This document shows positions 1-64,000 of a stretch of 64,000 bases of DNA, piece after piece. The notes below the pieces were generated by a model. The model was not told the origin of the DNA. It searched no databases and saw nothing but the letters and a program-made list of their open reading frames with translations. The position numbers and the translations under genes are program-made. How positions within the stretch are numbered: position 1 is the first letter of the stretch; each line of letters begins with the position of its first letter. This DNA comes from Accumulibacter sp. (lineage in GTDB: Bacteria > Pseudomonadota > Gammaproteobacteria > Burkholderiales > Rhodocyclaceae). Location: NCBI GenBank assembly GCA_017302455.1, contig JAFLDO010000007.1:1-64000 (forward strand), written 5' to 3'.

Positions 1-199
1 GAGCCTGCGGATTGAGCAACTGCTCCAGGCGGCTGCACAGGATCGGCCAGTCTTCCGACTTGATCGGAAAATGGCGGCCGAGGTTCAACACCGTGATCTG
101 ACGGACCTTGCCACCGATGCGCTCGGTGCGCACCAGCCGGTAGGTGACGTAGCCTTCACCTGTCGCCTTGTTGCTCGTTCTCGTCTGTCGGATGAACAT
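1..199 (-). CDS. IS1634-type transposase, N-terminal fragment (cut by window edge)
   Basis: Reading leftward from an ATG at 199, 66 codons are open to the window edge. They begin MFIRQTRTSNKATGEGY and continue with the TYRLV and KVRQ-T-LNLGRHF pattern, then SEDWPILCSRLEQLL. This matches my memory of the N terminus of IS1634-family (IS4-like DDE) transposases; the catalytic DDE region lies outside the window. The fragment should be the 5' end of an insertion sequence whose end lies in the lower-GC stretch just to its right. I could not identify its terminal inverted repeat. Whether the element is intact cannot be told. Confidence 0.8.
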   Translation of the reverse strand, partial: MFIRQTRTSNKATGEGYVTYRLVRTERIGGKVRQITVLNLGRHFPIKSEDWPILCSRLEQLLNPQA

Positions 200-621
200 G
201 CACACGATCGTACAACAAAAGCAAGAGGCTCAGCGGTCCTGGCGGCAATATTATGGCACTACAAAACGTCGGAAAAATCCAGCGTCAAGCAAATCAACAG
301 CTTAGGATTCGCTCCTGCATGGAAAGTGCGGAATATGCGTATGGGGTGTTAGCAACCGGTTAGGCGATTTCTCGGAATCAAGATACCGAGCAACTACCGC
401 AGAGGCTCGCTTCGCTGGCCCTCAGCCCGGTCGAGGGTCATGACCCTTGGATGGCGTGTTGCGGAAATCACCTTGGCGGTGGCTCCGGTCAGTAGGGCGA
501 ACAAAATGATGGCTGAACGGGGGCACTCGCGGGAGTCGTGGGCGTCCCTCGAAGGTCGCGACGCTGACGAAATCTATGCCGCCGACTGGCCGCTGCCGCA
601 CGCTGCACAGGCGGCGAGACT
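200..621. other. Intergenic region with no supported gene
   Basis: This 422-base stretch lies between the transposase start and the end of the metallophosphoesterase gene. It is more AT-rich than the flanks around 210-345, as expected for the end of an insertion element plus its promoter. No open frame here has a plausible start and family resemblance, and I found no clear inverted repeat marking the element end. Confidence 0.5.
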
Positions 622-2151
622 CTACTCGCGTGCTTGTGGTCCCGGGAAAACGCAGGCGATCTGCTTGCGTTCGCCGTTCAGGCGGCAACGATTGATCGGC
701 GCACCGTCGGGGTCCATCAGCGTCCCGGCCCAGCCAGCGTCGTCGCGTTCGAGCAGCAGAAAGCTGTAGCGATTGAGAAGGATGCCGCTGCTGGCGGCGA
801 CGCCATCGTAGAGCAGCCCGGCGGGATGCGACCTCTCCTTGCTGCCGGCGCCGCCTTGACCCTCGTAGAACGGGGAAAGCGGATCGAAGGCTTCGAGCTG
901 GGTGCCGCTGCCGCCGACGATCACTTGCGCCGGCCGTCCCGTTGGGTAGTTGGCAGGGTCGGCGCTCGGCGCGAAATTGATCGTTTCGAAGGCATGTTCG
1001 TGGCCGGCGAGGAGGAACTGAACGTTTGCCGGCAGCGTATTCCGCAGGTGGGCCTGCAGGGCGTTCGGTTCCGCTGAAGGCGGCAGCAGGTCGTACCAGA
1101 GCGGCTTGTGAAGGAGCAGCCAGACCGGCTGCGTTGCCGACGACGTGTGCAGGGCCTGCAGCGTGTTCCAGAAGATTTCGCCATCCTGTGGGGTCTTGCC
1201 GGCCGGCAGGTAGTCCTGAAAACCCGCGTTGTCGGCGACTACCAGCGTCAGCTCGCTGCCGAGGTCGATGCGATAGGCGTCGGCCGTCAGGTTGTTCGTC
1301 AGCAGCGAATGGCTGGCGGTCTTGTAGGACTGGTTGCTGCAGGTCTGGTAGGGCAGGGGTGAGAGGAAGCGCAGCCAGCCGGCGCCGGCGCGATCGCAAT
1401 TCTCGTGGTTGCCGCGCACGACGACCCAGGGTGCGGCGGCGAGCAGGGGTGCGGCCGGTGTGAAGAAGTCGGCATTCCAGCCGGCCCAGTCGTAGCCGAT
1501 GACTACGCCTTTGGCCTGCAGCGGCGAACAGAGCGCGGGATCGTTGCAGTACTCGCGGTAGTGGTAGTCGCCGACGTGGATGACGAGATCGGGTCGGGTG
1601 CGTGCCGCCGCGCCGGCGATCCGCGGCCAGGGCCAGCGCGCCGGGTCGGTGCAGTCCTGGATCGGAGCGCTCGCTCCGCTGGCCGCCACCTGGACGCGGC
1701 AGCCGGTATCGCCGACGACGACGATGCGCCGGATGTCTGCCCCCGGCAAGGCCACTGGCTGTCCGTCGATGCTTGTCTGGCGTGCTGTTCGGGGCAGGGC
1801 GAGCTCGCAGGTGGTGACGGCGAACGCCGGCTCGAAGGCCGGGTTGCTTGCCGCCGCGCTGTCCGGCAGTGCGCCGCGCGTTGCGCGTGCCCGTGGCAGC
1901 ATGGGTCGCGAGGCACCATCGACCTGCGCCACTGGGCATTCCGCGTCGCCGGCGATGATGGCACGCAGGCTGATCGTGTCGTCCGGGGCCATCTGCGTCC
2001 AGCGATTGATCGGGGCGAGTCGGCCACCTGCCGGGGCTGCGCAGCCGCCGAGCAAGGTGAGCACAGCGAACGCGCCGAATGCGGCGAGCAAGCCCAGATG
2101 CAGGCGCCGCGAGGCCATGCTGAGCGCTGGACAGGGCGGTGAGGGTGGCAT
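622..2151 (-). CDS. Calcineurin-like metallophosphoesterase, predicted lipoprotein
   Basis: A 509-residue protein of the calcineurin-like phosphoesterase superfamily. The dinuclear metal site motifs appear in order: GDTG (147-150), GDYHYR (194-199), GNHE (247-250), a lone His in HKP (about 348) and GHEHAFE (383-389). The N terminus has a hydrophobic segment ending in the lipobox LGGC (Cys37), so it is probably membrane-anchored and acts in the periplasm or at the outer membrane. The ATG at 2151 is chosen because AAGGAG lies 8 nt upstream; an internal Met 11 codons later would give a more typical signal peptide. The architecture resembles purple-acid-phosphatase-like phosphoesterases, but the substrate cannot be predicted. 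The gene stands alone, 36 nt after the preceding gene on the same strand. Confidence 0.85.
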   Translation of the reverse strand: MPPSPPCPALSMASRRLHLGLLAAFGAFAVLTLLGGCAAPAGGRLAPINRWTQMAPDDTISLRAIIAGDAECPVAQVDGASRPMLPRARATRGALPDSAAASNPAFEPAFAVTTCELALPRTARQTSIDGQPVALPGADIRRIVVVGDTGCRVQVAASGASAPIQDCTDPARWPWPRIAGAAARTRPDLVIHVGDYHYREYCNDPALCSPLQAKGVVIGYDWAGWNADFFTPAAPLLAAAPWVVVRGNHENCDRAGAGWLRFLSPLPYQTCSNQSYKTASHSLLTNNLTADAYRIDLGSELTLVVADNAGFQDYLPAGKTPQDGEIFWNTLQALHTSSATQPVWLLLHKPLWYDLLPPSAEPNALQAHLRNTLPANVQFLLAGHEHAFETINFAPSADPANYPTGRPAQVIVGGSGTQLEAFDPLSPFYEGQGGAGSKERSHPAGLLYDGVAASSGILLNRYSFLLLERDDAGWAGTLMDPDGAPINRCRLNGERKQIACVFPGPQARE

Positions 2152-2187
2152 GGCGCGGGCTCCTTGCCCAAGCGGGCGATGGTGGTG

Positions 2188-2763
2188 CTAGAGGTGCAGA
2201 TAACCCATCGCGCCGGCCAGCAGGCCCAGGCCGGTGGCGCCGTAGACGCCGAACAGCATCCAGCGCTTGCGTGTCAGCAGGGTGATCGCCGCCATGGCGA
2301 TGGCGATCTGCAACAGCGTCGTGGCCAAGGCCCAGCGCTCATGCACGTGCATTTCGCGGTCGCTCTTCTGGTCGGCCTCCTTGGCGACGGCTTCGAGCTC
2401 TTCGGCCTCGACCTTGATCTCCTCTTTTTCCTTCTTGTAGCGGGCCACGTCCTGGACGTATTTTTCGCGCGCCTCGCCGGCGGTGAGGACGATCGACAGC
2501 TCGGCAAGGTTCTGCTTGTTGCTCTTGGCCTGGTAGTAGTTCCACTGGTTGGAGGCGGAAGTCTTCTGGATTGCTGCCTCGTTCTTGTAGAGCAGAGCGG
2601 CATTCTGCGAGTGGCCGCCGAGATAGCCGAAAATGGCGCCGACCGTCGACAGGACGGCGGTCAGGACGGCGACGCGCGATGTGAAATTGTCGCCGCCGTG
2701 CTGGGCGACGTGCTCGACCTCGTGATCGTGCGGACCATGGACGTGGAATCCGTGCGCGGACAT
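2188..2763 (-). CDS. DUF4337 family membrane protein
   Basis: A 191-residue protein recognised as DUF4337 by its His-rich start (HVHGPHDHEVEH), the SNQWNYYQAKS stretch and overall layout. A transmembrane helix near residues 32-50 is followed by a long charged helical region rich in Lys and Glu (about 75-140, probably coiled coil), then two transmembrane helices at the C terminus. The family is uncharacterised. The ATG at 2763 is preceded by GAGGAG at good spacing; the open frame extends further upstream but has no better start. It is downstream of the sir2 gene, 47 nt away on the same strand, so co-transcription is possible. Confidence 0.8.
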   Translation of the reverse strand: MSAHGFHVHGPHDHEVEHVAQHGGDNFTSRVAVLTAVLSTVGAIFGYLGGHSQNAALLYKNEAAIQKTSASNQWNYYQAKSNKQNLAELSIVLTAGEAREKYVQDVARYKKEKEEIKVEAEELEAVAKEADQKSDREMHVHERWALATTLLQIAIAMAAITLLTRKRWMLFGVYGATGLGLLAGAMGYLHL

Positions 2764-2810
2764 GCTTCTTCTCCTCGGGATGTTGGTCGTTAGCGACTCG
2801 GGCGCGAATT

Positions 2811-3623
2811 CTATACCAGACTGGCAGCAATCGAGCGCAGCGCTGCGAGCGCGCCGGCGGCCACCGCAACGTTCTTGTCGTCCGCCACTTGTGCTTGCGT
2901 CGGATTGATGCGGATCAATGGTCCGTTCATCCGCTCGCCCATCAGGCGCGCCGTCGGGATGTTCGTGCCGGCGCCGACTTCGATCACCAGCAGTCGGTCG
3001 ACCTGGCGTCGCCAGGCATGCAGCCGGGCTTCCTGGGCGTCGCTGCGCTCGGCGAGCCAGCCCCAGTCGCCGAACATCAGAATGTTCGGGCGGGCGATTC
3101 CGTGGCAGCGCGGGCAGAGCGGAAACTCGCTGGTCAGCAGGCACTGCTCCTCGTCCAGTGCCGGCTGGAAGTCGTCGGCGGGCCAGATGCCTTGGTGGCA
3201 ACCGTCAAGGCACTGCAGGAAGTGTATCGAGCCGTGGCACTCGGCGATCCGCTCGGCGGCGAAGCCGGCCTTTTCGAAGTGCCCATCGACGTTGCTGGTG
3301 AACACGAAGGCACCGCGCGGCAGGCTTTCACCGATCTCGCGCAGGATCGCGAAGCCGGCGTGCGGGACGGTACGCCGGTAGAGATTCAGGCGATGCCCGT
3401 AGAAGCCCCACGCGAGACGTGGCCGCGCCTTGAATGCCGCCGGATTGGCGATCTGCTCGAAGGCGATGCGTGCGCGACCGAGCGCCGGGTAAGCGCCCCA
3501 GAAACCCTGCGGGCCGCGAAAATCGGGCAAGCCCGAATCGACGCCGATGCCGGCGCCGGCGGTGATCAGCAGCCCGTCGGCAGCGCGGATCAGCTCGGCG
3601 CAACGCCGGTAGTCGGCGCTCAT
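2811..3623 (-). CDS. Sir2-family NAD-dependent protein deacylase
   Basis: A 270-residue sirtuin. The NAD-binding GAGIGVDSGLPDFRG is at residues 23-37, TSNVDGHF (the TQNVDGLH equivalent) at 109-116, and the catalytic His in ECHGS at about 130. The zinc ribbon is present as two cysteine pairs, CLDGC (138/142) and CPRC (170/173). RPNILMFGD and EVGAGTNIPT complete the Rossmann fold. The predicted activity is NAD-dependent removal of acyl groups from protein lysines in the cytoplasm. Ser replaces the usual Gln in the TQN motif, which may alter activity or substrate. Its ATG directly abuts the TAG of the radical SAM gene (stop 3624-3626), so translation is probably coupled. Confidence 0.87.
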   Translation of the reverse strand: MSADYRRCAELIRAADGLLITAGAGIGVDSGLPDFRGPQGFWGAYPALGRARIAFEQIANPAAFKARPRLAWGFYGHRLNLYRRTVPHAGFAILREIGESLPRGAFVFTSNVDGHFEKAGFAAERIAECHGSIHFLQCLDGCHQGIWPADDFQPALDEEQCLLTSEFPLCPRCHGIARPNILMFGDWGWLAERSDAQEARLHAWRRQVDRLLVIEVGAGTNIPTARLMGERMNGPLIRINPTQAQVADDKNVAVAAGALAALRSIAASLV

Positions 3624-4523
3624 CTACAGTCCCCTTGCCCATGCCGGGCGCAGCGGCGCGGCTGCCGGGTTGGCGACTGCCTGCCGCACCTGTTGCAGCA
3701 GGCGCTGCTTTTCGGCGCCGAGCGTTCCCTTGAGCACCAGCCAGTTCGACGCGTGGTCACTGCGAAAAAGCGTGCGTTCGAGTTCCAGCCGATCGAGAAA
3801 GCGCTCCATCTCGACGAAGAGTTCGTGCAGCGTGAGCGGCCGCCAGCCGGGGAAGGCGTCGCGGAAACGCGTCTCGCCGAGCGGGAAACTGACCACCAGG
3901 GTCGCCAGATACTCGGGCTGCGTCGCATTGGCCAGCCGCGCCGAGTTGTCGGCGTGGCGCAGCGACAGCGCCGGCCCGCCGAGGCCATTGAGGATCATCA
4001 CCGAGCGGCGGATGCCGGCCTGGCCGAGCTTGTCGAGCGCATCGACGGTCGAGGCATAACTCTCGCCCTTGTGCACCCGCTCGAGCACCTCGTCGTCGCC
4101 CGACTCGGCGCCGACGTAGGCGATCGACAAGCCGGCGGCGGCCAGCTCGCGCAGCTCGTCGACCGACTTGCGGCGCAGATTGCGCGGCAGGCAGTAGCTA
4201 GCGACCCGGCGAACCGCCGGCAAGTGTGTGCGGATGGCATCGAGAATGGCGAGCAGGCGGCGGGTCGGCAGCACCAGCGCGTCGCCGTCGGCGAGGAAGA
4301 CGCGCCGGATCTCGCTGCCGATGCGTTCGCCGGTGTGGCGGATGCTTTCCAGCACCTCGCTCTCGGCGCGGGCTCGGAAACTCTTCTGCGGCGCGGTATA
4401 CATCTCGCAGAACGTGCACTGATTCCACGAACAGCCGTCGGTGACCGGCAGGATCAGCGAGTCGGCTTCGCTGGGTGGACGGTAAACGGGTTCGACGTAA
4501 CGAATCGGGAGCGTGTGCAGCAT
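3624..4523 (-). CDS. Radical SAM protein with CX4CX2C cluster motif
   Basis: A 299-residue radical SAM protein. The iron-sulfur cysteines are in GCSWNQCTFCEMY (Cys31, Cys36, Cys39). The CX4CX2C spacing differs from the canonical CX3CX2C and is seen in a subfamily annotated only as radical SAM. A GDAL stretch, SYCLPRNL and the GAESGDDEVLERVHKG motif follow, the last typical of Elp3/MiaB-like TIM barrels. No second cluster is visible, so the reaction is unknown. The ATG at 4523 is chosen for the AGGAAACG Shine-Dalgarno just upstream; an in-frame extension to about 4721 lacks one. It is the first gene of a coupled pair with the sirtuin (stop codon touching start codon). A candidate promoter at 4561-4566 repeats the one before the antiporter gene. 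Confidence 0.83.
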   Translation of the reverse strand: MLHTLPIRYVEPVYRPPSEADSLILPVTDGCSWNQCTFCEMYTAPQKSFRARAESEVLESIRHTGERIGSEIRRVFLADGDALVLPTRRLLAILDAIRTHLPAVRRVASYCLPRNLRRKSVDELRELAAAGLSIAYVGAESGDDEVLERVHKGESYASTVDALDKLGQAGIRRSVMILNGLGGPALSLRHADNSARLANATQPEYLATLVVSFPLGETRFRDAFPGWRPLTLHELFVEMERFLDRLELERTLFRSDHASNWLVLKGTLGAEKQRLLQQVRQAVANPAAAPLRPAWARGL

Positions 4524-4555
4524 CGTTTCCTGGCTTATCTGGAGACTCGCGAACA

Positions 4556-4576
4556 GGCGAATAGTAGCGCGCTTTC
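4556..4576 (-). promoter_or_regulatory. Repeated promoter element, copy 1 (before radical SAM-sir2)
   Basis: A 21-base segment at 4556-4576 is identical to 6390-6410. Read on the minus strand it contains TACTAT, a plausible sigma70 -10 box, about 38 nt before the radical SAM ATG. The duplicate sits at the equivalent place before the antiporter gene. Confidence 0.45.
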
Positions 4577-4647
4577 CGGCACTTGGCGTTGGCGCGACGA
4601 GCGCGCGCCGAACCCGGCAGTCGGTGGCACGCCAGGTGCCGGCTGCC

Positions 4648-6384
4648 TCAGGTGCTCGGCTCGCGCGGCGCCGCCTCCGGTCCGGCGCGTACCAGCGCGT
4701 AGTCCGTACTGCGCACGCCACGCAGCAGCATGTCGGTTTCGTCGCTGGAAATTCCCATGGCCACGAGACATTCGGCGGCCAGGCGCAGGCTTGCCTCGAG
4801 GGTCTCGGGGAACGCCTGGTTGACGCCGACCCGGTGCAGCGCGTCGCAGGTGACCAGGTCGCGGGCGCGGGCGACGATCGCCATCTGCGGCACGTGCGAG
4901 CGGATCAGCGTTGCCGCGCGAACGGCTGCGGGGCCGTCGTCGATCGTCAGGACGACCAGGTCGACGCGGTGCAACGAGGCGTTGCCGAGCAGTTGCGGGT
5001 CGGCGATGTCGCCGTAAAACACCGGATGGCCCTCGCTGCGCCACTTGGCAACGAGTACGGCATCGGTGTCGAAGGCGACGTACGGGATACCGCTGCTGCC
5101 CAGGATCGTTCCCACCGTATGGCCGACGCGGCCGTAGCCGGCGATCACCACGCGGGCGTCGGCCTCGTCGCCTTGGGCCTGATAGCGGAAGCGTTCATGC
5201 ATCTCGCTCGCTTGCTCGGCAACCTGCAGGGCCAGGCGGTTGCCGATCCTGGCGAGCAGGGGCGTCAGCAGCATGGTCAGCGAAATGACGGCGACGGCCA
5301 TCACGAAGACGAGGTCGTCGATCACGCCGATGGCCTTGGCGGCGCCGAACACCACGAAACCGAATTCGCCGCCTTGCGAGAGCATGAAAGCCACCCGCAC
5401 GGCGGTGCTGCGACCGGTGCCGAAACAAAGGCACAGGCCATAGAGAACGACGATCTTGATGCTGATGATCGCGAGCACGTGCAGCCCGAACTCGAACGGA
5501 TGCTGCGCGAGAGCGCCGACGTCCACCGACATGCCGACGGCGACGAAGAACAGGCTCATCAGCAGCCCCTTGTGAGGTTCCATCGTCGCCTCGATCTGCA
5601 GGCTGTAGCGCGAGGTCGACAGCATCATCCCCATCAGGAAAGCACCCAGCGCCATCGACATGCCGGCACGGTCCATCGCCCAGGCAGCGATGAACACCGC
5701 CGCCATGGCGACCAGGAAGAATGCCTCGCGGTTGTTCTGGCGGGCCAGCTGGTCGAGGATGCGTGGCACCACGTAGCGGCCGCCGAGAACCACCAGCGCC
5801 ACCATCGCGCCGGCCGCGCCGATCTGCTCCCAGAGCGGCAGTTCCTTGGGCAGCGGGCCGCTGTCGGCGAGGATGGGAACCAGCGCCAGCAGCGGCACGA
5901 CCGCCAGGTCCTGCATCAGCAGGACGGCGAAGGCGGTCTGCCCGTGCCGGCTGGCGATCTCGCCCTGGTCGCGGAGCATCTGGATCACGAAGGCGGTCGA
6001 CGACAGGGCGAAGCTGGCGCCGATCAGCAGCGCGGTGGACCAGTTCGGCTCGAACAGCCGGAAGTACGCCGCGATGACCAGTGCCGAGACGACGATTTGC
6101 AAGGAGCCGAGGCCGAACAGCGTGCGCCGCAAATCCCACAAGCGGCGCGGCTTCATTTCGAGGCCGATCAGGAAAAGCAGCAGCACCACGCCAAGCTCGG
6201 TGAACTGGCGTACGCCGTCGACCTCGGTGGTGACGAAAGGCCCCGGCGTATGCGGCCCGACGATCACGCCGGTGACCAGCAGCCCGAGAATCGACCCGAG
6301 GCCAAAATGCCGGAACACCGCGACGGCGATCGATGCGACCACCAGCAGGAGTACGGCTGAATAGACGAATGAGTGCGGATCCAT
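4648..6384 (-). CDS. kefB: CPA2-family K+(monovalent cation)/H+ antiporter, KefB/KefC type
   Basis: A 578-residue inner-membrane antiporter. About twelve hydrophobic segments cover residues 5-380, with the conserved LFLIGLEM (70-77), QDLAVVPLLAL (158-168) and SQGGEFGFV (336-344). A cytosolic RCK/TrkA-N domain follows, with the nucleotide-binding GYGRVG at 416-421 and a GDI-DPQLL segment. Related proteins exchange K+ (or Na+) for H+ and are gated by nucleotides or glutathione adducts. The C-terminal extension is short. The ATG at 6384 lies only 10 nt after a TACTAT box and has no Shine-Dalgarno, which suggests a near-leaderless message. An in-frame upstream extension of 27 residues would overlap the promoter and is not favoured. 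K+ specificity is inferred from the family. Confidence 0.85.
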   Translation of the reverse strand: MDPHSFVYSAVLLLVVASIAVAVFRHFGLGSILGLLVTGVIVGPHTPGPFVTTEVDGVRQFTELGVVLLLFLIGLEMKPRRLWDLRRTLFGLGSLQIVVSALVIAAYFRLFEPNWSTALLIGASFALSSTAFVIQMLRDQGEIASRHGQTAFAVLLMQDLAVVPLLALVPILADSGPLPKELPLWEQIGAAGAMVALVVLGGRYVVPRILDQLARQNNREAFFLVAMAAVFIAAWAMDRAGMSMALGAFLMGMMLSTSRYSLQIEATMEPHKGLLMSLFFVAVGMSVDVGALAQHPFEFGLHVLAIISIKIVVLYGLCLCFGTGRSTAVRVAFMLSQGGEFGFVVFGAAKAIGVIDDLVFVMAVAVISLTMLLTPLLARIGNRLALQVAEQASEMHERFRYQAQGDEADARVVIAGYGRVGHTVGTILGSSGIPYVAFDTDAVLVAKWRSEGHPVFYGDIADPQLLGNASLHRVDLVVLTIDDGPAAVRAATLIRSHVPQMAIVARARDLVTCDALHRVGVNQAFPETLEASLRLAAECLVAMGISSDETDMLLRGVRSTDYALVRAGPEAAPREPST

Positions 6385-6389
6385 TGAAC

Positions 6390-6417
6390 GGCGAATAGTA
6401 GCGCGCTTTCGCGCGTG
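6390..6417 (-). promoter_or_regulatory. kefB promoter: repeated element copy 2, -10 box 10 nt from ATG
   Basis: Positions 6390-6410 repeat 4556-4576 exactly. The minus-strand TACTAT lies at 6395-6400. A GC-rich inverted repeat (GCGCG-CTTT-CGCGC, 6401-6414) lies immediately upstream of the -10 box and could be an operator. The predicted transcript start is at most about 4 nt before the ATG. Confidence 0.45.
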
Positions 6418-6515
6418 TAGTGGCGGCCCGAGGGATGCTAAGATCGGCAGCCTGACGCTCGCCATCTTTTGGCGCGCGAAGGGTCCCGCAAAAATCGTGT
6501 CAAGGAGTGTCTGTC

Positions 6516-6941
6516 ATGCAACACGCAAGAGTAGCGGCGGTCCTGTGGTTGGCGATCGCCGCCTCGCCCTCGCTGGCACAGAGCCCTTTGAAGTTGCCGA
6601 GTGGCGACGAGGACTACCGCGAACTGCTGAGCGAGCAGCGAAGCGGGCCGTGTGAGCGGTGCGGCGTCGTGCAGGGCATTCGCACGCGGACGCAGCCGGG
6701 TCCGCGGGCAAAGAACCCGGCGCCGGTGATCGCGCCCAGCCTGGTGACAACGCCTATTGTCGGCACCGGCAGCACCGTCGAGGATGCGCGCCAGCGTGAC
6801 GCGCCGGTGCAGATCTACGTGATCACCGTGCGCTATGAGGACGGGACTTTCGCGTTCATCGAACAGCACGACGAACCGTCGGTACGCAAGGGCGATCGGG
6901 TGCAGGTCGTCGAAGGCCGCGTCGAACTGCGCAATGACTGA
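6516..6941 (+). CDS. Small exported protein, C-terminal domain resembling 2TM-lipoprotein tails
   Basis: A 141-residue protein with a cleavable signal peptide (hydrophobic residues 6-18, ending in SLAQS). A short CERC motif follows, then a Pro-rich linker. The C-terminal VITVRYEDGTFAFIEQ and GDRVQVVEGRVEL pattern resembles the end of SlyB/Pcp-like outer-membrane proteins. It lacks the glycine zipper and a lipobox, so it is probably soluble in the periplasm. ATG 6516 is chosen because AAGGAG precedes it by 8 nt; the GTG at 6507 would overlap that site. It converges on the NlpC gene with an 11-nt gap. Function unknown. Confidence 0.7.
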   Translation: MQHARVAAVLWLAIAASPSLAQSPLKLPSGDEDYRELLSEQRSGPCERCGVVQGIRTRTQPGPRAKNPAPVIAPSLVTTPIVGTGSTVEDARQRDAPVQIYVITVRYEDGTFAFIEQHDEPSVRKGDRVQVVEGRVELRND

Positions 6942-6952
6942 TTGGTCCTGAA

Positions 6953-7447
6953 CTAGTCGAAGTAGCTGCGCGCCGTCTCGAAGCGTTGCGCGTAATAGCG
7001 GGCGCCCAGTTGATCGATGCGCACCCGCCCGGTGCTTGAAGGCGCGTGTACGAAACGATCGTCGCCGATGTAGATGCCGACATGCGAGAAGGAGGCGTTG
7101 CGCGTGTTGAAGAAGACGAGGTCGCCGGGGCGCAGGCCGTCGCGGTCGATGGGGCGACCGCGACGGGCGATGTCGGCGGCACTACCGCTCACCTTGACGC
7201 CGGCGGCGCGGCCGTAGATGTAGGACACCATGCCGCTGCAGTCGAGACCGGCATCGGGGTTCTTGCCGCCGAAGCGATAATCGGTATCGATCAGGCTCAG
7301 TGCGTAGATCACCACGTCGTGGGCTTTCGCGCTGCCGGCCGGCCGTTCGACGGACTTCGGCGGCTGCCGTTCCGGCGCCGGCGGTGTGCTGCCGCAGGCG
7401 GCCAGGAGCAGCGAGACAAGGCAGGCGATAAGCAGATGTGGACGCAT
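6953..7447 (-). CDS. NlpC/P60 family lipoprotein endopeptidase
   Basis: A 164-residue exported protein with a lipobox (LLAAC, Cys18), a Pro-rich linker and one NlpC/P60 domain. The catalytic residues are visible: Cys70 in LDCSGM, His122 in FSHVGIYIG and His134 in FVHAPS. The domain also contains RPGDLVFF and YRFGG. Such enzymes cleave peptide stems of peptidoglycan (gamma-D-Glu to diaminopimelate) in cell-wall remodelling; the lipid anchor places it in the envelope. The ATG at 7447 has no Shine-Dalgarno and lies 7 nt from a TATACT box, suggesting a leaderless transcript. It is divergent from the aldehyde dehydrogenase gene with only 45 nt between starts. Confidence 0.88.
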   Translation of the reverse strand: MRPHLLIACLVSLLLAACGSTPPAPERQPPKSVERPAGSAKAHDVVIYALSLIDTDYRFGGKNPDAGLDCSGMVSYIYGRAAGVKVSGSAADIARRGRPIDRDGLRPGDLVFFNTRNASFSHVGIYIGDDRFVHAPSSTGRVRIDQLGARYYAQRFETARSYFD

Positions 7448-7492
7448 GGTGCATAGTATAAACTGCACTTTTTCAGATTTCAGGAAAACGCC
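7448..7492. promoter_or_regulatory. Divergent nlpC/gabD promoter region
   Basis: The 45-nt spacer carries a minus-strand -10 box TATACT (7455-7460) 7 nt from the NlpC ATG. An inverted repeat GTGCA (7449-7453) / TGCAC (7464-7468) straddles that box and could be an operator. For the rightward gene, TAGTAT or TATAAA lies near 7455-7463 and the Shine-Dalgarno CAGGAAA lies before 7493. Confidence 0.45.
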
Positions 7493-8944
7493 ATGCTCCT
7501 TGTCGATCCGCGTCTGCTGCGCTCGAACTGCTACCTCGATGGTCGCTGGGAAGCCGCCGACGATGGCCGCACGCTGGTCGTCCTCGATCCGGCCAGCGGT
7601 GATCCCCTCGGCGAGGTTCCGTTGATGGGCGCCGCCGAGACGACGCGGGCGATCGGCGCCGCGGCAGCGGCGCTGCCGGCCTGGCAGGCGAAGACGGCGA
7701 AGGAGCGGGCGGCCGTCTTGCGCCAGTGGTTCGATCTGATCGTGGCCAACGCCGAGGATCTGGCGCAACTGATCACCGCCGAATGCGGCAAACCGATCAG
7801 CGAGGCGCGTGGCGAGGTGGCTTACGGAGCTTCCTTCGTCGAATGGTTTGCCGAGGAGGGCAAGCGTGCCTACGGCGAGACCATTCCGAGTCCCGCCGCC
7901 GACCGGCGGCTGCTGACGATTCGCCAGCCGGTCGGCGTCTGCGCGGCGATCACGCCGTGGAACTTCCCGCTTGCGATGATCACCCGCAAGGTGGCGCCGG
8001 CGCTCGCCGCCGGCTGCACGGTCGTCGTCAAGCCGGCCGAACAGACGCCGCTGACGGCGCTGGCGCTGGCCCGTCTGGCGCACGCGGCACGTCTGCCGCC
8101 CGGGGTGCTGAATGTGCTGACTGGCGATCCGCTGGCCATCGGCGGCGCTCTGACCGCCAGCTCACTGGTGCGGAAGTTGTCATTCACCGGGTCTACCGAG
8201 GTGGGTCGCCTGCTGATGGCACAGTGCGCTCCGACGATCAAGAAGCTCTCGCTCGAACTCGGCGGCAACGCTCCCTTCATCGTTTTCGACGATGCCGACC
8301 TTGCCGCTGCCGTTGACGGGGCGATCGTCGCCAAGTACCGAAACACCGGGCAGACCTGCGTCTGTGCCAACCGACTCCTGGTTCAGGACGGCATCTACGA
8401 GCGCTTCGTCGAGTTGCTGGCGCACCGCGTGCAGACGCTGAAGGTCGGTCCGGGCGGCGAGGAGGGCGTTGCCCAGGGACCGCTGATCGACGCCGCTGCC
8501 GTCGCCAAGGTCGAGGCACACATTGCCGACGCCGTCGCTCAGGGCGCGCGCGTGATCACCGGCGGCCGTCGGCACGCGCGCGGCGGCACGTTCTTTGAAC
8601 CGACGGTTCTTGCCGACGTGACGCCGAGCATGCGCATCGCACGCGAAGAGACCTTCGGGCCGGTGGCGCCGGTGTTCAGGTTTGCGGGCGAGGCCGAGGC
8701 GATCCGGATGGCCAACGACACCGAGTTCGGTCTGGCCGCCTACTTCTACACGCGCGACATCGCGCGCTGCCTGCGCGTCGGCGAAGCGCTCGAGTACGGC
8801 ATGATCGGCGTCAACACGGGCCTGATCTCGAACGAGGTGGCGCCTTTCGGCGGCGTCAAGCAGTCCGGAATCGGTCGTGAAGGCTCCCGGCATGGCCTCG
8901 ACGAGTACCTCGAGATCAAGTACCTGTGCTTCAACACCCTGTGA
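7493..8944 (+). CDS. gabD: NAD(P)-dependent succinate-semialdehyde dehydrogenase
   Basis: A 483-residue aldehyde dehydrogenase of full family length. PWNFPLAMITRK (155-166) binds NAD(P), FTGSTEVGR (231-239) follows, the general base Glu255 is in LELGG, and the nucleophile Cys289 is in NTGQTCVCANR. The Cys289-Val-Cys291 pair is the redox switch known from GabD enzymes, supporting this assignment over generic aldehyde dehydrogenases. It would oxidise succinate semialdehyde to succinate in GABA or polyamine breakdown. No GABA transaminase is adjacent, so glutarate semialdehyde or another substrate is possible. The ATG has CAGGAAA upstream. The next gene starts 17 nt downstream. Confidence 0.88.
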   Translation: MLLVDPRLLRSNCYLDGRWEAADDGRTLVVLDPASGDPLGEVPLMGAAETTRAIGAAAAALPAWQAKTAKERAAVLRQWFDLIVANAEDLAQLITAECGKPISEARGEVAYGASFVEWFAEEGKRAYGETIPSPAADRRLLTIRQPVGVCAAITPWNFPLAMITRKVAPALAAGCTVVVKPAEQTPLTALALARLAHAARLPPGVLNVLTGDPLAIGGALTASSLVRKLSFTGSTEVGRLLMAQCAPTIKKLSLELGGNAPFIVFDDADLAAAVDGAIVAKYRNTGQTCVCANRLLVQDGIYERFVELLAHRVQTLKVGPGGEEGVAQGPLIDAAAVAKVEAHIADAVAQGARVITGGRRHARGGTFFEPTVLADVTPSMRIAREETFGPVAPVFRFAGEAEAIRMANDTEFGLAAYFYTRDIARCLRVGEALEYGMIGVNTGLISNEVAPFGGVKQSGIGREGSRHGLDEYLEIKYLCFNTL

Positions 8945-8961
8945 AACGGAGGTGGCCGTAG

Positions 8962-9636
8962 ATGAAGCTGGTCATCGTGCTGCTGTTCGTCGCTCTGATC
9001 GTCGCCGCGATCGTCTGGTGGCGGGCGCTGCTCAGGCAGCGTGCCGATCATATCGACCGCTACCCCTATGCGAAGTTTCTCGACAAGCGCCTGGCGGCGC
9101 GCCGGCCCGAACTCAGCGCGGCGCAGCGAACGCTGGTCTTCGAGGGGTTGCGCGAGTACTTTCAGCTCTGTCGCGAGGCCGGAAATCGGCTGGTGGCGAT
9201 GCCCTCGCAGGCGGTCGATGACGCCTGGCACGAATTCATTCTGTTTACCCGTCAGTATCAGCAGTTCTGCGAGCGTGGGCTGGGGCGCTTCCTGCACCAC
9301 ACACCGGCAGAAGCGATGCGCGCGCCGACCGACGCGCAGGACGGCATCAAGCGCGCCTGGCGGCTGGCCTGCAAACGCGAGGGGATCGATCCCCGCAAGC
9401 CGGCATCGCTGCCGCGGCTTTTTGCGCTCGACGCGCTGCTGGGCATTGCCGGCGGTTTTGTCTATCAGCTCGATTGTCTTGCCGCTGCACAAGCCGGCGC
9501 CGGCACAGGCTTCTGTGCCGGACACATCGGTTGCGGCGGCGGCTGCAGCGGCAGCAGCGGCTGCAGTAGTGGCGACAGCGGGGGGTCGTCAGGCGACGGC
9601 TGTGGTGGCGGCGGCTGCGGTGGCGGCGGCGATTGA
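8962..9636 (+). CDS. Glycine-rich domain-containing protein with Cys/Gly tail
   Basis: A 224-residue protein. An N-terminal membrane anchor (about 3-21) is followed by a conserved block with AVDDAWHEFILFT (84-96), YQQFCERGLGRFLHHTP (99-115) and KRAWRLACKREG. That block is typical of bacterial proteins annotated as glycine-rich domain-containing protein. The C terminus (about 178-224) is low complexity: Gly, Ser and nine or so Cys in CGGGC-like repeats, which might bind metal or form disulfides. GGAGG precedes the ATG and the gene follows gabD by 17 nt. The function is unknown; I saw nothing linking it mechanistically to GabD. Confidence 0.72.
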   Translation: MKLVIVLLFVALIVAAIVWWRALLRQRADHIDRYPYAKFLDKRLAARRPELSAAQRTLVFEGLREYFQLCREAGNRLVAMPSQAVDDAWHEFILFTRQYQQFCERGLGRFLHHTPAEAMRAPTDAQDGIKRAWRLACKREGIDPRKPASLPRLFALDALLGIAGGFVYQLDCLAAAQAGAGTGFCAGHIGCGGGCSGSSGCSSGDSGGSSGDGCGGGGCGGGGD

Positions 9637-9704
9637 TCGCGTGTGCCGGGGCGAAGGCCAGAGCGGCGAACCCTGGTCAAGGCTTGACCCCGGGGGCCGC
9701 AGGA

Positions 9705-10583
9705 TCAGACGCCGTGCTGCTTCATCCATGCCTGCAGCCGGCGCCAGCCATCTTCGGCTTCCTCCTTGCGGTAGCTGGGCCGGTAGTCGGCATGGAAAGC
9801 ATGCGGCGCGCCTTCGTAAACGTGAATCGATGATCCCTTGCTCGCGCGATTCGCGGAGACGGCAAGCGCCTGGCGCATCTGCCTGACGGTTTCGGGCGGG
9901 ATTCCCGGGTCGGCGCCGCCGTAGAGTCCGAGCACCGGTCCGTGCAGGCTGCCGGCAATGTCGATCGGTTGCTTTGGCGTCAGTTCGCTGGCCTGGCCGA
10001 CGATTCTGCCGTACCAGGCGACGCCTGCCTTGACCTGCGGATTGTGTGCCGCATAAAGCCAGGTGATCCTTCCTCCCCAGCAGAAGCCGGTGATCCCCAG
10101 TCGTGCCGCGTTGCCGCCGTTGGCAGCAGCCCAGGCGACACAGGCGTCGAGGTCAGCCAGCACCTGCGCATCGGGAACCTTGTTCACCACAGTGGTGAGC
10201 AACTCCTGGACGTTGGTGTACTGCCGAGGGTCGCCCTGGCGCGCGTAAAGTTCGGGCGCGATGGCAAGGTAGCCGAGCTTGGCCAGGCGACGGCAGACGT
10301 CCTTGATGTAGTCGTGAACACCAAAAATCTCCTGTACCACGAGGATCACTGGCCACTGGCTACCGGTCGCCGGTTGTGCGCGATACGCTGGCATGTCGCC
10401 GCCGGCCGCGGCGACCTTGATTTCGCCAGCGGTGAGTCCGACGCTGTCGGTGGTGATGACGGTCTGTGCCGCCACAGGTTGCACCGACAAGGCAAAGCCG
10501 GCGCCCAGGGCTGTGACGATGAACTGGCGCCGGCTCAGGGGATGGGCGGGTACGAGGCTGTCAAAATCGGCAGTAGCGGTCAC
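9705..10583 (-). CDS. Dienelactone hydrolase family protein, Tat-exported
   Basis: A 292-residue alpha/beta hydrolase. The dienelactone hydrolase triad is present: Cys168 in GFCWGGR, Asp225 in GGADPGI and His261 in APHAFHADY. The nucleophile is Cys as in carboxymethylenebutenolidase. The N terminus carries SRRQF (17-21) followed by a hydrophobic stretch and VAAQT, a Tat-type signal peptide, so the folded enzyme is exported. I chose the GTG at 10583 because AAGGAG lies 5 nt upstream; an ATG at 10631 in the same frame has no such site. The physiological substrate is not evident; no chlorocatechol genes are nearby. Confidence 0.83.
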
Positions 10584-10829
10584 GCTTTTCTCCTTGGAGG
10601 GGTGAAGGTTTCTGTGTATCTTGTGTATCATGCCACGATCTGAAAACCTCTGACCCCGGAGATCCTGATGAATTCACTTGGCGCCGACAACGTCCAAGAG
10701 CTGAAAGCCGGTTTTGGCGGGCGTATCGACAGGCAGGGCAGCACGATTGCTTGGCCGTGCAGCGGCACGGGCGAGGCCGGCATTGAACGCCGCCTGGGCG
10801 TGTCTTGCCAGACGCCAGGGACCTGAACG

Positions 10830-11408
10830 ATGGAGCCGCCGATCAGTCGTTTTCCCATTCCGGCGCTCGGCGAGTTGCCGGAGGACGTCCGTAACCGCAT
10901 CCTGGCCGTTCAGGAGAAGGCCGGCTTCGTGCCGAACGTGTTCCTCACTCTGGCGCATCGACCGGACGAATTTCGCGCTTTTTTCGCCTACCACGATGCG
11001 CTCATGGAGAAGGAGAGCGGGGTCAGCAAAGCCGAGCGCGAGATGATCGTGGTCGCCACCAGCGGCGCCAACCAGTGCCAGTATTGTGTGGTGGCGCATG
11101 GTGCGATCCTGCGCGTGCGCGCCAGAAATCCGTTCATCGCCGATCAGGTGGCCGTCAACTACCGCAAGGCGGACCTTACGCAACGGCAGCGGGCGATGCT
11201 CGAGTTCGCGCTCAAGGTCGCGCTGCGCTCGGCCGAGGTCGGCGAGGCCGACCTGGCCGCCCTGCGCGAGCACGGCTTTACGGACGAGGACATCTGGGAC
11301 ATCGGCGCGGTCGCCGCCTTCTTCGCGATGTCGAACCGCCTGGCAAACATGAGTTCGATGCGTCCCAACGACGAGTTCTTCGTGATGGGGCGCCTGCCCA
11401 AGGCCTAG
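10830..11408 (+). CDS. AhpD-like peroxidase-related protein (carboxymuconolactone decarboxylase fold)
   Basis: A 192-residue protein with the redox motif NQCQYCVVAHG (Cys83, Cys86, His90), the AhpD-type CXXC-X3-H active site. The downstream EDIWDIGAVAAFFAMSNRLA segment is typical of the uncharacterised peroxidase-related enzyme family. Relatives reduce peroxides or serve as thiol partners of peroxiredoxins. No peroxiredoxin gene is adjacent. The ATG lacks a strong Shine-Dalgarno. Confidence 0.82.
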   Translation: MEPPISRFPIPALGELPEDVRNRILAVQEKAGFVPNVFLTLAHRPDEFRAFFAYHDALMEKESGVSKAEREMIVVATSGANQCQYCVVAHGAILRVRARNPFIADQVAVNYRKADLTQRQRAMLEFALKVALRSAEVGEADLAALREHGFTDEDIWDIGAVAAFFAMSNRLANMSSMRPNDEFFVMGRLPKA

Positions 11409-11581
11409 GCGGCCGCCCTCTTGCCGACGTCGCGGCGGGCTCGCATCGCCCCGGCGACGAACCAGAAAGTGATCGGCCGGGTGGTGGCGAAGCTCGCCAG
11501 CGAGGCATCGCGGCGACCCGGGCCGTGGCTGGCACGGGCAAGGCCAGCCGGCTAGGGATCCTGCCCATGACCGGGAGTGAC

Positions 11582-12424
11582 ATGATGACTGCAAACTTTT
11601 GGCGCCATTTGTGGCGCGGGCTGTTGGCCCAGGCGCTGGCCCTGGTGCTGGCCGGATCGGTACTTGCTGACGACCTGGTGATCCCGGGCAGCGGCAATCC
11701 GGAATACGTCCTCGCGCAACTCGCCAAGGCGTTCAACGCCCGGCAGGCGCAGCACCGCGTGGTCGTGCCGCCGTCCACGGGTACTGCGGGTGCGCTGCGC
11801 GACGTCGGTGAGGGAATCTCGCCGATCGGGCGGGTGGGGCGCCCGCTCAAGGAAGACGAAAGCCGGCAGGGTTTCATCTTCATTCCACTCGGGCGTGATC
11901 CGGTAGTCGTTGCTGCCGGCGCGGGCGTCACCGTTCGCGACATCACGGCGAGCCAGTTGGTCGACATCTATTCCGGCAAGGTCAGCAACTGGAGCGAGCT
12001 GGGTGGCAAACCGGCGCCCATTCGCGCCGTCGGACGCGAGAACTCCGACGCCAGCCGCCAAGCGCTGAATCGAATCATCAAGCCCTTCAAGGACGTAACC
12101 TTCGGGCCGGCGATCAAGACAGTGAATCTGGATCCGCATCTCATCGCGCTGCTCGACCGTTATCCGACCAGTCTCGGCTTCCTCAATCGCTCGGCCCTCG
12201 CCGCCTGTACCACCCGGGTTGTGCACTTGACGCTGGATGGGGTCGCTCCGACACCCGAGAATGTGGACAAGGGACGCTACCCTGCCTGGGTCGAGCTTGG
12301 TTTGATCCACAAGCCGAATACGCTGACCCCCGCTGCCAGGGCCTTCGTCGATTTCATCCGCTCGCCGGAAGGAAACGGCATCCTTCGCCAGCACGGCATC
12401 CTGCCTCCCGCCAAGGTCGGCTGA
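11582..12424 (+). CDS. PstS-like periplasmic substrate-binding protein
   Basis: A 280-residue exported protein. The signal peptide covers about residues 1-29 (cleavage near LADD). The mature part begins VIPGSGNPEYVL and has the phosphate-binding-protein-like fold features PSTGTAGAL, the IYSGKVSNWSELGG segment and VGRENSDASRQALN, then a TSLGFLNRS stretch. It resembles PstS-like proteins, but no permease or ATPase genes are near. GGGAGTGAC precedes the ATG pair at 11582/11585. It ends 23 nt before the hybrid kinase start, so it may present a ligand to that kinase rather than to a transporter. The ligand (phosphate or another oxyanion) is inferred. Confidence 0.75.
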   Translation: MMTANFWRHLWRGLLAQALALVLAGSVLADDLVIPGSGNPEYVLAQLAKAFNARQAQHRVVVPPSTGTAGALRDVGEGISPIGRVGRPLKEDESRQGFIFIPLGRDPVVVAAGAGVTVRDITASQLVDIYSGKVSNWSELGGKPAPIRAVGRENSDASRQALNRIIKPFKDVTFGPAIKTVNLDPHLIALLDRYPTSLGFLNRSALAACTTRVVHLTLDGVAPTPENVDKGRYPAWVELGLIHKPNTLTPAARAFVDFIRSPEGNGILRQHGILPPAKVG

Positions 12425-12447
12425 CCGACCCCGTTGCCATCCTTCCC

Positions 12448-15102
12448 GTGGAACGCCGTTTCTCGCTTTCCTTGACGCTGATTCTCCTGTTCGGAGTATT
12501 GGCGGGCATCGCGCAGTGGACGGCTTTCCAGGTGTCCGAGCAGGTGCTGCGCACTACGGTCGAAGCGCGCGAGATCGACAAGGTGCGCACGGTCGGTCGA
12601 GTGGTGACGGGACTCATTGCCCAACAGTCATGGCGAAGCCAACTGGCTGCCCGCTTGACGGCGGCGCGCAATGGCCTGGGCCGCAGCCTGGCGAAGCGGC
12701 AGGCGGATAGCGAGCAGACCTGGCGGGCGGTGCTGGATGGGGCACTGCCCGCCACCGAAGTCGATCTGATGGAACTTGCCGACGCCCAGGAAATCGTCGT
12801 CTATCGCGCACACGACCCGCAGCGCCATGGCGACCAGTCTGCGACCTGGGGCATCTTCGAGGCTCTGGAGGGAGCCGAGGTGATCGTCAGTTCCCTTGAC
12901 GAGGCGGGGCTCAGCCTGCTGGCCATCGAACCGGTTCGCGCCGAGGGCCGGGTCGTCGGCGCTCTCACTGCGGGGGTGCGGCTTGACTCCGACTTGCTGA
13001 AGAGCCTCAGCCAGGACCTCGGCGCCGAGTTGGTTCTTGTCTCCAGCGCCGGCGCAACGCTGGCGACATCGGAAGAGGCGCCAAATGCCCGCGACAGTGC
13101 GGCGATCCAGGAGGCGTTGACCCAGAAGATCCCGATCTACCGGCACGAAATGGCGTCTCACCAGACGCGGGCGTACCTGCCGCTGACCATCGTTGACAAC
13201 GCGTACGTGGTCATCGTGACGCTCGACAGTACGCGTTCCTACCAACTGCTGGCCGAGGCCAGCGAGCGCTCTGCTTTCTACACCTTGGCGATCGTGCTGG
13301 TGAGCATGCTGCTCGGCTTTCTGCTGCTCCGCCGGCTGTTGAATCCATTGCGCTCCTTGCGCCGGAAGGCCGAGGCATCGGCCATGGAACTCACCGGTAG
13401 CGGTATCAGCGCCGATTCGGGGAACGAAGTGCAGGCGGTGGTGGAGGTGCTGGAAACACTGACCGATCGCCTGGTTCGGCGCAACTCGGATCTGGCCGAA
13501 GCGAAAGATGCCGCGGAAGCGGCCAACACCGCCAAGTCGCAGTTTCTCTCCAACATGAGCCACGAGATCAGGACGCCGTTGAACGGCATCCTGGGTATGG
13601 CCGAAGTGCTCGAACGGACGCCGCTGAACAACGAGCAGGCGCGCTACCTGCGCGCCATCAGCAGCGCTGGCCAGGCGCTGCATGGGCTCCTCGGCGATAT
13701 TCTCGATCTGGCCAAGATCGAGGCGGGCAAGATCGTCCTCGAAGACATCGATTTCGACCTCGAGTCGCTCCTCGTCCAGTTGGCCGAGACGTTCCGGGAA
13801 CTGGCCTCGGCCAGTGGCAAGTCGCTGACGGCCGATTTCGTGGGTGTCGCACGGCTATGCCTGCGCGGCGACCCGACCCGGCTGCGCCAGCTCCTGTCCA
13901 ACCTGCTGACCAATGCCGTAAAGTTTACCGAACGGGGAGGCATCACGCTGAACGTCGTCAGGCTCGCTTCTCGCCCCGAGGATGCACGCGTCTGGTTGCG
14001 TTTCAGCGTTCGCGACACCGGCATCGGTATCGCTCCCGAGGCAGCGGCGCGCCTCTTTCAGCCGTTCGTTCAGGCCGACCAGTCCACCACGCGCCGGTTC
14101 GGTGGCAGTGGGCTGGGGCTGGTGATCTGCAAGCAGCTGGTCGAGCTGATGGGCGGCTCGATCAGCGTCGATAGCACCGTCAACCAGGGCAGTACGTTCA
14201 CCGCCGAGCTACCCTTTGCCGAGGCCTCCGCGCCTATTGCCGCGCGCGCTGCCGGTGATGCGAGCCAGCACACACTCGCCGGCCGCGTTCTCGTCGCCGA
14301 AGACAACCCGGTCAATCAGGCGGTGATCGAGGCCATGCTGGGCCGAATCGGCATCACCGCAACGATCGTCGACAATGGCGCGGCGGCGGTCGAACTCGTC
14401 GCGCAGTCGGCGTTCGATCTGGTGCTCATGGACTGCCAGATGCCGGTCATGGATGGCTACGCGGCGACCGCGGCGATCCGGGCGCTGCCGGGCCCGCAAG
14501 CGGCGGTGCCGATCATCGCCCTGACGGCCAATGCGCTGCCTGCGGACCGCCAGCACTGTCTGGACGTCGGCATGAACGACTATCTGAGCAAGCCGGTGGG
14601 TCTCGAGCCGCTGGCCTCCTGCCTGGCCCAGTGGTTGCCCGCCAGTGTCGGTTCATCGACCCGATCGCCGACGATCGGGAATACCCTTCCGCCTGCCACA
14701 GAGGGTTTGCCGGAGGTCACGAAAGTGACGTCCCTGCTCGATCGCAGCGCCTTGCTCGACAATCCCGGCTTCACCCGGGCGATCTGCGGGAACCTGGTGG
14801 AGCGGGTGATCGGCCAGTACCTGACGGATTCGCCGAAACTCTCGTCGACCATCAGCAGCGGCCTTCAGGCGGGGAATTGGCCGGAAGTCACGCGCGCGGC
14901 ACACAGCCTGAAGTCGTCGAGTGCGATGGTCGGTCTGCCGACGGTTGCCGCGCTGGCCTCGCGGATTGAAGCGCTGGCCAAGGCCGAAGCGGGTCGCGCC
15001 ATTGAAAGTGAATTGCCCGGACTGCTGGGCGAGTGCGAGAAGGCCGACGCGGAACTGCGGGCCGCACTCGAGTGGCTGGTGGGCAGGCCGGCAAACGCTT
15101 GA
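12448..15102 (+). CDS. BarA-type hybrid sensor histidine kinase (HK-REC-Hpt)
   Basis: An 884-residue inner-membrane kinase. Domains in order: transmembrane helix 1 (6-26), periplasmic sensor (about 27-273), transmembrane helix 2 (about 277-294), HAMP (295-350), HisKA with His372 in [10 protein letters not shown], ATPase with NLLTNAVKF and the DTGIGI and GSGLGL boxes, receiver with Asp662 in [13 protein letters not shown], and Hpt with His819 in [13 protein letters not shown]. This is a complete intramolecular phosphorelay. The cognate output regulator is not in the window. The start is the GTG at 12448. Proximity to the binding protein gene suggests the sensed signal may come through that protein. 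Confidence 0.88.
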
Positions 15103-15200
15103 AGCGGCAGAGCGCGATGGCGCGGGTAGGCGATCGCCCTGTTCCGACATCGCCGGCGTCTGAAAGGCGGCCAGTCAAGCCGCGCTGCCACAAAGCAGAA

Positions 15201-15233
15201 GGCCCCCGCCGACGATGACCGTCAGCGGGGGCC
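15201..15233. terminator. GC-rich hairpin terminator between convergent genes
   Basis: A 9-bp stem GGCCCCCGC (15201-15209) / GCGGGGGCC (15225-15233), extended inside by GAC/GTC. It lies between the kinase gene end (plus) and the small repeat-protein gene end (minus). The minus-strand side is followed by TTCTGCTTTG. Confidence 0.7.
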
Positions 15234-15260
15234 TGCCTGTTACTGCTTGCGGACGGAGAC

Positions 15261-15551
15261 TTACTTGCCGCCGATCACGCCGGCTTCGTTGGCTGCGGTG
15301 TTGCCCTTGCCGATCGCGACAGCGGCGGCGTTCTTCTGTTCAGCCTTGATCTTGGTATTGCCCTGGACCTTGGTGTCGCCCTTGATGGCACCGGCGGTGT
15401 TCTTGGCGGTGTTGTCCTTGCCGATGGCGACGGCAGCAACGTTTTCCTGCTTGGCGTCGATTTCGGTCTTGCCCTTGACTTCGGTCTTCTGGGCGAAAGC
15501 GGGGGAAGCGGCAAAGGCGGCGGCGATGATCAGGGTGGTGATGGTGCGCAT
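15261..15551 (-). CDS. Small secreted protein of two 35-residue tandem repeats
   Basis: A 96-residue protein with a clear signal peptide (ending SPAFAQ, about residue 21). The mature part is two tandem units of 35 residues (about 25-59 and 62-96) with roughly 22 identical positions. The consensus is V-G-T-I-A-Q-N-AAVAIGK-NTA-N-AG-I-G. The VAIGK-NTA rhythm resembles beta-solenoid repeats such as the YadA head; the Q-N-A spacing is loosely reminiscent of curlin repeats. Neither is an assignment. AAGGAGAAACCTC precedes the ATG. It has its own terminator and a 7-bp inverted repeat upstream. I do not recognise a family. Confidence 0.72.
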   Translation of the reverse strand: MRTITTLIIAAAFAASPAFAQKTEVKGKTEIDAKQENVAAVAIGKDNTAKNTAGAIKGDTKVQGNTKIKAEQKNAAAVAIGKGNTAANEAGVIGGK

Positions 15552-15614
15552 GAGGTTTCTCCTTGGTTTGTATGGTTGCTACGACGTTTTGTTGCGGAGC
15601 TCTTTGTTCCGGCT

Positions 15615-15638
15615 GCGTCGTACTTCGCTTAACGACGC
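15615..15638 (-). promoter_or_regulatory. Inverted repeat upstream of the repeat-protein gene
   Basis: GCGTCGT (15615-15621) and ACGACGC (15632-15638) form a perfect 7-bp inverted repeat with a 10-bp spacer, one helical turn between half-site centres and a half. It lies 64-87 nt upstream of the ATG at 15551, a typical operator position. No regulator is identified. Confidence 0.35.
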
Positions 15639-15673
15639 AAGCTGGAGTTGGTTGACTGCCGGCACCAACAACT

Positions 15674-16600
15674 TCAACTTGCGATCTGCAGTTGTTCGGG
15701 GTCGATGATCAGGAAGCGGGCACAACGTCCCTCCTTTCGGCTGCCGTCGTCACTGACGATGATGATCCGCTGCCGGCCGTCGATGCGTGCCGGGCTTACC
15801 CCTTCCGCGTGCGCGAAGTCGGGGAGCCCGGGGACGACTACACCCCGCGCCGGGTCGCTGGGACCGCCACGCCAGAACCACAGCGTGAACTGAACCTGCT
15901 CGCGAGCTACCGGGCCGCCAATGACGAGGTAACCCTCCAGGCTGGGAATGTAGGCCATTCCGCGGATGCCGTTGCCCTCGAGATCGAGGGTCGCCAGAGT
16001 GGTGGCCACTCGCGGCTCGGCCCCCGAGGCGAAAACTGCCTGCGGGTTTTCGAGGAAGGCGACGATCGCTCGCCGGTTCTCTAGCGGGCTACGGAAGCCG
16101 ACCATCAATCGACGCTGATCAGGAGTCATCTCCAGCGCCTCGATGTTCAGCCCACCCTTCTGCTTCACCTCTCGTATCGCGGCCGCCGCAGCCAGGATCG
16201 GGTGTGCGGCCGTCAAGGCAGGCTTCAATCGCGTGCACACGACCGGTTCGATGACACGGTTGCCTTCGATGCGGAAGCGAACGAGCTTTTCGCGCGTAGC
16301 GCTCTCGTCTCCGGCGCTGTTCCGCGAATGGGAGCATGTGGCGTAGATATATCCCGCCGGGTCCACCGCCACCCCTTCGAGGTCGTCGAGTGCCGCGAAC
16401 TGCCCGCCAGCTTCGCTCGCCTCGGGCATCTGTGGTGGAGTGCTGGTGACGCTGTGATCGGCATGCACGCTGACCAGGCTGAGCGGGTGCCGTTGCTCGT
16501 CCTCGACGACGATGAAGCGACCGTCGGCAAGTTGGTGGATTGCCGACGGCTCATGGATGCCGGTCAAGGGGCGAAAGATGGGGATCTCACTGAAAGCCAA
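15674..16600 (-). CDS. DUF3616 family protein
   Basis: A protein of about 308 residues recognised as DUF3616 by GLNIEALEMTPDQRRLMVGFRSPL and by the repeated beta-strand pattern with FVVED-like and LDDLEGVAVDPAG segments. The fold is probably a beta-propeller. No signal peptide is visible. I chose the TTG at 16600 because AGGAG lies 8 nt upstream; another TTG at 16618 overlaps that site. The family has no known activity, though the LEGVAVD pattern recalls esterase-like phytase propellers. It is transcribed divergently from the type I secretion genes. Confidence 0.7.
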   Translation of the reverse strand: MAFSEIPIFRPLTGIHEPSAIHQLADGRFIVVEDEQRHPLSLVSVHADHSVTSTPPQMPEASEAGGQFAALDDLEGVAVDPAGYIYATCSHSRNSAGDESATREKLVRFRIEGNRVIEPVVCTRLKPALTAAHPILAAAAAIREVKQKGGLNIEALEMTPDQRRLMVGFRSPLENRRAIVAFLENPQAVFASGAEPRVATTLATLDLEGNGIRGMAYIPSLEGYLVIGGPVAREQVQFTLWFWRGGPSDPARGVVVPGLPDFAHAEGVSPARIDGRQRIIIVSDDGSRKEGRCARFLIIDPEQLQIAS

Positions 16601-16926
16601 TAGCGGGTCTCCTGTCAAGGATGCCGACTCGTGGCACGCGGCATCTGCTTCGACTGCACGCCGGGAGTATCCACGCGTCCGCGACTTGCCGTCAATCGCT
16701 GACCGTATCCGCGCCGGTAGTTTGCCATGTGCTGCTGGCGCCGACGCTCCGCCATGTGCGGTTGCCGCGCTGGATTACTGGCGTGGCTTATGTCATTATC
16801 ACGCCCTTTCAACAGGGTTTCCACGAGGTGCCGGTGGCACCCGTGCTTTCGCCCCGCCAACTGGTCGAACCGTCGGCGGTGGTCGGCGACCGACGGGGAT
16901 GCGATGATTTCCGAGAAAGCGTATGG
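16601..16926. other. Divergent intergenic region before the type I secretion operon
   Basis: This 326-base region separates the DUF3616 gene from the ABC transporter gene. The transporter's frame is open through it, but no upstream start has a Shine-Dalgarno or family support. I saw no convincing paired -35/-10 boxes and no inverted repeat. Confidence 0.5.
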
Positions 16927-18705
16927 ATGACTGACCCCTCCCGGCAGCGCCTCGAGCTCGATGAGGCGCTGCGCTCCGTTCGCCAGGCCTTCATGACCGT
17001 CGGCGCCTTCAGCTTTTTCATCAATCTGCTGATGCTGGCGCCGGCCATCTACATGCTGCAGGTCTATGACCGCGCGCTCGGCAGTGGCAACGTGACGACC
17101 TTGCTGATGCTGACTCTGATCACTCTCGGGCTGTTCGCGCTGATGTCGGTGCTCGAGTGGATCCGGTCGATGGTTCTCGTACGCATTGGCGCACGCCTCG
17201 ATCTCGACATCAATACACGCGTCTTCAACGCCACTTTCGAACGCAACCTGCGGCAAGCCGGACAGAATCCGGCGCAGGCGCTGAATGATCTGTCGTCGAT
17301 GCGGCAGACGCTGACCGGTGCCGGGCTGATTGCCCTCACCGACGCACCGTGGATGCCGATCTACCTGGTGGTGATCTTCATGCTGCACGTGCAGTTGGGG
17401 GTGTTTGCGCTGGTCGGAGTGGTGCTGCTGGTAGGGCTGGCGATAGCCAATGAACGGGTGTCGGCGGGGCCGCTGAGCGAAGCGCAGAAGCTCGGCATGG
17501 CGGCAAGTGCGCAAGCCAACAACCACCTGCGCAATGCCGAAGTGATCGAGGCGATGGGCATGCTGCCGGCGATTCGTGGCCGCTGGTTCGAGTTGCACCG
17601 GAAGTTTCTGGCGCAGCAGGCGCTGGCCAGCGACCGCGCCGGCATCCTCAACGCGCTGACCCGGTTCGCGCGCATTTCGATGCAGTCACTGGCTCTCGGC
17701 TACGGCGCCTTGCTGGCGATCAATGGCGAGGTGACCGCGGGCATCATGATTGCCGGTTCGATTCTCGTCGGCCGCGCACTGGCGCCGGTGGAGATGCTGA
17801 TTGCCAACTGGAAACAACTGGTCTCCGCACGCGCCGCCTATGGCAGGCTGACCGCCTTGTTGCAAATGTATCCGGCGCGCGTCGCCGGCATGCAGTTGCC
17901 CCGACCGCTTGGCGAAGTGAGCGTCGAGAACGCGGCGACTGCGGCGCCGGGAAGCAAGACGCTGATTCTGCGAAACGTGAATTTCAAGCTGAAGGCCGGC
18001 GAAGTGGTCGCCGTCATCGGTCCGAGCGCCTCCGGCAAGTCGACCCTGGCGCGCCTGCTGGTGGGCGTCTGGCCGGCTCTGGCCGGATCGGTGCGGCTCG
18101 ACGGCGCCGAGACCTTCAAGTGGAACAAGGACGAGCTGGGCCCCTATTTGGGCTATCTGCCGCAGGACATCGAGTTGTTTGGCGGCACAGTTGCCGAAAA
18201 CATCGCCCGCTTTGGCGAGCTCGATTCCGAGAAGGTCCTCGCTGCGGCACAGGCGGCCGGGGTGCACGAGCTGATCCTGCTGCTCCCGGGCGGCTACGAC
18301 ACACCGCTCGGGGAGGCGGGCAGCGCGCTCTCCGGCGGTCAGAAGCAGCGCATCGGTCTGGCGCGGGCGCTCTACGGCGACCCGGCACTGATCGTCCTCG
18401 ATGAACCGAATTCCAACCTTGACGACCAGGGCGAGGCAGCACTCGCCGAAACGATCCGGCGCCTGAAGGCGAGCAAGCGCACGGTGGTGATCATCACCCA
18501 TCGGATGACGACGCTGGCGGTGGCGGACAGCATTCTGGTCATGCACGAAGGGACGGTGAAGGCGCACGGCCCGCGCGACCAGGTGCTGGCGGCGATGCGC
18601 GGGGGCAATGCGGCGCCTGCCGGCCAGCCGGACAAGGTGGTCCGCCCGGCATCGTCGGGGACGTCGGCCGGTGGCGTTCCCACGTCACCTGCGCTCGGCA
18701 CCTGA
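16927..18705 (+). CDS. Type I secretion system permease/ATPase (PrtD family)
   Basis: A 592-residue ABC exporter half-transporter. A six-helix membrane domain (about 24-300) contains the APAIYMLQVYDRAL signature of the PrtD/HasD family. The nucleotide-binding domain has Walker A GPSASGKST (365-373), LSGGQ (468-472) and Walker B LIVLDEP (488-494). There is no N-terminal C39 peptidase domain, so cargo is not processed by the transporter. The open frame begins 102 codons earlier, but the ATG at 16927 aligns with the family N terminus. It is the first of three tightly linked genes with the HlyD and TolC homologues. Confidence 0.9.
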   Translation: MTDPSRQRLELDEALRSVRQAFMTVGAFSFFINLLMLAPAIYMLQVYDRALGSGNVTTLLMLTLITLGLFALMSVLEWIRSMVLVRIGARLDLDINTRVFNATFERNLRQAGQNPAQALNDLSSMRQTLTGAGLIALTDAPWMPIYLVVIFMLHVQLGVFALVGVVLLVGLAIANERVSAGPLSEAQKLGMAASAQANNHLRNAEVIEAMGMLPAIRGRWFELHRKFLAQQALASDRAGILNALTRFARISMQSLALGYGALLAINGEVTAGIMIAGSILVGRALAPVEMLIANWKQLVSARAAYGRLTALLQMYPARVAGMQLPRPLGEVSVENAATAAPGSKTLILRNVNFKLKAGEVVAVIGPSASGKSTLARLLVGVWPALAGSVRLDGAETFKWNKDELGPYLGYLPQDIELFGGTVAENIARFGELDSEKVLAAAQAAGVHELILLLPGGYDTPLGEAGSALSGGQKQRIGLARALYGDPALIVLDEPNSNLDDQGEAALAETIRRLKASKRTVVIITHRMTTLAVADSILVMHEGTVKAHGPRDQVLAAMRGGNAAPAGQPDKVVRPASSGTSAGGVPTSPALGT

Positions 18706-18721
18706 CGCAAGGAACCTCCGG

Positions 18722-20110
18722 ATGACGATCAACATCTTCGAGCGAAAGAAGGGCGGCGCTGGCGACATCACCGACGTGACGGACGTGGCAGCGGAGAGCG
18801 TGAGCCCGGCCGGGCCGGCGGTCGATATCAATCACCGCCGGGCTTCCCGGCTGGGCTGGCTGGTGGTCGCTTTCGGCTTTGGTGGCTTCCTGCTGTGGGC
18901 AGGTCTTGCACCTCTTGACCAGGGTGTGCCGACCGGCGGCCAGGTGGTCGTGACCGGTAACCGCAAGGCCGTGCAGAACCTTGCCCCGGGAATGGTGCAG
19001 GCGATCCTGGTCAAGGACGGCGATGAGGTCAGAGGTGGCGACGTTCTGCTGCGCCTTGACCCGACGATGGCGCGCTCGCAGTACGAAGTGGCACGTAGCC
19101 AGTGGCTGGTCGTCAAGGCGGCCGAGGCGCGGCTGCTGGCCGATGTCGAGGGTCGTTCGGAGATCGTCTTTCCGGAGGATCTGTTGCGGGAGAGTGACGA
19201 TCCGCGGGCGGCGAGCGCGATGTCCGTACAGACGCAGTTGCTGCGTTCCCGGCGCGCCGGCCTGCAGGCCGAACTGGCGGCCATGAAGAATACGCTGGCA
19301 GGCCTGCAGTCCTCCGTCAAGGGCCTCGAGGCCACTCGCCGGGCGAAGGAAGAGCAAACGAAACTGCTGCTCGATGAGCTCAAGGGCTTGCGCGAGCTGG
19401 CCGCCGAAGGCTATCTGCCGCGCAATCGCCTGTCCGAGCAGGAGCGCCTGCTGGCGCAACTGAGCGGTGCCATCTCCGAGGATCTCGGCAATCTCGGCCG
19501 CACGCAGCAGACGATCGGCGAGATCCGGATGCGCATGCTGGCGCGCCAGCAGGAGTACGACAAGGAGGTCGAGAATGGTCTCGCCGAGGCGCAGAAGGAG
19601 GCCACTTCCCTCGATAGTCGGCTCAAGGGACTGGCCTTCGAACTGGCCAATACCGAAGTGCGCGCCCCTTCGGAGGGGGTGATCGTCGGGCTGAGCGTAC
19701 ACACCGTCGGTGGCGTACTCGCTGCTGGAACGCCCTTGATGGAGGTGGTGCCGAAAAACGAGCCTCTGCGCGTCGATGTCCAGGTGCCGACGACGCTGAT
19801 CGACAAGGTGAGGCCCGGATTGCCGGTGGAAATCTCCTTTCCGGCCTTCAACCAGAGGACGACGCCGCAGATTGCCGGTGAATTCGTTCAGGTCGCTGCC
19901 GATGCGACGACCGACCCGCAGGGCAGGATCCCGCCGTATTACCGTGGGCAAGTGGTGGTGACGGCAGACGGTATGAAGAAACTGAAAGCGCACGAGATCA
20001 AGCCGGGAATGCCCGCCGAGGTATTCATCAAGACCGGCGAGCGAACGATGTTGAACTACATCTTCAAGCCGCTGGGGGATCGGATGCGGTCCGCCTTGAC
20101 CGAGGAATGA
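18722..20110 (+). CDS. HlyD-family type I secretion periplasmic adaptor
   Basis: A 462-residue membrane fusion protein. A short cytosolic N terminus is followed by one transmembrane helix (about 44-62), the lipoyl-like half GNRKAVQNLAPGMVQAILVKDGDEV, a long coiled coil (about 115-310) and the second half VRAPSEGVIVGLSVHTVGGVL. The C-terminal YYRGQVVV and IKPGMPAEVFIKTGERT segments are typical of the PrtE/HlyD family. It links the inner-membrane ABC exporter to TolC. It starts 16 nt after the transporter gene and its stop overlaps the start of the TolC homologue (ATGA). Confidence 0.9.
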   Translation: MTINIFERKKGGAGDITDVTDVAAESVSPAGPAVDINHRRASRLGWLVVAFGFGGFLLWAGLAPLDQGVPTGGQVVVTGNRKAVQNLAPGMVQAILVKDGDEVRGGDVLLRLDPTMARSQYEVARSQWLVVKAAEARLLADVEGRSEIVFPEDLLRESDDPRAASAMSVQTQLLRSRRAGLQAELAAMKNTLAGLQSSVKGLEATRRAKEEQTKLLLDELKGLRELAAEGYLPRNRLSEQERLLAQLSGAISEDLGNLGRTQQTIGEIRMRMLARQQEYDKEVENGLAEAQKEATSLDSRLKGLAFELANTEVRAPSEGVIVGLSVHTVGGVLAAGTPLMEVVPKNEPLRVDVQVPTTLIDKVRPGLPVEISFPAFNQRTTPQIAGEFVQVAADATTDPQGRIPPYYRGQVVVTADGMKKLKAHEIKPGMPAEVFIKTGERTMLNYIFKPLGDRMRSALTEE

Positions 20111-21444
20111 GCATGTGGCAACCGCTTGCCACACTGCTCGTCGCCTGCAGCCTGCCACTACTGTCGGCCGGCGCGCGCGCTGCCGGGCTGATCGACGCCT
20201 ACCAGGCGGCACGGCAGAATGAGCCGACCTTTCGGGCGGCGCGCTACGAGCGGGATGCCGGTCAGTACGCCATCGCCATTGGTCGCGCCGGTCTGCTGCC
20301 GAATCTCTCGATCACCGGTTCATACTCGCAGAACAAGGGCGAGCGGGAGTCAACGGTGGTCGACGTGACACAGAATCTCGACTACCGGGACACAGTCAGC
20401 GCGGTCATCCTGCGCCAGCCGCTCTTTAACTACGACAGCTTCGTACGCTACCAGCAAGGGGGTGTTCAGGCGGCCTATAGCGATGCGGTCTTCGACCGCA
20501 AGGAGGCCGAGCTGGCGGTAAAAGTCACCGCCGCTTATCTGGACGCCCTTTTTTCGATGGATCGACTGGCGCTGGCCGATGTCGAGATTGCCGCCTACGG
20601 CGCGCAGCGCGAACTGGCCGAACGGCGCCGCAAGGGCGGCGAGGGGACGATCACCGATGTCGCCGACGCCGAGTCGAGATTGCAGCTTGCCCGCGCCGGG
20701 CGGGCGGACGCCCTTGACCGGGTCGCGGTGGCGATGCGCAAGCTCGAGGGTATGACTGGCCAGCCGATGCAACCTTTGTGGATCCTGCGCCCGGATTTCA
20801 TGCCGACCGGCGTGCAGCCCGGCCGTCTCGACGCGTGGGTCGCCCTGGCGCAGGATCACAACCCGGAGATTCGTTCACGGCGCAAGGCCTATGAACTGGC
20901 AAGCCTGGAAGTCGATCGTAATCGTGCCGGCCATATGCCGCAGCTGGATCTGGTGGCGCGGTCGACGCGAGCCGACAACGAGACCATCTCGACGCTCAAC
21001 CAGAAGAGCACGATCAATAGCGTAGGCGTCCAGCTCAACATTCCGCTGTTTGCGGGCGGAAGGGTCTCGGCCCTCACCGACCAGGCGATTGCCAACCGTG
21101 AGCGCGCACTGGCCGAACTCGATGCCGCGGCGAACGACGTTCTCGTCGAGGTGACGCGCCAATTCCTGGCCGTCGAAACAGGCGCCAGCAAGGTCACCGC
21201 GTACCGCAAGGCGGTCGACGCCAGCATCGTCGCCGTCGAAGGCAGCAAGCGCGGAATGATGGCCGGAATTCGCACCAACACCGACGTCCTCGATGCCGAG
21301 CGTGTGATGTTCGGGGCCAAGCGCGATCTTTTCCAGGCGCGCTACGAAGTTCTGGTCAGCACCTTGCAGCTCAAGGCGGCGGCTGGCGTCCTGTCGGAAG
21401 CGGACGTGGCGGAGATCGCCATGCTCCTCCGCCCGTTGCACTGA
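20107..21444 (+). CDS. TolC-family outer membrane channel protein
   Basis: A 445-residue outer-membrane efflux protein of normal TolC length. It has a signal peptide (cleavage near GARAA, about 25), LIDAYQAARQNEP as the first helix, and two internally duplicated halves of coiled-coil helices. GVQLNIPLFAGGRVSA is the typical second beta-strand motif. The C-terminal TNTDVLDAERVMFGAKRD segment is also characteristic. Its ATG overlaps the HlyD homologue stop by 4 nt, so the ABC, adaptor and channel are co-translated as one export machine. A second ATG at 20113 is also possible. Confidence 0.9.
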   Translation: MSMWQPLATLLVACSLPLLSAGARAAGLIDAYQAARQNEPTFRAARYERDAGQYAIAIGRAGLLPNLSITGSYSQNKGERESTVVDVTQNLDYRDTVSAVILRQPLFNYDSFVRYQQGGVQAAYSDAVFDRKEAELAVKVTAAYLDALFSMDRLALADVEIAAYGAQRELAERRRKGGEGTITDVADAESRLQLARAGRADALDRVAVAMRKLEGMTGQPMQPLWILRPDFMPTGVQPGRLDAWVALAQDHNPEIRSRRKAYELASLEVDRNRAGHMPQLDLVARSTRADNETISTLNQKSTINSVGVQLNIPLFAGGRVSALTDQAIANRERALAELDAAANDVLVEVTRQFLAVETGASKVTAYRKAVDASIVAVEGSKRGMMAGIRTNTDVLDAERVMFGAKRDLFQARYEVLVSTLQLKAAAGVLSEADVAEIAMLLRPLH

Positions 21445-21455
21445 TTCGCGCACAC

Positions 21456-22265
21456 TCAGCGCACATCGTTCAACGACCAGTCGTATTCCAGAAACTCGAG
21501 CTTGTAGTCGCCGCTGCGCACGCGTGCCTGCGCCTCCGGCGTGTCCGCCAGGGATGCCGCGTACCGGGCGAAGGTGCCGGAGAGCGTGCTGAAACCGGCG
21601 TGGCCCTTGGCAAAGTCCTTGCCGTACCAGTCGAAGATCTTCGACACCTGCAGCTTGCCGGTGGCGGGCTCGAAGCGGTTGCGACTGCGATCGGCCAGGA
21701 AGCGACGCATGCCGTCGTCGAGTTGCGCATCGATGCGTTCGCCGGTGAAGGCTTCATTGCGCAGCATCGGACAGCCGACCGACGCGCAGACGACGGCGGC
21801 ATGGATGCGCGGGTCGTCGAAGGCGCCTGGGGCGCGGATGAGGCCGTGTTCGATGTCGTCGAGAGAGCGTTCCTGGCCGAGCAGGATGAAGAATTTCCGC
21901 TTCCAGGGCGACTGGAAGACGCTGCCGAGGTCCTTGATCGATTTGAGATCCGGGTACCTGCCGAGTACCAGATCGATCGTCCACGCGTTGTAGGCGTTGA
22001 CCAGGAAAGCCAGCCGGCGGGCCTTCGGCCAGCTGCGATAGTCGGCCTCGGTCACTTTCGAGACGCTCTCGAGGTAAGCCTGCAGCAGCTTGCGGTCGCT
22101 CAGCATGCCGGCGTAGCGTACTTGCGACGCATTACCGCCCTGGGTGAGGACGACGTGCTTCCTGAGCAGCGAGTCCCACGCCGTATGACTGTGGTCGAAG
22201 GCGGTGGCCGCGGTGGCGCTGAGCATCAACAGCAGCCCGAGGACGAGTTTGCGCATGCGCGTCAT
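21456..22265 (-). CDS. DUF547 domain-containing exported protein
   Basis: A 269-residue protein with a signal peptide (about 1-22) and a DUF547 domain. Recognisable segments are FLVNAYNAWTIDLVLGRYP, IEHGLIRAP, the Cys-containing HAAVVCASVGCPML and KIFDWYGKDF. The Cys and His residues in these segments suggest a papain-like or transglutaminase-like fold, as proposed for the family; the reaction is unknown. Its ATG overlaps the stop of the reductase fusion gene by 4 nt, so the two are translationally coupled. DUF547 proteins are, to my knowledge, frequent neighbours of arsenosugar-type gene sets. Confidence 0.82.
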   Translation of the reverse strand: MTRMRKLVLGLLLMLSATAATAFDHSHTAWDSLLRKHVVLTQGGNASQVRYAGMLSDRKLLQAYLESVSKVTEADYRSWPKARRLAFLVNAYNAWTIDLVLGRYPDLKSIKDLGSVFQSPWKRKFFILLGQERSLDDIEHGLIRAPGAFDDPRIHAAVVCASVGCPMLRNEAFTGERIDAQLDDGMRRFLADRSRNRFEPATGKLQVSKIFDWYGKDFAKGHAGFSTLSGTFARYAASLADTPEAQARVRSGDYKLEFLEYDWSLNDVR

Positions 22266-24412
22266 GCCTGGCCGAGCCGCCAGGCGTGGAAGCGGGCGAC
22301 CCAGGCGAGCAGTTTCTGCGGGGCATGCGCCTTCTTCCAGTTGCCGGCGACGTACTTGTTGGCTTCGGCGAGGGTCGGGTAGATGTGGATGGTGCCGAGA
22401 ATGCGGTTGAGACCGATGCCCTGGCGCATGGCCAGCACGTACTCCGCAATCAGGTCGCCGGCGTGCTCGCCGACGATGGTGACGCCGAGGATCCGGTCCT
22501 TGCCGGGAACGGTGAGCACCTTGATGAAACCGTGCGCCTCGCCGTCGGCGATCGCCCGGTCGAGGTCGTCGATTCCGTAGACCGTTACTTCGTGCGCGAT
22601 GTTGCGCTCGCGTGCCTCGCTCTCGTTGATCCCGACGCGAGCCACTTCGGGTTCGACGAAGGTCGCCCAGGGGATGACCGAATAATCGGCGCGGAACTTC
22701 CTGAAGGGGTCGAAAAGGGAATTGACCGCGGCGTACCAGGCCTGATGCGCGGCCGTGTGCGTGAACTGAAACGGCCCGGCAACGTCGCCGGCGGCATAGA
22801 TGTTGGGGTACTTCGTCTGCAGGAAGTCGTTCGTCTCGATCGTGCGGCCGGCCGCAATGCCCAGTTCTTCAAGGCCATAGCCGGCGATGTTGGCCACCCG
22901 GCCAACGGCGACTAGCAGCGCATCGAAGGGAATGCGCACCTCCTGGCCCTGGTGTTCGGCGACCAGGATCTTCTCGCCGTCCTCGATGACGAACTTCCTG
23001 GCCTCATGATTGACCAGTACGGCGATGCCTTCGGCGCGGAAGCGCTGCATGACCAGTTCGGACACTTCCGGATCCTCGCGCACCATGATTCGTGGACCGT
23101 GCTGCACCTGCGTGACGCTGGCACCGCAACGCGCGAAGGCCTGCGTCAACTCGCAACCGATGGGGCCGCCGCCGAGGACCAGCAAGCGGCGTGGCAGTTC
23201 GCGCAGGTCCCAGACGGTATCGGAGGTGAAGTAGCCCACCGCCTCGATGCCCGGAATCGGCGGTATGAAGGGGCGGGCACCCGTAGCGATGACGATGCTG
23301 CGCGCGCTGAGTCGTTCGCTCTCGCCGCTGTTGCGGACGATGTCGACCTCCCAGGGCGAGACGATCGTCGCCGTTCCCTCGATGACCTCGACGCCAAGCC
23401 CGCTGTAGCGTTCTGCCGAGTCATGCGGCTCGACGGTTCTGATCACCCGCTGTACGCGCTCCATGACGTCGGCGAAGTCGAACTCGGCGCGCGCACTGCG
23501 GATGCCGAACTCCTGCGCGCGGCGCATGTGCGATAGCAGTTTGGCCGAACGGATCAGCGCCTTGGAGGGTACGCAGCCGGTATTCAGGCAGTCGCCCCCG
23601 AGCTTGTGTTTCTCGATCAGCGTCACCTTGGCCTTGACCGCCGCGGCGATATAGGCGGTGACCAGGCCCGCCGACCCGGCACCGATGACGATCAGGTTGC
23701 GGTCGAAGCGAGCCGGGCGCTGCCAGCCCGCATAGACCTTCCGGGCCGCCAGCGTGCCGACGATCTTCTTGGCGATCAGGGGGAACAGCCCGAGCAGAAC
23801 GAAGGAGCCGAGCAGCGCCGGCGAGAGGATTCCCGCCGGCGAATCGATCTTCGCCAGTTGAGTTCCGGCGTTGACGTAGACCAGCGTGCCGGCGAGCATG
23901 CCGATCTGGCTGACCCAGTAGAAGGTCCACGTTCGGATCGGCGTCAGGCCCATCAGCAGGTTGATGACGAAGAAGGGAAAGACGGGCACCAGGCGCAAGG
24001 TGAACAGGTAGAAGCCACCTTCCTTCTCGACGCCGGCGTTGATCGCCCGCAAGCGGTCGCCGAAGCGCTTCTGCACCCAGTCGCGGAGCAGGAAGCGCGA
24101 GACGAGGAAGGCGAGGGTGGCGCCCAGCGACGAGGCGAAGGAAACCAGCAGCAAGCCCCAGAAAAGCCCGAAGACGGCGCCGCCGACGAGCGTCATCACG
24201 GCGGCACCCGGCAGCGACAGGCCGGTCACCGCGACATAGGCGACGAAGAAGGCCAGCGCCGCCTTCAGGGGCTGCGCCGCTCGCCAGGCCTCGATCGCCG
24301 CCTGCTGGCTCTTGAAGTAGTCAAGGCTAAGGAAGCGTCCGAGATCCAGCCCGAAGTAAGTCAGGACCAGCGCGGCCAGCGCCGCCAGCAGCAGGAGTCG
24401 TCGAATGTTCAT
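22262..24412 (-). CDS. VTT (TVP38/TMEM64) membrane domain fused to MerA-like FAD oxidoreductase
   Basis: A 716-residue fusion. Residues about 5-225 form a VTT/SNARE-associated membrane domain with LRLVPVFPFFVINLLMGLTPI (136-156) in the central region. Residues about 238-716 are a pyridine nucleotide-disulfide oxidoreductase: FAD motif GAGSAG (244-249), redox disulfide GGDCLNTGCVPSK (Cys275, Cys280), the NAD(P) site GGGPIGCE, the YAAGDVAG flavin motif, and IHIYPTLAEA carrying the active-site His. The C-terminal vicinal cysteines of true mercuric reductase are absent, so mercury reduction is unlikely. ATG 24412 has AAGGAAAG upstream. An ECF-like promoter lies at 24452-24478. The substrate is unknown; context suggests a role in organoarsenical metabolism. 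Confidence 0.85.
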   Translation of the reverse strand: MNIRRLLLLAALAALVLTYFGLDLGRFLSLDYFKSQQAAIEAWRAAQPLKAALAFFVAYVAVTGLSLPGAAVMTLVGGAVFGLFWGLLLVSFASSLGATLAFLVSRFLLRDWVQKRFGDRLRAINAGVEKEGGFYLFTLRLVPVFPFFVINLLMGLTPIRTWTFYWVSQIGMLAGTLVYVNAGTQLAKIDSPAGILSPALLGSFVLLGLFPLIAKKIVGTLAARKVYAGWQRPARFDRNLIVIGAGSAGLVTAYIAAAVKAKVTLIEKHKLGGDCLNTGCVPSKALIRSAKLLSHMRRAQEFGIRSARAEFDFADVMERVQRVIRTVEPHDSAERYSGLGVEVIEGTATIVSPWEVDIVRNSGESERLSARSIVIATGARPFIPPIPGIEAVGYFTSDTVWDLRELPRRLLVLGGGPIGCELTQAFARCGASVTQVQHGPRIMVREDPEVSELVMQRFRAEGIAVLVNHEARKFVIEDGEKILVAEHQGQEVRIPFDALLVAVGRVANIAGYGLEELGIAAGRTIETNDFLQTKYPNIYAAGDVAGPFQFTHTAAHQAWYAAVNSLFDPFRKFRADYSVIPWATFVEPEVARVGINESEARERNIAHEVTVYGIDDLDRAIADGEAHGFIKVLTVPGKDRILGVTIVGEHAGDLIAEYVLAMRQGIGLNRILGTIHIYPTLAEANKYVAGNWKKAHAPQKLLAWVARFHAWRLGQA

Positions 24413-24451
24413 GGCAGGGCTTTCCTTGGTTGTTGAGGCGTACAGCCCTCT

Positions 24452-24478
24452 GTCGTCCGGGAGCGGCCGCTCCTTACA
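24452..24478 (-). promoter_or_regulatory. ECF-like promoter upstream of the VTT-reductase gene
   Basis: On the minus strand, TGTAAGGA (24471-24478) is followed after 14 nt by ACGAC (24452-24456). The same two boxes with the same spacing, and a shared CCGG before ACGAC, occur at 26406-26432 upstream of arsS. A GGA-type -35 and a CGAC-type -10 are the pattern of extracytoplasmic-function sigma factors. The ATG is about 40 nt downstream of the -10 box. Confidence 0.5.
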
Positions 24479-24579
24479 CGCTGCTGCCACTGGCCCGGCC
24501 GGGTGGCGCGGAAAGCAGCGGCCGTGCTCGGGCCGGCGCCGCGCGACCCGTTAGGCACCTTGCGGACGCCACGGCTCCG

Positions 24580-25278
24580 CTATCGGGATGGCGCCGCGAG
24601 CAACAGCGCCGGCAGCGCAGAGAGGTCGCTGATTTCGCCGTCCGGCATTGCCGGAATCCGTTCCGGCGCCTGGGCGAAGCGGTTGCACCAGACGACGCGC
24701 AGGCCCGACGCCTTGGCGGAAAAGGCATCCCAGGCATTCGAGGAGAGGAAACAGAGTGCTGCCGGCGCGATCCCCAGGCGGTCGCTGGCCAGGCGATAGA
24801 CCGAGGGGTGTGGCTTGAAGACGCCTACTTCCTCGACCGAAAGGATAGCGTCGAACGCTCCGTCGAGACCACTGCTGCGCACTACTGCCGCGAGCATGGC
24901 CGGCGTGCCGTTGGAGAGAATCGCCGTCTTCAGTCCGCTGGAGCGGAGCTGTCGCAGCGTCTTCGGGACTTCGGGATAGGTCTGCAGGTGGAGATAGAGA
25001 TCCATCAGGCGCGTGCGCAGGCCCGGGCGGTCGAGTTTCAGCGTCGCCAGGGCGAAGTCGAGTGCGTCGCCGGTGACCTGCCAGAAATCGGCGTGTCGGC
25101 CGGCGAGCCCGCGCAGCCAGGTGTATTGCAGTTGCTTCTGGCGCCAGAGTTCGGACAGGCGCTGCCAGTCGTCGCCAAGTTCGTCGCTGGCGGTGCGCGC
25201 CGCGCTGTTGAAATCGAAAAGCGTTCCGTAGGCGTCGAAAACGCAGGCTGCGATGCCGTCGAGGGGCTGATTGTCCAT
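24580..25278 (-). CDS. Haloacid dehalogenase type II-like HAD hydrolase
   Basis: A 232-residue HAD-superfamily protein. The nucleophile Asp15 is in FDAYGTLFDFN, motif II is LSNGTP, Lys lies in VGVFKPHPSVY and the acidic motif is FLSSNAWDAFSAKASG. The SSNAWD stretch and the short cap with LYLHLQTYPEVP match L-2-haloacid dehalogenases rather than phosphatases. By homology it would hydrolyse a carbon-halogen bond of a 2-haloacid, but the context raises the possibility of a different leaving group. It lies 83 nt after arsS on the same strand and is probably in its transcript; the next gene has its own promoter. Confidence 0.82.
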   Translation of the reverse strand: MDNQPLDGIAACVFDAYGTLFDFNSAARTASDELGDDWQRLSELWRQKQLQYTWLRGLAGRHADFWQVTGDALDFALATLKLDRPGLRTRLMDLYLHLQTYPEVPKTLRQLRSSGLKTAILSNGTPAMLAAVVRSSGLDGAFDAILSVEEVGVFKPHPSVYRLASDRLGIAPAALCFLSSNAWDAFSAKASGLRVVWCNRFAQAPERIPAMPDGEISDLSALPALLLAAPSR

Positions 25279-25361
25279 GATCGATGATTCCTGTCTATCA
25301 AGGAGGTGGCGACAAGACCACGGAGATACTCACCGGTCCGCGCTTGCCGGGTACGCCGCCG

Positions 25362-26360
25362 TCAGGCGCCGCAGGTCGGTGCGGCTGCCACCTCGTCGCC
25401 AAGCGCGCCGCCGCAGCTCGATCCCTGTCCCGCCGTGCAGCCGTAGCAGTGGTCGGCGACCCGGATGGCGCAGCCATCGAGCGCGGCGGCGCTGATGTCG
25501 GTGAGGTGCAGGCGAGGGCGCCCGGCGCGGCCTATCGGCAGGCCAAGCTGCTGGTTGAAGTCGCAATCGTAAAGATAGCCCTGCCAGTCGACCGACAGCA
25601 GATTGCGGCACATCACCTGCTCGACGTTATCGTCGCGGTGCGCGCTACGGAGCAACTGCATGTAGTTGTTGAACTGACCCTTGGAGACCAGCATCGAGCC
25701 AAACCGCTGGATCGGCATGTTGGTCAGCGTGAACAGCTGGTTGAAGACGATGCCGAACTCGCCCCCCAAATGCTCCCGGTAGGCGGCCGCCAGGGGTGCT
25801 TGTGGCGGCGGCAGTACCGGTCCCTGCGGATTGAACACCAGATTCAGGACCAGGCCAGTAGCGGGCAGGCCGTAACCGAGGGCATTCAGCTGGCGCAGGG
25901 CCCTGATGCTGGCGTCGAAGGTTCCCTTGCCGCGCTGGCGGTCGACGTTCTCGCCAAGATAGCAGGGCAGCGAAGCAACCACCTCGACGCGATGCATCGC
26001 CAGAAACTCCGCCAGATCCGCATGGCCCGGTTCCTCGAGGATGGTCAGGTTGCAGCGGTCGATCACTCGCAGGCCGCGTTGCCGTCCGGCGATCACCAGT
26101 CGGCGGAAATTGGGGTTGAGTTCCGGTGCGCCTCCGGTGAGATCCAGAACCTTGACTTCGGGGCTGGCGGCAATGAAGGCGAGCAGCGCGTCGATTGTTT
26201 CGGCGGTCATCTCCTCCTTGCGCTGCGGCCCGGCATTGACGTGGCAATGCAGGCAGCTCTGGTTGCAGCGATAGCCGAGATTGACCTGTACGGTTTCCAC
26301 CGACCGTCGGGTCAAGGCCGGAAAGTCAGTGGTCATGAGAAGGGGCAGGGTGACGTGCAT
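25362..26360 (-). CDS. arsS: Arsenosugar biosynthesis radical SAM protein ArsS
   Basis: A 332-residue radical SAM enzyme. The cluster motif YRCNQSCLHCHVNAGP has Cys32, Cys36 and Cys39 (CX3CX2C). LTGGAPELNPNFR, the SLPCYLGENVDRQRGKGTFD segment and NPQGPVLPPPQ match the ArsS family (TIGR04167), as does the C-terminal CYGCTAGQGSSCGG cysteine cluster that probably binds a second iron-sulfur centre. ArsS is thought to transfer the 5'-deoxyadenosyl group to dimethylarsinous acid. The start is uncertain between ATG 26360 and ATG 26336; neither has a strong Shine-Dalgarno. It is preceded by an ECF-like promoter (26406-26432). The methyltransferase ArsM usually encoded nearby is not in this window. 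Confidence 0.9.
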   Translation of the reverse strand: MHVTLPLLMTTDFPALTRRSVETVQVNLGYRCNQSCLHCHVNAGPQRKEEMTAETIDALLAFIAASPEVKVLDLTGGAPELNPNFRRLVIAGRQRGLRVIDRCNLTILEEPGHADLAEFLAMHRVEVVASLPCYLGENVDRQRGKGTFDASIRALRQLNALGYGLPATGLVLNLVFNPQGPVLPPPQAPLAAAYREHLGGEFGIVFNQLFTLTNMPIQRFGSMLVSKGQFNNYMQLLRSAHRDDNVEQVMCRNLLSVDWQGYLYDCDFNQQLGLPIGRAGRPRLHLTDISAAALDGCAIRVADHCYGCTAGQGSSCGGALGDEVAAAPTCGA

Positions 26361-26405
26361 GTTGGCAGGTTCTCCAGTGGAATCGTGGTTGGTCTTCTCG
26401 CCTTG

Positions 26406-26432
26406 GTCGTCCGGCAGAGGATGTTCCTTACA
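26406..26432 (-). promoter_or_regulatory. ECF-like promoter upstream of arsS
   Basis: Minus-strand TGTAAGGA (26425-26432), a 14-nt spacer and ACGAC (26406-26410), the same layout as at 24452-24478. The predicted transcript would start near 26399, about 40-65 nt before the candidate arsS starts. Confidence 0.5.
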
Positions 26433-26625
26433 GCCCTCGATCGGTGTGCGGGCCCGACGCTGGTGCGACGAGGCCTGTCACGCAGGTAGCCGGCCGGTCC
26501 ATCCACGCCAGCTTGCCACAACTGGCCATCGGTTTCAGCTTTCTGACCAGCGGCAGGCCGGTGAGCAAGTCGCCACCCATGGCGGACGATGCGGGTAGAC
26601 CTCGTAACGCAGAAGGGCAGAGCGT

Positions 26626-26664
26626 TGCATGAATGAGGAATTCTCATGCATCGGATGAGAATTC
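26626..26664. repeat. Nested inverted repeats (candidate operator)
   Basis: GAATTCTCAT (26638-26647) and ATGAGAATTC (26655-26664) are perfect 10-bp inverted arms with a 7-nt spacer. Overlapping them, TGCATGA and TCATGCA form a second 7-bp inverted pair around the left arm. The two structures are mutually exclusive, which could make an operator array or an alternative RNA fold. The site lies between divergent transcripts. Confidence 0.55.
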
Positions 26665-26750
26665 ATCGTTTGTCTACGTCACGTTGGCGACCTAAAGTTC
26701 CCATCGACCCTGGCATGACGAGAGGTCCTTGCAATACACCCAAATACACC

Positions 26751-26773
26751 TGACCTCGATCGTCACGAGGTCA
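26751..26773 (+). repeat. Inverted repeat before the 44-residue peptide gene
   Basis: TGACCTCG (26751-26758) and CGAGGTCA (26766-26773) form perfect 8-bp arms with a 7-nt spacer, ending 24 nt before the ATG at 26798. The position would suit an operator or a leader hairpin. Confidence 0.5.
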
Positions 26774-26797
26774 TTCACAAGCAGAAGGAGAAGGAAA

Positions 26798-26932
26798 ATG
26801 GCGGCGGACATCCCCGTACTCGGGGCGAGTTTCACCATTCTTGTCATGGTTGCCTTTCTGGCGTCACCGGGCATAGGTGTGGTTGTTGATTGGTTCGCCC
26901 GTCATCGTCAGCACGGCGGCAACGCACGGTAG
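26798..26932 (+). CDS. 44-residue single-pass membrane peptide
   Basis: A short frame with an excellent Shine-Dalgarno (AAGGAGAAGGAAA before ATG 26798). The 44-residue product begins MAADIPVLGASFTILVMVAF and has one hydrophobic helix (about 7-31), followed by a basic tail rich in Arg and His (DWFARHRQHGGNAR). It has no cysteines. Its location between arsS and the glycosyltransferase genes, downstream of two inverted repeats, suggests it belongs to the cluster. I do not recognise a family. Confidence 0.55.
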   Translation: MAADIPVLGASFTILVMVAFLASPGIGVVVDWFARHRQHGGNAR

Positions 26933-27305
26933 TACGTCGCGGCCGGGCCAGCTGCTTGGTTCCCCCTGTCTCCGCGCTGCCCGCGGAGTTTCCCCGTAGG
27001 TTCTCGCGCGCCAGCCACTGAGGGAGCGCGTCTCGAAATGGGGCCGGCGTCGCCGATTCGCCGACACCGGCCGTCGACCTGCGGACTTCTTCGCGTGCCC
27101 GAGCGATCCCTGCTGCGCCCGCGTTTTTCACGGCCGGCATACCCAAGGGCTCGCGCCTGAGTTGGGCCGGGCGTCGCCATGCGCGCCCGCTGTCCCGCGT
27201 CGCGCCGGCTGTCCATTCCCCGCATCCCCTTTTGGTCATACACTTGTGCGCATGTGGCGGCGGCTGTGCGCAGCCACCTGATCTGGAGGCACAGGTGCAT
27301 CGGCG
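26933..27305. other. Intergenic region before the glycosyltransferase operon
   Basis: This 373-base GC-rich stretch lies between the small peptide gene and the glycosyltransferase gene. Open frames here lack start signals and family resemblance. I found no clear terminator hairpin or promoter, so the peptide gene may be co-transcribed with the operon downstream. Confidence 0.4.
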
Positions 27306-28016
27306 ATGACGAGTTCGAACGGAAGTCCCTTCCTCTCGGTGATTCTGCCGGTACTGAATGAAGCCGAGACGGTGACCCGGCAACTCATGGCGTTGCGCGT
27401 TTTCAGGGAGCGCGGTGCCGAGTTGGTGCTGGTAGACGGCGGCAGTTCCGACGGAACGCCGGCTCTCGCTGCCCCGGAGGTCGATCAGCTAATCGTATCG
27501 GCGCGCGGGCGGGCGATGCAGATGAACGCCGGGGCGCTCGCCAGTCAGGGACAGGTACTGCTGTTTCTGCACGCCGACACGGCGCTGCCGCTGGCGGCCG
27601 ACGATCTGATTCGCCGCGCCATCACCACGGGTGCCTGCTGGGGACGTTTCGACGTACGAATTGACGGCCGCCAGCCGCTGCTGCGTGTCGTCGAGCGGAT
27701 GATGAACTGGCGCTCGCGCCTGACCGGGATAGCCACCGGCGACCAGGCGATTTTCGTTCGGCGCGAGGTCTTCGAGACGGTGGGTGGCTATCCGGAGTTG
27801 CCCTTGATGGAGGACATCGCCTTGTCGAAGCGCCTCAAACGCCTTGCCCGGCCCGCCTGCCTGCGCCAAAGAGTCGTCACTTCCGCGCGTCGCTGGCAGA
27901 AGCATGGCGTCCTGCGCACCATCCTGCTGATGTGGTGCCTGCGTGCCCGTTACTTCCTCGGTGCGGATCCACAGCAGCTGGCGATTCTCTACGGCTATGC
28001 GCCACGGCAGCGCTGA
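27306..28016 (+). CDS. TIGR04283 family glycosyltransferase (arsenosugar cluster)
   Basis: A 236-residue GT2-type glycosyltransferase. The N-terminal FLSVILPVLNEAETV, the LVDGGSSDGT motif and LFLHADTALP (carrying the metal-binding His-Ala-Asp) define a GT-A fold. GDQAIFVRREVFETVGGYPELPLMEDI is characteristic of the TIGR04283 proteins that accompany arsS. The C-terminal region may be membrane-associated (ILLMWCLRARYFLG). In a proposed pathway it would transfer or modify the sugar part of the organoarsenical; direct evidence is lacking. The next gene starts inside its 3' end (20-nt overlap). Confidence 0.87.
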   Translation: MTSSNGSPFLSVILPVLNEAETVTRQLMALRVFRERGAELVLVDGGSSDGTPALAAPEVDQLIVSARGRAMQMNAGALASQGQVLLFLHADTALPLAADDLIRRAITTGACWGRFDVRIDGRQPLLRVVERMMNWRSRLTGIATGDQAIFVRREVFETVGGYPELPLMEDIALSKRLKRLARPACLRQRVVTSARRWQKHGVLRTILLMWCLRARYFLGADPQQLAILYGYAPRQR

Positions 28017-28644
28017 ACCGGTCCATGTCGCCGTCATGGCGCGTGCGCCGCAGCCTGGCGCGGCCAAGACCCGCCTGATCCCCGCGCTCGGCGCCGTCGG
28101 CGCCGCGCGCCTGCAACGTCGCTTCACCCTGCAGGCGCTGGTCGAGGCCAGCCGCGCGGCGACCGGTGGCGTGATCCTGTGGGGGGCGCCGCATTGTCAG
28201 CATCGTTTCTTTCGCGCCTTGCGCCGCCGCCTTGCTGTCGAATTGCGCAGCCAGTCGGAGGGTGACCTTGGCGCACGCATGGCGGCGGTGTTTGCGGCGT
28301 ATTCCGGCCCGGTGGTGCTGATCGGCACCGACTGCCCGGTCTTGCTGGGCGCGCACCTGGTCGCTGCAGCGCGGGTGTTGCGTGGCGATGGGGATGGCCC
28401 GAACGATGCGGTGTTCGTCCCCGCCGAGGATGGCGGCTACGTGCTCGTTGGTCTGCGTGGCCCGCAACCGCGCCTCTTCGAGGGTATCGACTGGGGTAGC
28501 GAGCGGGTCATGGCGCAGACCCGGGAGCGCCTGTCCGAGCTTGGCTTGCGCTGGGTCGAGCTGCCGACCTTGTGGGACGTCGATCGGCCCGAGGACCTGC
28601 CGCGCCTGGCCACGCTGGAGGGATACCGGGCGTGGAGCCCATGA
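27997..28644 (+). CDS. TIGR04282 family protein (DUF2064, nucleotidyl/glycosyltransferase-like)
   Basis: A 215-residue protein. It begins with the nucleotidyltransferase-like MARAPQPGAAKTRLIPALG and contains LIGTDCPVL with the metal-binding Asp and VFVPAEDGGYVLVGLR. It ends with WVELPTLWDVDRPEDLPRL. This is the DUF2064/TIGR04282 family, a GT-A fold related to CofC that repeatedly accompanies TIGR04283 and arsS. Start: ATG 27997, inside the preceding gene. Its stop overlaps the next gene's start (ATGA). Substrate unknown. Confidence 0.87.
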   Translation: MRHGSAEPVHVAVMARAPQPGAAKTRLIPALGAVGAARLQRRFTLQALVEASRAATGGVILWGAPHCQHRFFRALRRRLAVELRSQSEGDLGARMAAVFAAYSGPVVLIGTDCPVLLGAHLVAAARVLRGDGDGPNDAVFVPAEDGGYVLVGLRGPQPRLFEGIDWGSERVMAQTRERLSELGLRWVELPTLWDVDRPEDLPRLATLEGYRAWSP

Positions 28645-29420
28645 ATACGAACCGTCGCCGGATGTCGCTGGCGCTGGTGGCCGTGTTGCCGGCCGTCGGC
28701 ACCGCGGGTGTGGCTTCGGTGTTCTCTGCCCGCGCCGCGGAGAGTCCGGGCCCACTACGCATCGACTTGCCGCGTTTTTCGACCAACCTGCCCGGAAAGC
28801 GCTTGCCCGCTGGCTGGGCGCATCAGACGCTACCCTCGGTCGAGCGGCGGAACAGCTTTGATCTCCTGGCCGAGGATGACGGAAGCGTGCTGCGCGTGAC
28901 TTCCGATCGCTCCGCTTCGAGTCTGGCGGTGTCGTTGCGGGTCGATGCCGCGGCCACGCCCCTGCTCAGGTGGCGCTGGTGGGTCTCGCATGCGCTCGCC
29001 GGTTCCGACCTGCGGCGCAAAGCCGGAGACGATTACGCGGCTCGTGTCTACGTCCTCTTTGACCTGCCGCTGGATCGGTTGAGTCTCGGCGACCGAATGA
29101 AGATTTCCGCGGCGCGCTTGCTGCACAGCGCCGAACTTCCCGCCGCCGCTCTGTGCTACGTCTGGGGAACGGCGCAGGTCGCCGGCGAGACGGGTTGGAA
29201 TGCCTATACCGATCGCCTGCGGATGATCGTCGTTGATTCGGGGAATGCGCACGCCGGGCAGTGGAGGGAGGTCCGGCGCGACGTTGCTGCCGATTTTCGC
29301 GACGCCTTCGGCGCTCCGGTGCCGCCTGTCTCGGGCGTTGCGCTGGCTGCCGATACCGACAACACGGGCGGCACGGTTGAGGCGCGTTTTAGTGATCTCT
29401 GGTTCGAGGCGCGCCGGTAG
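28641..29420 (+). CDS. DUF3047 family exported protein
   Basis: A 259-residue protein with a basic start, a hydrophobic signal (about 8-32) and the DUF3047 domain: LRWRWWVSHALAGSDLRRKAGDDYAARVYVLFD, CYVWG and the final GGTVEARFSDLWFE. The fold is probably a lectin-like beta sandwich, which might bind a carbohydrate, though this is an inference. It is the third gene of the glycosyltransferase operon, coupled by ATGA, and ends at a strong bidirectional hairpin. Confidence 0.82.
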   Translation: MNTNRRRMSLALVAVLPAVGTAGVASVFSARAAESPGPLRIDLPRFSTNLPGKRLPAGWAHQTLPSVERRNSFDLLAEDDGSVLRVTSDRSASSLAVSLRVDAAATPLLRWRWWVSHALAGSDLRRKAGDDYAARVYVLFDLPLDRLSLGDRMKISAARLLHSAELPAAALCYVWGTAQVAGETGWNAYTDRLRMIVVDSGNAHAGQWREVRRDVAADFRDAFGAPVPPVSGVALAADTDNTGGTVEARFSDLWFEARR

Positions 29421-29421
29421 G

Positions 29422-29457
29422 GCCCACGGCGAGCCCCGGTCGGCGCTCGCCGTGGGC
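29422..29457. terminator. Bidirectional hairpin terminator between convergent genes
   Basis: Perfect 12-bp arms GCCCACGGCGAG (29422-29433) and CTCGCCGTGGGC (29446-29457) with a 12-nt loop. It sits immediately after the DUF3047 stop and 10 nt before the end of the opposing Tim44-like gene. Confidence 0.75.
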
Positions 29458-29466
29458 GGCCACAGC

Positions 29467-30369
29467 CTACTGAACCTGCTGGATGCCGGCAAGGACCCAG
29501 CCGCTCTTGCCGTCGCGGGGCTTGATCAGGTGCCAGATTTCGTCGACCGGCTCGGGCGCGGCCGCCTTGTCCTCGCGGATCAGGCCGGTGAAGCGTACGC
29601 TGACGAGATAGCGTGATTCCTCTTCGGCGACATCGAGTACCTGGGCGTCGATGGAGACCACATCGGTTTCCTGCGCCACGGGGCCGCGATCAGCGATATT
29701 CATTCGTACCTCGGCAAACATCTCCGGCGTCGTAAACTCGCGAATATCGTCGAGGTTACCGGCGTCGTTGGCGGCCTGCAGGCGGATGAAGCTGATTTTG
29801 GCGTTGCGCACGAAGCCCTCGACGTCGAAGTCGGCCGGGATGTTGCCGCCGGCGGTGACCGCTTCGGTCGACGTGCCGGCCGGCATCGATGGCCCAGCCT
29901 CCACGCGTGCCATACCGCCGTTAAGAGCATCCGGCGCGGCGTACTGAAATCCCCCGGCTCCGGCCAAAGCAGGTTGTTGGGCGGCGGCGCGGCGGCGCAT
30001 GACGAAGCCAATCGCTACCATCACGGCCACCACCAGCAGACCGATCATAAGCATCGAAGCAAGTTCTTCTCCGAACCCAAAGTGGGAAGCCAGCGCGGCG
30101 AGACCGAGGCCCGCGGCAAGGCCGGCAAGCGGACCCATCCACGAACGCTTGGGTTGGGCCGCGGCTGCTGCGGCTGTTGGTGCCTTGGCGGCGCTCGCGG
30201 CCATGGCTGGCGAGCCGGCCGGGGACTTGTCTGCGCTCACGGCTTCGCGTTGCATGCCTGACGACTTGCCTGCGCCGAGGCGTTTGCTGGCAGCTTCCGC
30301 GTCGCCGATCGTCAATGTCAGTGTCAAGCCGAATGCAAGAACGGCGGTCAGCATCGATAGCATTTTCAT
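29467..30369 (-). CDS. Tim44-like domain protein
   Basis: A 300-residue envelope protein. A signal peptide (about 1-26) is followed by an Ala/Lys-rich linker, two hydrophobic segments with SWMGPLAGLAAGLGLAALASHFGFGEEL and MLMIGLLVVAVMVAIGFVMRR, and a C-terminal Tim44-like domain (about 185-300) with FVRNAKISFIRLQAANDAGNL and DEIWHLIKPRDG. This layout is common in proteobacterial Tim44-domain proteins, whose role is unknown. AGGAGAAACTG precedes ATG 30369; an ATG six bases downstream is less well placed. Confidence 0.83.
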   Translation of the reverse strand: MKMLSMLTAVLAFGLTLTLTIGDAEAASKRLGAGKSSGMQREAVSADKSPAGSPAMAASAAKAPTAAAAAAQPKRSWMGPLAGLAAGLGLAALASHFGFGEELASMLMIGLLVVAVMVAIGFVMRRRAAAQQPALAGAGGFQYAAPDALNGGMARVEAGPSMPAGTSTEAVTAGGNIPADFDVEGFVRNAKISFIRLQAANDAGNLDDIREFTTPEMFAEVRMNIADRGPVAQETDVVSIDAQVLDVAEEESRYLVSVRFTGLIREDKAAAPEPVDEIWHLIKPRDGKSGWVLAGIQQVQ

Positions 30370-30474
30370 CAGTTTCTCCTATAAGTCAAGGGTGTCGACG
30401 GACGGAGAATAGGTGTCTGGCTGAAGGAAGAAAAGCAGAATTATGTGGCGCGATAGTTCGAGAAAACAGGATTG

Positions 30475-31491
30475 TTATCCCTTCTGGCGCATAGGGACCG
30501 CGGTCAATGGTGCGGGCGCCCGGGAACGCCGCGCGCGGGCCGGCTTCGCGGTTGGGTCGGTTCTCCCGTTTTCACCGGCGGTCGGCGTCGAGGTGCGGAA
30601 TACCTCGTCGCGGGCAACCTGGATGATGGCGACGATGGCTGGGTGGCTCAAGCGACGCTCGGTGGTGATGGCGAAGAGCTGTTCGCTGATCGATTCGATG
30701 CGTCCAACGACAACGACGCGATACTGATCCGTGACGTAGGCGGCAATCGCCGTTGGTGCGACGAACAGCCCGGCACCGGCTTGTCCGAACGATTTGAGCA
30801 GCGCACTGTCGTCGAACTCGCCAACGATTCGCGGGTACACCTGCCTGGCCTCGAACCACTGCTCGAGGCGCGCGCGGATCGCCACGTCGTCGCCCGGCAG
30901 CAGGAAAGGAGCGCCCTGGAGCAGATCGGGAAAGCTGCCGCCGAGCGTCTCCGCCAGTTCGGGCGCGGCGAAAACGCTGAGGTCGCTGTCGCCGAGGAGG
31001 TGACTGTAGCCGCGTACATTCAGATTCGTGGGCATCGGCCGGTCGGCGATCACCATGTCGAGGCGGTGCACCGCCAGGTCGCCAAGAAGTGCGTTCAGGC
31101 GCCCCTCACGACAAATCAGGCGGACCGCTTCCGGCAGGTGCAGGGCCGGCGCAACGAGGCGATGGGCCACCGATTTCGGCACTGAATCGGCGATGCCGAC
31201 GGCGAACGGGAGAATCTTGCGCGTCGTCTGGTCACGCGCGACGTCGAGAAGTTCGTCGCCGAGCGAGAAGATCTCGTCGGCGTAGCTCAGAATGCGTCGG
31301 CCTGCCTCGGTGAGTTCGAGGCCGCGTCCGGCGCGGCGGAGCAGTTCGACGCCGAGCGCTTCTTCGAGCTCGCGCAACTGACCGCTCACCGCCTGCGGGG
31401 TGAGGTGCAGTTGTTCGCAGGCGCGCGCGATCGATCCCGACTTGGCGACCATCCAGAAGTAGCGCAGGTGCTTGTAGTTGAGTGCGGACAT
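30475..31491 (-). CDS. nhaR: NhaR-like LysR-family transcriptional activator
   Basis: A 338-residue LysR regulator. The start LNYKHLRYFWMVAKSGSIARACEQLHLTPQAVSGQL (residues 4-39) is the NhaR-type winged helix-turn-helix. The effector domain follows from about residue 92, with a Pro/Arg-rich tail. In E. coli, NhaR activates the Na+/H+ antiporter gene nhaA in response to Na+. No nhaA is adjacent; the divergent neighbour encodes a ribosome hibernation factor, so its targets here are uncertain. Confidence 0.83.
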   Translation of the reverse strand: MSALNYKHLRYFWMVAKSGSIARACEQLHLTPQAVSGQLRELEEALGVELLRRAGRGLELTEAGRRILSYADEIFSLGDELLDVARDQTTRKILPFAVGIADSVPKSVAHRLVAPALHLPEAVRLICREGRLNALLGDLAVHRLDMVIADRPMPTNLNVRGYSHLLGDSDLSVFAAPELAETLGGSFPDLLQGAPFLLPGDDVAIRARLEQWFEARQVYPRIVGEFDDSALLKSFGQAGAGLFVAPTAIAAYVTDQYRVVVVGRIESISEQLFAITTERRLSHPAIVAIIQVARDEVFRTSTPTAGENGRTDPTAKPARARRSRAPAPLTAVPMRQKG

Positions 31492-31540
31492 GTGCGGGAT
31501 GATGGTAGGAAAACGGAACTTAGAGTACAGGATATTCGAT

Positions 31541-31569
31541 TTGTTCGATGTTTTGCCTTGTCCTAGACT
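31541..31569 (+). promoter_or_regulatory. Sigma70-type promoter of the hibernation factor gene
   Basis: TTGTTC (31541-31546) and TAGACT (31564-31569) are separated by 17 nt. They lie 32 nt before the ATG, followed by GGGAGGAGAAA as Shine-Dalgarno. Confidence 0.5.
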
Positions 31570-31601
31570 GGTGGCTCTTTCGACTCGGGAGGAGAAATAG
31601 C

Positions 31602-31988
31602 ATGCAGATCGTCATCCAGGCCAGGGGCTTTGATCTAAGCGCAGGATTGCGCGAACATGTCGAGCGGCGCCTGCACTTCGCCCTCGACTGGGCGCAGTAC
31701 CACGTCAGCCGGATTGTCGTCAGCCTGTCCGATATCAACGGCCCACGCGGCGGCGAGGACAAGCGCTGCCAAATCCGGGTTGCCATGGCCGGGGCTCCCG
31801 AGGTCGCCATCGACGATATCGAGAGCGATCTTTACCTCGCCATCGATCGAGCCGTCGACCGAGTCGGACGGACGCTCTCGCGCCGGCTCGCCCGCCAGCG
31901 GGAGCATCGCCACGACCGTCCTGGAGTGGCCAGGTCGGCCCCCGAGGCGGCGGCGGAAATCATGGTGTCGGCACCTTCAGGCGCATGA
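31602..31988 (+). CDS. HPF/RaiA-family ribosome hibernation protein
   Basis: A 128-residue protein. It begins MQIVIQARGFDLSAGLREHVERRL and contains VSRIVVSLSDINGPRGG and CQIRVAM, then an amphipathic helix (DIESDLYLAIDRAVDRVGRTLSRRL). This is the beta-alpha-beta-beta-beta-alpha fold of HPF/YfiA, which binds the 30S decoding centre and silences idle ribosomes. A basic tail of about 25 residues follows; the C-terminal dimerisation domain of long HPF is absent. It has a strong Shine-Dalgarno and its own promoter. Confidence 0.85.
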   Translation: MQIVIQARGFDLSAGLREHVERRLHFALDWAQYHVSRIVVSLSDINGPRGGEDKRCQIRVAMAGAPEVAIDDIESDLYLAIDRAVDRVGRTLSRRLARQREHRHDRPGVARSAPEAAAEIMVSAPSGA

Positions 31989-32102
31989 GACAGTGGCGCT
32001 TGCACCGGTCGTCGCCGCGACTCTCCAGTGCCCGGCGGGCCTCACCGGGTTTGATCGGCAGTTTCGGCAAGCAGGGCATGCTGGCAGCACCGGGATAGAT
32101 TC

Positions 32103-32981
32103 ATGAAACGTATCATGCTGCTCATTGCAACCAATCTGGCGATCGTGCTGGTGCTCGGCATCGTCAGCACGCTCACCGGGGCGAACAGGTTCTTCACCAG
32201 CGGTGGCCTCGATTTTGGCCGGCTGCTCTTCTTTGCGCTGATCATGGGCTTCGGCGGTGCGTTCATCTCGCTGTGGTTGTCGAAGACCATCGCCAAGTGG
32301 AGCACCGGCGCCCGGGTTGTCGAATCGCCGGCCAACTCGACCGAGTTCTGGCTGCTTGAAACGGTCGGCCGATTTGCACAGAAGGCCGGGTTGCCGATGC
32401 CCGAGGTCGCCATCTACGAGGGCGAGCCGAATGCGTTTGCCACTGGTGCGAGCCGCAACAGTTCCTTGGTGGCGGTCTCTACCGGCTTGCTGCAGAGCAT
32501 GACGCGCGCTGAGGCCGAGGCGGTGCTCGCCCACGAAGTCGCACACATTGCCAATGGCGACATGGTGACCTTGACGCTCATCCAGGGCGTCGTGAACACC
32601 TTCGTGATCTTCCTTGCCCGCGTCGTCGGGTGGTTCGTCGATTCGGCGCTGCGCAAGGGCGGTGACGAGCAGTCGGGGCCCGGTATCGCCTACACCATCA
32701 CCGTTGTGATTTGCGACATCGCCTTCGGCATCCTGGCCAGCATTATCGTCATGTACTTTTCGCGGGCACGCGAGTTCCGCGCCGACGCCGGCGCCGCGCA
32801 GTTGATGGGCACGCCGCGACCGATGGTCGCCGCACTCCGCCGCCTGGGCGGCATGGAAGCCGGCAATCTGCCGCAGAACGTCGCCACGGCGGGCATCAAC
32901 GCGCGTCCCGGGTGGCTGGATCTGTTCTCCAGCCACCCGCCGATCGCCAGGCGCATCGAGGCGCTGGAGCACGCCGGCTGA
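32103..32981 (+). CDS. htpX: Membrane zinc metalloprotease HtpX
   Basis: A 292-residue M48 protease of normal HtpX length. Two N-terminal transmembrane helices (about 4-24 and 38-60) are followed by [11 protein letters not shown] with the zinc site HEVAH (144-148), two further membrane helices (about 156-176 and 194-216) and the third ligand Glu in [12 protein letters not shown] (about 223). The [15 protein letters not shown] ending is typical. It degrades misfolded inner-membrane proteins with FtsH. The gene is followed by a strong hairpin. Confidence 0.93.
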
Positions 32982-32990
32982 TCCCCGGCT

Positions 32991-33024
32991 GCTGCCGGCA
33001 GGTGAGGCTTCGCCTCCCGGCAGC
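32991..33024 (+). terminator. Long hairpin after htpX
   Basis: GCTGCCGG (32991-32998) pairs with CCGGCAGC (33017-33024), and GAGGC (33004-33008) pairs with GCCTC (33012-33016) around TTC. There is no U tract, so it may act as a processing or attenuation hairpin rather than a classical terminator. Confidence 0.55.
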
Positions 33025-33047
33025 ACGGCGCAGGAGGGTGAACGGCG

Positions 33048-33076
33048 GCTTTGCGCCGCGCAAACTCGGCTATAAT
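33048..33076 (+). promoter_or_regulatory. moaA promoter
   Basis: A perfect -10 TATAAT at 33071-33076 with GCTTTG (33048-33053) 17 nt upstream as a weak -35. The leader to the moaA ATG is about 50 nt. I did not recognise a molybdenum-cofactor riboswitch in that leader. Confidence 0.5.
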
Positions 33077-33132
33077 CGGCCGCGAACCGTTCTCATCTTC
33101 GCTTCGCCGCAGGCCAGTCTCGGGGGTCGCCC

Positions 33133-34212
33133 ATGCGCAATGAATCCTTGACGCCGGAAGCCGTGCCCGCTTCGCCGGTCGGCTTGTCGCCGCCGATTTC
33201 GCCGGTGACGTCGCGGCACCCGAAAGGCGCGCTGGTAGACAAATTCGGGCGCCACGTTACCTACATTCGGCTGTCGATTACCGACCGTTGCGACTTCCGG
33301 TGCAGTTACTGCATGGCCGAGGAGATGACCTTCCTGCCGCGGGCGCAGGTGCTGACGCTCGAGGAATGCCTGCGTATTGCCGGCACGTTCGTCGATCTCG
33401 GGGTGACCAAGGTACGCGTGACCGGCGGCGAACCGCTGGTCCGTCACAACGCGATCTGGTTGCTCGAGCGGATTGCCGGGCTCTCCGGCCTGAAAGAGCT
33501 GGTGATCACGACGAACGGTTCGCAACTCGATCGCTTTGCTGCCGCCTTGCGCGCTGCCGGCGTTCGGCGGATAAACGTCAGCCTCGATACTCTGCGTTCC
33601 CAGCGTTTTCGGGAGATTACCCGCGTCGGCGATCTCGCCAAAGTGCTACGTGGTCTCGATGCCGCGCAGGCAGCGGGCTTCGAGCGCCTCAAGCTGAACA
33701 CGGTGATGATGCGCGGCGTCAACGACGATGAACTCATTGACCTCGTGCAGTTCGCCGTCGACCGGGCGATCGACATCGCTTTCATCGAGGAAATGCCGCT
33801 CGGCGACATCGGCCACGCCCGGCAATCGACTTACTTCGGCAGTGAGGAAGCGCTGGCGCGTCTGCAGACCCGCTTCGTCCTGCTGCCGTCGACCGAAACG
33901 ACGGGTGGACCGGCGCGCTATTGGCGGATTCCCGGCACGTCGACGCGCGTCGGCTTCATCGCACCGCACAGCCACAATTTTTGTGACACGTGCAACCGCG
34001 TACGCATCACTGCACGCGGCGAACTGTACCCGTGTCTCGGCAACAATGATGCCGGCAAATTGCTGCCACTGTTGCGTGCCTACCCGAGCGACGATGGCCC
34101 GCTGCGCGCAGCGATCGTCCGCACGCTCGGCATCAAGGCCAAGGGCCACGACTTCGGCAACCAGATGAGCACGCCGCAGGTGGTACGTTTCATGTCGATG
34201 ACCGGTGGCTGA
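33133..34212 (+). CDS. moaA: GTP 3',8-cyclase MoaA (molybdenum cofactor biosynthesis)
   Basis: A 359-residue radical SAM enzyme catalysing the first step of molybdopterin synthesis. The N-terminal cluster is in DRCDFRCSYC (Cys53, Cys57, Cys60); the C-terminal GTP-binding cluster is in FCDTCNRVRITARGELYPCLG (three Cys). VTGGEPLVR and the C-terminal Gly-Gly needed for activity are present. The N terminus is about 30 residues longer than usual; a later start is possible. It is followed 72 nt later by moeA. Confidence 0.93.
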   Translation: MRNESLTPEAVPASPVGLSPPISPVTSRHPKGALVDKFGRHVTYIRLSITDRCDFRCSYCMAEEMTFLPRAQVLTLEECLRIAGTFVDLGVTKVRVTGGEPLVRHNAIWLLERIAGLSGLKELVITTNGSQLDRFAAALRAAGVRRINVSLDTLRSQRFREITRVGDLAKVLRGLDAAQAAGFERLKLNTVMMRGVNDDELIDLVQFAVDRAIDIAFIEEMPLGDIGHARQSTYFGSEEALARLQTRFVLLPSTETTGGPARYWRIPGTSTRVGFIAPHSHNFCDTCNRVRITARGELYPCLGNNDAGKLLPLLRAYPSDDGPLRAAIVRTLGIKAKGHDFGNQMSTPQVVRFMSMTGG

Positions 34213-34284
34213 CCGTTCGCCGGCGCGACCTGTCGCGCCTTATGTCAGCCCGTCATTGAAGCCACTAATTGAAGCCAGCCGCCG

Positions 34285-35580
34285 ATGAGCCTTGCCGCCG
34301 AATTCAGTTGCCTCAGTGATCACGACCCCGACTCGCTGTCGGCAGACCAGGCACGCGCCTTCATTCGCCGCCAGTTGACGCCGGTGCGCACCCGGGAGCG
34401 CGTGGCGCTGCGCGGCGCTCTCGGGCGGGTGCTCGCCTGCGACCTGCTGGCGCCGTTCAATGTGCCGGGGCACGACAATTCGGCCATGGACGGCTATGCC
34501 GTTCGCCATGCGGACGTCGCCAACGGCGGCAACACCCGCTTGCGCGTACTGGGGACCGCCCTGGCCGGGAAAGCCTTTGCCCAGCCCATCGGAGAAGGTG
34601 AGTGTGTGCGCATCATGACCGGCGCGCCGCCGCCGGTCGGGGCCGATACGGTGGTGGTCCAGGAAGTCGTTGCACTTGACGGCGATCACATCGTCGTGCC
34701 ACCCGGGCAACGTCTCGGCCAGCATATCCGGCGTGCCGGTGAAGATCTCGCTGCCGGCAAGCCGGCGCTGGTTGCCGGGCGCTTGCTTCGCCCGGCCGAG
34801 ATCGGGCTGATCGCTTCGCTCGGTTGTGCCGAGGTCAGCGTCTTCCGGCGCTTGCGTGTCGCGTTCCTGTCCACCGGCGACGAGTTGTGCTCGATCGGCA
34901 CGCCACTCGGCGAGGGTCGGGTCTATGACAGCAACCGCTACACGATCTTCGGGATGCTCACGCGCATGGGCTGCGAGGTGCTTGATCTGGGCGTCGTCCG
35001 CGACGACCCGGCGACGATGGAAGCGGCCTTTCGCGAGGCCGCGGCGGCGGCAGATGTGGTGATCAGCAGCGGCGGCGTTTCGGTTGGCGAGGCCGATTTT
35101 GTCAAGGGGCTGATGGCGGAGCTTGGCGAAGTCCTGTTCTGGAAGATCGCCATGAAGCCGGGTCGCCCGATGGCTTTTGGCCGCCTTCGTGTGGATGGTG
35201 AGGAGATCTGTGGTGAGCGGGGTGGCGCGGCCTGGCTGTTCGGTTTGCCGGGCAATCCGGTGGCGGTCATGGTCACTTTCTATCAGTTCGTTCGTGAGGC
35301 GCTGTACGCGCTGATGGGCGCTGACCCGGTGCCGGTCGTACCCTTGCTGCCGGCGCTGTGCACCGGGGCACTGAAGAAGGTTGCCGGACGGACCGAGTTT
35401 CAACGCGGCATTCTCAGCCTGGTGGATGGGCAGTGGCGCGTCCGCCCGGCGGCTGCGCAGGGCTCGGGTGTGCTGCGCTCGATGGCGGATGCCAACTGCT
35501 TCATCGTCCTCGAGCATGATCGCGGCAACGTCGCCGCCGGCGACCAGGTCGGGGTACAGTTGTTCGACGGGTTGGTCTGA
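34285..35580 (+). CDS. moeA: Molybdopterin molybdenumtransferase MoeA
   Basis: A 431-residue protein. Motifs: GHDNSAMDGYAVR, IMTGAPPPVGADTVV, the STGDEL and YDSNRYTI segments, the catalytic ISSGGVSVGEADFVK, and KPGRPMAFG with LPGNPVAVMVTF. It inserts molybdate into adenylated molybdopterin. Length and domain order are normal. It lies 72 nt after moaA and 61 nt before a channel gene; the trio may be co-transcribed. Confidence 0.93.
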   Translation: MSLAAEFSCLSDHDPDSLSADQARAFIRRQLTPVRTRERVALRGALGRVLACDLLAPFNVPGHDNSAMDGYAVRHADVANGGNTRLRVLGTALAGKAFAQPIGEGECVRIMTGAPPPVGADTVVVQEVVALDGDHIVVPPGQRLGQHIRRAGEDLAAGKPALVAGRLLRPAEIGLIASLGCAEVSVFRRLRVAFLSTGDELCSIGTPLGEGRVYDSNRYTIFGMLTRMGCEVLDLGVVRDDPATMEAAFREAAAAADVVISSGGVSVGEADFVKGLMAELGEVLFWKIAMKPGRPMAFGRLRVDGEEICGERGGAAWLFGLPGNPVAVMVTFYQFVREALYALMGADPVPVVPLLPALCTGALKKVAGRTEFQRGILSLVDGQWRVRPAAAQGSGVLRSMADANCFIVLEHDRGNVAAGDQVGVQLFDGLV

Positions 35581-35641
35581 GCGAGTTCCGGAGCGAGTTC
35601 CGCACCGACTGCGCGCCATCCGCGTCGGCGAGAGAGATGCC

Positions 35642-37171
35642 ATGAACGAATTGATGAGCAGGACGATCGCCTATTTCTGGCTGCCCGAGACCAAGTACGT
35701 CATTGCGGCCATGCTTGTCTTCGCCCTGCTGTCGCTGCATCAGTTGCCCAACGAACGTCGGCGGGTTCGCAACACGGTGGTGCTGTTCGTGATGTGCCTG
35801 GCGGGGCAGTTCGTCGGGGCATTGCTCGAGGCCTTGAGTTACTCTCGTGCTGCGGTGGTGATCCACGAGATTTTCGTCATCGGCTCGGGCTTTGCGCTCT
35901 TTCGTCTGTTTGGCCATGTCGTCTTCCGGATCGCCCTGCCGCGGCTCGGCATCGTCGTTGCCCGGATTGCCGAGGACATCATCCTGCTGGTCGTTTACAG
36001 TGCCTTCGTCCTGGCACGCCTGCACCTCGTCGGACTGGATCCGTCGAGTCTGCTGACTACCTCGGCGGTGATCACTGCCGTGCTCGCCTTCGCGATGCAG
36101 GATACTCTCGGCAATGTCCTGGGCGGGGTGGCACTGCAGCTGGACAACTCGCTGCAGACCGGTGACTGGGTGAGGCTGGACGACCTTACCGGCCGCGTGG
36201 TACAGATTCGTTGGCGGCAAACGACCATCCGGACGCGCAACGGCGAAATGGTGATCGTTCCCAACAGCCAGTTGATGCGCGGCAGGTTCACGGTCGTCGG
36301 CCGGGAGAGTCGACCGGACTCGCCGTCGCGACGCTGGATCTGGTTCAACGTCACCTATGACTCACCAGCGGCGCTGGTGATTCAGAAGATCGAAAAGGTG
36401 ATCAGCACGGCCGACATCCCGAATGTGGCGCGCGACCCGGCTCCCTCTTGCGTCCTGATGGAGTTTGGTCCCGGGTACGCGCGCTATGCACTGCGCTACT
36501 GGATGCTCGACCCCCAGCCCGACGATCCGACTGATTCCGCCGTACGCGTGCACGTGCTCGCCGCGTTGCAGCGCGCGGGAATGCGTCTGGCCGTGCCGGA
36601 ACAGTCGGTGCACATGACCAAGGAGAACGAGGCGTATCGGGAATCGCTTCGACAGCGCGAGATCGAGAAGCGCATTGTTGACCTGCGCAAGCTGGAACTC
36701 TTTGCCGGCATGCAGGAGGCGGAGCTGCGGACGATCAGCGAGCGCATGGTCTATGCGCCGTTCGCCCAGGGAGCGGTCATTTTCGAGCAGGGCGAGACGG
36801 CACACTGGCTCTACGTCCTGGCGTCCGGAGACGTGGAAGTGTTGATCGATTTTCCGGGCTATCCGCGCCAGCATTTCCGCACGATTCACGCCAGCAGCAC
36901 CTTTGGCGAGCGGGGAGTGATGACCGGCGAGCCACGCGGCGATACGGTCGTCGCCAAGACCGACGTGGTGTGCTACCGCCTGGACCAGGCGACGGTTGAG
37001 GAGGTCGTCCGGTCGCGGCCGGAAATTGCCGAGGCAATCGCCCACATTCTCTGGCGCCACGAGGTCGAGGTGCATAGCTTCACCCGCCAATTCACCGACG
37101 CTTCCGCCACCTTGCCGTCACCGCCGCGAGGGGGGATGCTCGACAAGATCCGCGGCTTCCTGGGGTTATGA
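35642..37171 (+). CDS. MscS-family channel with C-terminal cyclic nucleotide-binding domain
   Basis: A 509-residue inner-membrane protein. Hydrophobic helices span about residues 15-170. The pore-lining helix and beta domain follow (TTSAVITAVLAFAMQDTLGNVLGG, then LQTGDWVRLDDLTGRVVQIRWRQTTI) to about 330. A cyclic-nucleotide-binding domain follows at about 355-470, with AQGAVIFEQGETAHWLYVLASGDVEV and FGERGVMTGEPRGDTVVA. This combination defines the bacterial cyclic-nucleotide-gated (bCNG) branch of the MscS superfamily. The phosphate-binding cassette has FGERGVMTGEPR rather than FGE-AL-PR-A, so ligand preference is unclear. The ATG at 35642 is chosen by alignment of the first helix. Confidence 0.85.
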   Translation: MNELMSRTIAYFWLPETKYVIAAMLVFALLSLHQLPNERRRVRNTVVLFVMCLAGQFVGALLEALSYSRAAVVIHEIFVIGSGFALFRLFGHVVFRIALPRLGIVVARIAEDIILLVVYSAFVLARLHLVGLDPSSLLTTSAVITAVLAFAMQDTLGNVLGGVALQLDNSLQTGDWVRLDDLTGRVVQIRWRQTTIRTRNGEMVIVPNSQLMRGRFTVVGRESRPDSPSRRWIWFNVTYDSPAALVIQKIEKVISTADIPNVARDPAPSCVLMEFGPGYARYALRYWMLDPQPDDPTDSAVRVHVLAALQRAGMRLAVPEQSVHMTKENEAYRESLRQREIEKRIVDLRKLELFAGMQEAELRTISERMVYAPFAQGAVIFEQGETAHWLYVLASGDVEVLIDFPGYPRQHFRTIHASSTFGERGVMTGEPRGDTVVAKTDVVCYRLDQATVEEVVRSRPEIAEAIAHILWRHEVEVHSFTRQFTDASATLPSPPRGGMLDKIRGFLGL

Positions 37172-37201
37172 CGCGAAGCCGGCGGTCCAGGCCAGGGTGT
37201 G

Positions 37202-38158
37202 TCAGCCGAGAAAGGAGCGGACCGCCGTGACGACTTTCGGCAGCAGATCAGCGGCCAGGCAATCGAAGGTCTGCGGCCGCAAACTGTTGCCGAGCCAGGT
37301 GATCTGACGTTTCGCCAACTGGCGGGTGGCGTAGATGCCGAGATCGCGCAGCTCGTGGCGTGGCGCGAGTCCCTGCTGGACTTCCCAGACCTGCCGGTAG
37401 CCGACGCAACGCATCGACGGCATTTCGGCACGCAGCGCGTACTTCCGGCGCAGCATCTCGACCTCAACTTCCAGTCCGGCCGCGAGCATGGCGTCGAAAC
37501 GTTCGGCGATGCGCTGGTGCAGAACGCGGCGCTCGGACGGCAGCAGGCCGAGCGACAGGAAGGCGTAGGCGGGCGCCGGCCTCGCCCCGGCGGCGATCAG
37601 CGCCGACAGCGGCCGGCCGGAAACCTGGAAGACTTCGAGCGCGCGCTGGATGCGTTGGGAATCGGTGTTGGGCAGCCGGGCGGCCGTCACCGGGTCGATC
37701 TTCGCGAGCTCGGCGTGCAGCGCCGGCCAGCCGCGGGCGGCGGCCTGCCGGTCGATTTCGGCACGGGTTGGCGGGTCGGCTGGCGGCAGGTCGACGAGGC
37801 CCTCGACGAGCGCCTTGAAATAAAGCATCGTGCCACCGACGAGCAGGGGGACCTTGCCGCGTGTCGTGATCGCGGCCATCGCTGCCAGTGCATCGGCCCG
37901 AAAGCGGGCGGCCGAGTAGGCGTCCGGTGGATCGATCAGGTCGATCAGGTGGTGCGGGAATTCGGCGAGCGTTGCGGCGTCCGGTTTGGCCGTGCCGATG
38001 TCCAGGTCACGAAACACCTGCGCTGAATCGACGCTGACCAGTTCGACCGGGAAGCGTCGGGCCAGCTCGATCGCCACAGCGGTCTTGCCGCTGGCGGTCG
38101 GCCCCATCAAGAGGATTGCCGGCGGCAGCGGGGCACTGCGCGCCGAGGTGACGCTCAT
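37202..38158 (-). CDS. miaA: tRNA dimethylallyltransferase MiaA
   Basis: A 318-residue enzyme that adds the dimethylallyl group to A37 of tRNAs reading U-starting codons. The P-loop GPTASGKT is at residues 19-26, followed by [29 protein letters not shown] and RCVGYRQVW. Length is normal. Its ATG overlaps the mutL stop by 4 nt, the usual mutL-miaA coupling. Confidence 0.95.
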
Positions 38159-40002
38159 CGCCCGCGCTGGAAGTAGCGGTCGAGCTCGGCCATCGAAAAC
38201 TGCATCCAGGTCGGGCGACCGTGGTTGCAGTGGTCCGAGCGTTCGGTCTCTTCCATTTGCCGCAGCAGAGCGTTCATTTCGCTGAGCGAGAGCAGGCGCC
38301 GCGCGCGCACTGCGCCATGGCAGGCCATGCTGGCGAGAAGTTCGTTGCGGTGCGTCGTCATCAGTTGCGAAATGCCGTGTTCGCGTAGTTCGCCGAGGAG
38401 CGAGCGCACCAGTGCCGCGGGGTCGCCGCCGAGCAACAGGGCCGGTACGCTGCGCACCGCCAGTTGTCGCGGGCCCATCGCGGCGACATCGAAGCCAAGC
38501 CGCTGCAACGCGACGCTGTGCTCCTCGGCGGCGGCGACATCGAGCGCGTCGGCCATGAACACCGCCGGGATGAGCAGCGGCTGTGTCGCCACCCGCTCAC
38601 CGTCGAGCGCCTGCTTGAGCCTCTCGTAAAGGATGCGTTCGTGCGCCGCGTGCATGTCCACGACGATCAACCCGTGCGTGTTTTGGGCGAGAATGTAGAC
38701 GCCCTGCAACTGGGCGAGGGCGTAGCCGAGCGGCGGCGCCCGCCCGTCGTCGCCGGCTGCATTCGACAGTTCTTCCGGCGCCGGCTCAGGCGATTGTGTG
38801 GCGTCGACGAAGCTCAGGTAAGTGCCGGCTCTGGCGGGTTCGCCAACGTGCAGCGAACCCTGGAAGGGCGTCCGCCGGCCAAAGGCAACCGGTTCGGCAG
38901 CGTGCATGGCGGGCGCTGCCGGCCGCTGCTCCGGCCAGGGCGATACTTGCGTGTTCGGTGTCGGCACTTCGCTGCTCGAGGCCGTGCCCAGCGTCGCCAA
39001 CGGACTTGCCAGCAGTCGCTGCACGGCATGGAAGACGAACTGGTGCACAGCGCGCGCGTCACGAAAGCGGACTTCCGTCTTTTGCGGGTGCACATTGACA
39101 TCGACGCCCGCCGGATCGATGTCGAGGAACAGGCAGTAGGCCGGGTAGCGGCTGCCGTGCAGCAGGTCCTGGTAGGCCTGGCGTAGCGCATGCCCGAGCA
39201 GTTTGTCGCGGACGAAGCGGCCATTGACGTAGCAGTACTGGGCGTCGCCGCGGGCGCGGGAGTACGCCGGCAGCGCACAGTAGCCGGCGACGCGCAGCGG
39301 GCCGGCACTGACGTCGAGGCAGCGCGACTCGGCGAGAAACTCGTCGCCGAGGATGGCGCCGACGCGCACGCGGGAATCGCTGGCGCTGAGGTGCAGCGCG
39401 ACACGGCCATTGTGCGAGAGGGTGAAGGCAACGCCGGGATGAGCCAGCGCAATGCGCTTGACCGCCTCGGCGCAATGCGCGAACTCGCTGCCCTCAGACT
39501 TGAGAAATTTGCGGCGGGCCGGCGTGTTGTAGTAGAGATCGCGCATTTCGACCACCGTGCCGGCCTGCAGGGCCGCCGGCTGAGGGCCCGCGCCCGGCTC
39601 GTCAGTGAGCCGCCAGGCGTGTTGTCCGGCAGCCCTGTCGCTGCTCGCCTGCCGGCTGGTCAGCGTGAGGCGTGCGACGGCGGCGACCGAGGCCAGCGCT
39701 TCGCCACGAAAACCGAGCGTCCCCACGCGTTCGAGATCGGCGAGCGAGTTGATCTTCGAAGTGGCATGGCGGGTGAGGGCGAGCGCCAGCTCGTCACGCG
39801 CCATGCCACCGCCGTCGTCGCTGACGCGCAGCAGCTTGACCCCACCTTCCTCGAGCTGGATCTGGATCGTCGAGCTGCCGGCGTCGAGCGCGTTCTCGAG
39901 CAGTTCCTTGAGGACCGACGCCGGACGATCGACGACTTCGCCGGCGGCGATCTGGCTGATCAGAAGATCGGGGAGGAGGGCGATTCTCGGTGTTTGGGGC
40001 AT
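38155..40002 (-). CDS. mutL: DNA mismatch repair protein MutL
   Basis: A 615-residue GHKL ATPase that couples MutS to strand incision. N-terminal motifs: [18 protein letters not shown] and TLGFRGEAL. The C-terminal domain has [12 protein letters not shown], which keeps the spacing of the DQHA(X)2E(X)4E endonuclease motif with Met for Gln, plus ACHGAVRA and CNHGRPTW, so intrinsic nickase activity is likely. The ATG at 40002 lies 6 nt after a TATAAT box, indicating a leaderless transcript. It is followed by miaA with a 4-nt overlap. Confidence 0.95.
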
Positions 40003-40080
40003 GGGCGGATTATACCGGCCCGGCTTCCGGTAGAATCGCGGCTTGCCGACGACCCATGATTCTCTTCAACTCTCGCGACG
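40003..40080. promoter_or_regulatory. Divergent mutL/dedA promoter region
   Basis: Minus strand: TATAAT at 40009-40014, so the expected start site coincides with the A of the mutL ATG (40002). Plus strand: TAGAAT at 40031-40036, about 45 nt before the dedA ATG at 40081. Confidence 0.55.
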
Positions 40081-40719
40081 ATGGAATACCTGACCAGCTT
40101 TTTCGACATCATTCTTCACCTCGACAAGCATCTGGCGGTGCTCGTGCAGCAGTACGGGCAGTGGATCTATGCCATTCTCTTCGTCATCATCTTCAGCGAG
40201 ACCGGTTTCGTGGTGACCCCGTTTCTGCCTGGCGACTCGCTGCTCTTCGTCGCCGGTGCGCTGGCGGCGCTCGGCGGCATGGAGATCTTGGTGCTGCTGG
40301 CCGTGCTGACCGCCGCGGCGATTCTCGGCAACATGTTGAACTACCAGATCGGCCGCTTGCTGGGGCCCAAGGTCTTCCACTGGGAGCAGTCGCGCTTCTT
40401 CAACAAGGCCGCGCTCGAAAAAACGCACGCCTTTTACGAGAAGCACGGCGGCAAGACGCTGGTTCTGTCGCGCTTCCTGCCGCTGTTCCGGACCTTTGCG
40501 CCGTTTGTTGCAGGCATTGGTGCGATGACCTACGCGCGTTTCACGTTCTTCAACCTGATTGGCGGAGTCGCCTGGGTCGGCTCGCTGACCCTCGCCGGCT
40601 ACTGGTTCGGCAACCTGCCGTGGATTCAGAAGAACCTGACGCTGGTGATCGTGGCGATCATCGTCGTTTCGCTGCTGCCGGTGTTCATCGGCTGGTGGCA
40701 GCATCGCCGGGCGGCCTGA
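40081..40719 (+). CDS. dedA: DedA-family membrane protein
   Basis: A 212-residue inner-membrane protein of the DedA/VTT superfamily. The family signatures are FSETGFVVTPFLPGDSLLF (about 39-57) and SRFLPLFRTFAPFVAGIGAM (about 131-150). Five or so hydrophobic segments are present, with a re-entrant loop pattern. DedA proteins are thought to act as lipid carriers or scramblases, including undecaprenyl phosphate recycling, and to need proton motive force. Length is normal. It is divergent from mutL. Confidence 0.88.
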   Translation: MEYLTSFFDIILHLDKHLAVLVQQYGQWIYAILFVIIFSETGFVVTPFLPGDSLLFVAGALAALGGMEILVLLAVLTAAAILGNMLNYQIGRLLGPKVFHWEQSRFFNKAALEKTHAFYEKHGGKTLVLSRFLPLFRTFAPFVAGIGAMTYARFTFFNLIGGVAWVGSLTLAGYWFGNLPWIQKNLTLVIVAIIVVSLLPVFIGWWQHRRAA

Positions 40720-40775
40720 GGCATGCCCGTCGACGTCCATACTGGCGATGAGTCGCGGGGCGGACGGAGCGCCTG

Positions 40776-41426
40776 ATGCGGGTCGTGATCCTGATCTCCG
40801 GACGCGGCAGCAACATGGCCTCGCTGCTCGCGGCCACCGCCAGCGGGGCGCTGCCGGTAGAGATCGTCGGCGTTGTGGCCAACCGTGCCGACGCTCAGGG
40901 CCTGGCGACGGCCACTGCCTGCGGGGTGAGCACGCGCGTCGTCGATCATCGACTGTACACGGAGCGCGAGGCGTTTGATGCGGTGCTTGCCGCAACCATC
41001 GACGACTTCGCTCCGGATCTCGTCGTGCTCGCCGGATTCATGCGGATTCTCGGTGACTCTTTCGTTCGTCGCTACGCCGGGCGTCTGCTCAACATCCATC
41101 CCTCCCTCCTGCCGGCGTTTCCCGGCCTGCACACGCATCGGCGCGCACTGGCCGAGGGGGTGCGGATTCATGGGTGCACCGTGCACTTCGTCACCCCCGA
41201 TCTCGATCACGGGCCGGTCATCGTTCAGGCGGCGGTGCCGGTGCTTGACGGCGACGACGAGTCGGCGCTGGCCGCGCGCGTGCTGGCTCGGGAGCATCAG
41301 ATCTTTCCCCTGGCGGTACGCTGGTTTGCCGAGGGTCGCCTGCATTTGAACGACGGGCGCGTGACGCTCGACGCCCCGCAGGATGGTTCCGGCGTACTGA
41401 TCGCACCGCCACTTGGCGGGGGCTGA
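40776..41426 (+). CDS. purN: Phosphoribosylglycinamide formyltransferase PurN
   Basis: A 216-residue enzyme of purine biosynthesis that transfers a formyl group from 10-formyl-tetrahydrofolate to GAR. It begins with VVILISGRGSNMASL. The catalytic residues are in NIHPSLLPAFPG (Asn106, His108) and Asp144 lies in VTPDLDHGP. CGGAGC precedes the ATG by 7 nt. The next gene starts 12 nt downstream. Confidence 0.94.
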   Translation: MRVVILISGRGSNMASLLAATASGALPVEIVGVVANRADAQGLATATACGVSTRVVDHRLYTEREAFDAVLAATIDDFAPDLVVLAGFMRILGDSFVRRYAGRLLNIHPSLLPAFPGLHTHRRALAEGVRIHGCTVHFVTPDLDHGPVIVQAAVPVLDGDDESALAARVLAREHQIFPLAVRWFAEGRLHLNDGRVTLDAPQDGSGVLIAPPLGGG

Positions 41427-41438
41427 GCCCGTCGCCCA

Positions 41439-42473
41439 ATGCCCTTCGTCCTGATCATCGCTTTCGCGGCCTCGCTCGGTATGCATGGCCTGGTGCTGTT
41501 TGGTCCGGACGTTGACCTGTCGATTGCCAGCGAGCCGCCGCCGCTGTTGGTTGAACTCCAGCCGCTGGTGAAACCTGTGCCGCCGGTCGAGTTGCCGGCG
41601 AAGCCGGCTGCGAAAGCAGTCCCGGCAAAACGTCGGCCGGTCTCACGCAAGTCATCGGCGCCGCCGGCCCGCGCGGCGCTTCTCGACACTGCCGATTCCG
41701 CGGCGTTGATTGGCCCGCCAGAGGCGGAGTCCGAGGCCGCAGCGGATCCCGAGGCTCCGGCCGGCTCGCTGGCGGAAGACGCCAGCGACCAGGAAGCGGC
41801 AGGGGCGTCGCCTTTGGCGACGCCTTCTCCGGTGGAGTCGCCGTTGCCGGCGAGAGGGATGATTCGTTACCGCGTCGATCGCGGTGATCAGGGTTTTCAG
41901 ATCGGTACTTCGGTACACGACTGGGAGGTCATCGATGGGGCTTACCGGATTACCGCCGTCACCGAGACGACCGGGCTGATCGCGGTGTTCCGGCCGCTAC
42001 GCGTAGAACTCGAAAGCCGCGGCCGGATGACCGTTGACGGCCTGGTGCCCGAACGTTTCGTGACTCGCCAGCAGGGGCGCGAGATCGGCGCGGGGACCGA
42101 GTTCGACTGGGGGCAGATGCAGTTGCGCATGCCGGGTCGGCCGGTGCAGACTCTGAGCCGCGGCGCACAGGATCTGTTGTCCTTCAACTACCAGCTGGGA
42201 TTGATCGACAATCTCGCTTCGGGTAGCCAGCTCCCGATCGCCACCGGCAAGAAGTTCGCCGCGTATCGCCTCGAGGTGGTCGGTGACGAGGACATCGAGA
42301 CTCCCGCCGGGACGTTTCGCTGCCTGCACCTGCGTGTACCGGGAGTGGCGACGACCGAGCTCTGGCTGGCCTACGATCGGCACCTGCTGCCGGTGAAGAT
42401 CCAGCATACCGATCGCAAGGGAGATGTCTTCGTGCAGGTCGCGACCGCCTTTGAATTGCCTCAGGAACCCTGA
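41439..42473 (+). CDS. DUF3108 family exported or membrane-anchored protein
   Basis: A 344-residue protein. A hydrophobic N terminus (about 3-20) acts as signal or anchor. A long low-complexity linker rich in Pro, Ala and Glu follows (about 30-140), and then the DUF3108 domain from GMIRYRVDRGDQGFQIG to the end. That domain is probably a lipocalin-like beta barrel. The TonB-like Pro-rich linker suggests it spans the periplasm. The family is often next to purN in betaproteobacteria (from memory); the function is unknown. It is 12 nt after purN and 2 nt before the rsmB-like gene. Confidence 0.8.
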   Translation: MPFVLIIAFAASLGMHGLVLFGPDVDLSIASEPPPLLVELQPLVKPVPPVELPAKPAAKAVPAKRRPVSRKSSAPPARAALLDTADSAALIGPPEAESEAAADPEAPAGSLAEDASDQEAAGASPLATPSPVESPLPARGMIRYRVDRGDQGFQIGTSVHDWEVIDGAYRITAVTETTGLIAVFRPLRVELESRGRMTVDGLVPERFVTRQQGREIGAGTEFDWGQMQLRMPGRPVQTLSRGAQDLLSFNYQLGLIDNLASGSQLPIATGKKFAAYRLEVVGDEDIETPAGTFRCLHLRVPGVATTELWLAYDRHLLPVKIQHTDRKGDVFVQVATAFELPQEP

Positions 42474-42475
42474 AC

Positions 42476-43732
42476 GTGCGCTTCTCTCCCGCTCTTTTCC
42501 GTCATGCCGAAGTGCTGCTGTCCGAGCTGCTCCGCTCGGCCTTCCCGGCCGACCTCGTCGTTTCGAATTATTTCCGGCAGCATCGCGAACTTGGCCATGC
42601 CGACCGTGGTTTTGTCGCCGAGATCGTCTTCGCGGTGCTCCGCCGCAAACGATCGCTGTCGGCGCGCTGTGCCGATGAGGTCACCTCGCGACGCTTGTTG
42701 CTGGCCGCCCTTGCCTGTCTGCAGGGAATGAACCGCCGTGAGTTGGCGGTCGTGCTCAACGAATCGGAAAGCAAATGGCTGGCGCACGCCAAGGCTGTGA
42801 AGGTCGATGGCCTGCCGGTAGCGGTACGCCTCGATCTGCCGGACTGGCTCTACGCGCTGTTGACCGAGCAGTTCTCCGCCGAAGAGATCGAGCGCCTGGC
42901 TGCCGGCCTCAATCAACCGGCGCCGCTCGACCTGCGCGTCAATTCACTCAAGGCGGGACGGCAGGACGTGCTGGCGCGTCTGCTGGCTGATGGCCTGACG
43001 GCCGAAGCGTGCCCCTACTCGCCACTGGGTATCCGTCTGGCTGGCAAGCCGGCCCTGTCCAAATACCGGCTGTTCGTCGATGGCAGTATCGAGGTGCAGG
43101 ACGAGGGCAGCCAGTTGCTGGGTTTCCTGTTGCAGCCCAGACGCGGCGAAATGGTCGCCGACTTCTGCGCCGGTGCTGGCGGCAAGACCTTGCTGCTTGG
43201 TGCGCTGATGCGCTCGCAGGGCCGGCTCTACGCCTTCGACGTCGCCGAGAGGCGGCTGGCCAGGCTGAAGCCGCGTCTGGCACGTTCCGGTCTGTCGAAT
43301 GTCCATCCGGTGCGCATCGACTCCGAACGCGACATCAAGATCCGGCGCCTGGCCGGCAAGCTGGATCGTGTGCTGGTCGATGCGCCGTGTTCCGGCCTGG
43401 GGACCCTGCGCCGCAATCCCGACCTGAAGTGGCGGCAGACGCCAGGCAGCATCGCCGAAATGAGCACCAAGCAGGCCGTCATTCTCGCCGCGGCGGCCAC
43501 TCTGGTGAAACCTGGCGGACGGCTCGTGTACGCTACCTGCAGCCTGCTCGAGGCCGAGAACGAGGAGGTTGTTCGGAGCTTCCTGGCGGGCCATCCCGAG
43601 TTCGTCACGTGCTCGGCTCAGGAAGTCCTCGCCACCCAGGGGATCATGATTGACTGTGGCGAGCGGCTGCGTCTGTTGCCACATCGCCACGGGACGGATG
43701 CGTTCTATGCGGCTGTGATGGAGAGAAAATGA
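42476..43732 (+). CDS. RsmB-like 5-methylcytosine RNA methyltransferase
   Basis: A 418-residue SAM-dependent methyltransferase. The SAM-binding DFCAGAGGKTLLLG is near residue 228, followed by VDAPCSGLGTLRRNPDLKW and YATCSLLEAENEEVV, whose two cysteines release and attack the cytosine. The N terminus is NusB-like helical, as in RsmB, which methylates 16S rRNA C967. Start codon is GTG 42476. The assignment to RsmB itself rather than a paralogue is not certain. Its stop overlaps the next gene (ATGA). Confidence 0.87.
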   Translation: MRFSPALFRHAEVLLSELLRSAFPADLVVSNYFRQHRELGHADRGFVAEIVFAVLRRKRSLSARCADEVTSRRLLLAALACLQGMNRRELAVVLNESESKWLAHAKAVKVDGLPVAVRLDLPDWLYALLTEQFSAEEIERLAAGLNQPAPLDLRVNSLKAGRQDVLARLLADGLTAEACPYSPLGIRLAGKPALSKYRLFVDGSIEVQDEGSQLLGFLLQPRRGEMVADFCAGAGGKTLLLGALMRSQGRLYAFDVAERRLARLKPRLARSGLSNVHPVRIDSERDIKIRRLAGKLDRVLVDAPCSGLGTLRRNPDLKWRQTPGSIAEMSTKQAVILAAAATLVKPGGRLVYATCSLLEAENEEVVRSFLAGHPEFVTCSAQEVLATQGIMIDCGERLRLLPHRHGTDAFYAAVMERK

Positions 43733-45060
43733 GCGAACGGGAGATGTTTGCCTTGCTGATGGAGCTGTGGCGTGATCTGCGCGACCCCGGCTTCCTCTGG
43801 CAGGTCATGGCATTGGCGATTTGCCTGCTCTTGGCCTGGGCCTTGTCGCGCTACGGGAGGCAACAGGCGTTCGTGCGTGCGCATGCCGAGCATGGCGCCT
43901 TGCGAACCTTCGGCACGGGCAGTCTCAAACGCGTCGCCTTTCCTCTGCTGGCACTGATCTTCGTGCTGATTGTGCGCAAGGCATTCAGGCTCTGGCACTT
44001 CGCACCGGTCAGCCTGTTCGACTTGGCGGTGCCGTTGCTCCTCTCCCTGGCGCTGGTACGAGCGGCAATCTACATCCTGCGCCACGCCTTCTCGGGCGGC
44101 AGTCTGTTGGCGAGTTCGGAGCGCTTTATCGCCACCGCCATCTGGATCTGCCTGGCGCTCCATATCTCCGGCCTCGCGGATCCGATCGTCGAATTGCTCG
44201 AGCAGGTAAGCTTCCATGCGGGCAAGCAGAAGCTCGACTTGTGGACCCTCCTGACCGGCCTGGTGACGGTTTGTGTCACGGTCCTGGTCGCGCTCTGGCT
44301 TTCCGGCGAGATCGAGCGCCGCCTGTTGGCGAGCGAGAATCTGGATGCCAACATGCGCGTGGTACTCGGCCGTTTGGTAAAGGCAGTGCTTTCGGTGGTC
44401 GCGCTGCTGCTCAGCCTTTCGATCGTCGGCATCGATGTCACAGCACTCTCGGTATTCAGCGGCGCCCTGGCCGTCGGCCTGGGACTTGGTCTGCAGAAGA
44501 TCGCGAGCAACTACGTCAGCGGCTTCATCATCCTGCTTGACCGTTCGATACGCATCGGCAATGTGGTAGCGGTCGATGCAACGACTTCCGGTGTCGTGAC
44601 GCAGATCACCGCTCGGTACACTGTCGTGCGAACGCTCGCCGGCACCGAAGTGATCATCCCGAACGAGTATCTGGTGTCGAATATCGTACGCAACGAATCG
44701 TTTACCGACTCACGGTTGCGCGTAGCGATCTCGGTTCAGGTTGCCTATGGTACCGACCTCGATTTGGCAATGCGCCTGATGCGCGAGGCGGCGCAGGTGC
44801 CGGCGAGAGTGCTCACCGACCCGCCGCCGCAAGCGCTGCTCACCACCTTTGCCGACAGTGGTATAAATCTCGATCTGGGTTTCTGGATTGCGGATCCTCA
44901 GCAAGGAACCGGCAGTGTCCGCTCGGAGATCAACATGGCGATCTGGCGGGCGTTTCGCGAACACGACATCGAAATTCCTTTTCCGCAACGCGAGGTGCGC
45001 GTCATCGGAGCTTCTCCCGCGACGGCTGGAGCGGCCGTTGCCCCCCCATCCGCGGTGTGA
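43729..45060 (+). CDS. MscS-family mechanosensitive channel
   Basis: A 443-residue inner-membrane protein. Five or six transmembrane helices (about 22-260) end in the glycine/alanine-rich pore helix VFSGALAVGLGLGLQKIASNYVSGFIILLDRSI. The beta domain follows with GVVTQITARYTVVRTLAGTEVIIPNEYLVSN. The C-terminal alpha/beta domain ends in HDIEIPFPQREV, typical of MscS. It would release solutes on hypo-osmotic shock. Coupled to the preceding methyltransferase gene by a 4-nt overlap and GGAGAG. Confidence 0.9.
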   Translation: MSEREMFALLMELWRDLRDPGFLWQVMALAICLLLAWALSRYGRQQAFVRAHAEHGALRTFGTGSLKRVAFPLLALIFVLIVRKAFRLWHFAPVSLFDLAVPLLLSLALVRAAIYILRHAFSGGSLLASSERFIATAIWICLALHISGLADPIVELLEQVSFHAGKQKLDLWTLLTGLVTVCVTVLVALWLSGEIERRLLASENLDANMRVVLGRLVKAVLSVVALLLSLSIVGIDVTALSVFSGALAVGLGLGLQKIASNYVSGFIILLDRSIRIGNVVAVDATTSGVVTQITARYTVVRTLAGTEVIIPNEYLVSNIVRNESFTDSRLRVAISVQVAYGTDLDLAMRLMREAAQVPARVLTDPPPQALLTTFADSGINLDLGFWIADPQQGTGSVRSEINMAIWRAFREHDIEIPFPQREVRVIGASPATAGAAVAPPSAV

Positions 45061-45196
45061 TATCTCGGCAGAACCGGCTGCCGACTTGTTCCGAAAGAAG
45101 GCGCGCCGGGCTGGGAGCGGACTGCCAGGACCATCTGAGGGGCGGTCGCTCAACAGCGCGCCAACCTTGAACACGGAACCCGAAGAAGCGGCGCGG

Positions 45197-45439
45197 CTAC
45201 TGGTCGCGCTCAGGTCCGTCTGTCGGCCTTGTCAAGCCCTGAACTGACGATGCGCCACGAGTACGGCGCCGGAGGCTGCGCACGCCATACCATACGAGAG
45301 CACCCGCGGCACCGGCCAACAGTGCCTCGAGCAGCTTCAACTCACCCACAGTGAGCAATTCCCATGCAGCAACGCCGATGAAAATGCCGATGCCTTCGGC
45401 CACCGGGAAGCGCACAGGAACTCGAGCCACTGCGATCAT
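45197..45439 (-). CDS. Small membrane protein, second gene of a two-gene operon
   Basis: An 80-residue product with two hydrophobic segments (about 11-30 and 36-52), then a basic Arg-rich segment (RSLRRRTRG) and a polar tail. Its ATG overlaps the stop of the 53-residue gene upstream by 4 nt (ATGA), which supports translation by coupling even though its own Shine-Dalgarno is weak. I do not recognise a family. Confidence 0.55.
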   Translation of the reverse strand: MIAVARVPVRFPVAEGIGIFIGVAAWELLTVGELKLLEALLAGAAGALVWYGVRSLRRRTRGASSVQGLTRPTDGPERDQ

Positions 45440-45597
45440 TTGCCGCTATGGGCTCTCTGCAGAATGTCGCAGCGGTAACTGCCAGAACACTCCTCATCGT
45501 CGTCTCGTTGATCACAGTTTCCGTCCGGGCGAGTTGCGAAGAAGTGCTGTCGCGTCGTGGCCAGAATTCGCTCGCAGTTCCGATTGAATTCGCTCAT
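45436..45597 (-). CDS. Small hydrophilic protein, first gene of a two-gene operon
   Basis: A 53-residue product (starts MSEFNRNCERILATTRQHFF) preceded by a strong GGAGGG Shine-Dalgarno 7 nt upstream of ATG 45597. It has three cysteines and an acidic QRDDDEEC cluster. Upstream is an AT-rich patch with TATATA at about 45619-45625 that could be a promoter. The stop codon overlaps the next start. It has no family that I recognise. Confidence 0.6.
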   Translation of the reverse strand: MSEFNRNCERILATTRQHFFATRPDGNCDQRDDDEECSGSYRCDILQRAHSGK

Positions 45598-45674
45598 CTT
45601 GTTTCCCTCCATCATTGTTATATATACCAATTCAATGATAGAGGCGAACTGGCCGGGAGTCTTGAGCAGTTGCG

Positions 45675-47078
45675 TCAGCTTTCGGTGACGCTCTGTGACA
45701 GTGGCCAGCGCAGCGTGAAGCGGGCGCCGCCGAGCGGCGATTCGCCGGCGCTGGCAGTACCGCGGTGCTGCGCCAGAACCAGACGCGCGATTGCCAGGCC
45801 AAGGCCGTAGCCGCCGGTCGCCCGGTCGCGCGAGCGATCCAGCCGGGTGAAGGCCGAGAAGACGCGTTCGCGCTCGTCCGGCGGAATACCGATTCCGTCA
45901 TCGTCGACGTGCAGCTCGATCTGGTCGCCGACGAGGGCGGCGCTCACGCGGATGCGTGTCCTGGCGTACCGGATGGCATTGCGCAGTAGATTGGTGACTG
46001 CGTACGGCATGCTGCGGCAATCGAGTTCAACACGCTGCGCCGGCGGCAGGGCGGAGGTGTCCACCAGTAACTGAAGATTGCGCCCGAGCAGGCGATTGGC
46101 CGCTACCTGCTCCTCGATCCATGGAGCGATGTCCACCGTGCTCAGGTGCAGTTCCGGTTGCTCCCGCTCAAAGCGGGCGTAGGTCAGGCTGGAGTCGATC
46201 AGTCCGTCGAGTTCATCGAGGTCGCGCTCCATCATCTGCCACAGACGTTGGCGCTCACATGGCTGTTCGGTCCCGGCGAGCATCTCGAGTGCGAAACGCA
46301 TACGCGCGATGGGAGTTCGCAACTCGTGCGAGATCGCGCTGGACAGTTCCTTCTGCGTGGCAATCAGCCGCTGGATGCGTTCGGCCATGCCATTGAGTGT
46401 TTCCGCGAGAGGGCCAAAGGCACTACTGCGCATCGTTGGCGCGCGCGCTTCGAAGAGTCCCTCGCCGAGCGCTCGTGCGGTCTGGCGCATGGCTTCCAGA
46501 TCTCGCCAGACCGGATGGACCCAGAGCCAGACGACGATCGCCAGGCACAGACCAATCAAGCTCCAGGTCAGCAGACTGATACGCAAGTCGAGCGGCAGGC
46601 CCTTCCGGTACTCGGGATTTCGTTCCGGTGAGATCGGGCCGACCACCAGGATCTGCGGCGTCTGCTTGAGGCGGTGGTAGAGGACGTCGCCCTGGGCGTC
46701 GATGGCCAGTTCGCCGTCGTCGAGCTTTTCAGCCTGTCCGGGTGGTAGTTTAAGCGTCCACCGATCAACGATATCCAGCTTGTAGGCAAACTTCCGATCC
46801 AGCATCTCGACCGTTTTCGGCCATTCGGAACGTGGCTTGCGGAAGAGTTCGTCTTCAATCAGAACGATGGTGCCGCGCATGAACCGGCTGGTGTACTCGT
46901 CGGTGATGCCCTTGACGGCGGTCGAAATGACGAAGTCGGCGAAGATCGCGATGGCCACGAAGGAGCCCATGACCAGCAAGTAGAAGTTGAAGAACAGCCG
47001 GGATAGGCTGTAGCGCCCTCGCCACGGCGCCGGCGCGTTGGTTCCGAAGAGGGCCAACAGCCTGCTATTGCCAGTCAT
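45675..47078 (-). CDS. RstB-like sensor histidine kinase
   Basis: A 467-residue inner-membrane kinase. Transmembrane helix 1 lies at about 28-50, a periplasmic domain at about 51-165, helix 2 at about 168-190 and HAMP at about 190-240. HisKA carries the His in SHELRTPIARMRFALEM. The ATPase has NLLRNAIRYA, DDDGIGIP and GGYGLGLAI. The layout and partner match RstB. The ATG at 47078 is inside the 3' end of the response regulator gene (14-nt overlap); a longer in-frame start would overlap it much further. Confidence 0.87.
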   Translation of the reverse strand: MTGNSRLLALFGTNAPAPWRGRYSLSRLFFNFYLLVMGSFVAIAIFADFVISTAVKGITDEYTSRFMRGTIVLIEDELFRKPRSEWPKTVEMLDRKFAYKLDIVDRWTLKLPPGQAEKLDDGELAIDAQGDVLYHRLKQTPQILVVGPISPERNPEYRKGLPLDLRISLLTWSLIGLCLAIVVWLWVHPVWRDLEAMRQTARALGEGLFEARAPTMRSSAFGPLAETLNGMAERIQRLIATQKELSSAISHELRTPIARMRFALEMLAGTEQPCERQRLWQMMERDLDELDGLIDSSLTYARFEREQPELHLSTVDIAPWIEEQVAANRLLGRNLQLLVDTSALPPAQRVELDCRSMPYAVTNLLRNAIRYARTRIRVSAALVGDQIELHVDDDGIGIPPDERERVFSAFTRLDRSRDRATGGYGLGLAIARLVLAQHRGTASAGESPLGGARFTLRWPLSQSVTES

Positions 47079-47787
47079 GTTTGCTGAACAGGTAGCCCTT
47101 GCCGCGGACAGTCTTGATGCGCGTGGGGTTCTCGGGATCGTCACCGAGTTTGCGCCGCAGCCTGGAAATCCGAGCGTCGATCGATCGATCGAGCCCGTCA
47201 AAGCCGATGCCGCGCAGTTCCTGCAGCAGATCGTCGCGCGACAGGATGTTCCCGGCGTGGCGAGCGAGCAGCCAGAGTAGATCGAATTCCGCCGTGGTCA
47301 GGTCGATGCTGTCGCTGCCGAGATGGCTGCTGCGAGTCGCCTGACTGATGCGGAACCGGCCAAAAGCCAGTTCGGCCGGTTCCTCTGCGTCAGGATTTTC
47401 TCCGGTAAAGCCGCTACCGAGGGTTGGCGCGCGGCGCAGCAGAGCCTTGATGCGGGCCAGCAGCAGGCGCGGCTGCACCGGTTTGGCAATGTAGTCGTCG
47501 GCGCCGAGTTCCAGGCCGAAGATCTGATCGAAGTCTTCATCGCGCGCCGTGAACATCAGGATCACGCCACCATACTGTCCGCGCACAGCGCGGCAGACCT
47601 CGAAGCCGTCCCTGCCGGGAAGCATCACATCGAGAATGACGAGGTCGGGTCGTTCATTGAGAATACGCGCTTCGGCGGTGTCGCCACGCGACTCGACGTC
47701 GACGTCGAAGTCGTTCTTGCGCAGGTACTCGGCAGTAAGTTCGGCAAGGCGTTCATCGTCCTCGACCAGGAGAATTCGTGTTTTCAT
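47065..47787 (-). CDS. RstA-like OmpR-family response regulator
   Basis: A 240-residue regulator. The receiver has the acidic pair in LLVEDDERL, phosphoacceptor Asp in [13 protein letters not shown] and Lys in YIAKPVQP. The C-terminal winged helix has [26 protein letters not shown] and the RstA-like [23 protein letters not shown]. Predicted role: DNA-binding output of the adjacent kinase. Its target genes are unknown. Confidence 0.9.
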
Positions 47788-47912
47788 GCTCCTATGATAG
47801 CGACTTGTTGCTGCGCGATAAACGTCCTCGGACGCTGAGGTCCATATCGACCGGCCGGACGGACGCAGAACCCCTCGGCCGCAGACGTCGCGCGTCGGTG
47901 GGTAGCGGATGG

Positions 47913-47935
47913 TTCTACCCTATCGCGGGTAGAAT
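47913..47935 (+). promoter_or_regulatory. radC promoter with overlapping palindrome
   Basis: TTCTACCC (47913-47920) and GGGTAGAA (47927-47934) form perfect 8-bp inverted arms with a 6-nt spacer. The right arm contains the -10 box TAGAAT (47930-47935). A bound repressor would block the promoter. The radC ATG is 31 nt further on. Confidence 0.45.
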
Positions 47936-47966
47936 TGACAGGGCAGATTCTTCTTGGGATGGCGGC

Positions 47967-48644
47967 ATGGCGATTACTGATTGGCCTGAGGATGAGCGAC
48001 CGCGCGAGCGCCTGCTGGCACAGGGTGCGGCTTCGCTTTCGGATGGCGAGTTGCTGGCGATCTTTCTGCGCGTCGGCAGCAGGGGCAAGAGCGCGGTCGA
48101 TCTGGCGCGCGAGTTGCTCGGGCGCTTCGGTGGACTTACCCGCCTGTTCGCCGCCAGCCAGCTCGACTTCTCGGCGGTGCCCGGCATGGGACCGGCAAAA
48201 TACGCGCAGTTGCAGGCGGTAGTCGAACTGGCGCGGCGGGCGCTGGCCGAGGAAATGAAACACGGGATCGCCTTTGCCTCCCCCGGTGCCGTGCGTGACT
48301 ACCTGCGGTTGCACCTTGCCGGACTACAGCACGAGGTCTTCTTTGCCTTGTGGCTGGATGCGCAGAACCGCCTGATTGCCTCCGAGGAGCTTTTTCGCGG
48401 TACCTTGACGCAGACCAGCGTCTATCCGCGCGAGGTCGTCAAGAAGGCGCTGTACCACAATGCGGCAGCGGTCGTTCTGGCGCACAACCACCCGTCAGGC
48501 GTCGCGGAACCCTCGCGCGCCGACGAGCTGCTGACCGCCGACCTCAAGCAGGTGCTGGCGCTGGTCGAGGTCCGCGTGCTCGATCATTTCATCGTGGCGG
48601 CACAATCGCCGCCTCTGTCGTTCGCCGAACGAGGCCTCCTCTAG
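47967..48644 (+). CDS. radC: RadC family protein (JAB/MPN domain)
   Basis: A 225-residue protein. An N-terminal helix-hairpin-helix region ([33 protein letters not shown]) is followed by a JAB/MPN domain with [14 protein letters not shown], the metal-binding motif, and LDHFIVA. Length is normal for the UPF0758 family. Despite its name, a direct DNA repair role is unproved. The frame is open far upstream, but ATG 47967 gives the family-typical start [15 protein letters not shown]. Confidence 0.92.
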
Positions 48645-48953
48645 CTGACAGCGAGCAGCCCTGAAGCATGAGTGATCCAGCCCAGCCGCTTCACGTCCTG
48701 GCGGTGGGATGCAGGCAATGCCGGTCGGACAGGCGAGCGCAGCAGTCGGGCGGACTTCTGGCAGGATAGGTGGAGCGAGTCGATTCGTGTTCCAGCCGGA
48801 GGTGCTGCGGTGCACGCCAACGCGCGTGGGTGCCTCAAGCTGCACGTGGTGGTCCGCGACGAAAGGCGGGAGAGGATCGCTGAACCAGTCAGGACCGTCG
48901 TCATCGAAACATCGCGTCACACCTGTTGGACGAAGCCGTTACGTCTTGAAGTC
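48645..48953. other. Intergenic region between radC and ssrA
   Basis: I see no gene, repeat or terminator hairpin that I can support in these 309 bases. The stretch just upstream of the ssrA promoter becomes more AT-rich. Confidence 0.5.
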
Positions 48954-48982
48954 TTGAATTCACGGGCCGGTGGCCGCATAAT
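48954..48982 (+). promoter_or_regulatory. ssrA promoter (sigma70 type)
   Basis: TTGAAT (48954-48959) and CATAAT (48977-48982) are separated by exactly 17 nt. The expected start, near 48989, is at the beginning of the acceptor piece of the tmRNA, not at the coding piece. Confidence 0.6.
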
Positions 48983-48988
48983 GATCCT

Positions 48989-49217
48989 ACGGTCGTAATT
49001 CCGGCAAACCGGAAGCGTTCTGGACGCGGGTTCGATTCCCGCCACCTCCACCACTGCGGGGGTGTACTGGTTTCGACAGGGTGACAGAAGGCGAGCAGGC
49101 GGCCCGAGAGGCGACGGACGTAATCCGCGCAAATCCATAAACGCCAACGATGAGCGTTTCGCACTGGCCGCTTAGGCCTGCTGAGGACGTAGCCGTCCAA
49201 TAAACAGAAAGGCTATC
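48989..49217 (+). ncRNA. ssrA: Transfer-messenger RNA, circularly permuted (two-piece)
   Basis: The tRNA-like 3' end comes first: T-arm stem GCGGG/CCCGC (49026-49042) with loop TTCGATT, acceptor strand CACCTCC (49043-49049) and encoded ACCA (49050-49053). After only 4 nt, the tmRNA 5' end begins at 49058 (GGGGGTGTACTGGTTTCGAC); its first seven bases pair with 49043-49049. CAGAAGGC (49085-49092) pairs with GCGTTCTG (49015-49022) as helix P2 with one mismatch. The tag frame 49143-49175 encodes ANDERFALAA and TAG. A pseudoknot-like fold (GCCT..CTG / CAG..AGGC, about 49176-49213) follows, and no second T-arm is present downstream. The pieces must be separated by processing. The 5' end of the acceptor piece is inferred from the promoter. 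It rescues stalled ribosomes together with SmpB. Confidence 0.92.
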
Positions 49218-49239
49218 GGCGGGGGCTTCGGCCCCCGCC
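49218..49239 (+). terminator. ssrA terminator hairpin
   Basis: A 9-bp stem GGCGGGGGC / GCCCCCGCC closed by a TTCG tetraloop, directly after the tmRNA coding piece. The downstream U tract is weak (GTCATTTGG). Confidence 0.75.
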
Positions 49240-49395
49240 GTCATTTGGACGACAGGCGGCTTACACGCTGATGCGGCGAGTTCTGGTTGCTGGTGGTCGG
49301 GAACGCGGGGAATTTGTGTGCACTGCCGGGAAGCGGGTGCTTCCGCAAACGGCGCTCGCGATCCCGATGCTGGCCGGGCCGGGAGCCTGCCAGGA

Positions 49396-49752
49396 CTAGA
49401 TCTCCTGGGTTGTCTCGTCTCTTTGCAGAGCGGGGTAGCCCGTCAACTGCGATTCGATTTCGTTGAAGCTCGAAGGCGGTGCCTGGTTAATGAGTGCGAG
49501 GCGCCGGATCAGGCGTTGCTGGGCAAACGCCTGTGACGGGTCCGGTTTTCCCAAGACGTACTCGGATCCACGTTTGGTCATTACCACCATCGCGTTGGAC
49601 TCGAACCTGTAAGCGGTGATCGGTGACGTCCTGATATGCGACGAAGAGGGGAAGCGTGGATTGCTCCCGTACACGCGCCCTTCGATGCAGAGCAGTACCT
49701 CCCCTTCACGGGTACTCAGTTCAAGAGTCTTCCAGCTATTGAGAATATTCAT
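49396..49752 (-). CDS. Hypothetical protein, possible island ORFan
   Basis: A 118-residue product beginning MNILNSWKTLELSTREGEVLL. It has no signal peptide or membrane helix and no motif I recognise; the middle (ITAYRFESNAMVVMTKRGSEYVLGKPD) suggests a small beta-rich domain. AGTGAGGAGCACC gives a good Shine-Dalgarno for ATG 49752. Base composition is lower in GC than the neighbours. Its place just downstream of ssrA, a common integration site, is compatible with acquired DNA. Confidence 0.6.
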   Translation of the reverse strand: MNILNSWKTLELSTREGEVLLCIEGRVYGSNPRFPSSSHIRTSPITAYRFESNAMVVMTKRGSEYVLGKPDPSQAFAQQRLIRRLALINQAPPSSFNEIESQLTGYPALQRDETTQEI

Positions 49753-50163
49753 GGTGCTCCTCACTCTGAACACGACGCGACAGCCCGCGCTGTGCCGAAG
49801 CCAAAGTCGATTTTACCTGATAAACCGCCTTGGCGCGGTCTTTGCGGCGTTGTCCTGAGGCCGTGGCTCGGGTAGCGGACACGGCGGGCACAGGAGGCGA
49901 TCGTCATCTGAAACAGAAACCAGTGGCCAGTTGCGACGGCCTTCTCCTCATCCTGCCCGAAATCACGGTATACAGCAACGCAGGAAGCAATATCCATGCC
50001 CCATTCTCTGATCGGCATGTTGCAAAGAAAAATCAGAGTGTTATGAACGGTCGGCAGGAGCCTGGAAAGGTGGTCTGTAAATTTCTCCGACACTGCGCAG
50101 GCGCGCAGCCGGTTTGCTCGCCGGATTCGCGAAGAGTCCAGCGCGTGGCGGACGTCGGTCTGG
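49753..50163. other. Intergenic region, lower GC, no supported gene
   Basis: These 411 bases separate the ORFan from the phosphotransferase/ATPase gene. Part of it (about 49910-50060) is AT-richer than its surroundings. Open frames exist on both strands but none has a start signal or recognisable motif. Confidence 0.45.
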
Positions 50164-51663
50164 CTAGAGCAGGAGATCGAGTTCGGCGGGGCTCAGTGCT
50201 TCCACGCGGTGCATTTGCTGTTCGAGGACCGCCAGTGTCGCTTCCGACGCGTCGCGGCCTTTCGCCAGGCGGCGGCGGACGCGGGCGCGCAGTTGTGCCG
50301 GCGTGGCCTGTGGCGCGAGGACGGAGAAAGCTAGGCCGGCGTCTTCGGCGAGAGCCCGAAACGCCTGGCGGCGGCAGCGTTCGAGGAAGGCGGCGTCGAC
50401 GATTACCGACCAGCCGGCGGCAAGCAAGATCTGCGCGAGGGCGTACAGCCGCTGGTAGGTGAGTTCGCTGATGTCTTTGGTGTAGATGCCGCCGTCGAGC
50501 GGCGAACCGCTGCCGCTGGCCGGTGCGAGACCGCACAGACGCTTGCGCTCGACGTCCGAGCGCAGGCAGAGCGTCGTTGCCGTGGGATCGCTCAGCAGCA
50601 TTCGCCGTGCGGCGCGGCTCTTGCCGCAGCCGGCAAGCCCGTGCGTGATGATCAAGCGTGCTGGCTGTGGGCTCACCAGTCGATCGGCGAGCGCGAGGTA
50701 GGCGCGTGCCTGGCCGGGATCGTCGCCGGCCTGGGCTGCCCGGATCGCCGCGACCTTGGCGCGGACCAGCGCGCGATAGACGGCGTAGAAGCGCAGCACC
50801 GGTGCCGCGTCGTAGTCACCGCTGCAGCTCAGCCATTCGTTGATCAACCAGCCGGCCAGGCCCGGCTGACGCTGGTCGAGCAGGTCGATGTAGGTGAAGG
50901 CGAGCTCGCTGGCGACGTCGATCCAGCGCAGATCTTCGCTGAACTCGATGCAGTCGAAGAGCGTCACGCGGCCGTCGATGAGCACGAGATTGCCGAGGTG
51001 CAGGTCGCCGTGACACTCGCGGATCCGCCCGCCAGCCTTGCGGGCGACCCAGCTGGGCGCCAGACGCTCGAATTCAGCCTGTGTCCAGGCGGCCAGTCGT
51101 GCCAGTCGTTCCTGTTCCTGTTCCGCATCGGTCGGCAACAGCGTTTGCAGTTCGCCGAAGTTCTCGAGGGCCTGCGCCAGTACTTGCGGGGGCTGACCGA
51201 AAGCGCTGGCCGGTGACGCGCTTGCGGCCTGCGCGTGGAAGGTCGCGACAGTGGTGGCGAGGTCGGAGATCTGTTGTGGCCGCAGTTCGCCGCGCGCGCA
51301 GACATGGTCGAGCCGCCCCGCTTCGGCGAAGCGGCGCATCTTCAGCGCGTATTCAATGATGGTGCCGCTGCCGGCGAACTGTGGTTCGTCAGGACGACCG
51401 GTGATCGGCACCACGGTGAGGTAGATGTCGGGCGCAAAGCGACGGTTCAGACGCAACTCGGCCGTGCAGCACGCGTGGCGCTTGTCGAGTGTGCCGTAGT
51501 CGAGGAAGGGCAGGGTGAGCGGCTTCTTGATCTTGTAGGCGAACTCGCCGGCCAGCAGCAGCCATGAGGCGTGCGTCTCGACGAGTTCGACCTGAGCCGC
51601 CCGATCGGGATAGCGTGCCGGGTCGAGCAGGGCGTCTATCAGCAGTGGGCGTGTCCGGGGCAT
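50164..51663 (-). CDS. Aminoglycoside-phosphotransferase-like/AAA-type ATP-binding fusion protein
   Basis: A 499-residue protein with two parts. The N-terminal half (about 1-320) resembles the APH kinase fold: VYKIKKP-like FAYKIKKPLTLPF, the catalytic loop CHGDLHLGNLVL and FDCIEFSEDLRWIDVASE. The C-terminal half (about 335-499) is a P-loop domain with ITHGLAGCGKSRAARRM (Walker A GLAGCGKS) and VIVDAAFLERCRR. Proteins of this architecture are annotated as bifunctional aminoglycoside phosphotransferase/ATP-binding protein; resistance function is not established and is doubtful. It is immediately upstream of the P-type ATPase stop with a 3-nt gap, so the ATPase gene is probably first in the transcript. 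Confidence 0.82.
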   Translation of the reverse strand: MPRTRPLLIDALLDPARYPDRAAQVELVETHASWLLLAGEFAYKIKKPLTLPFLDYGTLDKRHACCTAELRLNRRFAPDIYLTVVPITGRPDEPQFAGSGTIIEYALKMRRFAEAGRLDHVCARGELRPQQISDLATTVATFHAQAASASPASAFGQPPQVLAQALENFGELQTLLPTDAEQEQERLARLAAWTQAEFERLAPSWVARKAGGRIRECHGDLHLGNLVLIDGRVTLFDCIEFSEDLRWIDVASELAFTYIDLLDQRQPGLAGWLINEWLSCSGDYDAAPVLRFYAVYRALVRAKVAAIRAAQAGDDPGQARAYLALADRLVSPQPARLIITHGLAGCGKSRAARRMLLSDPTATTLCLRSDVERKRLCGLAPASGSGSPLDGGIYTKDISELTYQRLYALAQILLAAGWSVIVDAAFLERCRRQAFRALAEDAGLAFSVLAPQATPAQLRARVRRRLAKGRDASEATLAVLEQQMHRVEALSPAELDLLL

Positions 51664-51666
51664 CGC

Positions 51667-54345
51667 TCAGGCCCCCCTGGTCTGCCGAATCGACAGCTTG
51701 CGCAGTTCTTCGAGCACGCACATCAGCGCCGCACAGGCGATCGCCAGCAGCCAGGTAGTGCCGCCGATCGCGGCGGTGCCGAACAGCCAGTTGCCGGACG
51801 GGGTATACAGGATCAAGACGATGACCGCCAGCTCGGCGACGATGCCCAGCCACAGGTAGCCATTGCCGCCGAAGCCGCAGGCAAGCAGGGAGCGGCGCGG
51901 ATGGCGGCAGAGAAAGACGTTGATCACCTGCATCACGACGATCGTCGCCAGACAGGCGGAGGTCGCCTGCAGGTAGACCGGGTCGAAGCGGTCGAGCAAC
52001 TGGCCGTAGTGCCAGCCGGCAGCGTCGAGGACGAAGAAGAAGGCAAGCATGGCCGCCGCCGCTTCGAGGACGCCGAGGAACAGGTAGGCGCGCGCGATCA
52101 GGCCCCATGACAGGAGCCGCTCGTTGGGCGCCCGCGGCGGCCGCTGCATCACCGCGGGATCGGGCTTCTCGGCGCCGAGCGCCAGCGCCGGCAGCATGTC
52201 GGTGCCGAGGTCTACCGCCAGGATCTGGATGATGGTCAGTGGCAGCGGGATGCGGAAGAGGACGAAGGCGAGATAGGGGACAAGCTCGGGAATGTTCGAG
52301 CTGAGGATGTAGGTGAGGAACTTGCGGATGTTCTCGAACACGGCGCGCCCCTCCTCGATCGCCGCGACGATGCTGGCGAAGTTGTCGTCGAGCAGGATGA
52401 GGTCGGCTGCTTCCTTGGCCACGTCGGTACCGCTGATCCCCATGGCAATGCCGATGTCGGCGGTTTTCAACGCCGGCGCATCATTGACGCCGTCGCCGGT
52501 GACGGCAACGATCTCGCCCTTCTTTTTCAGCGCCTCGACGATGCGCATCTTCTGCTCGGCGGCGACGCGGGCGAAGAGGATCTCGGGCGCATCGAGCGCC
52601 AGTTGCAATTGCGTTGGCGACATCAGACGCAGTTGCTCGCCATCGACCACCAGCGGCTGCTCGCTCCGGAGCAGGCCGATCTGACGGGCGATCGCGACGC
52701 CGGTGCGCGGGTGGTCGCCGGTGACCATGATGATCCGGATGCCGGCGGCATGGCAACGCGCGATCGCGTCCGGAACCTCGGCGCGGGGTGGGTCTTCGAG
52801 GCCGATCAGCCCGGCGAGGATCATGTCCTGTTCGTCGCCGGGCGATCCCGCCTCGTCGACGGCGCGATGCGCGAACGCCAGGACACGCAGGCCGGCGCCG
52901 GCCATCTCGTCCTGTGCGGCCAGCAGGCGTGTGCGGGCGGCGGGATCGAGCGGTGCCAGGCCGGCGTCGAGGTGGATGAAGCGGCAGCTCGTGAGCACGC
53001 TTTCGAGTGCCCCTTTGCAGTAGAGCATGCGTCCGTGCGGCGTTTCGGCGAGCACCGACATGCGCTTGCGATCGGTGTCGAAGGGGATCTCGTCGATGCG
53101 GGAAAAGGCGGCCAGGTCGCCGGCGATCTCGCGGCCGATCTCGGCCAGGGCAATCTCCATCGGATCGCCGTGCAGCGCCTGCCGTCCGGCTTCTTCGACC
53201 GCCTTCAGGTTGTGACACAGCGCGGCATTGATGAACAGTTGGCGATGCTCCTGCAGCACGTGCGCGCGCGTCGGCAAGTCGCTGCGTGGCATGAAGGCGC
53301 CGCCTATCCACAGCCGCTGCACGGACATCCGGTTCTGGGTCAGCGTGCCGGTCTTGTCGCTGCAGATCACGGTCGTCGAACCGAGCGCCTCGACCGCCGG
53401 CAGGTGGCGCACCAGCGCGTTGCGCCTGGCCATTCGTTGCGTCGCCATGGCGAGCGACAAGGTCACCGTCGGCAGCAGTCCTTCCGGGACATTGGCGACG
53501 ATGATGCCGATCGCGAACAGCAGGTTCTCCCAGGCCGGCAGCCCCATTGCCTGACCGGCGAAGAACAGCAGGACGCCCATGCCGGTCGCCAGGCCGGCGA
53601 CGATGCGCGAAAGACGCGCGATCTCGCGCTGCAGCGGTGAGACCGTTTCGCCAGCGGTCTGCGTCAGGTGGGCGATGCGGCCAAACTCGGTGCGCATGCC
53701 GGTGGCGTAGACGACGCCGCGCCCCTGCCCGGAGACGACAGAGGTGCCGGCGAGGACGACGTTCCTGGCCTGCAAGGGCGACTCCTCGCTGCTCGACTCG
53801 GCGGTGCGCGCCTTCGCCAGCGACTCGCCGGTGACCGTAGACAGATTGACGCGCAGACCGAAAACCTCGGTCAGCCGGCAGTCGGCCGGAACGAAGTCAC
53901 CCTCTTCGAGCAGCACGATGTCGCCGGGAACGAGTTCGCTGGCGAGAAGGCCGACGATCTCGCCGGCGCGCAGCGCCTTCACCTTCTGCGGTAGCAATTG
54001 GCGCAGCGCCTCGACCGCGCGCTCGGCCTTGTACTCCTGCCAGAACGAGAAGATGCCGTTGATGATGACGACGCCGACGATGGCGACGCCGAGGCGCGCC
54101 ATTCCCTGGCCGGGGTCGAAGTGCTCGGCGACGAATGCGAGGACGGCGCCGATCCACAGGATGATGGCGAAGAAGTGGGTGAATTCCTGCGCAAAGCGCA
54201 GCAGCAGGTGCTGGCGCTCGACTTCTTCGAGATAGTTCGCGCCGTACTCGGCCAGTCGGCGCGCCGCCTCGCTCGCGTCGAGGCCGGCGGCGGAGCTGTT
54301 CAGGCTGGCCAGCGCCTGCTCGGCACTCAAGGAATGGATACGCAA
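51667..54345 (-). CDS. P2-type cation-transporting ATPase
   Basis: An 892-residue pump. Actuator TGES (172-175), membrane-site VANVPEGLLP (283-292), phosphorylation DKTGTLTQNRM (Asp330), KGALES in the nucleotide domain and hinge GDGVNDAPALK are all present. The N-terminal cation ATPase domain and six C-terminal helices are complete. The PEGLLPTVTLSLA segment resembles Ca2+- and Na+/K+-type ATPases rather than heavy-metal CPx pumps; no CPC motif is present. I chose the TTG at 54345 because AGGAGG lies 8 nt upstream; upstream in-frame codons lack such a site. The transported ion (Ca2+, Na+ or K+) is not resolved. Confidence 0.87.
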   Translation of the reverse strand: MRIHSLSAEQALASLNSSAAGLDASEAARRLAEYGANYLEEVERQHLLLRFAQEFTHFFAIILWIGAVLAFVAEHFDPGQGMARLGVAIVGVVIINGIFSFWQEYKAERAVEALRQLLPQKVKALRAGEIVGLLASELVPGDIVLLEEGDFVPADCRLTEVFGLRVNLSTVTGESLAKARTAESSSEESPLQARNVVLAGTSVVSGQGRGVVYATGMRTEFGRIAHLTQTAGETVSPLQREIARLSRIVAGLATGMGVLLFFAGQAMGLPAWENLLFAIGIIVANVPEGLLPTVTLSLAMATQRMARRNALVRHLPAVEALGSTTVICSDKTGTLTQNRMSVQRLWIGGAFMPRSDLPTRAHVLQEHRQLFINAALCHNLKAVEEAGRQALHGDPMEIALAEIGREIAGDLAAFSRIDEIPFDTDRKRMSVLAETPHGRMLYCKGALESVLTSCRFIHLDAGLAPLDPAARTRLLAAQDEMAGAGLRVLAFAHRAVDEAGSPGDEQDMILAGLIGLEDPPRAEVPDAIARCHAAGIRIIMVTGDHPRTGVAIARQIGLLRSEQPLVVDGEQLRLMSPTQLQLALDAPEILFARVAAEQKMRIVEALKKKGEIVAVTGDGVNDAPALKTADIGIAMGISGTDVAKEAADLILLDDNFASIVAAIEEGRAVFENIRKFLTYILSSNIPELVPYLAFVLFRIPLPLTIIQILAVDLGTDMLPALALGAEKPDPAVMQRPPRAPNERLLSWGLIARAYLFLGVLEAAAAMLAFFFVLDAAGWHYGQLLDRFDPVYLQATSACLATIVVMQVINVFLCRHPRRSLLACGFGGNGYLWLGIVAELAVIVLILYTPSGNWLFGTAAIGGTTWLLAIACAALMCVLEELRKLSIRQTRGA

Positions 54346-54655
54346 GCGCTGAACCTCCTGAACGCAAATCGGGTGTCGAGCGGATCGCGCGACGGCGCGC
54401 GGCTGCACGGGGTGACGCTGGACCTCCCGCCGCCGACCCCGGCCAGACCGTCCGACCCGTTGCGCAAGCCGGCGCGGCGAGGTGAGCGAGCCAGCGGTGC
54501 GACTCCGACGCTACAGTCTACTCTCGTGCGCCGGGCGAAGCACCTGCCGGCTTGGCGCCTCGCCGAGTCTATTACCGCCACGAATTGACGACCATGGCAG
54601 GGGCGCGGATACTGGGTATTCGCGGGGGAGACACCCGGCCAGCCGGTTTGCGAAG
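54346..54655. other. Divergent intergenic region before the channel pseudogene
   Basis: A 310-base GC-rich stretch between the ATPase start and the channel remnant. Beyond the ATPase Shine-Dalgarno (54354-54359) I see no convincing promoter pair, repeat or gene. Confidence 0.45.
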
Positions 54656-55197
54656 ATGAGAAGAACGACTCCGGGTTTGCAGCGATCGACGTGGCGTCTG
54701 ATTGGCCTGCTGTTCAGCATGCCGACGGCGGTCGTCCTCTTCGGCACGGTCTTCATGGTTGCCTCGGAATACCTCGAGGGCAAGCCGATGGGCTTCTGGT
54801 CGAGTCTCGAATGGGCCTCGGAGACACTGACCACCACCGGCTACGGGGCCTACGCGCCGTGGAGCCATCCGCTGATGATCGTCTTCGTGATCTTCACAGT
54901 TCCAGCGGCTTGCCGCCGCTTTCGTCATTTTCGAGGAGGACATGGAACTGGCCCGTAACCTGCGCACCCGCGGTTACGAGGTCGTATTCGGCAAGCTCGA
55001 CGAACAGCCGGGCGTCCTGGCCGGGGTCGAGCGCGGTGGTACTGGCCTTGAGCAACGACAGCGAGGGGGTGTTCGCCACGGCCGTGGTGCGCGATCACGC
55101 GCCGGAGGTCCCGCTGATCGTGCGCGCCAATCGGGCGCCGAATATCCCGCGCCGGCACGAATTCGCGACCTCTCTGGCCGACGGTCAGCGCGCCTGA
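54656..55197 (+). pseudogene. Potassium channel (pore + TrkA-N) pseudogene
   Basis: From ATG 54656 a frame encodes a first helix (LIGLLFSMPTAVVLFGTVFM) and a K+ selectivity filter ETLTTTGYG, then loses homology after LMIVFVIFT near 54897. A second frame (about 54915-55035) encodes AFVIFEEDMELARNLRTRGYEVVFGKLDE, an internal part of a TrkA-N/RCK domain. A third frame (about 55036-55197) continues with VVLALSNDSEGVFATAVVRD. So the second pore helix and the first RCK strand are missing, and at least one further frameshift splits the RCK domain; its C terminus is also short. An active channel cannot be made. Confidence 0.75.
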
Positions 55198-55238
55198 ACC
55201 GCCCTAGCCGTACTGCCGTGCCGCGCCAGGGCTGCCCA

Positions 55239-56900
55239 TCAACCAGCGTTCGGTGGGCGCCTGTTGCGCCAGACGGCGACCAGGGTGGCGAGTTTGTCGC
55301 GGTGCGACAGGCGTTCGTCGGAGAGCGCCTCGAGGAAGTCCGATAGGGGCTTCGACTTGACGATCGCGAAACCGGTGAGCAGCGCCGAAGGCACGAACAC
55401 CAGCACGAAGAAGACGAGCCGGACGCTCAGGGGCTCCTGTGCGGCGTCGATCAGATTCATGCCGAGAAAGCCCGTGCTGATCGTCGCGATCAGCCCGGCG
55501 GTGGTGACGACGGTCAGGCGGACCACCGTGTTGGCCTGCCGGCGCAGGCTGTCGCTGTCGAGGTACTGACTCATGTCCTGGATTTCCTCGCGCAACTCGC
55601 TGTACACGCGCTCGGTGCCCAGGTGTTCGCGGGTCATGGTGAATAGCGCTCGTGCTTGCGCCTGGTCGGAGATTTCGTAGAACCAGTAGCGATGAGTGAA
55701 GCGCAGGAAGACTTCGAGGACCTCGCGGATCGCCCGCTTGAAGCGCTTGACCGATTCGGCATTGCCGATCTCGAGACGGTTGAGCGCCGTCACCAGGCGG
55801 TCGGAGAGCATCAACAGGGCCGCCTTGTGAAAATGGGGAATCAGTGCCAGCAGGAAGAACTGGTGGCGAAACTGCCCGAGCAGGCCGTTCTCGAGCCCCG
55901 TGAAGTACGCGTCGCGGGCACTGCCGACCATGATGAAGGCGTGACCGCAGGAGAGTAGCCGGGTACCTGGCTGTTCGGCCTGCGGGTGCCAGTAGCGGTC
56001 GTAGCAGAAACGCGCTTCGAAACCTTCGAGGTGCTGTTCGGAATAGGGTAGCGAGCCGCTCTTGCCGGGCCCGCTGACCAGCACCAGGCGGGCGAAGTCG
56101 CCGCGGCTCAGGCGGCGTGGATCGTCCATCGCCAGGTAGGCGAGCAAGGGCATGCGGTGATACTCGATCTGCCGGTAGCGGACCGGGCCGTCCTCGTCGG
56201 AATGGTGCAGGACCAGCGGCCGCAACAGGAATTCCCAGTGGGACGAGATGCACGGTGAACGAAAGCGGCTGACGAAGGAGAGGTACTTGCTGCGCTTCTC
56301 GTAATCGGAGACAGCCAGTACCTGGCCGTCCGGCGCCAGCCATTCGGCGCGCCGTAGGCAGTGGCCGCCGCTGCCGTCGTCGTCCCAGTAGGGTGGATAG
56401 GCGCGGCCAAAGCGGTAGAGCGTGTCCTGGACCCGCCGCAGGTCGAGATCGTCGGCGGCGATCTCGACGACGAGGATCACGACATCGATGTCGTAGAAGA
56501 AATACAAATCCAGATGCACGATGTCGAAGGTCGTCGGCGCGTCGTCTTCCTTGTAGGTCATGCGCACTTGCGCCACGTCCTGCCGGCGGAAGATGCGGAT
56601 CGGCGAATCACCGTAGTGTGCGTCGGCCTCGCCGCTAGCGCACTCGCCGTAGAGAAAGCGCTGCACGTAGGGCAGGAAGGTGACGAACTCGCTGTAATGA
56701 CGTTCGTGGAACTGCTCCGGGTCGCCGCAGAACTCGTCGGCCAGTTCCCGCCACGGGTTGTCGGGGGTGGCCTGCTCCAGCAAGTGGTAGTGATGCGCGA
56801 AAGGACAGCCTTCGGGAAGCGGCATCAACTGCAGCGGCCACAGCAGAATCTGTCGGAAGTGGCTGACCCGTTGATCGGCGGGGGTTGTCGCAAGGTGCAT
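55239..56900 (-). CDS. CorA-like membrane protein with long N-terminal domain
   Basis: A 553-residue protein. The C terminus has the CorA fold: LRRQANTVVRLTVVTTAGLIATISTGFLGMNLI, with the GMN signature at the end of helix 1, then helix 2 (VFFVLVFVPSALLTGFAIV). The approximately 450-residue N-terminal cytosolic part is longer and different from classical CorA (about 260). It contains an acidic FDIVHLDLYFFYDIDVVILVVEI stretch and DDDGSGG. GMN proteins conduct Mg2+, Co2+ or Zn2+; the ion here is unknown. ATG 56900 is chosen for GGAG 7 nt upstream. It follows the fructosamine kinase-like gene by 17 nt. Confidence 0.8.
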   Translation of the reverse strand: MHLATTPADQRVSHFRQILLWPLQLMPLPEGCPFAHHYHLLEQATPDNPWRELADEFCGDPEQFHERHYSEFVTFLPYVQRFLYGECASGEADAHYGDSPIRIFRRQDVAQVRMTYKEDDAPTTFDIVHLDLYFFYDIDVVILVVEIAADDLDLRRVQDTLYRFGRAYPPYWDDDGSGGHCLRRAEWLAPDGQVLAVSDYEKRSKYLSFVSRFRSPCISSHWEFLLRPLVLHHSDEDGPVRYRQIEYHRMPLLAYLAMDDPRRLSRGDFARLVLVSGPGKSGSLPYSEQHLEGFEARFCYDRYWHPQAEQPGTRLLSCGHAFIMVGSARDAYFTGLENGLLGQFRHQFFLLALIPHFHKAALLMLSDRLVTALNRLEIGNAESVKRFKRAIREVLEVFLRFTHRYWFYEISDQAQARALFTMTREHLGTERVYSELREEIQDMSQYLDSDSLRRQANTVVRLTVVTTAGLIATISTGFLGMNLIDAAQEPLSVRLVFFVLVFVPSALLTGFAIVKSKPLSDFLEALSDERLSHRDKLATLVAVWRNRRPPNAG

Positions 56901-56917
56901 ACGCGGCTCCGGCAAGG

Positions 56918-57862
56918 TCAGCCGCCGATTTCGGCGAGCAGCCTGGCGATCATCCGCTCGGCCTGATGCAGGTAGCCCGTGCCGAACAGGTTCAGGTGAT
57001 TGAGGACATGGTAGAGGTTATACAGCATCTTGCGCTGCTCGAAACCGTCGGCCAGCGGCCAGGCCTCGCGGTAGGCGGCGTAGAAGCTGTCGGGGAGACC
57101 GCCGAACAGCTCGCTCATCGCCAGATCGGTCTCGCGGTCGCCGAAATAGACCGCCGGGTCGAAGAGTGCCAGGGTGCCCGCCTCGTCGGTTGCGGCATTG
57201 CCCGACCACAGGTCGCCATGCAGCAGGCTCGCTGGCGGCTGATGGTCGACGAACAAGGCGGCCAACTGCTCGACCAGCCGCTCGCCGCCGGCGATCAGGC
57301 GGCCGTGGTGGCCGTGTTGCTGCGCCAGTCGAAGCTGCGGCAGCAGACGCCGGCGGGCGAAGAAGAACGGCCAGGTCGGGTGCGGCGCATTGCCCTGTGG
57401 CGTGCTGCCGATGTAGTTGTCGCGCTGCCAGCCATACTGCGCGCCGCGAATGCGGTGCAGTTCGGCCAGTGCCCGCCCGGCGGCGGCGCCCGCGCTGCGC
57501 TCGCGCAAGGCGTGCAGGTTCAGGTATTCGAGCACCAGCCAGGCGTGGTGGCCACTGACGCCATGCCCGACGACGCGCGGCACGCGCAGCGCCGAGCACG
57601 CCGCCAGAGCGCTCAGGCCGTCGGCTTCGGCGGCAAACATGTCGGCCAGACCGGCGTCGTTGAGCTTGACGAAGCAGCGGACATCGCCGCAGTCGACGAG
57701 CAGCGCGCGCGAGATCGAACCGCCGCCGACCTCGGTGGCCTTGTCGATGCCGGCCGGTTTACCGGCGGCCTTGCCGATCGCCTCGCCGAGTGCCTGGCAA
57801 AGCGCGGTGTCCAGGCCCGCCAGCGCCGGCCTCACGCGGATCCTCTTGTCGCTGGTCGCCAT
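56918..57862 (-). CDS. Fructosamine/ketosamine-3-kinase family protein
   Basis: A 314-residue small-molecule kinase. Motifs: GGSISRALLVDCGDVRCFVKLN (nucleotide site), GWQRDNYIGSTPQGN, LLHGDLWSGN with the catalytic Asp, and FDPAVYFGDRETDLAMSELFGG with the metal-binding Asp. These are the hallmarks of fructosamine-3-kinases, which phosphorylate sugar-lysine adducts so they break down (protein deglycation). Length is normal. It is the first gene of a pair with the CorA-like gene. Confidence 0.9.
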   Translation of the reverse strand: MATSDKRIRVRPALAGLDTALCQALGEAIGKAAGKPAGIDKATEVGGGSISRALLVDCGDVRCFVKLNDAGLADMFAAEADGLSALAACSALRVPRVVGHGVSGHHAWLVLEYLNLHALRERSAGAAAGRALAELHRIRGAQYGWQRDNYIGSTPQGNAPHPTWPFFFARRRLLPQLRLAQQHGHHGRLIAGGERLVEQLAALFVDHQPPASLLHGDLWSGNAATDEAGTLALFDPAVYFGDRETDLAMSELFGGLPDSFYAAYREAWPLADGFEQRKMLYNLYHVLNHLNLFGTGYLHQAERMIARLLAEIGG

Positions 57863-58112
57863 CCCCGATGGTCTGGCAAGGTGGTCTGGCAGGGTCGGCG
57901 ATGTACCCGCCGGTGGGACAGCGCTGCCGTCCGCTGCCGGCCGGGTTTACTCGCGCAGGCGAATGTGCTGTGATAGGTGCGGCTCGCCGGGACGGTCGAC
58001 CGGCCGCCGGCGAGTCGCGATGGATTTGCTCGTCGGCGTTCTCGCGAAATTCTTCCGCCGCTTGTCGTTTTTCCCATCAATCCATCCCCTTCCAGAACTG
58101 GAGATCGAAATC

Positions 58113-58475
58113 ATGAAAACCCGCCTGCTTGTTCTTTCCGCCTTGCTCGCCGTGGCCGTTGCCGCCTGTGGTCAGAAGGAGGATGCCGCCAAAGCCGAGG
58201 CCGCGCGGCTCGCCAAGGAGTCTGCGCAGAAAGCCGAAGAGGCCGCCAAGAAGGCCGGCGAGGCCGTCGGGGCCGCTGCCGACGCGACCAAGGAGGCCGT
58301 CAAGGATGCAGGCGCCGCCGCCAAGGAAAGCGCCGTGAGCGCCGGCACCGAAGTCAAGGACAAGACCAAGGAGGTCGTTGCGGCGACCAAGGAGGCTGGC
58401 AAGGAGATGGTCGTCAAGGCCGCCGATGCCACCAAGGAAGCCGCCGAGAAGACGAAGGAGGCGGTGAGCAAGTAG
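58113..58475 (+). CDS. Alanine/lysine-rich helical lipoprotein
   Basis: A 120-residue protein. The signal peptide ends in a lipobox (VAAC, Cys19). The mature part is almost entirely charged amphipathic helix built of Ala, Lys, Glu, Asp and Thr in loose 11-residue repeats (ATKEAVKDAGAAAKES-type). It resembles LEA-like and apolipoprotein-like repeats. It should be anchored to a membrane facing the periplasm. ATG 58113 has GGAG further upstream, at longer than ideal spacing. Function unknown; a stress-protection or membrane-associating role is inferred. Confidence 0.72.
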   Translation: MKTRLLVLSALLAVAVAACGQKEDAAKAEAARLAKESAQKAEEAAKKAGEAVGAAADATKEAVKDAGAAAKESAVSAGTEVKDKTKEVVAATKEAGKEMVVKAADATKEAAEKTKEAVSK

Positions 58476-58656
58476 GCGCCGGCAGGTTTCCGCGGGCAGG
58501 ACTGCCGGTTCGTCCGGCGCCGCCCGCGTCTTCGTCCCGGCACGCGGCAGCAACGCGCGAAAGGCAGTGCCAGGCCAAGCGCACCGGTGCGCCGCGAACC
58601 GCCGTGTCACGGCTGGCGGAAGCGTCGGCTGCAAGCCGACCAACCCCCGGTCGATC

Positions 58657-60108
58657 TCATGCCGATGGCGCTTCGCGGTTCCCGGCAGGCATGGCGCCAT
58701 GTGCGCGCACGAAAGGAAAGAACTCACGGTCGGCGCCGAGCATGTGGCGGGTGACCACATCATAGGCGAGGAACTGGAAGACATCGCCGACTCCCTGTTT
58801 GCCGGCCCGGTAGTCGTCGAGCAGGCGCCGTGCCTGGGTCACCAGTTGGCGATGCAGGACGACGTGCTCGGCAGCGCCGGGATAGCCGGCAGCGCGAATG
58901 ACCGCTTCCTCGTCGGCAAAGTGTTGGAGAACATCGGCGGTGAGGGTGTCGACAATCGTGTCCACGCGGCTCGCCTCGCGTTCGCCGAGAATGGCCGACA
59001 ACAGCTCGTTGGCGTCGGCGAACAGCTGGCGATGGCCGCGATCGACGAGTTCGTTGCCGCATTCGTACGCCGAGTGCCAGACGAGCTGAACGAAGTTGGC
59101 AACCACGTATTCCTGCGTATCGGCTGTCGGCGTCTTTTCCGGAGCGATCTGGACCTGATTGCGGCCACCGGTCTTGGCCCGATAAAGCGCCTCGTCGGCA
59201 CGCTGAAACCACTCTTCCCAGGTGTCTCCGGGGCTGCATTCGGCAGCGCCGATGCTGACGGTAAGCTGCCCGATCAAGGGAAAATCGGCGCTCGCGATCT
59301 GCCCGCGCAAGCGTTCGGCAAGCAGCGCCGCCGTCGACCGGCCGGTGTTCGGGCAAACGACGACGAACTCCTCGCCGCCCCAGCGCGCCAGAGCGTCCGT
59401 GCCGCGCAAGCGGCTCTGCAGCAGTGCGGTGACGGCCTGTAGAACCTGATCACCGGCACCATGACCATGCTGGTCATTGATCGCCTTGAAGTGATCGATG
59501 TCGACGACCAACAGGCTCAGCGGCTGGTCGTATCGGTTCAGGCGGTCCATCTCGCTGCGCACGCATTCCTCAATCCGCCGCCGGTTCCACGCACCGGTCA
59601 GTTTGTCGGTGCCGGCTACCTGTTCGAGTTCGACGACGGTCTGCTGCAGTTCCTGATTCGCCTGCCGCAGGCGATCGAGTGTCTGCTGCATGGCCGGGAT
59701 CTCCGGCGACGGAGTCACTTCGTGGATGATCGAGGCAATCGACTGCAGTTCCTGGTCGGCGCCGAGGACCGGCAGTTTGAGCCACAGGCACTGCCTGATC
59801 CTGCAGCCGACCGGGAGTTCGACCTCCTCGTACGCGGCCAGCGCACCGTCGATGATCCTCTGGTCGCAACGGGCGAGCTGTGCGAGAAGGCGGGCCGGCA
59901 GGACATCGCTCTCCGATCGCCCAGCGAGACGCGTGGCACCCTGACAGAGCAGTCGTTCCATCTCCCGGTTGGCCAGTCGGTAACGACCATCCAGGCCCTT
60001 GACGCCGAAACCGACGCCGGCGCTCGCCGGCATCAACAGCGACAGCAGTCCGGCCATCCGGATGACGCCGCCGTCGGCGAGGGCTCGGGTCAGCGCCTCG
60101 TCACTCAT
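58657..60108 (-). CDS. Diguanylate cyclase with PAS-like and hemerythrin domains
   Basis: A 483-residue protein. A PAS-like N-terminal region (about 30-130) and a coiled linker (140-165) lead to GGDEF with active-site GGEEF (244-248) and the inhibitory I-site RGTD (235-238), five residues upstream. A bacteriohemerythrin domain (about 345-465) follows, with HSAYECGNELVDRGHRQLF, HFADEEAVI, HVVLHRQL and the final DVVTRHMLGAD. It would make cyclic di-GMP under control of O2, NO or iron status sensed by the di-iron centre. No membrane helix. Its ATG overlaps the stop of the upstream cyclase gene by 4 nt. Confidence 0.88.
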   Translation of the reverse strand: MSDEALTRALADGGVIRMAGLLSLLMPASAGVGFGVKGLDGRYRLANREMERLLCQGATRLAGRSESDVLPARLLAQLARCDQRIIDGALAAYEEVELPVGCRIRQCLWLKLPVLGADQELQSIASIIHEVTPSPEIPAMQQTLDRLRQANQELQQTVVELEQVAGTDKLTGAWNRRRIEECVRSEMDRLNRYDQPLSLLVVDIDHFKAINDQHGHGAGDQVLQAVTALLQSRLRGTDALARWGGEEFVVVCPNTGRSTAALLAERLRGQIASADFPLIGQLTVSIGAAECSPGDTWEEWFQRADEALYRAKTGGRNQVQIAPEKTPTADTQEYVVANFVQLVWHSAYECGNELVDRGHRQLFADANELLSAILGEREASRVDTIVDTLTADVLQHFADEEAVIRAAGYPGAAEHVVLHRQLVTQARRLLDDYRAGKQGVGDVFQFLAYDVVTRHMLGADREFFPFVRAHGAMPAGNREAPSA

Positions 60109-61178
60109 CGGGGTAGGGGGTCGGCCTGTTTGCCGGCGGCAGGCTGCGGGCGCGGGGCAAGGATGACCCGGTTGCGGCCCTGCGTCTTGGCCAGGTAGAG
60201 AGCCCGGTCGGCTCGGTTGACGAAGTCCGTTGGTGACTCGCCGGCGAGGTAGTCGGCAACGCCGATCGACACCGTGATGTTGCCGATCAGCGGTCCCTCG
60301 TCGCCAACCCGTCTGATGCGGCTGGCCGCGACCAGCGCGCGCAGTGCCTCGGCCAGGCCGATGGCGCCACCACGTGGCGTCTGCGGCAGGATCACGGCGA
60401 ACTCCTCGCCCCCATAGCGCGCCGCCGTGTCCTTGCCCTTGACGTTGGCGCGCAGGATCTGGCCGACGCTGCTCAGCACCCGGTCGCCGAAGACATGTCC
60501 GAGGCCGTCGTTGAGCCGCTTGAAATTGTCGAGATCGATCATCAGCAGGCAGGGGCCGGGCATTTCGGGGGTCGCCTGTTCCAGGCAGGTCGTTAAAGCC
60601 AGATCGAAGCCCTTGCGGTTGCTGAGCCCGGTCAGCCCGTCGATCAGGGCTTCCTCGCGGGCACGTGCGACTTCCTGGCGGAGCTGCTGGGTCTCCCGCC
60701 GGCTTTCCTCCAGGCGCGTCTGCAGTGTGCTGATCGCGTTCTGCATGTTGCGCGTGCCGCGCAGGATGTCGGCAACGCCGCTGGCGACTTCGCCACCGGT
60801 GGATACCGGCTCGCTCAGGGTATCGCTCCAGCGCTCGAGCGTACTGCCGAAGCGCGAGGCCTCATGACCGGCCAGCGCGGCCGACTCGGAAACCTGATCC
60901 ACGAGATTGTCGACGCTGTCGCCGATGCGCAGGGCGGTTGCCGCGTCGAATTCGGAGATATGGCGCGAGTAGAGCGCGTACGTGGTCTGCTCGTCGAGCC
61001 GGCCCAGTTCCTTGAGTCGGGCATCGAGATCGGCATTGAGCGCGGAGTTGTTGCCTGCGACATACTCGTACCAGATCGCGTAACTCACCGGATGCAGACC
61101 AGCCGCCTGTTGCGTCATCCTCTTGACGGCGAGCCGCAGGTATTCGGCACTCGCTGCGGTGGTATGGCGATATCTCAT
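60105..61178 (-). CDS. GGDEF diguanylate cyclase with N-terminal helical domain
   Basis: A 357-residue cytoplasmic protein. The N-terminal 160 residues (AEYLRLAVKRMTQQAAGLHPVSYAIWYEYVAGNN and so on) form an all-helical domain found with several diguanylate cyclases. A coiled coil (about 145-180) follows, then GGDEF with the active site RYGGEEF. The I-site position reads KGKD instead of RXXD, so product inhibition may be weak. GGAGGGAAAG precedes the ATG. It is co-translated with the hemerythrin-fused cyclase. Confidence 0.88.
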   Translation of the reverse strand: MRYRHTTAASAEYLRLAVKRMTQQAAGLHPVSYAIWYEYVAGNNSALNADLDARLKELGRLDEQTTYALYSRHISEFDAATALRIGDSVDNLVDQVSESAALAGHEASRFGSTLERWSDTLSEPVSTGGEVASGVADILRGTRNMQNAISTLQTRLEESRRETQQLRQEVARAREEALIDGLTGLSNRKGFDLALTTCLEQATPEMPGPCLLMIDLDNFKRLNDGLGHVFGDRVLSSVGQILRANVKGKDTAARYGGEEFAVILPQTPRGGAIGLAEALRALVAASRIRRVGDEGPLIGNITVSIGVADYLAGESPTDFVNRADRALYLAKTQGRNRVILAPRPQPAAGKQADPLPR

Positions 61179-61327
61179 TGTGTCTTTCCCTCCAGAACCT
61201 GCGGACCTTGATCCTCGTCCGTCGGCTTACTCGTTTGACAGCTTACCGCATTGCACAGCCTGCGGCGATACTTCGCGGCAAGTCCCGTCGTTCGCTGGGC
61301 AGGCCCGGCGCGCCTGCCATTGCGGCT

Positions 61328-63472
61328 TCACGGCGGTCCGTCCGGAAAGGCTAAACCACCGTCGGAGCCGAGAATGGCCGCGAAGCGATCGGGCGGCAGT
61401 GGCGGTGAAAACAGGAAGCCCTGCTGGATCGGGCAGCGGTTGGCGAGCAGGAAGTCCGCCTGCGCGCGCGTCTCGACGCCCTCGGCGACCACGCGCATGC
61501 CGAACTGGTGTCCGAGTTCGATGATCGACAGCGCAATCGCCGCGTCCTTGCCGCCGCGGGTGACATCGGTCACGAAGGCGCGATCGATCTTCAGCTCGTC
61601 GAGCGGGAAGCGCTTGAGGTAGCTCAGGGAGGAAAATCCCGTGCCGAAGTCGTCGAGGGACAGCGCGAAGCCCTTCTCGCGCAGGCTGTTCAGGCGGACG
61701 ATGGTGCGTTCGGCGTCGACCACCAGCAGTGATTCGGTCAGTTCGAGAACCACCTGCTCGGGCGCAATGCCTTCCTGGGCAATGATGGCGGAGCACTTTT
61801 CGGCGACTTGCTCTTCCAGGAAGCTGGGGCTGGCCAGGTTGATCGACACGCGAACCGGTGCCAGGCCGGCCTCGGCCCATTGGCGCAGTTGTCGGGCCGC
61901 GGCGGCCAGCACCCAGTCGCCAAGGGCGACGATCAAGCCGGCTTCTTCGGCGAGCGGAATGAATTCGCCCGGCCCGAGCAGGCCGCGCCGCGGATGCTGC
62001 CAGCGCACCAGCGCTTCGGCGCCGCTCAGCCGGCCGCTGGCGGCATCGACCTTGGGCTGGAAGTGCAGACGCAATTCGTCCTGGGCAATGGCTCGCCGCA
62101 GTTCGTTCTCCAGGTGCAGTTTGACGCGGGCGGCGGCGTTCATCTCCTCGTCGAAGAAGCGGTAGGTCGCCGGACCCGAGGCCCTGGCCGCGTAGAGCGC
62201 CTGCTCGGCGGCACGAGCCAGCGCCTCGACCGAATCGGCGTCGCGCGGAAAGACGGCGATGCCGATGCTGGCGGTCAGCACGACCTCCCGGTCGTCGATC
62301 GACAGTGGCCGGGCGATGGTCTGCAGCAGGCGCTCGGCGATGATCGCCGCATCGCCCGCCGCTCGCACTTCGAGTACCAGCACGGTGAACGCATCGCCGT
62401 CGATACGCGCCACGGTTTCGGCGGCACGCATCGAAGGATTCAAGGCCAGCAGATCGGCACCGCGCACCGACGAGCGCAGTCGCTCGGCGAGCGTGCACAG
62501 CACCTGGTCGCCGGCGGCGTTGCCAAGCGCGTCGTTGACGCTCTTGAAGTGGTCGATGTCGAGATGCACGATCGCGCAGCTTCCGTGGTTGCGGCGGGCA
62601 CGTTCGAGTTCGACAGCGGCGACCTGGGCAAACAGCTGTCGGTTGGCCAGACCGGTCAGACCGTCGTGCATCGACAAATGCTCGATGCGTTGCTGCGCCT
62701 CGATCCGCTCGCTGATGTCCTGGGTGATGCCTTCGACGCGGACGATCCTGCCGGCCGTATCGCGGACTGCCTGCGCCTGCTCGTAGACCTCACGCAGCTT
62801 GCCGTCGGGGCGCTGCATGCCGTAGGTGATCTGGTAGGGCTGGCCGTCGATGAGCAGCGCCCGGCGCGCGCTGGCCACCAGTGCGCGGTCGCTCTCTCGT
62901 ACGGAGGCCAGGAAGCCGTCCAGCGTCGCCGCACCGGCGAGTTGCCAGTCGCCGCCAAAGAGGCGCAGCATTTCGTCCGAGCAGGCGAAACGCGCTTCCG
63001 CCACCGACCACTCCCAACTTCCCATGCGCGCCAGACGCTGCGCGTGCGCCAGCCTCTGCTGACTGTGCTGGACGGCCTGGATCGCCTGCCCGGAGCGCAT
63101 GCCGTAACGTACCCGCTGCGTCAGCAGCAGCCAGTTGACCGGTTTGTTGATGAAATCGGTGGCGCCCGACCGGTAGGCCAGTTCGATCGACTCGCCGTCG
63201 TTGAGGCCGGTGAGCATCAGAATCGGCAACCACTGGCCGCGTTCGTGCTGGCGGATGCGCCGGCTGACCTGGTAACCGTCTACGCCGGGCATCATCACGT
63301 CGAGAACGATGAGATCAAACTCTTGCGCGTCGAAAAGACGTACGGCCTGCTCGCCGCAGTCGGCTTCGCTGACTGCGAAACCCGCGTGGCGCAGCGACTC
63401 GCTGGCCAGCATGCGGATCATCGCGTCGTCGTCTACGAGCAGCACCCGGCCGCCCCGCTGGTCGTCGTCCAC
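61328..63472 (-). CDS. Response regulator with PAS, degenerate GGDEF and EAL domains
   Basis: A 714-residue protein. The receiver (about 8-125) has phosphoacceptor Asp in LIVLDVMMPGVDG. A PAS domain (about 145-265), GGDEF (about 270-440) and EAL (about 450-700) follow. The GGDEF signature is changed to IDGDAF, so cyclase activity is doubtful. The EAL domain keeps EALVRW, ELTES, DDFGTGFSSLSYL, KIDR and EGVET, so it should hydrolyse cyclic di-GMP. Start codon is the GTG at 63472, overlapping the upstream gene's TAG by one base, so it is co-translated with, and probably phosphorylated by, that hybrid kinase. Confidence 0.88.
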   Translation of the reverse strand: MDDDQRGGRVLLVDDDAMIRMLASESLRHAGFAVSEADCGEQAVRLFDAQEFDLIVLDVMMPGVDGYQVSRRIRQHERGQWLPILMLTGLNDGESIELAYRSGATDFINKPVNWLLLTQRVRYGMRSGQAIQAVQHSQQRLAHAQRLARMGSWEWSVAEARFACSDEMLRLFGGDWQLAGAATLDGFLASVRESDRALVASARRALLIDGQPYQITYGMQRPDGKLREVYEQAQAVRDTAGRIVRVEGITQDISERIEAQQRIEHLSMHDGLTGLANRQLFAQVAAVELERARRNHGSCAIVHLDIDHFKSVNDALGNAAGDQVLCTLAERLRSSVRGADLLALNPSMRAAETVARIDGDAFTVLVLEVRAAGDAAIIAERLLQTIARPLSIDDREVVLTASIGIAVFPRDADSVEALARAAEQALYAARASGPATYRFFDEEMNAAARVKLHLENELRRAIAQDELRLHFQPKVDAASGRLSGAEALVRWQHPRRGLLGPGEFIPLAEEAGLIVALGDWVLAAAARQLRQWAEAGLAPVRVSINLASPSFLEEQVAEKCSAIIAQEGIAPEQVVLELTESLLVVDAERTIVRLNSLREKGFALSLDDFGTGFSSLSYLKRFPLDELKIDRAFVTDVTRGGKDAAIALSIIELGHQFGMRVVAEGVETRAQADFLLANRCPIQQGFLFSPPLPPDRFAAILGSDGGLAFPDGPP

Positions 63473-64000
63473 TAGCCACCTCCCTTTCGCTCACTTGCCG
63501 CCGCGCGATGGCTCGCCAGTGCCTGGCGGAAGCTGTCGTAGGCGCCGTTCAGCAGATCCAGCCAGTCGTCGGCCGGCGCTTCGCCGCTGCGCAAATGCAT
63601 CTCGATCTGTCTGGCCTGCTCCGCTAGTGCCAGCGCGCCGACCGTGGCGGCCGACGACTTGAGGGTGTGCGCGGCCCGCTGCATGGTCGGCGCATCGCCC
63701 GTGTCGGCGGCCTCGGCAAAGCTCGCAAGCAGCTTGCCGGCGCTGTCCACGAACATCTCGAGCACGCGGTCGGCGAAGCCGGGGTTCGAGCCGTCGGCGA
63801 CCATCGGCAGCGACTGTACGACGCCTGGATCGAAAAGCATCAGGGTGCGTCGCTCGCCATGCCCGGTGGCGCTGTCGGTCGCCGGCTGACCGGCGGCAGC
63901 GCCGGCCTCCGGCTCCGCCGGCGCTTCCAGATAACGCGCGAGGGCCGCCGTGAGCTGTGCCCGGTTGATCGGTTTGGCCAGGTAGTCGTTCATCCCGGCG
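63472..64000 (-). CDS. Hybrid sensor kinase, C-terminal part (receiver end + Hpt), cut by window edge
   Basis: The frame is open to the right edge. It begins within the end of a receiver domain (GMNDYLAKPINRAQL) and continues through a linker to an Hpt domain with the phosphorylatable His in AAHTLKSSAATVG. The full protein is presumably a BarA-like hybrid kinase whose catalytic part lies beyond the window. Its stop codon shares one base with the GTG of the response regulator gene, marking a phosphorelay that feeds cyclic di-GMP turnover. Confidence 0.85.
   Translation of the reverse strand, partial: AGMNDYLAKPINRAQLTAALARYLEAPAEPEAGAAAGQPATDSATGHGERRTLMLFDPGVVQSLPMVADGSNPGFADRVLEMFVDSAGKLLASFAEAADTGDAPTMQRAAHTLKSSAATVGALALAEQARQIEMHLRSGEAPADDWLDLLNGAYDSFRQALASHRAAASERKGGG

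Follow-up and report, generated by a model that had tools for sequence, protein, structure and literature searches.

The window, a stretch of 64,000 nucleotides from an Accumulibacter genome of the Rhodocyclaceae, contains at 48989-49242 an ssrA gene of betaproteobacterial type that is circularly permuted, the piece carrying the acceptor end lying ahead of the piece carrying the tag (Table 1). The whole Rfam beta_tmRNA model RF01850 (1-331) is matched at 48940-49243, from the promoter stretch through the last hairpin, with 222.4 bits against a gathering cut-off of 84 (E 1.6e-70), and the tmRNA_permuted model RF04321 is covered in full with 161.3 bits, scores far beyond chance. ARAGORN also reports the gene as a permuted tmRNA, at 48961-49266, and reads its tag as ANDERFALAA. 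A first-pass annotation, made from the letters alone, had described a two-piece tmRNA with its acceptor piece first, an encoded CCA ending at 49053, a coding piece from 49058 and only four nucleotides, CTGC, between them. Both Rfam models, the former being the covariance search that it had proposed, together with ARAGORN and direct reading confirm the arrangement, and direct reading confirms the three boundaries. The same anatomy supports its statement that any removal must act within CTGC. By identity the gene is an ordinary beta_tmRNA; the novelty lies in its short-spacer precursor.

Table 1. Features of the permuted ssrA locus, in positions of the window.
Feature	Position	Strand	Basis
Candidate sigma-70 type promoter, TTGAAT-17-CATAAT	48954..48982	+	promoter scan; Rfam match spans the stretch
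Acceptor piece (5' end approximate)	48989..49053	+	sequence, Rfam
P2 strand of acceptor piece	within 48989..49053	+	Rfam alignment
T-arm of acceptor piece	49026-49042	+	Rfam alignment
Acceptor 3' strand, CACCTCC	49043-49049	+	direct reading
Discriminator A	49050	+	direct reading
Encoded CCA	49051-49053	+	direct reading
Intervening segment (spacer), CTGC	49054..49057	+	direct reading and relatives
Coding piece (3' end approximate), starting GGGGGTG (49058-49064)	49058..49216	+	Rfam alignment
Tag reading frame ANDERFALAA and stop TAG	49143..49175	+	direct reading, ARAGORN
Ten-pair hairpin with UUCG loop, after coding piece	49217..49240	+	Rfam match, folding

The promoter scan found one sigma-70 type promoter, against 0.2 expected in shuffles, ending 8 bases upstream of the point where pairing begins in the acceptor piece. 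Taking into account this predicted position and the extension of the Rfam match over the promoter stretch, transcription probably begins at the acceptor piece or close to it and, if so, little beyond the four bases and a 3' tail would need to be removed. The hairpin that follows the coding piece is a possible 3' processing or termination element, and was not called in the terminator scan. A G-U third acceptor pair together with an A discriminator confers alanine identity, and both features are present (G49060-U49047, conserved in 39 of 39 short-spacer relatives, and A49050). The tag ends in the hydrophobic AA signal, and is identical in 27 of the 41 short-spacer tags read, this one included. 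On the minus strand, an open reading frame of 85 amino acids (48987-49244) crosses the gene; it contains GGGGGNRTRVQ, a stretch known from proteins annotated spuriously on the strand opposite genes that resemble tRNAs. Elsewhere in the window, a 94-nt tRNA-Ala called by ARAGORN at 34749-34842 reaches the gathering score of no Rfam model and was set aside as a probable false call.

The genome (99.99% complete, 3.69% contamination) matches RF01850 at one place only, the locus described here. The one-piece model RF00023 gave 12 matches, none over the cut-off, the best of them (32 bits) overlapping this same locus; thus, the expectation of the first-pass annotation that no one-piece ssrA occurs elsewhere in the genome was borne out. 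SmpB is encoded (PF01668, 191.6 bits), and the genes for RNase P RNA and RNase PH are present. The permuted gene is very probably a working one, as far as can be predicted.

The pairing between the two pieces, which the first-pass annotation had traced base by base, is recovered in the Rfam alignment, where standard pairs fill 7 of 7 positions of the acceptor stem, 7 of 7 of lower P2 (49016-49022 with 49077-49083) and 10 of 13 of upper P2. In an alignment of 39 distinct short-spacer relatives, built regardless of structure, 273 of 273 cells are paired in the acceptor stem, 272 of 273 in lower P2 and 421 of 502 in upper P2, with two-sided changes in one, two and eight pairs, respectively. When the partners were shifted by 1-2 columns as a control, the paired cells fell to 57-79%, 31-54% and 24-43%, and the pairs with two-sided changes to 0, 0 and 1-3. 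As judged from this alignment, the piece-to-piece helices covary in relatives. Folding of the single precursor forms the acceptor stem and the T-arm, and P2 is absent from both the minimum-energy and the centroid structures, so the support for P2 comes from comparison and not from energy. This absence would suit a pseudogene or a single hairpin that is never cut, a reading that is nevertheless highly improbable, given that the locus is the only tmRNA gene found in an almost complete genome, that smpB is present and that the pairing and the tag are conserved in relatives.

Among 150 genomes surveyed in the family, a permuted gene scoring above the cut-off occurs in 60, the window's included; one locus under the cut-off (L070) was left out and another (L068) could not be parsed, leaving 59 genes. 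L068, in genome G421, is a permuted tmRNA whose acceptor T-arm appears to be deleted, possibly through an assembly error or decay of the gene. The parsed genes fall into two classes. Nineteen, among them that of the window, combine a 4-nt spacer with an encoded CCA, and the other 40 have spacers of 24-48 nt, in 39 cases without an encoded CCA. The Accumulibacter genome studied here and the three others of its genus in the survey all have 4 nt. A scan of named genomes, overlapping this survey and restricted to genes with a spacer of 0-12 nt, an encoded CCA and the acceptor stem of the window's gene, returned 70 stretches, of which 29 were discarded by T-arm/TTCGAC criteria, not by Rfam, and 41 were kept (four of them run against Rfam). 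The spacer is of 4 nt in 38 of these 41 genes, of 3 nt in two and of 6 nt in one. Applied to viral contigs, the scan found 33 loci (23 distinct, the rest being near-copies), all 33 matching RF04321, with spacers of 3 nt in six, 4 in nine, 5 in eight and 8-12 in ten. Spacers of 0-2 nt were not found among the 74 bacterial and viral loci of the 0-12 nt scan.

Loci from another class of the phylum, presumably Alphaproteobacteria, were also read. There, 183 of 397 were over the cut-off, 90 were read and 78 parsed; the 90 comprise the 30 best-scoring (three of them from the order of the window's genome) and 60 picked by hand, the shortest matches included, and are thus not a random sample. Their spacers span 5-126 nt, only two of them (5 and 6 nt) being under 10 nt. 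Thus, the premise of the first-pass annotation that the intervening segment is usually longer in permuted genes stands, for 40 of the 59 parsed genes in the family and 76 of the 78 in the other class. The short spacer is not confined to this gene, in view of the 38 of 41 genes in the scan and of all four genomes of the genus; the comparison with related genomes that the first-pass annotation had called for reveals a short gap common to a clade, and gaps of 3-5 nt on viral contigs. An impression of uniqueness had come from a search of the order for CCA followed by 0-30 nt, which among 399 genomes hit the window's own and no other. The 398 others comprised 12 of the same family, none known as short-spacer, and 386 of other families, none of which matched, and the idea was dropped when the later surveys found many relatives. 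An artefact of assembly is unlikely because many separate assemblies agree. A short-spacer tmRNA of Rhodocyclaceae type was also seen in a genome labelled Mycobacteriaceae (L134), probably on a misbinned contig.

A third lineage of two-piece tmRNA, corresponding to beta_tmRNA (RF01850), was reportedly described by Sharkady and Williams in 2004. The window's gene shares the piece order and the helices of this family, and differs from it in that the consensus has 28 positions from the CCA position to the coding piece, against four here, and in encoding CCA. Genes of the RF04321 type are, according to a passage of PMC11915505, permuted, with an intervening sequence missing from the mature tmRNA; the present gene is likewise permuted and has an intervening sequence, in this case of 4 nt. 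The sequences of permuted type counted there number 11,946. As in the two-piece tmRNAs of Alphaproteobacteria (Caulobacter, Orientia, Hodgkinia), two pieces would be derived from one precursor. The encoded CCA is also found in 67 of the 78 parsed loci of the other class (presumably Alphaproteobacteria), and the spacer is of 19-126 nt in 71 of them and of 5-6 nt in two, as opposed to 4 nt here. Separation into two pieces has been shown in Orientia by Northern blot, as stated in an excerpt of PMC7335160, and in Hodgkinia by reads, with a 129-nt spacer, as stated in one of PMC6581868. In the permuted tRNA genes known from algae and from Thermofilum pendens, as outlined in part of PMC3978253, the acceptor loop is likewise closed by an intervening sequence that is short, of 1 nt in one gene of T. 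pendens, and whose removal is there said to await clarification. The halves of permuted tRNAs are ligated, whereas the tmRNA pieces are not. No account of the short spacer or of swapping between gene forms appeared in the literature listings consulted, which did not extend to the texts of Sharkady and Williams (2004) and of Mao et al. (2009).

The two classes of the family also differ at the junction. In the long spacers, A73 pairs with the base preceding the cut in 40 of 40 genes, and the last three bases pair with A73, C74 and C75 in 36 of 40, so that the long spacer prolongs the acceptor helix. In the short class, 42 of 43 distinct genes lack contiguous pairing between spacer and 3' end, which leaves an open loop. 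Among the short spacers, C occupies -4 in 41 of 41 cases and -2 is a purine in 43 of 43; 18 of 43 end in GG, and U at -1 occurs in one of 43. Among the distinct viral genes (spacers of 3-12 nt), a purine at -2 is found in 20 of 23 and C at -4 in 7 of the 20 that reach this position, and among the loci of the other class a purine at -2 is found in 72 of 78, 39 of which end in A(-2)U(-1).

In E. coli RNase P, as reported by Zhu et al. 2022 (PMC9433436), pairing between the leader and RCCA slows formation of the active complex, and cutting is favoured by C(-4) and A(-2). The same study gives G(-2) as costly with U or G at -1 and not with C or A given C(-4), GG as the slowest dinucleotide ending, U(-1) as optimal and A(-2)U(-1) as one of the best endings. 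By these rules the short spacers appear to be partly favoured, C(-4) and the purine at -2 suiting RNase P and the rare U(-1) and frequent GG not doing so. Since most short-spacer genes belong to one clade, C(-4) and purine(-2) may have been inherited and not selected. The low count of C(-4) among the viral genes also tells against the fit.

Differences in RNase P RNA as the cause of the two spacer classes were considered and discarded, as no consistent difference was found (an RNase P RNA was recovered from 28 of 30 genomes). Region L15 was compared in the 25 of these 28 RNAs that matched the search expression, and is alike in both classes, with GGC in 21 of 25 (G000:C56:14990-15362 = L231, and L232-L258). 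The textbook motif of L15 for binding the 3' end is GGU. Since L15 does not distinguish the classes and mostly has GGC in place of GGU, it lends no separate support to a role of RNase P.

Alongside the observed anatomy, comparative pairing and presence of the named genes, we infer an enzyme, an order of steps and a function in trans-translation. A single transcript would start at or near the acceptor piece, as the promoter suggests, and its acceptor stem, according to sequence and folding, would be closed by an eight-base loop, A73-C74-C75-A76-C-U-G-C. RNase P probably makes one cut, predicted at C49057/G49058, which would give the coding piece its 5' end and leave a 3' end four bases past CCA, and exonucleases such as RNase PH would then trim CUGC. 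Thus, the spacer would act as a minimal RNase P leader, with C at -4, a purine at -2 and no pairing with the 3' end. The two RNAs would be held together by the acceptor stem and P2, whose pairing is supported by covariation, and, going by what is known of the family, they would be charged with alanine and act with SmpB in trans-translation. The involvement of RNase P had already been put forward in the first-pass annotation, and appears plausible.

It is unlikely that another endonuclease (RNase E, RNase III or a RNase Z-like enzyme) opens the loop first, leaving RNase P only to trim afterwards. RNase P together with tRNase Z has been proposed for permuted tmRNA and for permuted tRNAs, in the sections consulted of two reviews (PMC3985003 and PMC3978253, respectively), and the search of the genome for RNase Z gave three weak hits, none of them over the cut-off.

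The length of four nucleotides could also reflect inertia from one ancestor, without functional meaning, any spacer of at least 3 bases being sufficient. This is a real possibility, if a doubtful one: 38 of the 41 short-spacer rows lie in one clade, lengths of 3 and 6 occur, and other spacings are near-constant too, such as that from G1 to the tag (84-86 nt in 41 short-spacer genes). However, nine different spacer sequences are found, yet 40 of 43 distinct genes share one length, and short spacers occur outside the clade as well, in genome G426, in a Sterolibacterium MAG, on viral contigs and at two loci of the other class. The reading of the spacer as a minimal leader for RNase P is the one carried forward here.

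The distribution of the gene forms was compared with two trees. In the tmRNA gene tree, 38 of 41 short-spacer rows, together with one long-spacer row, form one group (98/98), and the nearest relatives of the window's gene are from Accumulibacter genomes. When one-piece genes are included (190 columns; support for the one-piece split of 89/80, under the strict mark), 4 changes suffice to place the three forms on the 79 rows, where shuffled labels take 33.4. The RpoB tree is based on one gene and many drafts, and includes 64 of 80 genomes (13 were without a match and three gave pieces only). On it the three forms need 24 changes against 27.4 in shuffles, a value as low being reached in 16 of 200. 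Taken by itself, the short form is clustered beyond chance, with 10 changes where shuffles give 14.2 (a value this low in 1 of 500), in part because four rows are of one genus. With only the 31 genomes that have no more than 50 contigs, the division into one-piece and permuted takes 9 changes, compared with about 9.2 for shuffled labels, and a clade of one-piece genomes is rejected (AU p 1.7e-9).

Two sisters on the RpoB tree, G278 (long spacer) and G471 (one-piece), share an upstream flank of 1,326 aligned bases at 78% and only 37 aligned bases in the gene. Among 13 permuted/one-piece pairs compared, two (both with G278) share a long piece of flank, two share short pieces elsewhere and nine align in parts of the gene only. 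The downstream flank of the window's gene aligns in 10 of the 46 short-spacer loci compared, mostly from Accumulibacter. In the other 36 of 46, whose flanks are unrelated or cut (some loci being cut short), the gene with its promoter is all that aligned (window 48953-49246 against L055-L138), even within Accumulibacter. From these alignments, the short-spacer tmRNA gene seems to change place between genomes.

Permuted genes were also encountered on mobile DNA. A gene of the long-spacer kind with the tag ANDKRFALAA lies on a Cupriavidus plasmid (L392:2870-3187, NZ_CP017753.1), and another of this kind, whose tag ARAGORN reads as GKNDAFYYEAA, on a conjugative Pandoraea plasmid (L393:1924-2278, NZ_CP011518.2). 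In Hydrogenophaga aromaticivorans (L099:3-290), a permuted tmRNA whose spacer is of 3 nt and whose tag is ANESTFLKAA, missed by ARAGORN, has neighbours that look phage-like by eye, and an IMG/VR contig (L278:2629-2920) carries a copy equal to it in spacer, tag and RF04321 score.

Gene form thus follows the tmRNA gene tree and is largely scattered on the RpoB tree, which, on these sequence comparisons, suggests lateral replacement of a core RNA gene. Taking into account the plasmid and viral copies as well, the forms may move laterally, and lateral exchange may be the best explanation of their patchy distribution, with parallel loss as its rival. In the latter case, an ancestor would have held one-piece and permuted genes together and its descendants would have lost one or the other. 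Two of the 60 permuted genomes do carry a one-piece gene elsewhere (a third one-piece match over the cut-off, in G495, sits on the permuted gene itself). However, both are drafts of 110-170 contigs, the copy in G514 stands extremely far out in the gene tree and looks like contamination, permuted genes exist on plasmids and viral contigs, and many parallel losses would be required; differential loss is therefore rather improbable.

Returning to lateral exchange, it can be tentatively proposed, at less than even confidence, that Rhodocyclaceae use two precursor types with different routes of maturation, and that the three gene forms are swapped by plasmids and phages, each being a mobile allele and not the mark of a lineage. 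The short open loop would be cut by RNase P alone, while the long sealed helix would hide the 3' end from RNase P and would have to be opened otherwise first, with CCA added.

The loss of the intervening segment in permuted RNAs has so far been mostly inferred, and a four-base spacer narrows the problem of its removal to one predicted bond. Close relatives offer a natural pair of substrates, the open loop and the sealed helix. If the movement of gene forms between species is true, part of the machinery for ribosome rescue would be swappable, which would bear on why split RNAs originate and persist.
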